From positions 1 through 32,023 of the forward strand of contig JAHJJI010000109.1 in NCBI GenBank assembly GCA_018823025.1: a stretch of 32,023 nt of DNA, given 5' to 3'. This document shows positions 1 to 32,023 of this stretch, one piece after another. Origin of the DNA: Gammaproteobacteria bacterium. GTDB lineage: Bacteria; Pseudomonadota; Gammaproteobacteria; Burkholderiales; Sulfuricellaceae. How positions within the stretch are numbered: position 1 is the first letter of the stretch; every line of letters begins with the position of its first letter. Made by a program: the position numbers and the translations under genes. The notes beneath the pieces were generated by a model. It saw only the letters and a list, made by a program, of their open reading frames with translations. It did no database searches and was not told where the DNA came from.

Positions 1-1670
<1,670 letters not shown>

Positions 1671-1672
1671 GA

Positions 1673-1858
1673 TCAATTTATCAGATATAGCAGCAGCAAG
1701 CCGCCCAACATCGAAGTCAATCCAACGAAGCGCAACTGTCCGTCGGACATTTCAGTCATTTTACGAAAAGTTTCACGCCAAACGGCTGGCGCCAAAAAAG
1801 GCAAAATCCCTTCCAACACAAGCATCAGCGCCAATGCGGCAAGCAGACTGGTTTTCAC
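1673..1858 (-). CDS. DUF2065 family small membrane protein
   Basis: This is a 61-residue protein with two hydrophobic segments, roughly residues 4-24 and 44-60, separated by a short polar stretch (RETFRKMTEMSDGQLR). It matches the DUF2065 family (YjeT in E. coli), whose function is not known. The gene is habitually found between hflC and hisZ or purA in proteobacteria, as here. The start used is a GTG at 1858, 22 bases after the hflC stop; no ATG is in frame. It ends 2 bases before hisZ. The context suggests an inner-membrane accessory to HflKC, but that is inference from neighbourhood only. Confidence 0.85.
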   Translation of the reverse strand: MKTSLLAALALMLVLEGILPFLAPAVWRETFRKMTEMSDGQLRFVGLTSMLGGLLLLYLIN

Positions 1859-1880
1859 GGATTATGCCGAATCTGGCGCT

Positions 1881-2747
1881 TTATTTGCCTGGCGACTTCA
1901 AGTATTTAAAGAACTCTGAACTGGGGTCCAGCACCATCACGTCGCTCTTATTCTTGAAAGTCTGCCGGTAAGCTTCCATGCTTCGGTAGAAAGCGTAGAA
2001 CTCAGGATTGCGACCGAAGGCTTCGGCATAGATCGCAGCCGCCTTGGCATCCCCTTCACCCTTGGTGCGCTGCGCATCGCGGTAAGCCTCGGCAAGAATG
2101 ATCTCACGTTGACGATCAGCATCGGCACGGATTTTCTCCGCTTCGCCGGCACCGGTGGAACGCAATTCGTTAGCCACCCGTTTGCGCTCGGCTTCCATGC
2201 GCTGGTACACCGACTCGCTCACTTCCTGCGGCAGATCTACCCGTTTAATCCGCACGTCAAGCACTTGAACGCCAATTGTGCGCGCATCAGCATCGGCCTT
2301 TTGACGCAAGATCTCCATGATCTGGTCGCGCTGCCCGGAAACCACGTCATGCACAGTACGCTTACCAAATTCGGCACGCAGACCATCATTGATGGTCTGC
2401 GACAGGCGCAAGTGTGCACGCGTCTCGTCACCGCCAACGCTGACGTAGTACTGCTTGACGTCAACGACGCGCCATTTAACAAAAGAATCCACCAGCACGT
2501 TTTTCTTTTCCGAAGTAATGAAGCGCTCCGGCTCAGCCGAGGCCAAGGTGAGCACACGGGTATCGAAAATACGTACATTTTGCAGTAGCGGCACCTTGAA
2601 ATAGAGGCCGGGATCTTTTTTAATAGAGATCACTTCGCCCAACTGAAAAACAATCGCATTTTGGCGCTGATCGACGGTGAACATAGTCAGGCTGAGCAAA
2701 ATAAAGATTGCGATCAGTCCCGTCATGATGGCATTAAGATGTTTCAT
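1881..2747 (-). CDS. hflC: HflC, SPFH-domain regulator of FtsH protease
   Basis: HflC forms with HflK a large periplasm-facing membrane complex that surrounds and modulates the AAA protease FtsH. The 288-residue protein has one N-terminal membrane anchor (about residues 7-24, MTGLIAIFILLSLTMFTV). A prohibitin/SPFH domain follows, starting VDQRQNAIVFQLGEV. A long helical region rich in RADADRQREIILAEAYRDAQ then leads to a short C-terminus. Length and layout are normal for the family. Its ATG overlaps the hflK stop in an ATGA junction (2744-2747), a sign of translational coupling and balanced output of the two subunits. Confidence 0.96.
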   Translation of the reverse strand: MKHLNAIMTGLIAIFILLSLTMFTVDQRQNAIVFQLGEVISIKKDPGLYFKVPLLQNVRIFDTRVLTLASAEPERFITSEKKNVLVDSFVKWRVVDVKQYYVSVGGDETRAHLRLSQTINDGLRAEFGKRTVHDVVSGQRDQIMEILRQKADADARTIGVQVLDVRIKRVDLPQEVSESVYQRMEAERKRVANELRSTGAGEAEKIRADADRQREIILAEAYRDAQRTKGEGDAKAAAIYAEAFGRNPEFYAFYRSMEAYRQTFKNKSDVMVLDPSSEFFKYLKSPGK

Positions 2748-3931
2748 GGACGCACCTCCCGTTCACGACTGCGGAAGGCTTCGCGCGAACGCGCCGTGCT
2801 TTCCGCCGCTGGCGCAGCCGCCTCAGCTGCCTTTAATGGCGGGGCATCAGCCAGAAAGGTGGAACTGGCACCTGCGCTCTGGATCAGTTTGTCCAGCGGC
2901 AGGTAGAGCAGGCTGTTGCCGCCCTTCTGGTCTACCAGCACTTTGCTGGAATTACTCATCATCTGCTGGACCGTGTCCAGGTACATGCGGTCGCGCGTCA
3001 CTTTCGGCGCCTTGCTGTATTCCACCAGAACCTGCTTAAAGCGGCTGGCGTCACCCTCGGCGTTGGCAATCACGCGCTGCTTGTAGCCTAGCGACTCCTC
3101 CAGCAGGCGCGAGGCGGCGCCACGAGCTCGCGGAATCACATCGTTAGCATAGGCCTGCCCTTCGTTCTTGGCACGTTCCTTGTCCTGCCCAGCCTTCACA
3201 GCATCGTCGAACGCTGCTTGCACCTGCTCCGGCGGCTGAGCGTTCTGCATCGTCACCTTGCTGATGCTGATACCGGTCTTGTAGCGATCAAGAATCTCCT
3301 GCATCAGCTTGGCGGCGCGCGTCGCGATCTCTGCGCGTCCTTCATACAAAACAAAATCCATTTTACTCTTACCCACTATTTCGCGAATTGCCGTTTCCGC
3401 CGCCTGGTGCACGGCATCGTCAGGATGTCGGTTGTTGAACAGGTATTCTTCCGGGCTTTTCAAGATGTACTGCACAGCAAACTGAATGTCGATGATGTTC
3501 TCATCGTCAGTCAGCATCAGCGATTCTTTCAGTATCTTGCTCTTGACGTTGGCGCGATAGCCTACTTCCACCGTGCGCACCTGCTGCATATTCACCACTT
3601 CGGCGGCCTCGATCGGATAGGGAAAATGCCAGCGAGGACCTGGTTGCGTGGTTTCGACAAACTTGCCAAAACGCAACACCACACCGCGTTCACCCGCATT
3701 GACGATATAAAATCCGCTGCCCAGCCAGATCAGTATCACCAAAACAGGAATCAGCCCCAAGCCGGCGGCCATCTTGCCGCTCGACATAGGGCTACCACCG
3801 GTTGGACCACCACTACCGCCCTTGCCACCGAACAATGTATTCAGCTTCTGATTGAAGCGGCGCCACACCTCATCGAGGTCGGGTGGCCCACCGCTATTTT
3901 TCTTGCCCCAATCGGGATCATTCCATGCCAT
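2744..3931 (-). CDS. hflK: HflK, SPFH-domain regulator of FtsH protease
   Basis: HflK is the partner of HflC in the FtsH-modulating complex. The 395-residue product starts MAWNDPDWGKK, like E. coli HflK (MAWNQPG). It then has PPDLDEVWRR and a Gly-rich stretch, one membrane segment (LGLIPVLVILIWLGSGFYIV), and an SPFH domain from NAGERGVVLRFGKF. The C-terminal tail is Ala-rich and charged. I chose the ATG at 3931 because of that conserved start and a GGA about 12 bases upstream. In-frame starts at 3958 (ATG) and 3967 (TTG) would add 9 or 12 unconserved residues. The gene starts 32 bases after the hflX stop. Confidence 0.95.
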   Translation of the reverse strand: MAWNDPDWGKKNSGGPPDLDEVWRRFNQKLNTLFGGKGGSGGPTGGSPMSSGKMAAGLGLIPVLVILIWLGSGFYIVNAGERGVVLRFGKFVETTQPGPRWHFPYPIEAAEVVNMQQVRTVEVGYRANVKSKILKESLMLTDDENIIDIQFAVQYILKSPEEYLFNNRHPDDAVHQAAETAIREIVGKSKMDFVLYEGRAEIATRAAKLMQEILDRYKTGISISKVTMQNAQPPEQVQAAFDDAVKAGQDKERAKNEGQAYANDVIPRARGAASRLLEESLGYKQRVIANAEGDASRFKQVLVEYSKAPKVTRDRMYLDTVQQMMSNSSKVLVDQKGGNSLLYLPLDKLIQSAGASSTFLADAPPLKAAEAAAPAAESTARSREAFRSREREVRP

Positions 3932-3963
3932 ATTTATTTTTCCAAAATTTTTATGCATTAAGT

Positions 3964-5106
3964 TCAATTTACCGCGTCTGCGGAGGCGTGCGCCACTGAC
4001 CGTGCCGCTTCAGCCTGGTGCTGGCGGCTGCATTCTGCCAATGCCTCTCTCAGCAAATCAAAGCCCTCGCCAGTGCGCGCACTGACCCAAATACGACTAA
4101 TTCTACCATACTCATCCCGCTCCATACCGGGCGCCAAGCCATTGACATCGATTTTATTCAGCACCATCAGCTGCGGGATGTGATCGGCGCCGATCTCCGC
4201 CAGAACCTTGTTCACCTCCTCGATTTGCTGGTCGCGGCCGGGGCTGGAAGCATCCACCACATGCAGCAGTAGATCAGCTGCCACAGCCTCTTCCAGGGTG
4301 GCACGGAAAGCCGCCACCAGGGTATGAGGCAAATGCTTGATGAAGCCAACGGTATCTGACAGCACCACGGAGCCGCCATCGGCGACAAAAAACTTGCGGC
4401 TGGTGGTATCAAGGGTAGCGAACAACTGATCCGCCACGTAGGCCTTAGCATGAGTGAGTCGATTAAATAAAGTGGATTTCCCGGCATTGGTATAGCCAAC
4501 GATGGACACCGACAGCACGTTAGCACGAACCCTGGCACGGCGCTGCACGCTGCGCTGCCGGCCCAGCTTGGCGAGCTTCTCCTTGAGCAGCTTGACCCGC
4601 TTGCCGAGCAGACGGCGGTCTGTTTCAAGCTGAGTCTCACCCGGCCCACGCAGCCCGATACCCCCCTTTTGACGCTCCAGATGAGTCCAACCGCGCACCA
4701 ATCTTGTAGCCAAATGCTCCAACTGCGCCAGCTCCACTTGTAATTTACCTTCGTGGCTTTGAGCGCGCTGCGCGAAAATATCGAGAATCAGGCTGGTGCG
4801 GTCGATCACGCGGCAGTTCATCCGCTGTTCCAGATTGCGCTGCTGCGCAGGGGAAAGTTCGTGGTTGAAAATCACCAGATTGGCTTCATTGGCAACCACC
4901 GACTCGCCGATCTCATCCGCCTTGCCGGAGCCGGCAAACAATGCTGCGTCTGGCCTGGAACGCTTTCCCCGGACAATGCCCAGAATTCCCACACCCGCAC
5001 TTTCGGTAAGGCGCTGCAGTTCCTCCAGGCTTTCCTCGTAATCCGTGCCGCCAAAATCCAGGCTGACCAATACGGCAGCGTCACCGCTACCCGGGCGTTC
5101 AATCAT
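3964..5106 (-). CDS. hflX: Ribosome-associated GTPase HflX
   Basis: HflX is a GTPase that binds 50S subunits and splits stalled or stress-damaged 70S ribosomes. In 380 residues it shows the N-terminal glycine-rich HflX domain and a coiled helical linker (LLGKRVKLLKEKLAKLGRQR). The G domain has P-loop GYTNAGKS, switch region DTTSRKF, G3 DTVGF and G4 NKID. The short C-terminal tail is normal for bacterial HflX. It starts 8 bases after hfq and is the usual second gene of the hfq-hflX-hflKC operon. It ends 32 bases before hflK. Confidence 0.96.
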   Translation of the reverse strand: MIERPGSGDAAVLVSLDFGGTDYEESLEELQRLTESAGVGILGIVRGKRSRPDAALFAGSGKADEIGESVVANEANLVIFNHELSPAQQRNLEQRMNCRVIDRTSLILDIFAQRAQSHEGKLQVELAQLEHLATRLVRGWTHLERQKGGIGLRGPGETQLETDRRLLGKRVKLLKEKLAKLGRQRSVQRRARVRANVLSVSIVGYTNAGKSTLFNRLTHAKAYVADQLFATLDTTSRKFFVADGGSVVLSDTVGFIKHLPHTLVAAFRATLEEAVAADLLLHVVDASSPGRDQQIEEVNKVLAEIGADHIPQLMVLNKIDVNGLAPGMERDEYGRISRIWVSARTGEGFDLLREALAECSRQHQAEAARSVAHASADAVN

Positions 5107-5114
5107 TAAACGTT

Positions 5115-5354
5115 TTAGTCCTCGGCGGGAAGATCAAAGGACATGTTCACGGGACGCACCGGCACTACCGTGGAAATCGCGTGTTTATAGACCATCTGGG
5201 TAATGGTGTTTTTCAGCAGCACGACGTACTGATCGAATGATTCGATCTGGCCCTGAAGCTTGATACCGTTTACCAGATAGATGGAAACGGGTACGTGCTC
5301 TTTACGCAAGGCATTTAAAAACGGGTCTTGTAATAGCTGCCCTTTCGCGCTCAT
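5115..5354 (-). CDS. hfq: RNA chaperone Hfq
   Basis: Hfq is a hexameric Sm-like protein that pairs small RNAs with mRNAs and alters their translation and decay. The 79 residues contain the Sm1 region ([35 protein letters not shown]) and the Sm2 motif around YKHAIST. Residues Q8, F42-type and YKH contacts of the RNA-binding faces are present, and the C-terminus is short as in most Betaproteobacteria. The ATG at 5354 has a good GGAGAA site. The gene opens the hflX-hflK-hflC-hisZ-purA run. It is separated by about 110 bases from the GGDEF-EAL gene, with a terminator-like hairpin in between, so it probably has its own promoter there. Confidence 0.98.
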
Positions 5355-5404
5355 GATTTCTCCAGTTCGTGGTTATGGTTGGTTTTGGACGGGTACTTTA
5401 CTTG

Positions 5405-5432
5405 ATTTTTCAAAAGGCTGCCAGCAGCAGCC
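5405..5432 (-). terminator. Probable intrinsic terminator after the GGDEF-EAL gene
   Basis: On the minus strand, 35 bases after the GGDEF-EAL stop, GGCTGC and GCAGCC form a 6-bp stem with a 5-base loop (5416-5432). It is followed by TTTTGAAAAA, an imperfect U-tract. It would separate the upstream accessory genes from hfq. Confidence 0.5.
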
Positions 5433-5449
5433 ACTATATATCACTATAT
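5432..5449. repeat. Direct repeat CACTATAT x2 between GGDEF-EAL and hfq
   Basis: CACTATAT occurs at 5432-5439 and again at 5442-5449, one helical turn apart centre to centre. It lies about 80-100 bases upstream of the hfq start. It could be a protein-binding site or just AT-rich promoter sequence; no regulator can be named. Confidence 0.3.
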
Positions 5450-5466
5450 GGGAAAATCAGCGCATT

Positions 5467-7659
5467 TCAAGATGGCAACCCTTTAAATATCTCGGGACGG
5501 CCAAAATAATAGCCCTGCCCCCAGTCCACCCCCATCTCGCGCAGAATATCTGCCGTTGCACAATCTTCGATACATTCTGCGATAGTGATGATTTTCAATT
5601 TCTTCGATAGCACGACGATGCTTTCCACCATCGCGCGCACCCGCTCGTTGCTGGCCATGTTGCGCACCATCCAGCCTTCAATCTTGAGGAAGCTGACCGG
5701 CAGTTCCGCCAGGTAGAGAAAAGAAGAATAGCCGCTACCAAAATCATCGAGCGCCAGGCGAAAGCCAAAATCCAGCAGGGGCTGCAAATCAAGTCGTATA
5801 CGCTCGAAATCCGTCAGCAACTGGCGCTCGGTAATCTCGAACACTACCGGTTTGTAGTCGGGAAAATCGATATTGCAAGTGGAACAAAACTGCATGGCCC
5901 CGCCCAGAAGTTCATTCACGTAATCCTTGCGTGCAAGGAACTGGGGCGAGAGGTTGATGAAATGAGCAAAACCGGGGTCATGACCGTCCGTCAGGTTGGC
6001 CACGCAACGAGACATTGCGTGGCGGGTAACGCTGCGATCCACCTCATGGATAAGGTTAATCCCTTCCGCCGCTTCGATGAATTCGCCAGCGCCTATAACG
6101 GAACCATCGGGCATATGCATGCGTGCCAGTGCTTCATCTGCCACCGGCTTGCAGGTATTCAGGTCCACCATGACCTGATAGGCAGCAACGATGCGCTCCT
6201 CCTTCAGTGCGCGATGCAGCATACCGGCGCGCCACAGCGTGCCCGAACCGGCCGAATCGCTGGCAACCACGCAATCGCGGCCCTTGCGCTTGGCCTCGTA
6301 GAGACAGCTATCCGATTCGGACAGCGCCTGAGAGATATTTTCTTCGCCAGCCTGACACACACCAATCCCAAAGCTGGCGCTAATTTCCAGGCCCCCCTGG
6401 CCGGTCTTCAGCGGGTGCGTCTTGATCGCCAGGCGGATACGTTCCGCCGCCGCAATGGCATCGGCACGGTTGGAATCATGCAGGAACAGAATAAATTCCT
6501 CGCCACCCCACCGCGCCAGCCAGTCCCCCTCGCGCAACGCCTGACGCATGATGTGCGAAACCTGCTGCAGCACCTCATCGCCTACCCCATGCCCATAGTG
6601 GTCGTTGATCAACTTGAAGCGATCCAGATCGCAGGTAGCGACGGAAAATCCGATGCCATCGCGCTTGGCTCGGGCGATCTCCTCGTCGAAACGCAGTTCC
6701 GCGGCACGCCTGTTTGGCAATCCAGTGAGTTCATCGGTGAGCGCCTGCGTTTCCAACTTCTGTCGCTGCTTGAGTTGCAGCAACATCTGGCTGAACCAGG
6801 CCGCAAGAAGCTCCATGAACGCCTCGTCACCCTGGTTAAATTTCCCCTCTGCCAACGGCTTCTTCCGCAAGAAAACCAAGGTTCCATAGAATTGCTCCTC
6901 GACCCAAAGCGGGATACCGGCGTAGGCATGGATGCCAAAATTGGCCGCCATCTCGACTAATTCCGGCTTTTCACCTGCTCCCATGTCTGAGATGAAGAGG
7001 CCACGATGCTCGTCGGTAGCATACTGACACAATTTCTCCAACGGACAGACCTGATCTGCCTTGAATATGCCTAGCGTATCCACCAAATACGCCAGCACGA
7101 AATGTTCGCCGACCTTCTCGCTCAGCAAGGCCGCATCCATATCCAGAGTATCCATCCCCAACCGGAGCATCAGCCTGACCTTCTCGCCTTCGGAACGGGT
7201 GCGGCTGGTGGCGATCTGCCACAATACCTGCAGGCGCGCGGATTGGTCCTTTACCCTCATCAACAGCCGTTCCCGATCACTCACATCGATCGCCAGGCCA
7301 TGACGGATAACCTCGCCAGTGTCGTCTGCCTGCTCGAATTCAGCGAGAGAAAGCCATAGTGTCCGGCCCTTGTGATTTACGAACTTCTGAACCAACTGCA
7401 CCACTTCACTGACTTTCAGCTCCCGGACATCTCCGGGAGGTGTCCCATGTTCCGCCAGAAGATTGCGCCAGGAACGGCCCACCACCTCGCCTTCTTCCAT
7501 GCCCAGAATCTCGAGGAATGACCGGTCGGCTGCCACGACCACATGATCCCGCGCACGCACCGCGTAGGTGCCCGCATGAGCCGCAGTCAACAACAATTTT
7601 TCACGGTTCTGAGCCAAACCCTCCAGCCTCTGCTGAGGGTCGGACCAGTTTGAAGGCAA
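5467..7659 (-). CDS. PAS-GAF-GGDEF-EAL protein (cyclic di-GMP turnover)
   Basis: This 730-residue cytoplasmic signalling protein has no membrane segment. It has a PAS domain (about 25-130), a GAF domain (about 150-295), a GGDEF domain (about 300-470) and an EAL domain (about 475-730). The cyclase signature is GGEEF at 385-389, with an RxxD inhibitory site (REGD, 376-379) five residues before it. The EAL domain keeps E509 of EAL, NLSP, FEITE, DDFGSGYSS (638-646), the lysine in FLKIE, AEC and QGYYFGRPE. Both activities therefore look possible on motif grounds. No ATG or GTG is available, so I used the TTG at 7659; an upstream in-frame stop at 7738-7740 limits any extension. It follows the unknown gene and is not part of the usual der-hfq block, so it looks like an insertion. 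Confidence 0.9.
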   Translation of the reverse strand: MPSNWSDPQQRLEGLAQNREKLLLTAAHAGTYAVRARDHVVVAADRSFLEILGMEEGEVVGRSWRNLLAEHGTPPGDVRELKVSEVVQLVQKFVNHKGRTLWLSLAEFEQADDTGEVIRHGLAIDVSDRERLLMRVKDQSARLQVLWQIATSRTRSEGEKVRLMLRLGMDTLDMDAALLSEKVGEHFVLAYLVDTLGIFKADQVCPLEKLCQYATDEHRGLFISDMGAGEKPELVEMAANFGIHAYAGIPLWVEEQFYGTLVFLRKKPLAEGKFNQGDEAFMELLAAWFSQMLLQLKQRQKLETQALTDELTGLPNRRAAELRFDEEIARAKRDGIGFSVATCDLDRFKLINDHYGHGVGDEVLQQVSHIMRQALREGDWLARWGGEEFILFLHDSNRADAIAAAERIRLAIKTHPLKTGQGGLEISASFGIGVCQAGEENISQALSESDSCLYEAKRKGRDCVVASDSAGSGTLWRAGMLHRALKEERIVAAYQVMVDLNTCKPVADEALARMHMPDGSVIGAGEFIEAAEGINLIHEVDRSVTRHAMSRCVANLTDGHDPGFAHFINLSPQFLARKDYVNELLGGAMQFCSTCNIDFPDYKPVVFEITERQLLTDFERIRLDLQPLLDFGFRLALDDFGSGYSSFLYLAELPVSFLKIEGWMVRNMASNERVRAMVESIVVLSKKLKIITIAECIEDCATADILREMGVDWGQGYYFGRPEIFKGLPS

Positions 7660-7771
7660 ATTGTCGATCTCGCTTACCCCGCTACGATGAGGAACACCCT
7701 GGCGCTGAAGTGCGCAATGGAAGGCGCTTTTTTGACGTTACCAGAACCTGGAAAATGTTCACTGAATGCAG

Positions 7772-8941
7772 TTAATCTTCAGGCCAGTAGTCGGTCGCAA
7801 TGCCATCACCCAGATCAGCTTCGATCAGGCGGCGCCGCACTTCGAGCAATCGGCTGATCAGCTTGGGCTCCCTCTTTTCGTAGCCTTCAGGATCAGCGAC
7901 ACGGTTAACTACTACGCCGAGCAGTTCGGTGATCGCATTGCCAATCGAATTCTGACTGATAGTAACGATCAACTTGCCTTCGTCATTACGATAGATGAGT
8001 TGCTTGAACGCAGGCTGCCAGCGTATGGCATTGGCGTATTTTGCATCGACAATGCAATTGTCGCGCACCTTCTTTGCTGTTTTCAGAAAATCATTGTTAA
8101 ACAGCAGCACGCCCTCGACTTCATCCGGGTAATAGGCGTCACTCGGGAGTGGCGCATTACGAGTGGAGACCTGCGAGAAGAAGGTGCGATAGAAGTCGAT
8201 AAAACCTTTCAGCACCTCATCGTATTCTTTCCAGAAGCGCACATCTTTCAGCGCCGCCGAACCACCCTGAATCTCCCAGCTGGGCAGACCCTGCGGGTAG
8301 CCCGTCAGTGCAATGCATGCATCCGCTTCGCTGGCGGGCTTGAGAATTTCCAGCTCCAGCGCCTTGTCGAAAAACTCGCGGTAAACATCCCGCATATAGG
8401 CCTGAAACAGGCTGTGCTGGCCACCATCGGTCAAATTGGGGTTTTTCAGATCAGCCAGCTTGGCGTTGCGCAGTTCGTCTTTGGGAAAAACAATGAAGTG
8501 ATTGTGCAACATGCGGATACTCGGCACACCTGGTGAGGTCAGCGGCCAGGTAGCATCCAGACTCGCCTCGCCCGCCAGAATCAACGCCTCATCCGGATCG
8601 GGGTATTGCTCCAGCATGTAGTCGATGATGATCTGGTTCATCCGGTTCCACACATGCTTCACATTATCCGGAACCTGAGTGCGACGGACCGGGCGCCCCA
8701 GCGGATTGAGGATGCATTGCGAAGTATTGTAGATGATCGAGGCATCGAACTCGTTGCTGTGGCCCAATGCCTTGCGATACAGCAACAGGTTTTCATCGTT
8801 CATCAACAATCCATTGTTGTGCATCAGATCGTTGAGATTTTCAGTACTGTTGAAAAATTCGTTGTGCTTCATCCCCTCCGGCACTTCCAGGGGGATAGGG
8901 CGGAAAGGGGTGGTGATTTCGCGGGGGCCGGATTGCGTCAT
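7772..8941 (-). CDS. Unrecognised conserved-looking soluble protein, 389 aa
   Basis: I do not recognise this family. The protein has no signal peptide, membrane segment, repeats or cofactor-type Cys cluster. It is acidic and rich in Asn and Asp, and reads like a folded enzyme. Notable stretches are LLLYRKALGHSNEFDASIIY, a mid-protein LHNHFIVFPKDEL that loosely recalls the beta-strand and HxH of HIT or nucleotidylyltransferase folds, and ALTGYPQGLPSWEIQGGSA. The HxH resemblance is weak and no function is claimed from it. I chose the ATG at 8941 (MTQSGPREITTPF), which has a TGGAATC site about 9 bases upstream. The open frame runs 29 codons further, but that part lies in a repeat element. It sits between der and a GGDEF-EAL gene inside an otherwise standard operon. 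Confidence 0.8.
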   Translation of the reverse strand: MTQSGPREITTPFRPIPLEVPEGMKHNEFFNSTENLNDLMHNNGLLMNDENLLLYRKALGHSNEFDASIIYNTSQCILNPLGRPVRRTQVPDNVKHVWNRMNQIIIDYMLEQYPDPDEALILAGEASLDATWPLTSPGVPSIRMLHNHFIVFPKDELRNAKLADLKNPNLTDGGQHSLFQAYMRDVYREFFDKALELEILKPASEADACIALTGYPQGLPSWEIQGGSAALKDVRFWKEYDEVLKGFIDFYRTFFSQVSTRNAPLPSDAYYPDEVEGVLLFNNDFLKTAKKVRDNCIVDAKYANAIRWQPAFKQLIYRNDEGKLIVTISQNSIGNAITELLGVVVNRVADPEGYEKREPKLISRLLEVRRRLIEADLGDGIATDYWPED

Positions 8942-8963
8942 GCTGATTCCAGTTTTAGTTGCC

Positions 8964-9052
8964 GTAATGGGTAATGAGTGATCGGTGAGGCGAAAAAGCG
9001 AGGTTGGCGCGGTTTTGACTTTCCACATCCTACATCACCCGTCCCCCATCGC
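8964..9052. repeat. Heptamer-armed repeat element, copy A
   Basis: This 89-bp element fills the gap between der and the unknown gene. Its left arm (8964-8991) is four in-phase heptamers of the type GTAATGG or GTGAGGC. A 33-base core (8992-9024) follows, starting GAAAAAGCG and containing GCGGTTTTGA. The right arm (9025-9052) is four in-phase heptamers in the opposite sense, of the type ACATCAC. The core aligns with that of the copy at 10460-10549 in the same orientation, about three quarters identical by eye. Its end touches the der stop codon. Confidence 0.75.
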
Positions 9053-9054
9053 TC

Positions 9055-10452
9055 TCAGCCGTACAGCTTCCGACCACGCCGGCGCTGGCGGTGGGCGCGC
9101 TTCTCATCAGCTTCGGTCTTGGGTGCAGGCACCCTGTCAGCAAAGGGGTTATGCCCCTGTTTGAATTGTACCCTGAGCGGCGTACCCGTCAACTCGAACG
9201 CTTGGCGGAAAGTGCTTTCCAGATAGCGCTTATAGCTGGCCGAAAGGCTCGACAGCGAGGTACCGTGAATAATCACCAGCGGCGGATTGGATCCACCCTG
9301 ATGAGCGTAGCGCAATTTGGGACGGAACGGGCCGGACTTGGGTGGCTGGTGCTGGGTGGTCGCTTCCATCAGGATACGGGTCAACCTCGGCGTTGGCATC
9401 TTGATCATGGCCGACGCATAGGCGCCGTCGATGGATTTGAACAGGCCACCCACGCCGCTTCCCTGCAGGGCAGAAATATAGTGAAATTTGGCAAAATCCA
9501 GAAACTGTAGCTTGCGCGCGATGTCGTTCTTCACCACTTCGCGCCGGTCAGCGGAAAGATCATCCCATTTGTTCACAGCCACCACCAGGGCACGACCGCT
9601 TTCCAGAATAAAGCCTGCGATATGAGCATCCTGCTCGGACACGTCCTGACGGGCATCCAGCACCAGCACCACCACGTTGGCATCTTCCACCGCCTGCAGG
9701 GTTTTCACCACGGAAAACTTCTCGATCGCCTCGAACACCTTACCGCGCTTGCGAATGCCGGCGGTATCGATCAGGGTGTAATGCTTGCTATCGCGCTCGA
9801 AATCGATGTAGATACTGTCGCGCGTCGTACCCGGCTGGTCGAAGGCGATGACCCGTTCCTCGCCGAGCAGGCTGTTGACCAGCGTGGACTTGCCCACGTT
9901 GGGGCGGCCAACGATGGCAATCTTGGGGTGATCGTCCTCCTCCTCGTCAACTTCATCCAGCGGGAAGCTCTCCAGCGCCAGTTCCACCAGGTCATGGACA
10001 CCTTCGCCATGCGCACCCGAAATCACCAGCGGGTCGCCCAGACCGAGTTCATAGAATTCGGCAGCAACCACATCGCGCCGCATGCCCTCCGCCTTGTTCA
10101 CCGCCAGAAATAAGGGTCGGCCCATTTTCCGCAACTGGTCGGCGATGATTTTGTCCTGGGCGGCCAAGCCCTGGCGCGCATCGACCAAGAACACGATAGC
10201 ATCCGCCTCAGCTACCGCCTGCAGGGTCTGCCGCGCCATTTCGTGAAGAATACCGTCCTTCGCCACCGGCTCGAAACCACCGGTATCCACCACCAGATAG
10301 GGCCTGTCTCCCACTCGGCCATGGCCGTAATGGCGGTCGCGCGTCAACCCTGGCAGATCCGCAACGAGCGCGTCGCGGCTTCGGGTTAGCCGGTTGAATA
10401 AAGTGGATTTGCCGACATTGGGACGGCCGACCAGTACGAGTGTGGGTTTCAT
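9055..10452 (-). CDS. der: Ribosome biogenesis GTPase Der (EngA)
   Basis: Der is an essential double GTPase that helps mature the 50S subunit. The 465 residues carry two tandem G domains. The first has GRPNVGKST at residues 8-16, LPGLTRD and DTGGFE; the second has GRPNVGKST again near residue 183, [16 protein letters not shown] and NKWDD. A KH-like C-terminal domain ends in a basic tail ([15 protein letters not shown]). Length is normal. The start [12 protein letters not shown] is canonical, yet the bases before the ATG are CT-rich heptamers of a repeat element with no Shine-Dalgarno. It lies downstream of bamB and is flanked on both sides by copies of that element. Confidence 0.97.
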
Positions 10453-10459
10453 GAGTTCG

Positions 10460-10549
10460 GTTAGGCGTTAGGGGTTAGAGATGAGGCGAAAAAACGGCGA
10501 CGGTGCGGATTTTGATTTTTCGCCTCACGCCTCACCTCTCACCCCTCAC
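10460..10549. repeat. Heptamer-armed repeat element, copy B
   Basis: This 90-bp element fills almost the whole bamB-der gap. The left arm (10460-10487) is four in-phase heptamers of the type GTTAGGG, and the right arm (10522-10549) is four of the type GCCTCAC. The 34-base core lies between them. At the core edges TGAGGCGAAAAA (10482-10493) and TTTTTCGCCTCA (10516-10527) form a perfect 12-bp inverted repeat, so the transcript can fold into a long imperfect hairpin. The layout, length and core match copy A at 8964-9052. Confidence 0.8.
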
Positions 10550-10562
10550 GAAGTTATTAAGT

Positions 10563-11741
10563 TTATTGCACGGTTAGCGCGTACAACCCGCCATTGCGAG
10601 TTTGCACCAGGAAACCCTTGTTCAGCGCCACGGGAGGCGCGCCGATCTGGCTGCCATCGGTGGCAATGCGGGCTGCGAAGCTGCCATCTTCCCGTGACAG
10701 CAGATGAACATAACCCTGTACATCGGCCACCGCGATATAGCGTCCAAGAGCCAGTGGCGCAGTAACTTGGCGGGCTAGCAGCTTATCCTGCTTCCACAGG
10801 CTCGCACCGCTGTTCTTGTCGAGAGCATGGATTGCACCTCGGGTATCGCTGACGTAAACGGTGCGATCATCCATCGCCAGGCCGGAAGAGCTGGAGACAT
10901 CACGCGCCCAGAGCAAGTTGCCGCTGGCAATATCGAAGCAGGCGGTACGTCCCTGATAAGCAGTGGCGCAGATCATTCGACCATCCACCACCGGCAGGCT
11001 GCTGACATCGGTCACACGCTCCAGTTCGGTGGTTCCACGCGGCAGGGCCACGGTCGCTTCCCAGCCCATATTGCCGGTCGCCAGGTTGAGCGCCACCAGC
11101 TTGCCACCGGCAAAACCTGCGAATACCGCACCGTGCGCCACTACCACGCCGGCATTGCTGCGCAGGGAGAGCGCCGGCATGGCACGCTGGTATATCCACT
11201 TGCGCTTGCCATCCTTGGCATCCAGTCCGAAAATACGGCCGTCGCCGGTGCGTACTACCACGATGTCGCTAGCCACCTGCGGTGCACTCATGATTTCGCT
11301 CGAAAGACGTGCCTGCCACAGTGGCTGCCCCTTGGTGTCAAAGGCCATCACCTCGCCCTTGGCGGTTCCAACCACCACCAGAGCGCTGTCCGCACCGACG
11401 CCGCCGGAAATCTTGCGCCCGGAATCAATGTTCCACTGCGGCTTGCCGGTATCCGCACTGAAACGGGAAATCTTTCCCTCCAGGCCCGCCGCGTAAATAC
11501 CATCACTCACCACAGCGGGAAACAGCACCGTATCCCCGGCCCCTCCGACACGCTCCTGCCAACTCGACTTGAGTTCAGCAGTAGATTTGAATTCGACCAG
11601 CGCCGCCAGCTTCTCACCGGCATCCTTGCCGCCCCAAAGACCAAAACCGGTGGAAACCTTCTCCCCCATGCCACTGCAACCCGCCAGCTGGAAAATTGTT
11701 GCCAGAAGCAACAGCCATCTTATTGGCACATTGCGCATCAT
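10563..11741 (-). CDS. bamB: Outer membrane assembly lipoprotein BamB
   Basis: BamB is the beta-propeller lipoprotein of the BAM complex that inserts beta-barrel proteins into the outer membrane. The 392 residues start with a lipoprotein signal (hydrophobic WLLLLATIF and the lipobox LAGC, Cys about 22). Repeated PQQ/WD-like propeller blades follow, for example FSADTGKPQWNIDSGRK, FDTKGQPLWQARL and FDIASGNLLWARDV. Two ATGs are adjacent at the start; the first (11741) overlaps the stop of the upstream gene and has GGGAGA about 8 bases before it. Order yfgM-bamB-der is the standard one. Confidence 0.95.
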   Translation of the reverse strand: MMRNVPIRWLLLLATIFQLAGCSGMGEKVSTGFGLWGGKDAGEKLAALVEFKSTAELKSSWQERVGGAGDTVLFPAVVSDGIYAAGLEGKISRFSADTGKPQWNIDSGRKISGGVGADSALVVVGTAKGEVMAFDTKGQPLWQARLSSEIMSAPQVASDIVVVRTGDGRIFGLDAKDGKRKWIYQRAMPALSLRSNAGVVVAHGAVFAGFAGGKLVALNLATGNMGWEATVALPRGTTELERVTDVSSLPVVDGRMICATAYQGRTACFDIASGNLLWARDVSSSSGLAMDDRTVYVSDTRGAIHALDKNSGASLWKQDKLLARQVTAPLALGRYIAVADVQGYVHLLSREDGSFAARIATDGSQIGAPPVALNKGFLVQTRNGGLYALTVQ

Positions 11742-12373
11742 CCGCGTTCTCCCAGACCATCAAGCTTCATTTCCACAACCTGGCGATAAGCGCTTTTTTC
11801 ATCCATTTTTTCCAGCGCGGCCTTGTAGGCAACACGGGCATCCGCCATCTTGCCCTGAGCCGTCAGCAGGTCTCCTTTAAGATCCGAAAACAGGCCGTCA
11901 AACGCCTTTTCATGCGACCCTTCCAGCGTTTTCATGGCTTCCTCGTAGCTTTTCTCATCCAGCAGAATACCGGCCAGACGCAACCGGGCGATGTCGCGCG
12001 CACCCTCTTCCTTGGCATGTTCGACCACCCATTTCAGCTGCGCCTTTGCGCTCTTGGCATCGCCCGATTCGTAGTTAACCCCGGCCGCAAGCAGCGCAGC
12101 TCGCGAGGCATAAGGGGTGCCCGGATATTTTTCGATAAGCTGGCCAGCCGCATCACGAATACGCTTGATGTCCTTGCTCTGCACCCCATTTTGCACCGCT
12201 TCGTATGCTAGTGCAGCCTGGCGCTGTTGGCTATGCTGGTAGGCACGCCAACCCTGCATGCCGACCACCACTGCAGCGAACACCGCGACCGCCAGCATCA
12301 CTGTCATCCCATTCTTTTTCCACCAGGCTTTCAGCTCGTCTACTTTTTCCTGTTCTTCAAGATCGTAAGCCAT
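11738..12373 (-). CDS. YfgM-like membrane-anchored TPR protein
   Basis: This 211-residue protein has a cytoplasmic start (MAYDLEEQEKVDELKAWWKK) and one membrane segment (about 23-41, MTVMLAVAVFAAVVVGMQG). A periplasmic helical region with TPR-like repeats follows (YPGTPYASRAALLAAGVNYE, GARDIARLRLAGILLDEKSY). This is the YfgM / TPR_21 family, an ancillary SecYEG- and PpiD-associated periplasmic chaperone component in E. coli. I used the ATG at 12373, with GGGGAAA just upstream, rather than a TTG four codons earlier. It follows hisS by 23 bases and overlaps the bamB start. Confidence 0.9.
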   Translation of the reverse strand: MAYDLEEQEKVDELKAWWKKNGMTVMLAVAVFAAVVVGMQGWRAYQHSQQRQAALAYEAVQNGVQSKDIKRIRDAAGQLIEKYPGTPYASRAALLAAGVNYESGDAKSAKAQLKWVVEHAKEEGARDIARLRLAGILLDEKSYEEAMKTLEGSHEKAFDGLFSDLKGDLLTAQGKMADARVAYKAALEKMDEKSAYRQVVEMKLDGLGERG

Positions 12374-12396
12374 CTTTTTCCCCAATTAAATTAAAG

Positions 12397-13662
12397 TTAG
12401 CGCTGTCCAGCATTGATCAGACTCGCCGCTGCATTCACCGTCATCCGCATCTGCTCTCCCAACTCGCGCAGCGACTTGAGAGTGACTTCTCCTGCCCCCG
12501 CCTCGTCGTCACCGATGATCAGCGCGTAGCGCGCGCCACTGGAATCCGCCTTTTTCATCTGCGACTTGAAACTGCCGCCACCGCAATGCAGGAGCACGTG
12601 CAAGCCCTGGTCGCGCAGTTGTTCAGCCACCATCATGGCAAATTTGTTTGCCGCATCACCCTGATGCACCAGGTAAACATCGGTGGCGACCCGCGGTGCC
12701 TGAAATGCGTTCTCTTCAAGCAGTGCCAGCAGCCTCTCCACACCCATGGCGAAACCGCAAGCCGGCGCCGGTTTGCCGCCGATCTGCTCGATCAGGCCGT
12801 CATATCGACCTCCAGCGCACACCGTACCCTGTGCACCGAGCTGAGTGGTCACCCATTCGAACACGGTAAAGTTGTAATAATCCAGACCACGCACCAGGCG
12901 CGGGTTGATCTGGTATTCAATACCGGCAGCGCGCAGCATCACCTGCAAATCCTCGAAATGCTTGAGCGACGCTTCGTCAAGGTCATCCAGCAACTTCGGC
13001 GCCACTTCGATCAGCTCCTGCAGAGCCGGATTCTTGCTGTCGAGTACCCGTAGCGGGTTGGTGTGCAAGCGCCGGCGCGAATCCTCGTCGAGCATGTCGA
13101 CATGCTGCCCAAGATAGTGCACCAGGCGCGCACGATGGCGAGCACGGTCGGCACTGCTGCCCAACGTATTGATCTGCAATGCAATATCAGGCAGGCCAAG
13201 TCGCTTCCACAGCCGCGCCGTCATGATGATGTGTTCGGCATCCATGTCCGGCCCGGCGTAACCGAGCGACTCCACCCCGACCTGATGAAACTGGCGGTAG
13301 CGCCCCTTCTGCGGACGCTCGTGGCGGAACATCGGCCCGGTGTAATAAAGGCGCTGCGGCGCATTGTACAGCAGGTTGTGCTGTATCACAGCGCGGACGC
13401 AGGACGCGGTGCCCTCCGGTCGAAGCGTCAGGCTATCGCCGTTGAGGGCATCGACAAAGGTATACATTTCCTTCTCGACGATATCCGTAACCTCGCCGAT
13501 GGCGCGCTTGAACAGTGCGGTCTGCTCGACAATCGGCATGCGGATGCTGCGGTAACCATAGCTGCGCAGCCAGTCCTCCACAGTGTCCTCGAAAAAGGTC
13601 CAGAGATCGGCATGTTCCGGCAGGATATCGTTCATCCCGCGTATGGCTTGAATTTGGCTCAT
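12397..13662 (-). CDS. hisS: Histidyl-tRNA synthetase
   Basis: HisRS charges tRNA-His. The 421-residue class II enzyme starts [14 protein letters not shown]. It has motif 2 ([20 protein letters not shown]), the HisRS-specific [15 protein letters not shown], motif 3 ([17 protein letters not shown]), and a C-terminal anticodon-binding domain from [12 protein letters not shown]. Length is normal and all key blocks are intact. Its ATG shares one base with the ispG stop (TAATG). The related regulatory paralogue hisZ is in the same gene block at 516-1670. Confidence 0.97.
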
Positions 13663-14753
13663 TACTTTTGTGATTCTTTTTTCATCCGGGCAATACGTTC
13701 GCGAACCTGTCGTTCCAGCTGATCCACGATCTCATTTTCCGTTACTTTGTAGGCAGGTTTACCATCTACATAAAGTAAATTGGGAGAACCACCGGCGATA
13801 CCGAAATTTGCCTCGCGCGCCTCGCCCGGCCCGTTCACCACACAGCCCATCACCGCCACATCCAAGTGTTCAAGCACATCCTCAAGACGCGCTTCCAGTG
13901 CGTTGACCGTCTTGATCACGTCGAACTCCTGTCGCGAGCAACTCGGGCAGGCAATGATGTTGATCCCTTTGCTGCGGATATGCAGGCTCTTCAGAATATC
14001 GAATCCGACCTTGACCTCTTCCACCGGATCGGCTGCCAATGAAACCCTGATGGTGTCGCCGATGCCGGCGGCCAGCAACATGCCGAGGCCAATCGCCGAC
14101 TTGACGCTGCCGGAACGCAGCCCCCCCGCTTCGGTAATACCGAGGTGCAACGGCTGCTCGATCTGGGCGGCGAGTATCTTGTACGCCTCGACCGTGGTAA
14201 ACACGTCGGAGGCCTTGAGGCTCACCTTGAAATCCGGGAAATTCAGGCGGTCAAGGATCTCGATGTGGCGCATCGCCGATTCCACCAAAGCTTCGGGAGT
14301 GGGCTCGCCGTATTTCTTTTGTAAATCCTTTTCCAGCGAACCGGCGTTGACACCGATGCGGATCGAAATACCGTGGTCTTTCGCCGACTGTACCACCGCC
14401 TGTACGCGATCCTCGCGCCCGATGTTGCCGGGATTGATGCGCAAACAGTCAGCACCCAGTTCAGCGACGCGCAGAGCAATTTTGTAATCGAAATGGATGT
14501 CTGTAATCAAGGGCACCGGCGATCGTTTTTTGATCTCGCCGAAGGCTTCCGCCGCCTCCATGCTGGGAACGGAAACCCGTACGATATCCACACCTGCCCT
14601 CGCTGCGCGATCGATCTGGGCGAGCGTCGCCTCGACGTCACAGGTTTCGGTGTTGGTCATGGTTTGCACGCTGATCGGCGCATCGCCGCCAACGGCGACT
14701 GAACCGACCATGATTTTCCGGCTCTTGCGGCGGGGTATTTCAGGTTTAAACAT
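13662..14753 (-). CDS. ispG: 4-hydroxy-3-methylbut-2-enyl diphosphate synthase (GcpE/IspG)
   Basis: IspG is a 4Fe-4S enzyme that converts MEcPP to HMBPP in the MEP isoprenoid pathway. The 363 residues include the TIM-barrel start ([19 protein letters not shown]), INPGNIG and [17 protein letters not shown]. The iron-sulfur ligands lie in CPSCSRQ and [10 protein letters not shown]. It is the short bacterial form, without the inserted domain of the plant/Chlamydia type. It starts 3 bases after the rodZ stop and shares a base with hisS, so it is tightly coupled with both. Confidence 0.97.
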
Positions 14754-14756
14754 AGT

Positions 14757-15659
14757 TTACTCGATGGTCAGTCGCGCCACATCCACCTTGATATGGGGCG
14801 TAAGGTCAATCGGCTTGTCGTTGTAAGTCAGCCGGACGTGGGCGGCATTGCCAATCACCATGGAAAACGGCGGATTGCCGCGCACTGATTGCTGGCTGCC
14901 TTTCGAGTTCAACTGATAAAAAATCACCTTGCCGCCTTTATCTTTCACCTCGACCCAGGCATCGCCATCGAACACAAACTGCAGGCGCTGACCACCAACC
15001 TCTGCCGGGGAAGGAGCAGAGGAAACTGGAGCCTCTGCAGCAGCCGGAGCAACCATGACAGCAGCAGGTACAGTTGCAGGCACAGGTGCAGGAACCGTCT
15101 CGACAGCTTGATTTGTGATGGGTGCAGTCTGAAGCGGGGCTACAGCCTGCGGCAACGACAGAACCATCGTCGTTTCTCCAGCGGACTTCACTAGCGCATT
15201 CTGGGGCGAGGGTTGCCCCAGAAACAACTCGTACATCCCCCAGGACAGGGCCAGCACGACCACACCGATGATTGCAGCATATTTTGACCACGGCTTGCCG
15301 GAATGGTCGCCAAACGGCATCAGCCTGCGCTTGCCGCCAAATTCGATCCGGCTCGTCGGCACTGCAATTGACTGGACTTGAAGCGGCTCAGGCCGACACA
15401 GTGCCAGCAACGCTTCGGGATCGATTTGCAGCAACTTGGCATAATTACGCAGAAAGCCACGCAGAAATGTTTCACCCGGCAGACTGGCGTGGTCATCCGT
15501 TTCCAGCGCCTCGATCTGGCGTGGCGAAAGTCTGAGTTGACGCGACACTTCAGCCACGCTCAAGCCAAGCCGCTCGCGTGATTCTGCAAGCATTTTGCCC
15601 GCACTCGGTCTGACCTCTACCTGCTGCTCAGCAGGATTAACCTCAAATTCTTCAGTCAC
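14757..15659 (-). CDS. rodZ: RodZ-like cell-shape protein (HTH, TM, DUF4115)
   Basis: RodZ links the MreB cytoskeleton to the wall-synthesis machinery in rod-shaped cells. The 300-residue protein has an N-terminal Xre-like helix-turn-helix (about 20-90, LAESRERLGLSVAEVSRQL to FLRGFLRNYAKLL) and one membrane segment (about 129-148, YAAIIGVVVLALSWGMYELF). A Pro/Ala/Val-rich periplasmic linker and a C-terminal DUF4115 beta domain with FVFDGDAWVEVKDKGGK follow. The start is a GTG at 15659 with GAGG about 9 bases upstream. It lies between pilW and ispG, the common order in this class. Confidence 0.92.
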   Translation of the reverse strand: MTEEFEVNPAEQQVEVRPSAGKMLAESRERLGLSVAEVSRQLRLSPRQIEALETDDHASLPGETFLRGFLRNYAKLLQIDPEALLALCRPEPLQVQSIAVPTSRIEFGGKRRLMPFGDHSGKPWSKYAAIIGVVVLALSWGMYELFLGQPSPQNALVKSAGETTMVLSLPQAVAPLQTAPITNQAVETVPAPVPATVPAAVMVAPAAAEAPVSSAPSPAEVGGQRLQFVFDGDAWVEVKDKGGKVIFYQLNSKGSQQSVRGNPPFSMVIGNAAHVRLTYNDKPIDLTPHIKVDVARLTIE

Positions 15660-15675
15660 TCAATACCTCACGCTA

Positions 15676-16443
15676 TCACTCAAATTTCCCGCTGCGCAAC
15701 GCTTGGGCTTCAGGCGAATCGGGAAAGGTTTTTCTCAGTTGCAGGCCATAACTGGCTTCATCGCTGCGGTTGCCCAGCCTGCGTTCGATACGCATCCCCA
15801 GCCACAGGCTTTCTGGAGTCGGAGCGGCTATCTGGAAAAACTGATTAATAAATTTCCTGGACTCGCTGTAGTTTCCACGCGTCAAGTTAATATCGGCCAG
15901 GTGAAATAGTGCCTGAGGCTGACGGGGTTGCAGCTTGATCGCTTTCAGCAGAAACTCCTTAGCTTCGGCGTCATCGTTTTTTTTGCGTGCACAAATCCCG
16001 GCGTTGAGATAAGACTTCTCGGGTGTCGCGTACAGGGGATTCTTAAGCGCCGCCATGAAATACCGGATGGAATCGTCGATCTTGCCACGCTGACAAAGAA
16101 ACCAGCCGTAATTGTTGTTGGTGTCGGAATCGTTGCTGCTCAGGCTGAGCGATCGGCGGAAGTTCTCTTCCGCCTTGTCATTCTCCCGCAACGTCATGTA
16201 AACCAGGCCCAACATGTTATAGGCAGGCGCGAAGCTGGAATCCGCCCGGATCGCCACATTCAGTTCTTCCAGCGCCACACCCAATTGACCGGCGCTAAAA
16301 TAGGCAGCACCCAGATCGGTATGGACCTGGGCGCGCTGACGCGCTTCGGTCTGCTCTTCCGCTGATGCGTAACCACCTGCCAGAAAGCCGGCCCCGAGCA
16401 CCATCAGAAACAATAGTCGCTTCAGGTTTTTCCTCATGCTCAT
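15676..16443 (-). CDS. pilW: Type IV pilus biogenesis TPR protein PilW/PilF
   Basis: PilW (PilF in Pseudomonas) is a TPR protein needed for assembly of the PilQ secretin in the outer membrane. The 255 residues start with a cleavable signal (LLFLMVLGAGFLAGGYASA, cut likely before EEQ). Six or so TPR motifs follow, for example VHTDLGAAYFSAGQLGVALEEL and NNNYGWFLCQRGKIDDSIRYF. Unlike the lipoprotein forms there is no lipobox cysteine, so it should be soluble in the periplasm or held by partners. The first ATG (16443) follows GAGGTGG. It lies between rlmN and rodZ. Confidence 0.9.
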   Translation of the reverse strand: MSMRKNLKRLLFLMVLGAGFLAGGYASAEEQTEARQRAQVHTDLGAAYFSAGQLGVALEELNVAIRADSSFAPAYNMLGLVYMTLRENDKAEENFRRSLSLSSNDSDTNNNYGWFLCQRGKIDDSIRYFMAALKNPLYATPEKSYLNAGICARKKNDDAEAKEFLLKAIKLQPRQPQALFHLADINLTRGNYSESRKFINQFFQIAAPTPESLWLGMRIERRLGNRSDEASYGLQLRKTFPDSPEAQALRSGKFE

Positions 16444-16553
16444 GCAGCCACCTCATTAATCACCATAGGGGTTTTCCCCGAGCCATGTCGGTGGCCGGCG
16501 GCAATCGCGGCCGGTCGCATCCGGCCTACGGCCAGAACCTGCTTCCTGCTCAT
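16440..16553 (-). CDS. Possible 37-codon bridging micro-ORF between rlmN and pilW
   Basis: The minus strand holds an open frame starting [14 protein letters not shown] and ending VINEVAA. Its ATG overlaps the rlmN stop (ATGA, 16550-16553) and its own stop overlaps the pilW ATG (ATGA, 16440-16443). It is Arg/Ala/Gly-rich with no recognisable domain. Part of it is a GC-rich REP-like hairpin. It may be a non-functional by-product of that insertion, or a short frame that passes ribosomes from rlmN to pilW. No upstream site stands out beyond GAGGTAGCGGC. Confidence 0.3.
16509..16526. repeat. REP-like inverted repeat in the rlmN-pilW gap
   Basis: GGCCGG and CCGGCC are separated by six bases in a GC-rich stretch. 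The flank CATCCGGCCTACGG resembles the conserved end of enterobacterial REP palindromes. It is the only such copy noticed in the window. Confidence 0.45.
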
Positions 16554-17629
16554 GCCGCTACCTCAATTTTAATCGTGCGCCTGGTTTTGTCCTGTACTTT
16601 ACCGGCCAACTGGCCACAGGCGGCGTCGATATCGTCACCGCGAGTCTTGCGCGTCGTCACCACGCGTCCGGCTTCGATCAAAATCGCCCCAAAACGCCGA
16701 ATGACATCGGCGGGCGAGCGTTTGTATTCAGAATCCGGGAACGGGTTGAACGGGATCAAGTTGAACTTGCACGGCACGTCACGCGTCAGGGCGGCCAGCT
16801 CACGCGCATGCGCGGGGCTATCGTTGACACCTTCCAGCATGACGTATTCGAAAGTAATGAAATCCCGTGGCGCATCGACGACATAACGGCGGCAGGCCGC
16901 CATCAGATCACTCAACGGGTATTTTTTGTTGATCGGCACCAGTATGTCGCGCAGTGCGTCGTTCGGCGCATGTAGCGAAACCGCCAGAGCCACCGGGCAC
17001 TGCTCGCGCAACCGATCCATGGCGGGGACGATGCCGGAAGTGCTGACCGTCACACGACGGCGCGATAGACCATAGGCATTGTCGTCCAGCATCAGGCGCA
17101 ACGCGGTCAGCGTATTGTCGAAATTGAGCAGGGGCTCACCCATGCCCATCAGCACCACGTTGCTGATCACTCGTTCATTGCGCGGCGTACAGCCCAGCGC
17201 CTTGTTAGCCCACCACAACTGGCCGATGATCTCGGCCACGCTGAGGTTACGGTTAAAACCCTGTTTTCCGGTAGAGCAAAAACTGCATTCCAGCGCGCAG
17301 CCCACCTGTGAGGACACGCACAGCGTACCGCGATCCCCCTCGGGAATAAACACGGTTTCAACACCCTGCCCTGCACCCACGTCGAGCAGCCACTTGCGTG
17401 TGCCATCGTCGGAAATCTGCTCCTGGATCAAGCGAGGCGGCTCTACGATTGCCAGCCTGCCCAGCTTCTCCCGCAGCACCTTGGACAGATCACTCATCCG
17501 GGAGAAATCGCTTTCCCCGAACTGATGCATCCAGCGCAACAACTGCTTGGCACGGAACGGCTTTTCACCGCTTTCAGCAAAAAAAACAGAAAGTTTTTCT
17601 TGATCGAAGTCGAGCAGGTTAACAGTCAT
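16550..17629 (-). CDS. rlmN: Dual-specificity 23S rRNA / tRNA methyltransferase RlmN
   Basis: RlmN is a radical-SAM enzyme that adds the C2 methyl to A2503 of 23S rRNA and A37 of some tRNAs. The 359 residues have the helical N-terminal domain ([17 protein letters not shown]) and the Fe-S motif CALECSFC with three Cys in CxxxCxxC spacing. SAM-binding [15 protein letters not shown] and the C-terminal mechanistic Cys in DAACGQL are also present. The ATG at 17629 is chosen because MTVNLLDF is the normal start and GAGAGGG lies just before it. An open frame runs 19 codons further into repeat-like sequence. Confidence 0.96.
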
Positions 17630-17698
17630 CGCACCCTCTCCCCAACCGAGATGAGGGTTGCCACCTGGGCGCTCAATCGCGCACACCCCTCACCCCAA

Positions 17699-17722
17699 CC
17701 CTCTCCCGCAAGCGGGAGAGGG
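17699..17722. repeat. CCCTCTCCCGC / GCGGGAGAGGG hairpin between ndk and rlmN
   Basis: The 11-base arms are perfectly complementary, separated by AA. The hairpin is about 50 bases after the ndk stop. No U-tract follows on the minus strand, so it is not a simple terminator. A second CCCTCTCCCC stretch at about 17634 supplies the purine-rich ribosome-binding site of rlmN. Similar arms are often seen as dispersed intergenic hairpins in proteobacteria. Confidence 0.55.
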
Positions 17723-17735
17723 AGCAAGCGTAAAG

Positions 17736-17767
17736 GGCGCTTGTTTTGATCGGCGCTTGATTTGGTT
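17736..17767. repeat. 16-bp tandem repeat just after ndk
   Basis: GGCGCTTGTTTTGATC (17736-17751) is followed directly by GGCGCTTGATTTGGTT (17752-17767), with three differences. It lies 6 bases beyond the ndk stop codon. Role unknown. Confidence 0.55.
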
Positions 17768-17773
17768 GGGTCA

Positions 17774-18199
17774 TTAACGGGTATAGACTTCCATCGAAGG
17801 GAAGAAATAGGCGATCTCAATCCTGGCATTATCCAGGCTATCGGAGCCGTGTACCGCGTTGGCATCGATGCTCTCGGCGAAGTCGGCGCGAATAGTACCC
17901 TTGTCGGCCTTCTTCGGGTCGGTGGCGCCCATCAGTTCGCGGTTCTTGGCTACAGCGCTCTCGCCTTCCAGCGCCTGCACCATCACCGGGCCGGACATCA
18001 TGAATTCGACCAGATCCTTGAAGAAAGGACGCTCGCGATGAACAGCATAGAAGCCTTCGGCTTCGGAACGGCTCAGATGAATCATGCGCGAGGCGACGAT
18101 TTTCAGGCCATTGCTTTCGAAGCGGGAATAAATTTTGCCGATCACGTTTTTTGCCACTGCGTCGGGTTTGATAATTGAGAGGGTACGTTCAACAGCCAT
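17774..18199 (-). CDS. ndk: Nucleoside diphosphate kinase
   Basis: Ndk transfers the gamma phosphate between nucleoside triphosphates and diphosphates through a phospho-histidine. The 141 residues begin [15 protein letters not shown]. The active-site block NAVHGSDS holds the catalytic His, and the [14 protein letters not shown] and RADFAES blocks of the family are present. The ATG at 18199 has TGGAGAA upstream; a longer open frame reaching 18322 is not conserved sequence. It heads the minus-strand block and diverges from the SPOR gene at 18363 across a 163-base AT-rich gap that must hold promoters for both. Confidence 0.97.
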
Positions 18200-18362
18200 T
18201 CTTTTTCTCCAGAGTTGCTTTAATTTAAAACGTGTAAAAATACCACATTTACCACTTAAAATAAACGTCTTATGCGACCTTGGCCCCATGCGCTGTTGCG
18301 GCCGAGGATATCGTGCTACCATGCAACGCAGCCGGATTTTCCATTAAAACAAGGACAATACC

Positions 18363-19079
18363 ATGCCGGAGCACCCGTCACTCGACGAACAAAACGAGAT
18401 CAAGAAACGTGCCATCCGACGCGTTATTGTCGCTTCCGTCCTAGTGGCAGCCGCTATCGCAGCGCTCACCGTCCTGACCCGCTACAAATCGGAAACACCC
18501 GTCACCCGAACGACCACACAAGGCACCGCGCTTCCTCCCGTTGCGCAACTCGAACCCGCGGCGCCAGCTCCGGAAGAAATGGCCGAAGCGCCGACCGCAT
18601 TGCCAGAGCAGGAAGCTCAACCGGTCACACCTCCACCGCCTCCTGAGGTAGTGAACGCACCCACGCCTGCCTCTCCTGCCGAAACGGCGCCAAAAACCGC
18701 CAAACCAATGTCCGCCCGACTTGGCGCCGAAGCCGAAGTTTCCGCCCGACCCGCCCCGACCAAGCCTGCCGACGTACAGCCTCAAACCGCCACACGTGCC
18801 ACTCTGGAAATGCAGCCAGCGCAACCGGCAAAAACCACCTCAGAAAAAATCACCTCTCCCGCCGAGCACGTGCCCAAGGGTTATACCGTACAGCTCGGCG
18901 TCTTCTCCAACCCGACCAATGCCCTCCAGCTGCAAGAAAAACTGGCGAAGAACGGCATCAAGTCCTACACCGAAACCAAACTCAACGTCGGCCCGTTCCA
19001 GAACAAGGCCGAAGCCGACCAGGCACTGGCGAAAATCCGTTCGATGGGCGTTAGCGCCGTGGTGGTGCCGGTTCGGTAA
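18363..19079 (+). CDS. Membrane-anchored SPOR-domain protein
   Basis: SPOR domains bind denuded peptidoglycan glycans and collect at the division site. The 238-residue protein has a short basic cytoplasmic start (NEIKKRAIRR) and a membrane segment (about 20-41, VIVASVLVAAAIAALTVL). A long Pro/Ala/Thr/Glu-rich periplasmic linker (about 45-160) follows. The C-terminal SPOR domain (about 164-238) contains YTVQLGVFSNPTNALQLQEK, VGPFQNKAEADQAL and a final VVVPVR. The layout resembles FtsN/DedD-type proteins. The ATG has AAGGA about 9 bases before it. A DUF3147 gene follows after 8 bases. Confidence 0.88.
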   Translation: MPEHPSLDEQNEIKKRAIRRVIVASVLVAAAIAALTVLTRYKSETPVTRTTTQGTALPPVAQLEPAAPAPEEMAEAPTALPEQEAQPVTPPPPPEVVNAPTPASPAETAPKTAKPMSARLGAEAEVSARPAPTKPADVQPQTATRATLEMQPAQPAKTTSEKITSPAEHVPKGYTVQLGVFSNPTNALQLQEKLAKNGIKSYTETKLNVGPFQNKAEADQALAKIRSMGVSAVVVPVR

Positions 19080-19087
19080 ATCCAGCC

Positions 19088-19438
19088 ATGTGGCAATATG
19101 CGTTGAAAATCGCACTCACTGCGGCTATCGTTGTGGCCATATCCGAAATCGCCAAGCGCAACTCGTTCTGGGCTGCAGCACTGGCGTCATTGCCACTTAC
19201 CTCACTGCTTGCACTCATATGGCTCTATGTCGAAACCGGCAACACCCAGAAGGTCACCGAGCTTGCGCAAGGCATTTTCTGGCTGGTTATTCCATCGCTG
19301 CTGCTGTTCATTCTGCTCCCTCTACTCCTACGTGCCGGCTGGGGTTTCTGGAGCAGTCTCAGCACCTCCTCGATAGCGACTGCCGCGGCCTATTTCGGCA
19401 TGGTATGGATACTGGAACGACTTCACATCAACACCTAG
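19088..19438 (+). CDS. DUF3147 family membrane protein
   Basis: This is a 116-residue hydrophobic protein with about four membrane segments (residues about 5-20, 25-47, 62-84, 90-110). Its start is MWQYALKIALTAAIVVAISE, and NSFWAAALASLPLTS is a polar-kinked helix pair typical of DUF3147. The function of this family is unknown. It is 8 bases downstream of the SPOR gene and probably co-transcribed. Its stop is 3 bases from the convergent stop of the AEC transporter, so no room is left for a normal terminator between them. Confidence 0.8.
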   Translation: MWQYALKIALTAAIVVAISEIAKRNSFWAAALASLPLTSLLALIWLYVETGNTQKVTELAQGIFWLVIPSLLLFILLPLLLRAGWGFWSSLSTSSIATAAAYFGMVWILERLHINT

Positions 19439-19441
19439 CCG

Positions 19442-20338
19442 TCAAAACCCCATCAGCAGCAACCACATCGGTAGCGTCACCATCGCCAGCAGTGTGGTCA
19501 CCATCACCTGTGCCGCGCTGATGCTGCCGTCCCCACCCATGCGCATCGCCAGTACGTAAGACACTGTCGAGACCGGCAGCGCGGCCATCAGCACGGCGAT
19601 GTGGAAATACACCCCGGTCAAACCAAAAGTCGATGCCAGCCCCCAAGCGATGGAGGGCAGCACCAGCAGCTTCACAATTACGCCATACCACAGGGTTCCA
19701 CGGTAGTGATTCAAACTCTGCAATTTCAAGCCAGCGCCTACGGCAATCAGTCCCATCGGCAGTGAGGCCTGGGAGAGAAGCGCGATGGGACGCTGCAATA
19801 AATCCGGCAAATGCAACCCCGCCAGGCTGAAGGAAATCCCTCCCGCAGTAGCCATGATCAGTGGATTAAACAGGATTTCCTTCAACCAGTGACCCTCGCC
19901 GTGGCGCGCCAGCGCCCACACCGAGGCCACATTAGCCATAGGAACCAGAAAACCCATCAGCAACCCGATCGCCGCCAGCCCATCCTGACCATGGAGCGAC
20001 CCCGCCACGGCCAATCCCACGTAGCTATTGAAACGGAAGGACGACTGAAACGATGCAGCAAATACTTTTGGAGGCGCGTGGAATAGATATTTCGCAACAT
20101 AACCGAGTGCCATGCCGGCCAGCATGTAAAGGATGGCCACCTCCAGCATCGGCGTGGCCGCGCCCAGATCGATCTGAAAACCAGACAGGGAATGGAACAG
20201 CAGTGCGGGGAAAAACACGTAGTAAATCAACCGGTCCAGTTGAGGCCAGAAATCGTCGCTCAAACAGAACCACCGGCGCAGCCCGTAGCCGAGCAGGATC
20301 AAGGCGAAAATGGGAATGATGGCCTGCGCTACAGACAT
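19442..20338 (-). CDS. AEC-family (auxin efflux carrier-like) transporter
   Basis: This is a 298-residue inner-membrane protein with about ten hydrophobic segments in two similar halves. It begins MSVAQAIIPIFALILLGYGL, as members of the AEC/BASS-like carrier superfamily do. Family motifs seen are the YYVFFPALLFHSL segment of helix 2 and ALLSQASLPMGLIAVGAGL opening the second half. Bacterial members export or take up organic anions such as malate or malonate; the substrate here cannot be read from sequence. The ATG has GAGG 6 bases upstream. It lies downstream of dctM on the same strand but beyond a strong hairpin terminator. Confidence 0.88.
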   Translation of the reverse strand: MSVAQAIIPIFALILLGYGLRRWFCLSDDFWPQLDRLIYYVFFPALLFHSLSGFQIDLGAATPMLEVAILYMLAGMALGYVAKYLFHAPPKVFAASFQSSFRFNSYVGLAVAGSLHGQDGLAAIGLLMGFLVPMANVASVWALARHGEGHWLKEILFNPLIMATAGGISFSLAGLHLPDLLQRPIALLSQASLPMGLIAVGAGLKLQSLNHYRGTLWYGVIVKLLVLPSIAWGLASTFGLTGVYFHIAVLMAALPVSTVSYVLAMRMGGDGSISAAQVMVTTLLAMVTLPMWLLLMGF

Positions 20339-20365
20339 GTCGCCTCAACAGGATTGCAATAGGAG

Positions 20366-20401
20366 ATTAAACAAGAACGCCCCGCAATCAGGCGGGGCGT
20401 T
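20366..20401 (-). terminator. Intrinsic terminator of the dctQM transcript
   Basis: AACGCCCCGC (20376-20385) and GCGGGGCGTT (20392-20401) form a perfect 10-bp stem with a 6-base loop. On the minus strand it lies 18 bases after the dctM stop, and a U-rich CTTGTTTAATC follows. Confidence 0.85.
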
Positions 20402-20419
20402 CCACGAAGAAAAAACAGC

Positions 20420-21709
20420 TTATTTATACAGCAGATTCGGCAACCACATGGATATCTCCGGCACGTAGGTAATCAGGCCGAGATAGAGCAACATAACACC
20501 TACCCATGGAAGTGTTGCGATGGAAACTTCGGTCAGCCCCATCTTTGCCAAATGGCTGGCGACAAACAGGTTCAAGCCGACTGGTGGATGGATCATGCCA
20601 ATTTCCATATTCACTACCATGATGATGCCGAGATGAATCGGGTCGATACCCAGGGCTTTGGCAATCGGCAGGAACAGCGGTGCGAGAATCAGAACGATCG
20701 AGCTGGGCTCCATAAACTGCCCTGCCAGAATCAGGACGAGATTCACCACCAGCAAGAACATCCAGGGCTCCAGATTCTGCGCCACCACCCAGGAAGACAT
20801 CGCCTGCGGAATCTGTTCTGTAGTCAGCAAAAAGGAGAACAGGATGGCGTTGGTGATGATATAGAGCAGCATCGCGCTGGTATTGGCCGCACTCAGCAAA
20901 ACCTTGGGGACTTCCTTCCACTTCAGGTCGCGGTAAATGAACATTGCCGCAACAAAAGCATAGACAGCAGCCACCGCAGCCGCCTCGGTCGGGGTAAAAA
21001 TTCCGCCGTAAATTCCGCCGATAATGATGACCACGAGGAACATGCCCCACCAGGCATCCCTGAACGATTCCCATAATTCCCGGGACGTAGGTTTGGGCTG
21101 GGTCGGGAAGCCCTTCCGCTTGGCCTGAACATACACCAGCGACATCATGATGACTGCGAGCAGGATGCCCGGCACGATACCGGCAATGAACATCTTGCCG
21201 GCGCTCTCGCTGGTGGCAACCGCATAGATAATCATCACGATGGAAGGCGGAATCAGGATGCCCAGTGAGCCGGAAGTCGCTATTACGCCGACGGCGAAAC
21301 GCTTCGGATAGCCTGCAGCCACCATGGCTGGCAGCATCACCGAGCCGATCGCCATTACCGTGGCCGGACTGGAGCCGGAGATCGTGGCAAAAAAGGCGCT
21401 CGCCAGTACTGCGGCCATTGCCATGCCACCCGGCATCCAGCCCACCAGGTTGTTGGCGAAGCGGATGATGCGCTTGGCGATCTTTCCGTCAATCAGGAAC
21501 TGTCCTGAAAGCACGAAGAATGGCACCGCCATGATGGCGTAGCTCTCTAGCCCGGTGAACAGGCGCTGCGAGATAATGTTGACGGTATCCATCGAAAAAG
21601 TTGAAAACCCGAGCAGGAACACCAGCACGGTCATGCCGAGCGCAATGGAAATGGGTGCGCCGGTGATGAGGAGCAGCATCAGGATGGAGATGATGATCAG
21701 GAAAGTCAT
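20420..21709 (-). CDS. dctM: TRAP transporter large permease DctM
   Basis: DctM is the large membrane subunit of a TRAP transporter and carries the sodium-coupled translocation path. The 429 residues contain about 12 hydrophobic segments. Family blocks include ALGMTVLVFLLGF, FFATISGSSPATVMAIGSVM, IPPSIVMIIYAVATSESAGKMF, GGIFTPTEAAAVAAVYAF and IGMIHPPVGLNLFVASHLA. Length is normal. Its ATG overlaps the dctQ stop (21706-21709), so the two subunits are coupled. Confidence 0.95.
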   Translation of the reverse strand: MTFLIIISILMLLLITGAPISIALGMTVLVFLLGFSTFSMDTVNIISQRLFTGLESYAIMAVPFFVLSGQFLIDGKIAKRIIRFANNLVGWMPGGMAMAAVLASAFFATISGSSPATVMAIGSVMLPAMVAAGYPKRFAVGVIATSGSLGILIPPSIVMIIYAVATSESAGKMFIAGIVPGILLAVIMMSLVYVQAKRKGFPTQPKPTSRELWESFRDAWWGMFLVVIIIGGIYGGIFTPTEAAAVAAVYAFVAAMFIYRDLKWKEVPKVLLSAANTSAMLLYIITNAILFSFLLTTEQIPQAMSSWVVAQNLEPWMFLLVVNLVLILAGQFMEPSSIVLILAPLFLPIAKALGIDPIHLGIIMVVNMEIGMIHPPVGLNLFVASHLAKMGLTEVSIATLPWVGVMLLYLGLITYVPEISMWLPNLLYK

Positions 21710-22245
21710 GGCCGCACCTCCTGCTCGTGAACGACATCAATTTCACGATCTTCAGCTTCGCCGTAGGTATGGGTATGGATATGACCACTACGAAAGAAAA
21801 GCATCATCGCCTGGATGAAACGGTAGCACATCAGGCCAGAACCGAAAGGAATGGCCAGATAGATAATCCACATCGGCCATTCCAGGTCGGGAGAAATTTG
21901 GCCGGTGCCGTAGATGAAAACCACCCAGCGTGCACCAAAAAAAGCGATCACACCGGTGAAAATAATGCCCAGCGACATGGCGGTGATAATCAGAAAACGC
22001 TTCAACGAAGGACGCACCGCGTTAACCACGAAATCCACACCGATGTGGATGCCGGTACGCACACCATAGGCGGCGCCGAATTTTGCCATCCAGATAAACA
22101 GGTAAATGGTGAGTTCCTGCGCCCAACTGATGCCGGCGCCGCCCAGATAGCGCATCGCCACGGCAGCGAAGGTGACCAGCGTGGCGGTCGCCATGAAGGA
22201 AATGATGAGGATTTCTTCGAGGCGATCCAGAAGGCGGTTAATCAT
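21706..22245 (-). CDS. dctQ: TRAP transporter small permease DctQ
   Basis: DctQ is the small four-helix membrane subunit that scaffolds DctM and receives the binding protein. The 179 residues have four hydrophobic segments (about 12-30, 46-62, 84-106, 127-147), with WAQELTIYLFIWMAKFGAAY and HIGVDFVVN typical of the family. It has a His/Glu-rich polar C-terminal tail (GHIHTHTYGEAEDREID). No clear Shine-Dalgarno precedes the ATG at 22245. It is separated from dctP by 79 bases with a terminator. Confidence 0.93.
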   Translation of the reverse strand: MINRLLDRLEEILIISFMATATLVTFAAVAMRYLGGAGISWAQELTIYLFIWMAKFGAAYGVRTGIHIGVDFVVNAVRPSLKRFLIITAMSLGIIFTGVIAFFGARWVVFIYGTGQISPDLEWPMWIIYLAIPFGSGLMCYRFIQAMMLFFRSGHIHTHTYGEAEDREIDVVHEQEVRP

Positions 22246-22278
22246 ATCGGCGTCGCTTTAATTAAGATGATGCCAGGC

Positions 22279-22303
22279 AAAAAACCCCGGCTCAGAGCCG
22301 GGG
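22279..22303 (-). terminator. Intrinsic terminator between dctP and dctQ
   Basis: CCCCGGCT and AGCCGGGG pair around a 3-base loop (22285-22303), followed on the minus strand by TTTTTT. It stands 22 bases after the dctP stop. It probably stops part of the transcript, so that the binding protein is made in excess over the membrane subunits. Confidence 0.88.
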
Positions 22304-22324
22304 CAGTCGAAAAAAGCAATCTGC

Positions 22325-23341
22325 TTATTTCTTGACCAGTTGCTCTTTTTCGACTTGGGCGGCTGTGCTGTACACCGCCTGGATGATGTCCTTGCCAATT
22401 ACGTCCTCGAACTCCTTGTGCACCGGCAGCAACGCCTTATACCATTCCATCCGCTCTTTAGGAGTCTGATAGTGAATCTCAGTGGTTTTGGCCGCTTTCA
22501 CCTTGGCCAGTGCTTCGTCGTTATCCGTCTGGGCGATGCCACGTTCGAAAGCGGTCGTCTCCTTCATCGCCTGGGTCAGAGACTCGCGGATGTCAGCCGG
22601 CAGGCCATCCCAGAACTTCTTGTTGACGATCACTGCGTAGCCCAGGTAGTTGTGAGCCGACATCGTCATATGCTTCTGCACCTCATGCATCTTCTGGGTA
22701 TACAGATTGGACACAGGGTTGTCGGTACCATCCACCACGCCCTGCTGCAGGCCAGTGTACACCTCGCTGAACGCCATCACCTGCGGATTCGCGCCAAGCG
22801 CCTTCATTGTCGCATCAAGCACCTTGGAAGACTGAATGCGCATCTTCAGACCCTTGAAATCCTCCACATTAATCAGCGGCCTGTTCGCGCTCATTTGCTT
22901 GAAACCGTTATCCCAGAACGTCAACCCGGTGACCCCCTTGGTTTCCAGCTTTGCGAATAATTTCTTTCCGATGTCGCCATCCATCACCCGATACAGGGTT
23001 TCTTTATTGGGGAAGATGTAAGGCAGATCAAATACTTCGAATTCGCGTGCGCCCATCGGACCAAACTTGGAAAGCGACGGCGCCAGCATCTGCACCGCAC
23101 CAATCTGCAAGGCTTCTACCTCTTCACGATCCTTGTAGAGTTGGCTATTGGGGTAGATTTCAACCTTGACCTTACCTTTGGTCTTCTCCTCCGCCAGCTG
23201 CTTGAATTTCTCTGCCGCGCGACCCTTAGGAGTGTCGGGAGCCACCACATGACTGAACTTGATGACGATTTCCCCTGCTGCATTGGCAAGCGTGCTGACC
23301 CCGAGGGCTAGAACAAACATCATTGCTGTGCGAATTTTCAT
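22325..23341 (-). CDS. dctP: TRAP transporter dicarboxylate-binding protein DctP
   Basis: DctP is the periplasmic solute receptor of the TRAP system. The 338 residues start with a signal peptide (MKIRTAMMFVLALGVSTLANA, cut before AGE). The family fold then shows FSHVVAPDTPKGRAAEKF, the ligand-binding Arg block LKMRIQSSKVL, GLQQGVVDGTDNPVSN, and NKKFWDGLPADIRESL. It reads very like the C4-dicarboxylate DctP of Rhodobacter, so succinate, malate or fumarate are likely ligands. I used the ATG at 23341, with GGAGAAG 8 bases upstream, not an upstream start that would add 14 residues before the signal peptide. No DctB/DctD-type sensor pair is in the window. Confidence 0.94.
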   Translation of the reverse strand: MKIRTAMMFVLALGVSTLANAAGEIVIKFSHVVAPDTPKGRAAEKFKQLAEEKTKGKVKVEIYPNSQLYKDREEVEALQIGAVQMLAPSLSKFGPMGAREFEVFDLPYIFPNKETLYRVMDGDIGKKLFAKLETKGVTGLTFWDNGFKQMSANRPLINVEDFKGLKMRIQSSKVLDATMKALGANPQVMAFSEVYTGLQQGVVDGTDNPVSNLYTQKMHEVQKHMTMSAHNYLGYAVIVNKKFWDGLPADIRESLTQAMKETTAFERGIAQTDNDEALAKVKAAKTTEIHYQTPKERMEWYKALLPVHKEFEDVIGKDIIQAVYSTAAQVEKEQLVKK

Positions 23342-23429
23342 GTGACTTCTCCAAAAATTAAGGTGTTCAACCAAAATTGGCAACTACGTCAAGGAAAATC
23401 TATCTTATATAAGAGACACAAGCGCCATA

Positions 23430-24857
23430 CTATATTGCTCTCTCGAGTTTTACAATCACGCCGGGCTCTCCTTCCTGTACCCGGTAATCGCAATCTATTC
23501 CGACACCGGGCACGAATGCCAGTTTTTCCCCACTAAACAGTAGCGGCAGTCGCTGCCGTTGCCAGGGAGGCATTCCCGCCTCCTGCAACAGGTTTTTCAA
23601 ACTGCGCGTAGGCCTGAGGCAATCCGGGCGCAGACGCTCTCCACCCTGGCGCAACCTGATCGTAACCGGTGCGGAAGTGAGTCTGGCCAGACTCAAACCC
23701 TGCCCCGTTGTCCATTCAAATACCAACCGGCCACCCGACCCTGGCAAATCCAGCGCATCCTGGAGCGACCAGATTAATGCCGCTTCCGGCAACGGCGCAA
23801 GTATCTTTTTCTTACACTCGGGCAATTCCCTCGCCCCACCCACTCGAGGGCAAGTAGCAGTGGGTTCAAGATGCACCTCCCCACGATAGCGCCTGATCAC
23901 AGCACTTCCCAGGGAAATGCGAATCTGGGCATCATCACGGGCACTGCATAGTTGTTGCAGCAGGTTTTCCAACCGCCCGGCAGAAGGCATGGAAATTCCC
24001 AACTCTGCCAGCCAGTAGCGCAACAGGTTCCTGGCACGCGCCCCGGACAGTCTGTGCAGGGCATCCACCCGCAAATTGCCATTGATCACGGCAATCGCGG
24101 CATCCAGCCGAGCCAGGTCGTCAGCCAACTGCGCGCTTTCTGCCAAGTTCCGGCTGGCACGTGAAAAGGTTACACGATATCCGGGAAAGCGCTTCTCCAG
24201 TTCGGGCATGACACGGTGGCGCAGGTAATTGCGGTCGTAGGAAATATCTGCATTGCTCTCATCCTCGACCCATTGCAACTTGTGCAGTGCCGCGTAATCG
24301 AGAATCAAGCGCCGCGGCACATCGAGCAGAGGGCGAAGATAACGAGGCGTTTTCACCCCCCCCTCACCCCTCACCTCTAACCCCTCACGCATTTCACCCA
24401 TAGCGCTCAGGCCCTTCGCTCCAGCGCCACGCAGCAACTGGAGCAGCAGCGTTTCAGCCTGATCGTCAAGATGTTGCGCCAGCACGACAAAATCAGCCTG
24501 CTGTTCAGCAAACGCCTGATAGCGGGCGTCCCGCGCCAGCGCCTCCAGGCTCTCACCCGGTTGGCGCTTGAGATCGACCTTAACGACTTGCAAAGGAATG
24601 TTGTATCCGACGCACAAGCGGGCGCAAAACTCGGTCCAATCAGCCGAATTCGGGCTGATCTGATGGTTGACGTGAATAGCGGAAAGGGAGAAATTCAGGC
24701 TGGTGCGAAGTTGTGCAAGGATGTCGAGCAGAGCCACGGAATCCGCCCCGCCGCTCAGTGCCAGCGTGAGATACCGGCCCGGTTGAACCCAACTTTTTAG
24801 TTTGGCTTCGACAAACGCGGGCAGATCACTTGGCAGCAGTTTCTTTGAACTTGCCAT
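23430..24857 (-). CDS. tilS: tRNA(Ile)-lysidine synthase TilS
   Basis: TilS changes C34 of the CAU-anticodon tRNA-Ile to lysidine so that it reads AUA. The 475 residues have the PP-loop SGGADS (35-40), IHVNHQ, and [21 protein letters not shown]. The TilS substrate-binding and C-terminal domains are present, the latter with [32 protein letters not shown]. Residues about 155-171, between LSAMGEM and RYLRPLLDV, are an extra loop encoded by tandem GTGAGGG heptamers. The ATG at 24857 lies inside the end of accA (32-base overlap). Confidence 0.94.
24361..24388. repeat. Four in-phase heptamers inside tilS
   Basis: Four adjacent heptamers of the type CCCTCAC (one is CTCTAAC) fill 24361-24388. They are the same words as the arms of the elements around der but lack the core. 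They are translated as part of tilS without breaking the frame. Confidence 0.75.
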
Positions 24858-25794
24858 AGCCCATCAGGCGCTCGAAACGCGATTTGAGCAGATCGTCCAG
24901 CGACTGGTCCTGAAGCTGGCGCAGGCTTTCCTGCAAGGCTTTTTTCAGGTTTTGCATGACCACGTCCGGGTCACGGTGAGCGCCGCCGAGCGGCTCGTTC
25001 ACGATCTTGTCGACCAGGCCGAGGGTTTTAAGGCGGACAGCAGTAATCCCCAGCGTTTCTGCGGCTTCCGGCGCTTTGCTCGCGCTCTTCCACAGAATTG
25101 AAGCGCAACCCTCAGGAGAAATCACGGAATAGCTCGAATATTGCAGCATCAGCGTCACATCGCCGACGCCGATGGCCAGCGCACCGCCAGAGCCGCCTTC
25201 GCCGATAATGGTGCAGATGATCGGGGTTCTGAGTTCGGCCATCACATACAGGTTACGCGCAATCGCCTCGGACTGGCCGCGTTCTTCCGCACCGATACCG
25301 GGGTAAGCGCCAGGCGTATCGATGAAGGTCATGATCGGCAGGCCGAATTTCTCTGCCTGGCGCATCAAACGCATCGCCTTTCGGTAGCCTTCGGGGCGCG
25401 GCATACCGAAATTGCGGTAGATTTTTTCCTTGGTATCGCGACCCTTCTGCTGGCCAATGACCATCACCGGTTGGCCATTGAAGCGCGCCAGACCACCCAC
25501 AATGGCCGGATCATCCGAGAAAGCGCGGTCGCCGTGCAACTCCTCGAAATCTGTAAACATATTTTGAATGTAGTCGAGCGTGTATGGCCGTTGCGGGTGC
25601 CGGGAAACCTGGGAAATCTGCCAAGAGGAAAGCTTGGCGTAAAGGTCCTTGGTCAGCGTATTGTTCTTTTTCTGTAGCCGCCCGATTTCCTCGGAGATAT
25701 CTACGGCGGAGTCATCCTGCACGAAGCGGAGCTCCTCGATCCTGGCCTCAAGTTCTGCGATCGGCTGTTCAAAATCAAGAAAAGTGGTTTTCAT
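24826..25794 (-). CDS. accA: Acetyl-CoA carboxylase carboxyltransferase subunit alpha
   Basis: AccA with AccD moves the carboxyl group from carboxy-biotin to acetyl-CoA to give malonyl-CoA for fatty acid synthesis. The 322 residues start [18 protein letters not shown]. The crotonase-like carboxyltransferase blocks are present: [54 protein letters not shown] and [20 protein letters not shown]. Length is normal. No good Shine-Dalgarno is visible before the ATG at 25794. A weak promoter-like TTTAGG-N16-TATCAT lies on the minus strand at 25827-25854. Its 3' end contains the start of tilS. Confidence 0.97.
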
Positions 25795-25826
25795 TAAGCA
25801 GGCAGTTTCAAATTCATGAAAGCGTA

Positions 25827-25854
25827 ATGATACAGGATTTCATGCCAGCCTAAA
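25827..25854 (-). promoter_or_regulatory. Weak candidate promoter for accA-tilS
   Basis: TTTAGG and TATCAT on the minus strand are separated by 16 bases, about 33 bases upstream of the accA ATG. The -35 match is poor. It is offered only because the divergent gap is short and accA needs a start site here. Confidence 0.3.
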
Positions 25855-25859
25855 CAGGT

Positions 25860-25887
25860 CTGACTCAACCTTCCATCAGGGTATAAT
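25860..25887 (+). promoter_or_regulatory. Promoter of recJ, nearly leaderless
   Basis: CTGACT (25860-25865), a 16-base spacer and a perfect TATAAT (25882-25887) form a good sigma-70-type promoter. The recJ ATG begins 7 bases after the last T of TATAAT, so transcription should start at or within a base or two of the start codon. Confidence 0.7.
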
Positions 25888-25893
25888 CGCACC

Positions 25894-27594
25894 ATGCCAA
25901 ACATAGCCTCCCGCCCCTACTCACAGCCTGACGCCAGCCGCCTGGCAGCAAGCGGCCTTCATCCGGTACTCGCCCGCATCTACGCAGCCCGTGGCATTCA
26001 GGAAATACGTCAGCTCGAACACGAGTTGGGCGCCCTGCTCCCTTACACGGATATGAAAAACATCGGGGAAATGGCGCGCCTGCTGGCGGATGCGTTAGAG
26101 GCCGACAAGCGTTTGCTGATCATCGCCGATTACGATTCCGATGGCGCCACGGCCTGCACCGTGGCAATGCGTGCTCTGCGCGAGTTCGGCGCAACGGTAG
26201 ACTACCTCGTCCCGAATCGCTTCGAATACGGCTATGGGTTGACGCCAGAGATCGTTCAGTTAGCGGAGGCACGCAAGCCCGACATCCTCATCACTGTAGA
26301 CAACGGCATCAGCAGCGTAGCGGGGGTCGAAGAGGCCAACCGACTGGGCATGCAGGTGCTGGTCACCGACCACCATCTACCTGGCGACGAACTGCCGGAT
26401 GCGGCCTGCATCGTCAATCCGAACCAGCCTGGCTGCAACTTTCCCAGCAAGAACCTGGCCGGCGTGGGCGTCATCTTCTACGTCATGCTGGCGTTACGTG
26501 CAGAGTTGCGGAATCGGGGAGCGTACAGCGCCAAGCCCGAACCCAATCTGGCCAGGCTGCTCGATCTGGTAGCGCTAGGCACAGTGGCTGACGTGGTGAA
26601 ACTGGACGATAACAACCGCATCCTGGTGCACCAGGGGCTCAAACGCATCTGTGCCGGCCGAGCCTGCTCTGGCATCAATGCATTACTGAAATTAGCCAGC
26701 AGAAAAGCTGAAAAAGCTTCGACTTACGACCTCGGCTTTGTCGTCGGCCCCCGCCTGAATGCTGCCGGACGTCTGGATGACATGGCGCTGGGAATCGAAT
26801 GCCTGCTCACTGAAAACGAGGAGCAGGCTGACTCCATAGCGCAACAGCTCGACACCCTCAACCGCGAGCGGCGCGAAATCGAGGCGGACATGCAGGAGCA
26901 AGCTCTAGCCGCGCTGGCGCAGATCGAGGTGAGTGAAAACCACTCGCTCAGCCTCTACGACCCGAACTGGCATCAAGGCGTGATCGGCATCCTTGCCTCT
27001 CGACTCAAGGACAAATACCATCGCCCGGTGATCGCCTTCGCCCGTAGCAACAACGGCGAGTTAAAAGGCTCCGGCCGATCGATCCGCGGCCTGCACCTGC
27101 GCGATGCGCTCGACCTGGTCGCCAAACGGAAACCCCACCTGCTGCAAAAATTCGGCGGTCATGCCTTCGCCGCCGGGTTGACCATCCAGGAACATCATTT
27201 CGAGGAATTCACCGCCGCTTTCGAAGAAATCGCCCAGTCCCTGCTCACCCCGGCCGACCTGGAACGCATCATCGAAAGCGACGGCAGTCTGGAAACCCCA
27301 GCCATGAATCTGCATCTGGCCAAGACCCTGACGGAGCAGGTATGGGGGCAGGGCTTCCCGCAACCGGCTTTCCAGGAAAGATTTGCGGTTAAAAGCCAAC
27401 GGGTGGTGGGCGAAAAACACCTACGGCTCAAGCTCGGCAAGGCCAACCAGGTTTTCGACGGCATCCTGTTTTTTCACAATGAGCCGCTGCCGGACTGGAT
27501 CAATGTCGTTTACCGGCTGGACGTGAACGAATACAACGGTTCGCAAAGCCTGCAATTGATGATCGAGTATTGGGAAGAAGCCAGCGCAGGGTAA
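25894..27594 (+). CDS. recJ: Single-strand-specific 5'-3' exonuclease RecJ
   Basis: RecJ degrades single-stranded DNA 5' to 3' in recombination (RecF pathway), mismatch repair and base excision repair. The 566 residues have the DHH domain: IADYDSDGAT (77-86), VDNGI (135-139), VTDHH (157-161) and DLVALGTVADVV. The DHHA1 domain has GRSIRGLHLRDAL and FGGHAFAAGLTI, followed by a C-terminal OB-like domain. The normal bacterial length and the conserved start (ASGLHPVLARIYAARGI) support the ATG at 25894, which has no Shine-Dalgarno and almost no leader. It diverges from accA and converges on the SHOCT gene, 37 bases away. Confidence 0.96.
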   Translation: MPNIASRPYSQPDASRLAASGLHPVLARIYAARGIQEIRQLEHELGALLPYTDMKNIGEMARLLADALEADKRLLIIADYDSDGATACTVAMRALREFGATVDYLVPNRFEYGYGLTPEIVQLAEARKPDILITVDNGISSVAGVEEANRLGMQVLVTDHHLPGDELPDAACIVNPNQPGCNFPSKNLAGVGVIFYVMLALRAELRNRGAYSAKPEPNLARLLDLVALGTVADVVKLDDNNRILVHQGLKRICAGRACSGINALLKLASRKAEKASTYDLGFVVGPRLNAAGRLDDMALGIECLLTENEEQADSIAQQLDTLNRERREIEADMQEQALAALAQIEVSENHSLSLYDPNWHQGVIGILASRLKDKYHRPVIAFARSNNGELKGSGRSIRGLHLRDALDLVAKRKPHLLQKFGGHAFAAGLTIQEHHFEEFTAAFEEIAQSLLTPADLERIIESDGSLETPAMNLHLAKTLTEQVWGQGFPQPAFQERFAVKSQRVVGEKHLRLKLGKANQVFDGILFFHNEPLPDWINVVYRLDVNEYNGSQSLQLMIEYWEEASAG

Positions 27595-27631
27595 GGCTCG
27601 ACGTGCGCTTTGGAACGCCCTGCAATGCGCC

Positions 27632-27922
27632 TTAGGTGATGCGTTGCAGATCCTTGAGCTTCTCCTCGTACTCCTCCTTGCCGATTTCGCTGCGCGCATA
27701 ACGCTGCCGCAGAATCTCCACGGCCTTGTCCTCGCGCTGCGCCTTGGCGCTGCCTTTTGAGGCCGCCAGGAACAGCCAGCGCAACAGAAAGACCAGCCCG
27801 GCAAGAATCAGGCCCCACCAGAGGATCATGGGTATCCAGCCGAAACCGTGGAATCCCCACCAGCCGAAATGATCCATCAAGCCGTGACCGTATCCGTAAC
27901 CATATCCACCCATACCTTTCAC
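27632..27922 (-). CDS. Small membrane protein with C-terminal SHOCT domain
   Basis: This is a 96-residue protein with a Gly/Tyr/His/Trp-rich start (MKGMGGYGYGYGHGLMDHFG). One membrane segment (about 28-53, WIPMILWWGLILAGLVFLLRWLF) and a C-terminal SHOCT domain (about 68-94, ILRQRYARSEIGKEEYEEKLKDL) follow. SHOCT is a short helical oligomerisation motif of unclear role. The His- and Trp-rich start could bind metal, but no motif proves it. It lies 68 bases downstream of the Met-rich Spy-like gene on the same strand, probably in one transcript. Confidence 0.85.
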   Translation of the reverse strand: MKGMGGYGYGYGHGLMDHFGWWGFHGFGWIPMILWWGLILAGLVFLLRWLFLAASKGSAKAQREDKAVEILRQRYARSEIGKEEYEEKLKDLQRIT

Positions 27923-27990
27923 TCCAGAATTCGGTCCCCAGAGCTCCGTTGGTGATCCACTCCATCGGAGGATGCTGGCCGGCCGAATTT

Positions 27991-28563
27991 CTACTCGTCC
28001 ATCATCCAGGCCGGACCGAAGCTCCGCAGCTTTCCCTTCTGCTCCTTGGTGAGAAGCGCCTCCATGCGGTTGTGGGCGTCCACCGACTGCTCCACCATCT
28101 GCCGGCGCAGTTCGCCGATCTTGTTGTACTGGTTACCGATGGCTGCCGGGTCGCGCTTGTCCGCAGCGTAGAGTCCGCGCAGCGTGGCATTCTCCCCCTG
28201 CATCTTGGTCATCAGATCCCAGCGCTTTTTGTGCAGTTCCTCGTAAATTTCAGAGATTTTTTTCTGCTGGTCCTCTTTCAGGTCGGGCAGCCACATCGGG
28301 CCATAGCCCCTCATCATTCCGTAACCTTGCCCCATCATGCCGCCATAGCCATGACCCATCATTCCCTGCCCCATCATCCCGGGACCCATCATTCCCTGTC
28401 CCATCATCCCTGGACCCATCATCCCTGGACCCATCATCCCTGGACCCATCATCCCGTAGGGGCAGCCGGCTTGCAGTTTCACTTCGTCGTCCGCGACGAC
28501 AGCGAAAGGCATAAGCAAGATAAAACCCGTCGTCAACCCTGCAATTAGCTTGTTCGTCCTCAT
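27991..28563 (-). CDS. Spy/CpxP-like periplasmic protein with Met-Met-Gly repeats
   Basis: The 190 residues start with a signal peptide (about 1-24, cleavage after AVVA). A repeat region (38-72) of seven pentapeptides MMGPG, MMGQG or MMGHG follows, then a looser Gly/Tyr/Met stretch to about 89. A helical region (about 92-190) has the LxxxQ-type motifs of the Spy/CpxP family (LKEDQQKKISEIYEEL, LLTKEQKGKLRSFG). Spy and CpxP are ATP-independent periplasmic chaperones or stress sensors, and relatives respond to metals. The Met clusters suggest soft-metal (copper or silver) binding; that is inference. The ATG at 28563 has GGAG 8 bases upstream. A SHOCT gene follows and lpxR diverges. Confidence 0.82.
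   Translation of the reverse strand: MRTNKLIAGLTTGFILLMPFAVVADDEVKLQAGCPYGMMGPGMMGPGMMGPGMMGQGMMGPGMMGQGMMGHGYGGMMGQGYGMMRGYGPMWLPDLKEDQQKKISEIYEELHKKRWDLMTKMQGENATLRGLYAADKRDPAAIGNQYNKIGELRRQMVEQSVDAHNRMEALLTKEQKGKLRSFGPAWMMDE
28355..28459. repeat. Seven 15-bp tandem repeats encoding the Met-Met-Gly pentapeptides
   Basis: Seven consecutive 15-bp units run from 28355 to 28459. Three adjacent units (28400-28444) are identical, each reading CCCATCATCCCTGGA on the plus strand. The identity suggests recent slippage or unequal exchange, so the copy number may vary between strains. Confidence 0.85.
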
Positions 28564-28671
28564 TTCATATCTCCTCAATGGCGATTGTCCGCAAAGGGAT
28601 ACACAAAGGCACTTGTGTCTCGCTTGACTGGCCGGCACAATCTGTTGGATACAGACACCCATCGGCATAGC

Positions 28672-28707
28672 CTGGACTGAGTCCAGTTCGCAATGGCGAA
28701 CTTAAGT
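28672..28707. promoter_or_regulatory. Cluster of palindromes between the Spy-like gene and lpxR
   Basis: CTGGACT-G-AGTCCAG (28672-28686) is a perfect 7-bp dyad. It is followed at once by TTCGC-aatg-GCGAA (28687-28700) and then ACTTAAGT (28700-28707). The cluster lies about 70-105 bases before lpxR and about 110-145 bases before the divergent Spy-like gene. It is a good place for a shared operator, but no regulator is identifiable. The rest of this 213-base gap shows only a weak TTGACT-N18-GATACA (28624-28653) on the plus strand. Confidence 0.45.
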
Positions 28708-28776
28708 ATAGCCAATAGAAATGCGACGGCGGGGTTTTTCGATTCATCCTGTAACACAAGAATTTCAGGGCAACGC

Positions 28777-29871
28777 ATGGCACCCATTTCGTGGCTTTCT
28801 AGACTGCCAACCTGCTTCCCGGCCATTCTTCTGGCGCTGGCGCCACGCCCGGCGCTGGCCGTGGAAGGCGAACCCAGCCTGTGCGAGGAGAGTCCGCCCG
28901 GCATCGTAGCGCTCGCCCGGCACCCCGAACTCTACAATTTCTATTTCGAGAATGACCTTTTTAACGGCACCGACAGCGATTACACCAATGGTGTGAAATT
29001 TTCCTGGGTCTCGGCCAACCTCAAGGACTACACCCACGATCCCTGCCTGCCGCACTGGGTAAGGCAGCTGAACCGACTATTGGAAAACCTGCATCCGGGC
29101 AAATACACCTCGCGCAACATGGTTGTTACGGGAGGGCAGTCGATGTTCACCCCGCGCGACCGCAACCGAACCAACCCGATCCTCAACGACCGGCCCTACG
29201 CCGGCTGGCTCTACCTGGGGCTGGGCTACAACGCCCGCGATGCGCGGCAGATGGACACCGTCGAGGTCAACCTCGGCGTGGTCGGCCCTGCATCGCTGGC
29301 GCGACAAACCCAGGATTTCGTCCACAACCAGCGCGGCATTCCCAACTTCAACGGCTGGAGCAACCAGCTCGGCAACGAATTCGGCTTCCAGTTCGTCGCC
29401 GAACGCAAGAACAGGATCTGGAACGAAAGCGGCGCAGGCCTTCAGTTCGACGCCATCACCCACTACGGCGCCAGCCTCGGCAACATCCGCACCTACCTCA
29501 ACACCGGCCTGGAACTGCGGGCCGGCAGCCGCATCCCGAACGATTTCGGCACCTCGCCGATACGCCCCGCCGGCGACAGCAACGCCCCGCTTGAAGGCCC
29601 TGTCACCCGCCGGTTTTCGGATGGCGGGCTGCATGCCTTTCTCTCGGCCGACGCCCGCGCCGTCGCCCATGACATTTTCCTTGACGGCAACACCTTTTCC
29701 AGCAGCCACCACGTCGACAAAAAACACTTCGTAGGCGACCTGGCCACCGGCATCGCCTGGCAATGGCAGGGTGGTAAAATCACCTACGCGCGCTACATCC
29801 GCAGCAAGGAATTCACCACCCAGGAAAGCATGCACGCCTTCGGCTCGATCACGCTCAGCCTTGAGTTTTGA
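28777..29871 (+). CDS. lpxR: LpxR-type lipid A deacylase (DUF2219)
   Basis: LpxR is an outer-membrane beta-barrel that removes the 3'-acyloxyacyl group of lipid A and so softens recognition by hosts or tunes the envelope. The 364 residues begin with a signal peptide ending APRPALA. They then show FYFENDLFNGTDSDYTNGVKFSW, the conserved N-D and YTNG block at the LpxR N-terminus. GQSMFTPRD, DRPYAGWLYLGLG and DFVHNQRGIPNFNGWSNQLGNE also follow the family. The chain ends in Phe (SITLSLEF), as beta-barrels do. I chose the ATG at 28777 (CAGGG upstream) because it gives a clean signal peptide; an open frame reaches 28693. Confidence 0.85.
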   Translation: MAPISWLSRLPTCFPAILLALAPRPALAVEGEPSLCEESPPGIVALARHPELYNFYFENDLFNGTDSDYTNGVKFSWVSANLKDYTHDPCLPHWVRQLNRLLENLHPGKYTSRNMVVTGGQSMFTPRDRNRTNPILNDRPYAGWLYLGLGYNARDARQMDTVEVNLGVVGPASLARQTQDFVHNQRGIPNFNGWSNQLGNEFGFQFVAERKNRIWNESGAGLQFDAITHYGASLGNIRTYLNTGLELRAGSRIPNDFGTSPIRPAGDSNAPLEGPVTRRFSDGGLHAFLSADARAVAHDIFLDGNTFSSSHHVDKKHFVGDLATGIAWQWQGGKITYARYIRSKEFTTQESMHAFGSITLSLEF

Positions 29872-29895
29872 AATGCCATGTTTCATAAACTAATC

Positions 29896-29923
29896 ATCCT
29901 GCCTATTATTAAATAGGCAGGAT
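29896..29923. other. Perfect 12-bp hairpin after lpxR
   Basis: ATCCTGCCTATT and AATAGGCAGGAT pair around ATTA. It lies 24 bases after the lpxR stop and about 40 before the GGDEF gene. No U-tract follows on the plus strand, so it is not a textbook terminator, though it may protect the lpxR mRNA end. Confidence 0.7.
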
Positions 29924-29939
29924 TGCACTGGTGCAATCC
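29920..29939. other. Second hairpin overlapping the first, before the GGDEF gene
   Basis: GGATTGCAC and GTGCAATCC pair around TG. Its first four bases (29920-29923) are also the last four of the upstream hairpin, so in RNA the two stems compete at that edge. Confidence 0.6.
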
Positions 29940-29963
29940 GAACCGGCAGTTTATTAGAGTCAC

Positions 29964-30818
29964 ATGAGTATCGACATCTTTCACATCATTCGATGGAAAC
30001 CCGCCCCCGGAGGCCGGACGGTTTTGTATGCCTGCACCCTGGCCACGATCATTGGCGCGACCTGGGTGCACTACAAACTCGGCAAACACTACCATATCGA
30101 TATGTTCTTCCTGCTGCCGGTCATCCTTATGAGCTGGTACGGCGGCAGAAAAGCCGGCAATCTGTTCAGCCTGCTCAGCGTGGCTGGCTGGATGATTGTG
30201 GATCTGGGCATATTGCAAGACTCCCCGTTCTGGGCGGAATTTATTAATAATATCTTTCGCTTCAGCGTGCTCCTGATTGTGGTCCAGATTGCCAGCCGCC
30301 TGCGCATCGCGCTCGACCGCGAGCACGACATGGCGCGGCAAGACACCCTTACCTGCCTTCCCAACCGGCGCGCCTTCTACGAGATGGGAGAAATCGAGAC
30401 AGAACGTTCCCGGCGCTATGACCGCCCCTTCACCGCCCTGTTTTTCGACCTCGACAACTTCAAGACCGTCAACGATATCAAGGGACATGGCGAAGGTGAC
30501 CGCCTGCTGAAAACTGTCGCGGAGATTCTCCACTCCCGCCTGCGCACCACCGATATCTGCGGGCGACTGGGCGGCGATGAATTCGCCGTTCTGCTGCCGG
30601 AAACGGACGAAGAAGCCGCCGCGAGTTTTGCCGCCGAACTGCGCGCCCGCCTGATAGAAGCCATGGAACGTCACAGCTGGCCAGTCACCTTCAGCATCGG
30701 CGTCGCCACCTTCAACACCACGCCGGATAGCCTCGATCAGCTGATCAAGACTGCAGATGCACTGATGTACACTGTCAAGCAGGATGGCAAAAACGCCATC
30801 CGACATGAAGTGTATTAA
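29964..30818 (+). CDS. Membrane-anchored GGDEF diguanylate cyclase
   Basis: This 284-residue protein should make cyclic di-GMP at the inner membrane. The N-terminal part has about four hydrophobic segments (about 18-36, 47-58, 65-83, 97-115) and a short periplasmic or loop region with KHYHIDMFF. The GGDEF domain (about 124-284) begins DTLTCLPNRRAFYEM. It contains FFDLDNFKTVND, RLGGDEF (GGDEF 203-207) and an intact RxxD inhibitory site (RTTD, 194-197), so it should be active and product-inhibited. The ATG at 29964 has only a weak site (TTAGAGTCAC). It follows two overlapping hairpins downstream of lpxR. Confidence 0.92.
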   Translation: MSIDIFHIIRWKPAPGGRTVLYACTLATIIGATWVHYKLGKHYHIDMFFLLPVILMSWYGGRKAGNLFSLLSVAGWMIVDLGILQDSPFWAEFINNIFRFSVLLIVVQIASRLRIALDREHDMARQDTLTCLPNRRAFYEMGEIETERSRRYDRPFTALFFDLDNFKTVNDIKGHGEGDRLLKTVAEILHSRLRTTDICGRLGGDEFAVLLPETDEEAAASFAAELRARLIEAMERHSWPVTFSIGVATFNTTPDSLDQLIKTADALMYTVKQDGKNAIRHEVY

Positions 30819-30845
30819 CGTAAAAGCCCTTAACCCCAGGACTCG

Positions 30846-30865
30846 CAGGGCGGGTTAGCGCCCTG
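30846..30865. other. CAGGGCG / CGCCCTG hairpin after the GGDEF gene
   Basis: A perfect 7-bp stem with loop GGTTAG lies 27 bases after the GGDEF stop. No T-run follows. It may end or protect the transcript. The words GGGCGGGTTAGCG also recall common dispersed palindromes. Confidence 0.45.
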
Positions 30866-30916
30866 TGTCAACTGAGCAAGCCGCGCTCGCTGAATATCCT
30901 TTTCAAAACGTTCCAC

Positions 30917-30937
30917 CCCTCACCTATAACCCCTCCC
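30917..30937. repeat. Three in-phase heptamers upstream of prfB
   Basis: CCCTCAC, CTATAAC and CCCTCCC lie head to tail at 30917-30937, the same class of words as the element arms around der. They occupy the place where a -35 box for the prfB promoter would be. Confidence 0.55.
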
Positions 30938-30950
30938 CCGCCTCCCCATG

Positions 30951-30956
30951 TATAAT
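30951..30956 (+). promoter_or_regulatory. -10 box of a candidate prfB promoter
   Basis: A perfect TATAAT lies 31 bases before the prfB ATG, giving a leader of about 25 bases. No recognisable -35 box is present; the expected place holds CT-rich heptamers. Confidence 0.5.
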
Positions 30957-30987
30957 TCTCTGCTTTGACCCTCACGAGCAACGAATC

Positions 30988-32023
30988 ATGGAAGCCGAAC
31001 AACTCAACGCCATCGCCAACCGGCTAGAAAACCTTTCCGTACGGGCCACCGACCTGCGGAGGTATCTTTGACTACGATAGCAAACAGGAACGCCTGACTG
31101 AAGTCGTCCAGCTGCTGGAAAACCCGGCGGTCTGGGATGACGCCAAGCGCGCTCAGGAACTGGGCAAGGAACGCCGCGTTCTGGAAGCGATTGTTGAAAC
31201 GCTGACCAAGCTCGATCAGAGCCTGCACGACAGCACCGACCTGTTCGAGATGGCGAAGGAAGAAGGCGATGACGCCACGCTGGAGAGCGTCGCGGCGGAC
31301 GCAGCAACGCTGGAGAAGACGGTGGAGGAAATGGAATTCCGTCGCATGTTCTCCCACCCGATGGACCCCAACAACTGCTTCATCGACATCCAGTCCGGCT
31401 CTGGCGGCACCGAGGCGCAGGACTGGGCCTCGATGCTGATGCGGATGTACTTGCGCTACTGCGAGCGCAAGGGTTTTGCCGTGGAAATCCTGGAGGAATC
31501 CGCCGGCGAGGTAGCGGGGCTCAAGAGTGCCACGCTCAAGATCAGCGGCGACTACGCCTTCGGCTACCTGCGCACCGAAACCGGCGTGCACCGCCTGGTG
31601 CGCAAATCCCCGTTCGACTCCGGCAACCGCCGCCACACTTCGTTTTCCAGCGTATTCGTCTACCCCGAGGTGGACGACTCGATCGAGGTCGAGATCAACC
31701 CTGCCGATCTGCGCATCGACACCTTCCGCGCTTCTGGCGCAGGCGGCCAGCACATCAACAAGACCGACTCGGCGATCCGCATCACCCATCTGCCGACCAA
31801 CGTCGTGGTGCAGTGCCAGAACGACCGCTCGCAGCACAAGAATCGCGCCGAGGCGATGAGCATGCTGAAGGCCCGGTTATACGAACTGGAGCTCAGGAAG
31901 CGCAACGAGGAAAAGCAGGCGATGGAAGACACCAAGACCGACATCGGCTGGGGCCACCAGATCCGTTCCTATGTACTCGACCAGTCGCGGATCAAGGATT
32001 TGCGTACCAATTACGAAGTTGGC
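30988..32023 (+). CDS. prfB: Peptide chain release factor 2 with programmed +1 frameshift (3' end cut)
   Basis: RF2 ends translation at UGA and UAA. The first frame (30988-31071) encodes [20 protein letters not shown] and stops at an in-frame TGA at codon 28. A +1 shift at CTTTGA continues as [16 protein letters not shown] and stays open to the window end. Family blocks follow in the second frame: the codon-recognition SPF in [18 protein letters not shown], and the peptidyl-release GGQ in [15 protein letters not shown]. The protein is thus a normal RF2, lacking only its C-terminus beyond 32023. The start ATG has a weak GAG site. The shift makes RF2 limit its own synthesis. Confidence 0.97.
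31055..31072 (+). promoter_or_regulatory. RF2 autoregulatory +1 frameshift site
   Basis: The order is a Shine-Dalgarno-like GGAGG, three bases (TAT), the slippery CTT, then TGA followed by C. This is the same arrangement as in E. coli prfB. When RF2 is scarce, the ribosome pauses at TGA, slips from CTT to TTT and resumes at GAC (31070-31072). Confidence 0.95.

Follow-up and report, generated by a model that had tools for sequence, protein, structure and literature searches.

Two mirrored heptamer elements beside der belong to a dispersed family of palindromes that differ in arm word and core orientation among related genomes

The gene der, in the 32,023-nucleotide stretch of DNA analysed here (contig JAHJJI010000109.1; hereafter the window), is flanked by two short elements of the same design, in which a run of heptamers, a core and a run of inverted heptamers follow one another. 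The locus raises the question of what such elements are, and of what becomes of them at the same site in related species. The closest Der matches in named genomes are mostly to Sulfuricella MAGs (97 percent for L074), which places the window in the genus Sulfuricella. In what follows, G000 denotes the host's own genome, and G005 denotes the reference relative, which is in two contigs and has a Der that is 100 percent identical.

The coordinates and the layout given for both copies in the original prediction were right (Table 1). Copy B (10460-10549), in the bamB-der gap, has a 34-base core with four GTNAGGN heptamers to its left and four inverted ones to its right; its arms agree with GTNAGGN at 18/20 and 19/20 specified bases, and either value was reached by 0 of 2000 block shuffles. 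Copy A (8964-9052), behind der, is a decayed copy with GTNATGN words, and its arms agree with GTNAGGN at 16/20 and 12/20 specified bases, values that were reached together by 0 of 2000 shuffles. We call copy A decayed because the score of its right arm, taken alone, was reached by 47 of 2000 shuffles. The cores of the two copies are identical at 25 of 34 aligned columns, in agreement with the expected three quarters. Folding of the 90-bp RNA, which had been proposed as a check, bears out the structure for one copy and not for the other: copy B folds more strongly than its own shuffles (z -3.42, 0/200), whereas copy A folds no more strongly than its own shuffles (z -0.25, 74/200). A search of the window against Rfam gave no match at the gathering score. 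Copy A adjoins a reading frame for a 389-residue protein (7772-8941) that has no Pfam match and whose start can be recognised by eye beside der in several relatives.

Table 1. Positions in the window of the two elements beside der, the genes next to them and the array within tilS
Feature	Positions	Strand	Sequence or remark
Copy A, left arm	8964..8991	+	GTAATGG GTAATGA GTGATCG GTGAGGC
Copy A, core	8992..9024	+	GAAAAAGCG...GGTTTTGACTTTCC
Copy A, right arm (decayed)	9025..9052	-	GTGATGT-type words still legible by eye in heptamer phase
Der	9055-10452	-	
Copy B, left arm	10460..10487	+	GTTAGGC GTTAGGG GTTAGAG ATGAGGC
Copy B, core (34 bases)	10488..10521	+	GAAAAA...GGATTTTGATTTTTC
Copy B, right arm (four inverted heptamers)	10522..10549	-	GTGAGGG GTGAGAG GTGAGGC GTGAGGC (minus-strand reading)
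BamB	10563-11741	-	
Single four-heptamer array, in frame within tilS	24361..24388	-	same word class as copies A and B

The results indicate that the two copies belong to a dispersed, non-autonomous family, as had been proposed: further two-arm copies with related cores were found, and the related cores sought across the whole genome exist at other slots. With copy B as the query, 36 matches at E<=10 were obtained in the own genome, many of them with one arm only. A three-heptamer pattern with at most two mismatches gave 110 overlapping matches in the own genome, versus 26 for the same pattern read backward; with at most one mismatch, the counts were 197 for G005, 82 for G011, 66 for the own genome and 1 for G006, versus 16, 6, 3 and 3, respectively, for the backward pattern. 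The backward pattern is not a clean null, because GGANTGN is itself a heptamer word, and tandem units of it were recognised by eye next to an element at L416. At that locus, in G089, GGATYGN-type heptamers adjoin a GTNAGG element, and their word is consistent with the reversed search pattern (by eye).

Parsing of the retrieved loci yielded 84 two-arm rows (81 in G005, G000 and G011), five of which are second readings of one site and one of which (L063:2306) is unconvincing, together with 49 single arrays. The filter used for arm statistics, which required at least three filtered heptamers per arm and a core of less than 45 bases, kept 63 of the 81 rows, and in these 63 copies exactly four units is the mode (82 of 126 arms). 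The elements start with GTNAGG and are mostly about 70-100 bases long, with cores mostly of 10 to 40 bases (range 5 to 59) whose edges often read G(T)AAAA by eye; position 7 of the G005 units is A in 43 percent, G in 35 percent and C in 15 percent. Terminal inverted repeats, a MITE criterion, are present in the form of the inverted arms of about 28 bases. Alignment of cores from different slots gave, over 190 pairs, a mean score of 5.9, with 17 reached by 8 pairs, 21.5 by 2 pairs, and a maximum of 23; these cores are related, often with TTTTGACTTT near one end, and the copies therefore have more in common than the word. When 400 kb of G005 were scanned for inverted repeats without regard to the word, 21 strong ones were found (17 of them listed), versus 0 in two block-shuffled controls. 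Tandem arms are present in 11 of the 21 (nine flagged by script, two by eye), with a period of 7 in nine, 8 in one and 9 in one.

In a sample of the order that reaches beyond the genus, one or more exact three-heptamer matches are present in 30 of 120 genomes, including three from this genus; in a few of the 30, the backward pattern matches just as often. Among 20 stretches from six matching genomes, 14 could be read as two arms around a core, nine of these with four plus four heptamers; the cores of the 14 look different, and one further stretch has arms 156 bases apart. The sole genome of another genus of the family in the 120-genome sample (G012) has no three-heptamer match. We conclude that the layout has a patchy distribution that extends to distant families of the order.

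The family can be compared between species slot by slot. We took 40 G005 sites with usable flanks, left out 14 and restored two of these, the der slots, to obtain 28 slots, and we examined the orthologous gaps in G000, G011, G003 and G006, of which 93 of 112 were resolved. With a word classifier that was defined after the slots had been seen and that gave 0 positives on 246 shuffled gaps, the 93 resolved gaps comprise 25 with GTNAGG, 36 with another tandem word, 10 that are empty, 21 with none and 1 that is long. The 36 gaps of other classes have units of 7 to 10 bases, and 15 of them are GTRATG; three GTRATG gaps, at two slots, keep the same core and are therefore rewritten copies rather than foreign elements. 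One or more relatives have, at 13 of the 28 slots, either a class whose units are 8, 9 or 10 bases long or the GTNCTGA word. At slot 329535, for example, G005 has GTNAGG, G000, G011 and G006 have a 9-base unit, and G003 has a 10-base unit. The empty sites that had been suggested for comparison do exist: the 10 empty gaps (<=20 bases) are spread over 7 slots. No target-site duplication was visible by eye at seven empty loci, representing six slots, where diverged flanks could hide short ones; an eighth locus gave no target stretch to read.

The two gaps beside der, for which ordinary intergenic sequence in relatives had been considered, fared differently. The bamB-der gap has a palindromic element by eye in 10 of the 10 genus loci listed, a GTNAGG element in G000, G005 and G003 and a CGCAAAGG-type element in G011 and G006; the G006 gap was scored as none by the classifier. 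In that gap (L262), a GGGAGGGG-type palindrome is seemingly nested in an arm of the CGCAAAGG-type element (by eye). The copy A gap contains a recognisable element in G000, G005, G011 and G009, but no strong inverted repeat in G003 and G006. Recombination between the two copies had been thought able to delete or amplify der, and this idea found no support: the longest exact direct match between copies A and B is only 12 bases, and both slots beside der in G000, G011, G003 and G006 align to those of G005. Loss of der by this route is considered unlikely.

As controls, we followed in G000 and G006 a set of 22 random G005 gaps, picked to lack an element, to be non-divergent and to measure 5-150 bases, which gave 22 matches in G000 (20 loci used) and 10 in G006, with 18 and 8 gaps resolved, respectively; one positive control gap (377372) is not element-free, having a decayed element in G005 itself. 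Among element slots without a GTNAGG copy, 23 of 35 have a tandem class, versus 6 of 26 control gaps (p 0.0017; G000 and G006 together). For G000 alone, the values are 12/16 versus 3/18 (p 0.0014), and for G006 alone, they are 11/19 versus 3/8 (p 0.42, not significant). The proportion is 21/33 (p 0.0034) upon removal of rows with rewritten arms on the same core, and 14/26, versus 6/26 in controls, upon restriction to words other than GTNAGG and GTRATG. The results suggest that slots are re-used more than random gaps, and permissive sites with high turnover may be enough to explain this re-use.

Comparison of cores within slots shows changes of orientation. Copy B has the same core in the same orientation in G005 and G003 (also in G002 by eye), and the core of copy A is oriented as in the window in G005 and is likely inverted in G011. 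Overall, the inverted core alignment is better than the direct alignment at 4 of 17 slots having at least two typed cores; 4 of 29 core pairs, all of them with G000 at slot 838224 or 2295301, align no better than many shuffles and were counted as neither orientation. At slot 325986, the inverted alignment scores 36, versus 0 for the direct alignment, and all 36 bases match exactly. For the copy A slot, the scores are 21.5 versus -3 for G005 and G011 and 19 versus -5 for G000 and G011; at slot 2251429, they are 23 versus 7; and at slot 2404004, they are 17 versus 6. With the 190 between-slot pairs as the yardstick, the scores at the copy A slot and slot 2251429 stand at the extreme end and the score at slot 2404004 lies well within the range, and independent insertion in the opposite orientation is therefore possible at these three slots. 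We conclude that the core has been inverted between species with certainty at slot 325986 and likely at the copy A slot and slot 2251429; for slot 2404004, the indication is weak.

The arms can differ while the core is kept. At the copy A slot, both arms have GTGAGG-type words in G005, and GTNATG-type words in G011 and, more decayed, in G000 (by eye); at slot 2251429, both arms differ in words between G005 and G000 (by eye). The idea that the arms change at the level of the heptamer while the layout persists is thus borne out at two slots, where the words differ in both arms over the same core. The arms of one copy also resemble each other: the share of A at position 7 in the left arm correlates with that in the right arm, with r 0.70 in G005 (0 of 4000 permutations as high), 0.49 in G000 (177/4000) and 0.62 in G011 (27/4000). 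Agreement between arms is absent for position 7 = G or C, and for positions 3 and 5 in G005 and G000. Correction of one arm by the other at mirror positions, as in quasipalindrome repair, was considered and rejected: over 27 copies, 534 of 5000 permutations lay at or below the observed value. The match between mirrored positions thus falls short of significance and gives no support to templated correction through the hairpin. With agreement at the level of the copy and none at mirrored positions, homogenisation therefore seems to act on whole arrays rather than on single bases facing each other in the hairpin.

Arrays of the same kind occur inside genes. The tilS array of Table 1 was compared over 11 attempted loci, of which nine, including that of the own genome, were readable; G006 and G007 were unaligned there, and a fragment from G002 was left out. 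In the nine genomes, all repeats fall in one protein loop, after residues LSAM or MSAM, and the reading frames are open through the loop. The content of the loop, named by eye, differs between genomes: G000 has a GTNAGG array, G005 has units of CTGAGT type, and G001 has a 7-base unit (GGCACTC) four times in tandem; G010 and G004 both have a GTAGGAGCGGGCTTGCCCGCG palindrome, G008 has a different palindrome, and the stretches of G011, G003 and G009 are short. In the own genome, a frame read by eye as cysS also has a GTGAGGG array.

The window contains other repeats. A CACCCCTCACCCCAACCCTCTCCCGCAAGCGGGAGAGGG stretch with a hairpin lies at 17684-17722 in the rlmN-ndk gap; 15-base units (GACCCATCATCCCTG), about seven in tandem, occupy 28353-28455, near the end of frame 27757-28548; and a short CACCCCTCACCTATAACCCCTCCCCCG stretch at 30914-30940 is possibly a decayed heptamer array.

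With slightly better than even confidence, we interpret these elements as a dispersed family of small non-autonomous mobile palindromes, each with a core between two arms that measure about 28 bases and contain four heptamers of GTNAGGN or GTNATGN form. According to this hypothesis, copies would enter permissive slots (gaps behind genes and one tolerant protein loop) through a putative enzyme acting in trans; the arms would be homogenised by slippage or conversion, also between the two inverted arms; the core would be flipped through exchange between arms; and old copies would be deleted or overwritten, after which the slot would be used anew. A benefit to the host would not have to be assumed. 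A bolder version, which we hold to be improbable, is that one system keeps a fixed shape (tandem arms of about 28 to 33 bases and a flippable core) at standing slots while rewriting word and unit length (7, 8, 9 or 10), so that the GTGAGG, GTGATG, GTNCTGA, CGCARAG, CGCAGAGGA and CACGGATTAA elements would be states of one object, with arms that would be laid down or copied in trans as whole arrays, for example by templated array synthesis or by an enzyme recognising shape more than sequence.

The strongest competitor to mobile palindromes, in our view unlikely, is that the slots are selected for any RNA or DNA hairpin, for protection of mRNA ends or for attenuation between operon genes, and that a class switch amounts to the exchange of working hairpins. 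Slots are indeed shared by several classes, among them palindromes that lack tandem arms, and seven of the eight gaps flagged as tandem-armed in the G005 sample sit between co-directional genes; such gaps, however, are the majority anyway (211/286). Selection for a hairpin also accords poorly with the 10 of 93 orthologous gaps that are empty, with the folding of copy A, with repeats inside the TilS protein loop, and with the sister genus g2, in five listed genomes of which bamB and der nearly touch. Mobilisation as REP/REPIN elements by RAYT, a Y1 transposase, appears very unlikely. REP/REPIN palindromes are not known to have target duplications, and none was seen here. Short dispersed palindromes are likewise common to the two, to judge from the available parts of PMC3116915 and PMC3733652; Y1 matches occur in 11 of 12 genus genomes, and Y1-like frames of about 180 residues lie about 0.5 kb from a GTGAGG array in G000 (C101, L363) and G011 (C65:189673). 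Yet an array is present in only 1 of 30 scanned Y1 loci (L363), inside the neighbouring frame read by eye as cysS, and G005, the genome of the genus richest in pattern matches (197), has no Y1 match at E<=0.001. The family here further differs from REP/REPIN in its long, tandem-built arms, and no GTAG or CGTC tag stands beside a 20-40 base palindrome, as far as the tag is defined in the available passages. No transposase or other enzyme was found accompanying the family in a search that covered Y1 (PF01797). We conclude that, by the tests made, the family belongs neither to REP/RAYT nor to the classical MITEs.

Arrays that bind an HU/IHF-like protein structuring the chromosome would account for a preferred number of units, opposite-strand pairing at variable distance, and dispersal, and the available text of PMC2700814 makes such a proposal for the paired tandem sites of Geobacter metallireducens. 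From a conserved binding code one would not expect, however, that the same slot is filled, empty or occupied by other words and periods among related species, and G006 is almost without GTNAGG arrays (1 match, versus 3 for the reversed pattern); we regard binding arrays as distinctly unlikely. Even less credit, and about as little as to RAYT, is given to G-quadruplex repeats of the kind proposed for the GGGNATC heptamers of Xanthomonas and Nostoc: the four-unit mode, the G-rich strand and the convergent pairs fit, but many units have a GG pair only, G stands at position 7 in just 35 percent of G005 units, and other classes at the same slots, such as CACGGATTAA, are not G-run repeats. An ordinary intergenic spacer that is periodic by chance could be argued from copy A, which is weak alone, but chance is next to inconceivable for copy B (0/2000 shuffles), for dispersed related copies, and for inverted repeats that number 0 in two shuffled 400 kb versions; pattern counts, word-blind scan, parsed copies and shuffles together refute it.

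Tandem-armed palindromes have so far been noted bacterium by bacterium and word by word. The cross-species comparison of slots suggests that the word is changeable and that architecture and address persist. It offers a concrete route to how such elements are made, moved and flipped, and small length differences between close species, in gaps or in protein loops, can be repeat turnover.

The likeness to heptamer repeats of other bacteria, which had been pointed out for the two copies, is supported. The STRR repeats of heterocystous cyanobacteria are tandem heptamers, as in the family here, and we know of no STRR with a mirrored layout around a core. Three heptanucleotides of Calothrix are mentioned in the available part of PMC4692102, which also describes the GGGNATC heptamers of Xanthomonas: four units are commonest, 70 and 75 convergent pairs are present in two genomes, the repeats are mostly intergenic, and 83 percent are in the same context between two species. 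The GGGNATC repeats of Xanthomonas and Nostoc thus have the heptamer, the four-unit mode and the convergent pairs in common with the family here and differ in the word, which is a G-run; the term "core" is absent from the text of that paper. Beggiatoaceae have short, patchy intergenic arrays of the heptamer TAACTGA, with 169 direct sets versus one indirect (PMC4679880), and the outline and abstract of that paper, unlike the family here, contain no mirrored layout. In G. bemidjiensis, according to the passages available, multicopy sequences occupy 12 percent of intergenic regions, 31 percent of these with several, from which the authors infer non-random insertion (PMC2996986).

Searches of the literature with six unit strings gave no related paper, as judged from titles and the starts of abstracts, and among the matches listed for slot sharing by different repeat families, or for palindromes inserted in genes, none was on topic. 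The 'global regulator binding sites' of Geobacter metallireducens, predicted regulator sites of classes 1-3, consist of four GTTGCTYN, three TCTCCGTS[Y] and five MTYCTGA units, respectively, and are dispersed, mostly as opposite-strand pairs, at a distance that is variable in classes 1 and 2 (PMC2700814, available passages). As described there, they share with the family here three to five tandem units of 7-9 bases on two opposite-strand sites, and the class 3 word resembles by eye the GTNCTGA class found at shared slots here; the main word of the family here, GTNAGGN, is unlike the words of those sites. The passages of that paper report no between-species comparison of slots, core inversion or class exchange, and we did not find these three in the passages of the other papers cited. 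We conclude that elements of this kind are already known, and that the closest precedents are the paired tandem sites of Geobacter metallireducens and the heptamers of Xanthomonas.
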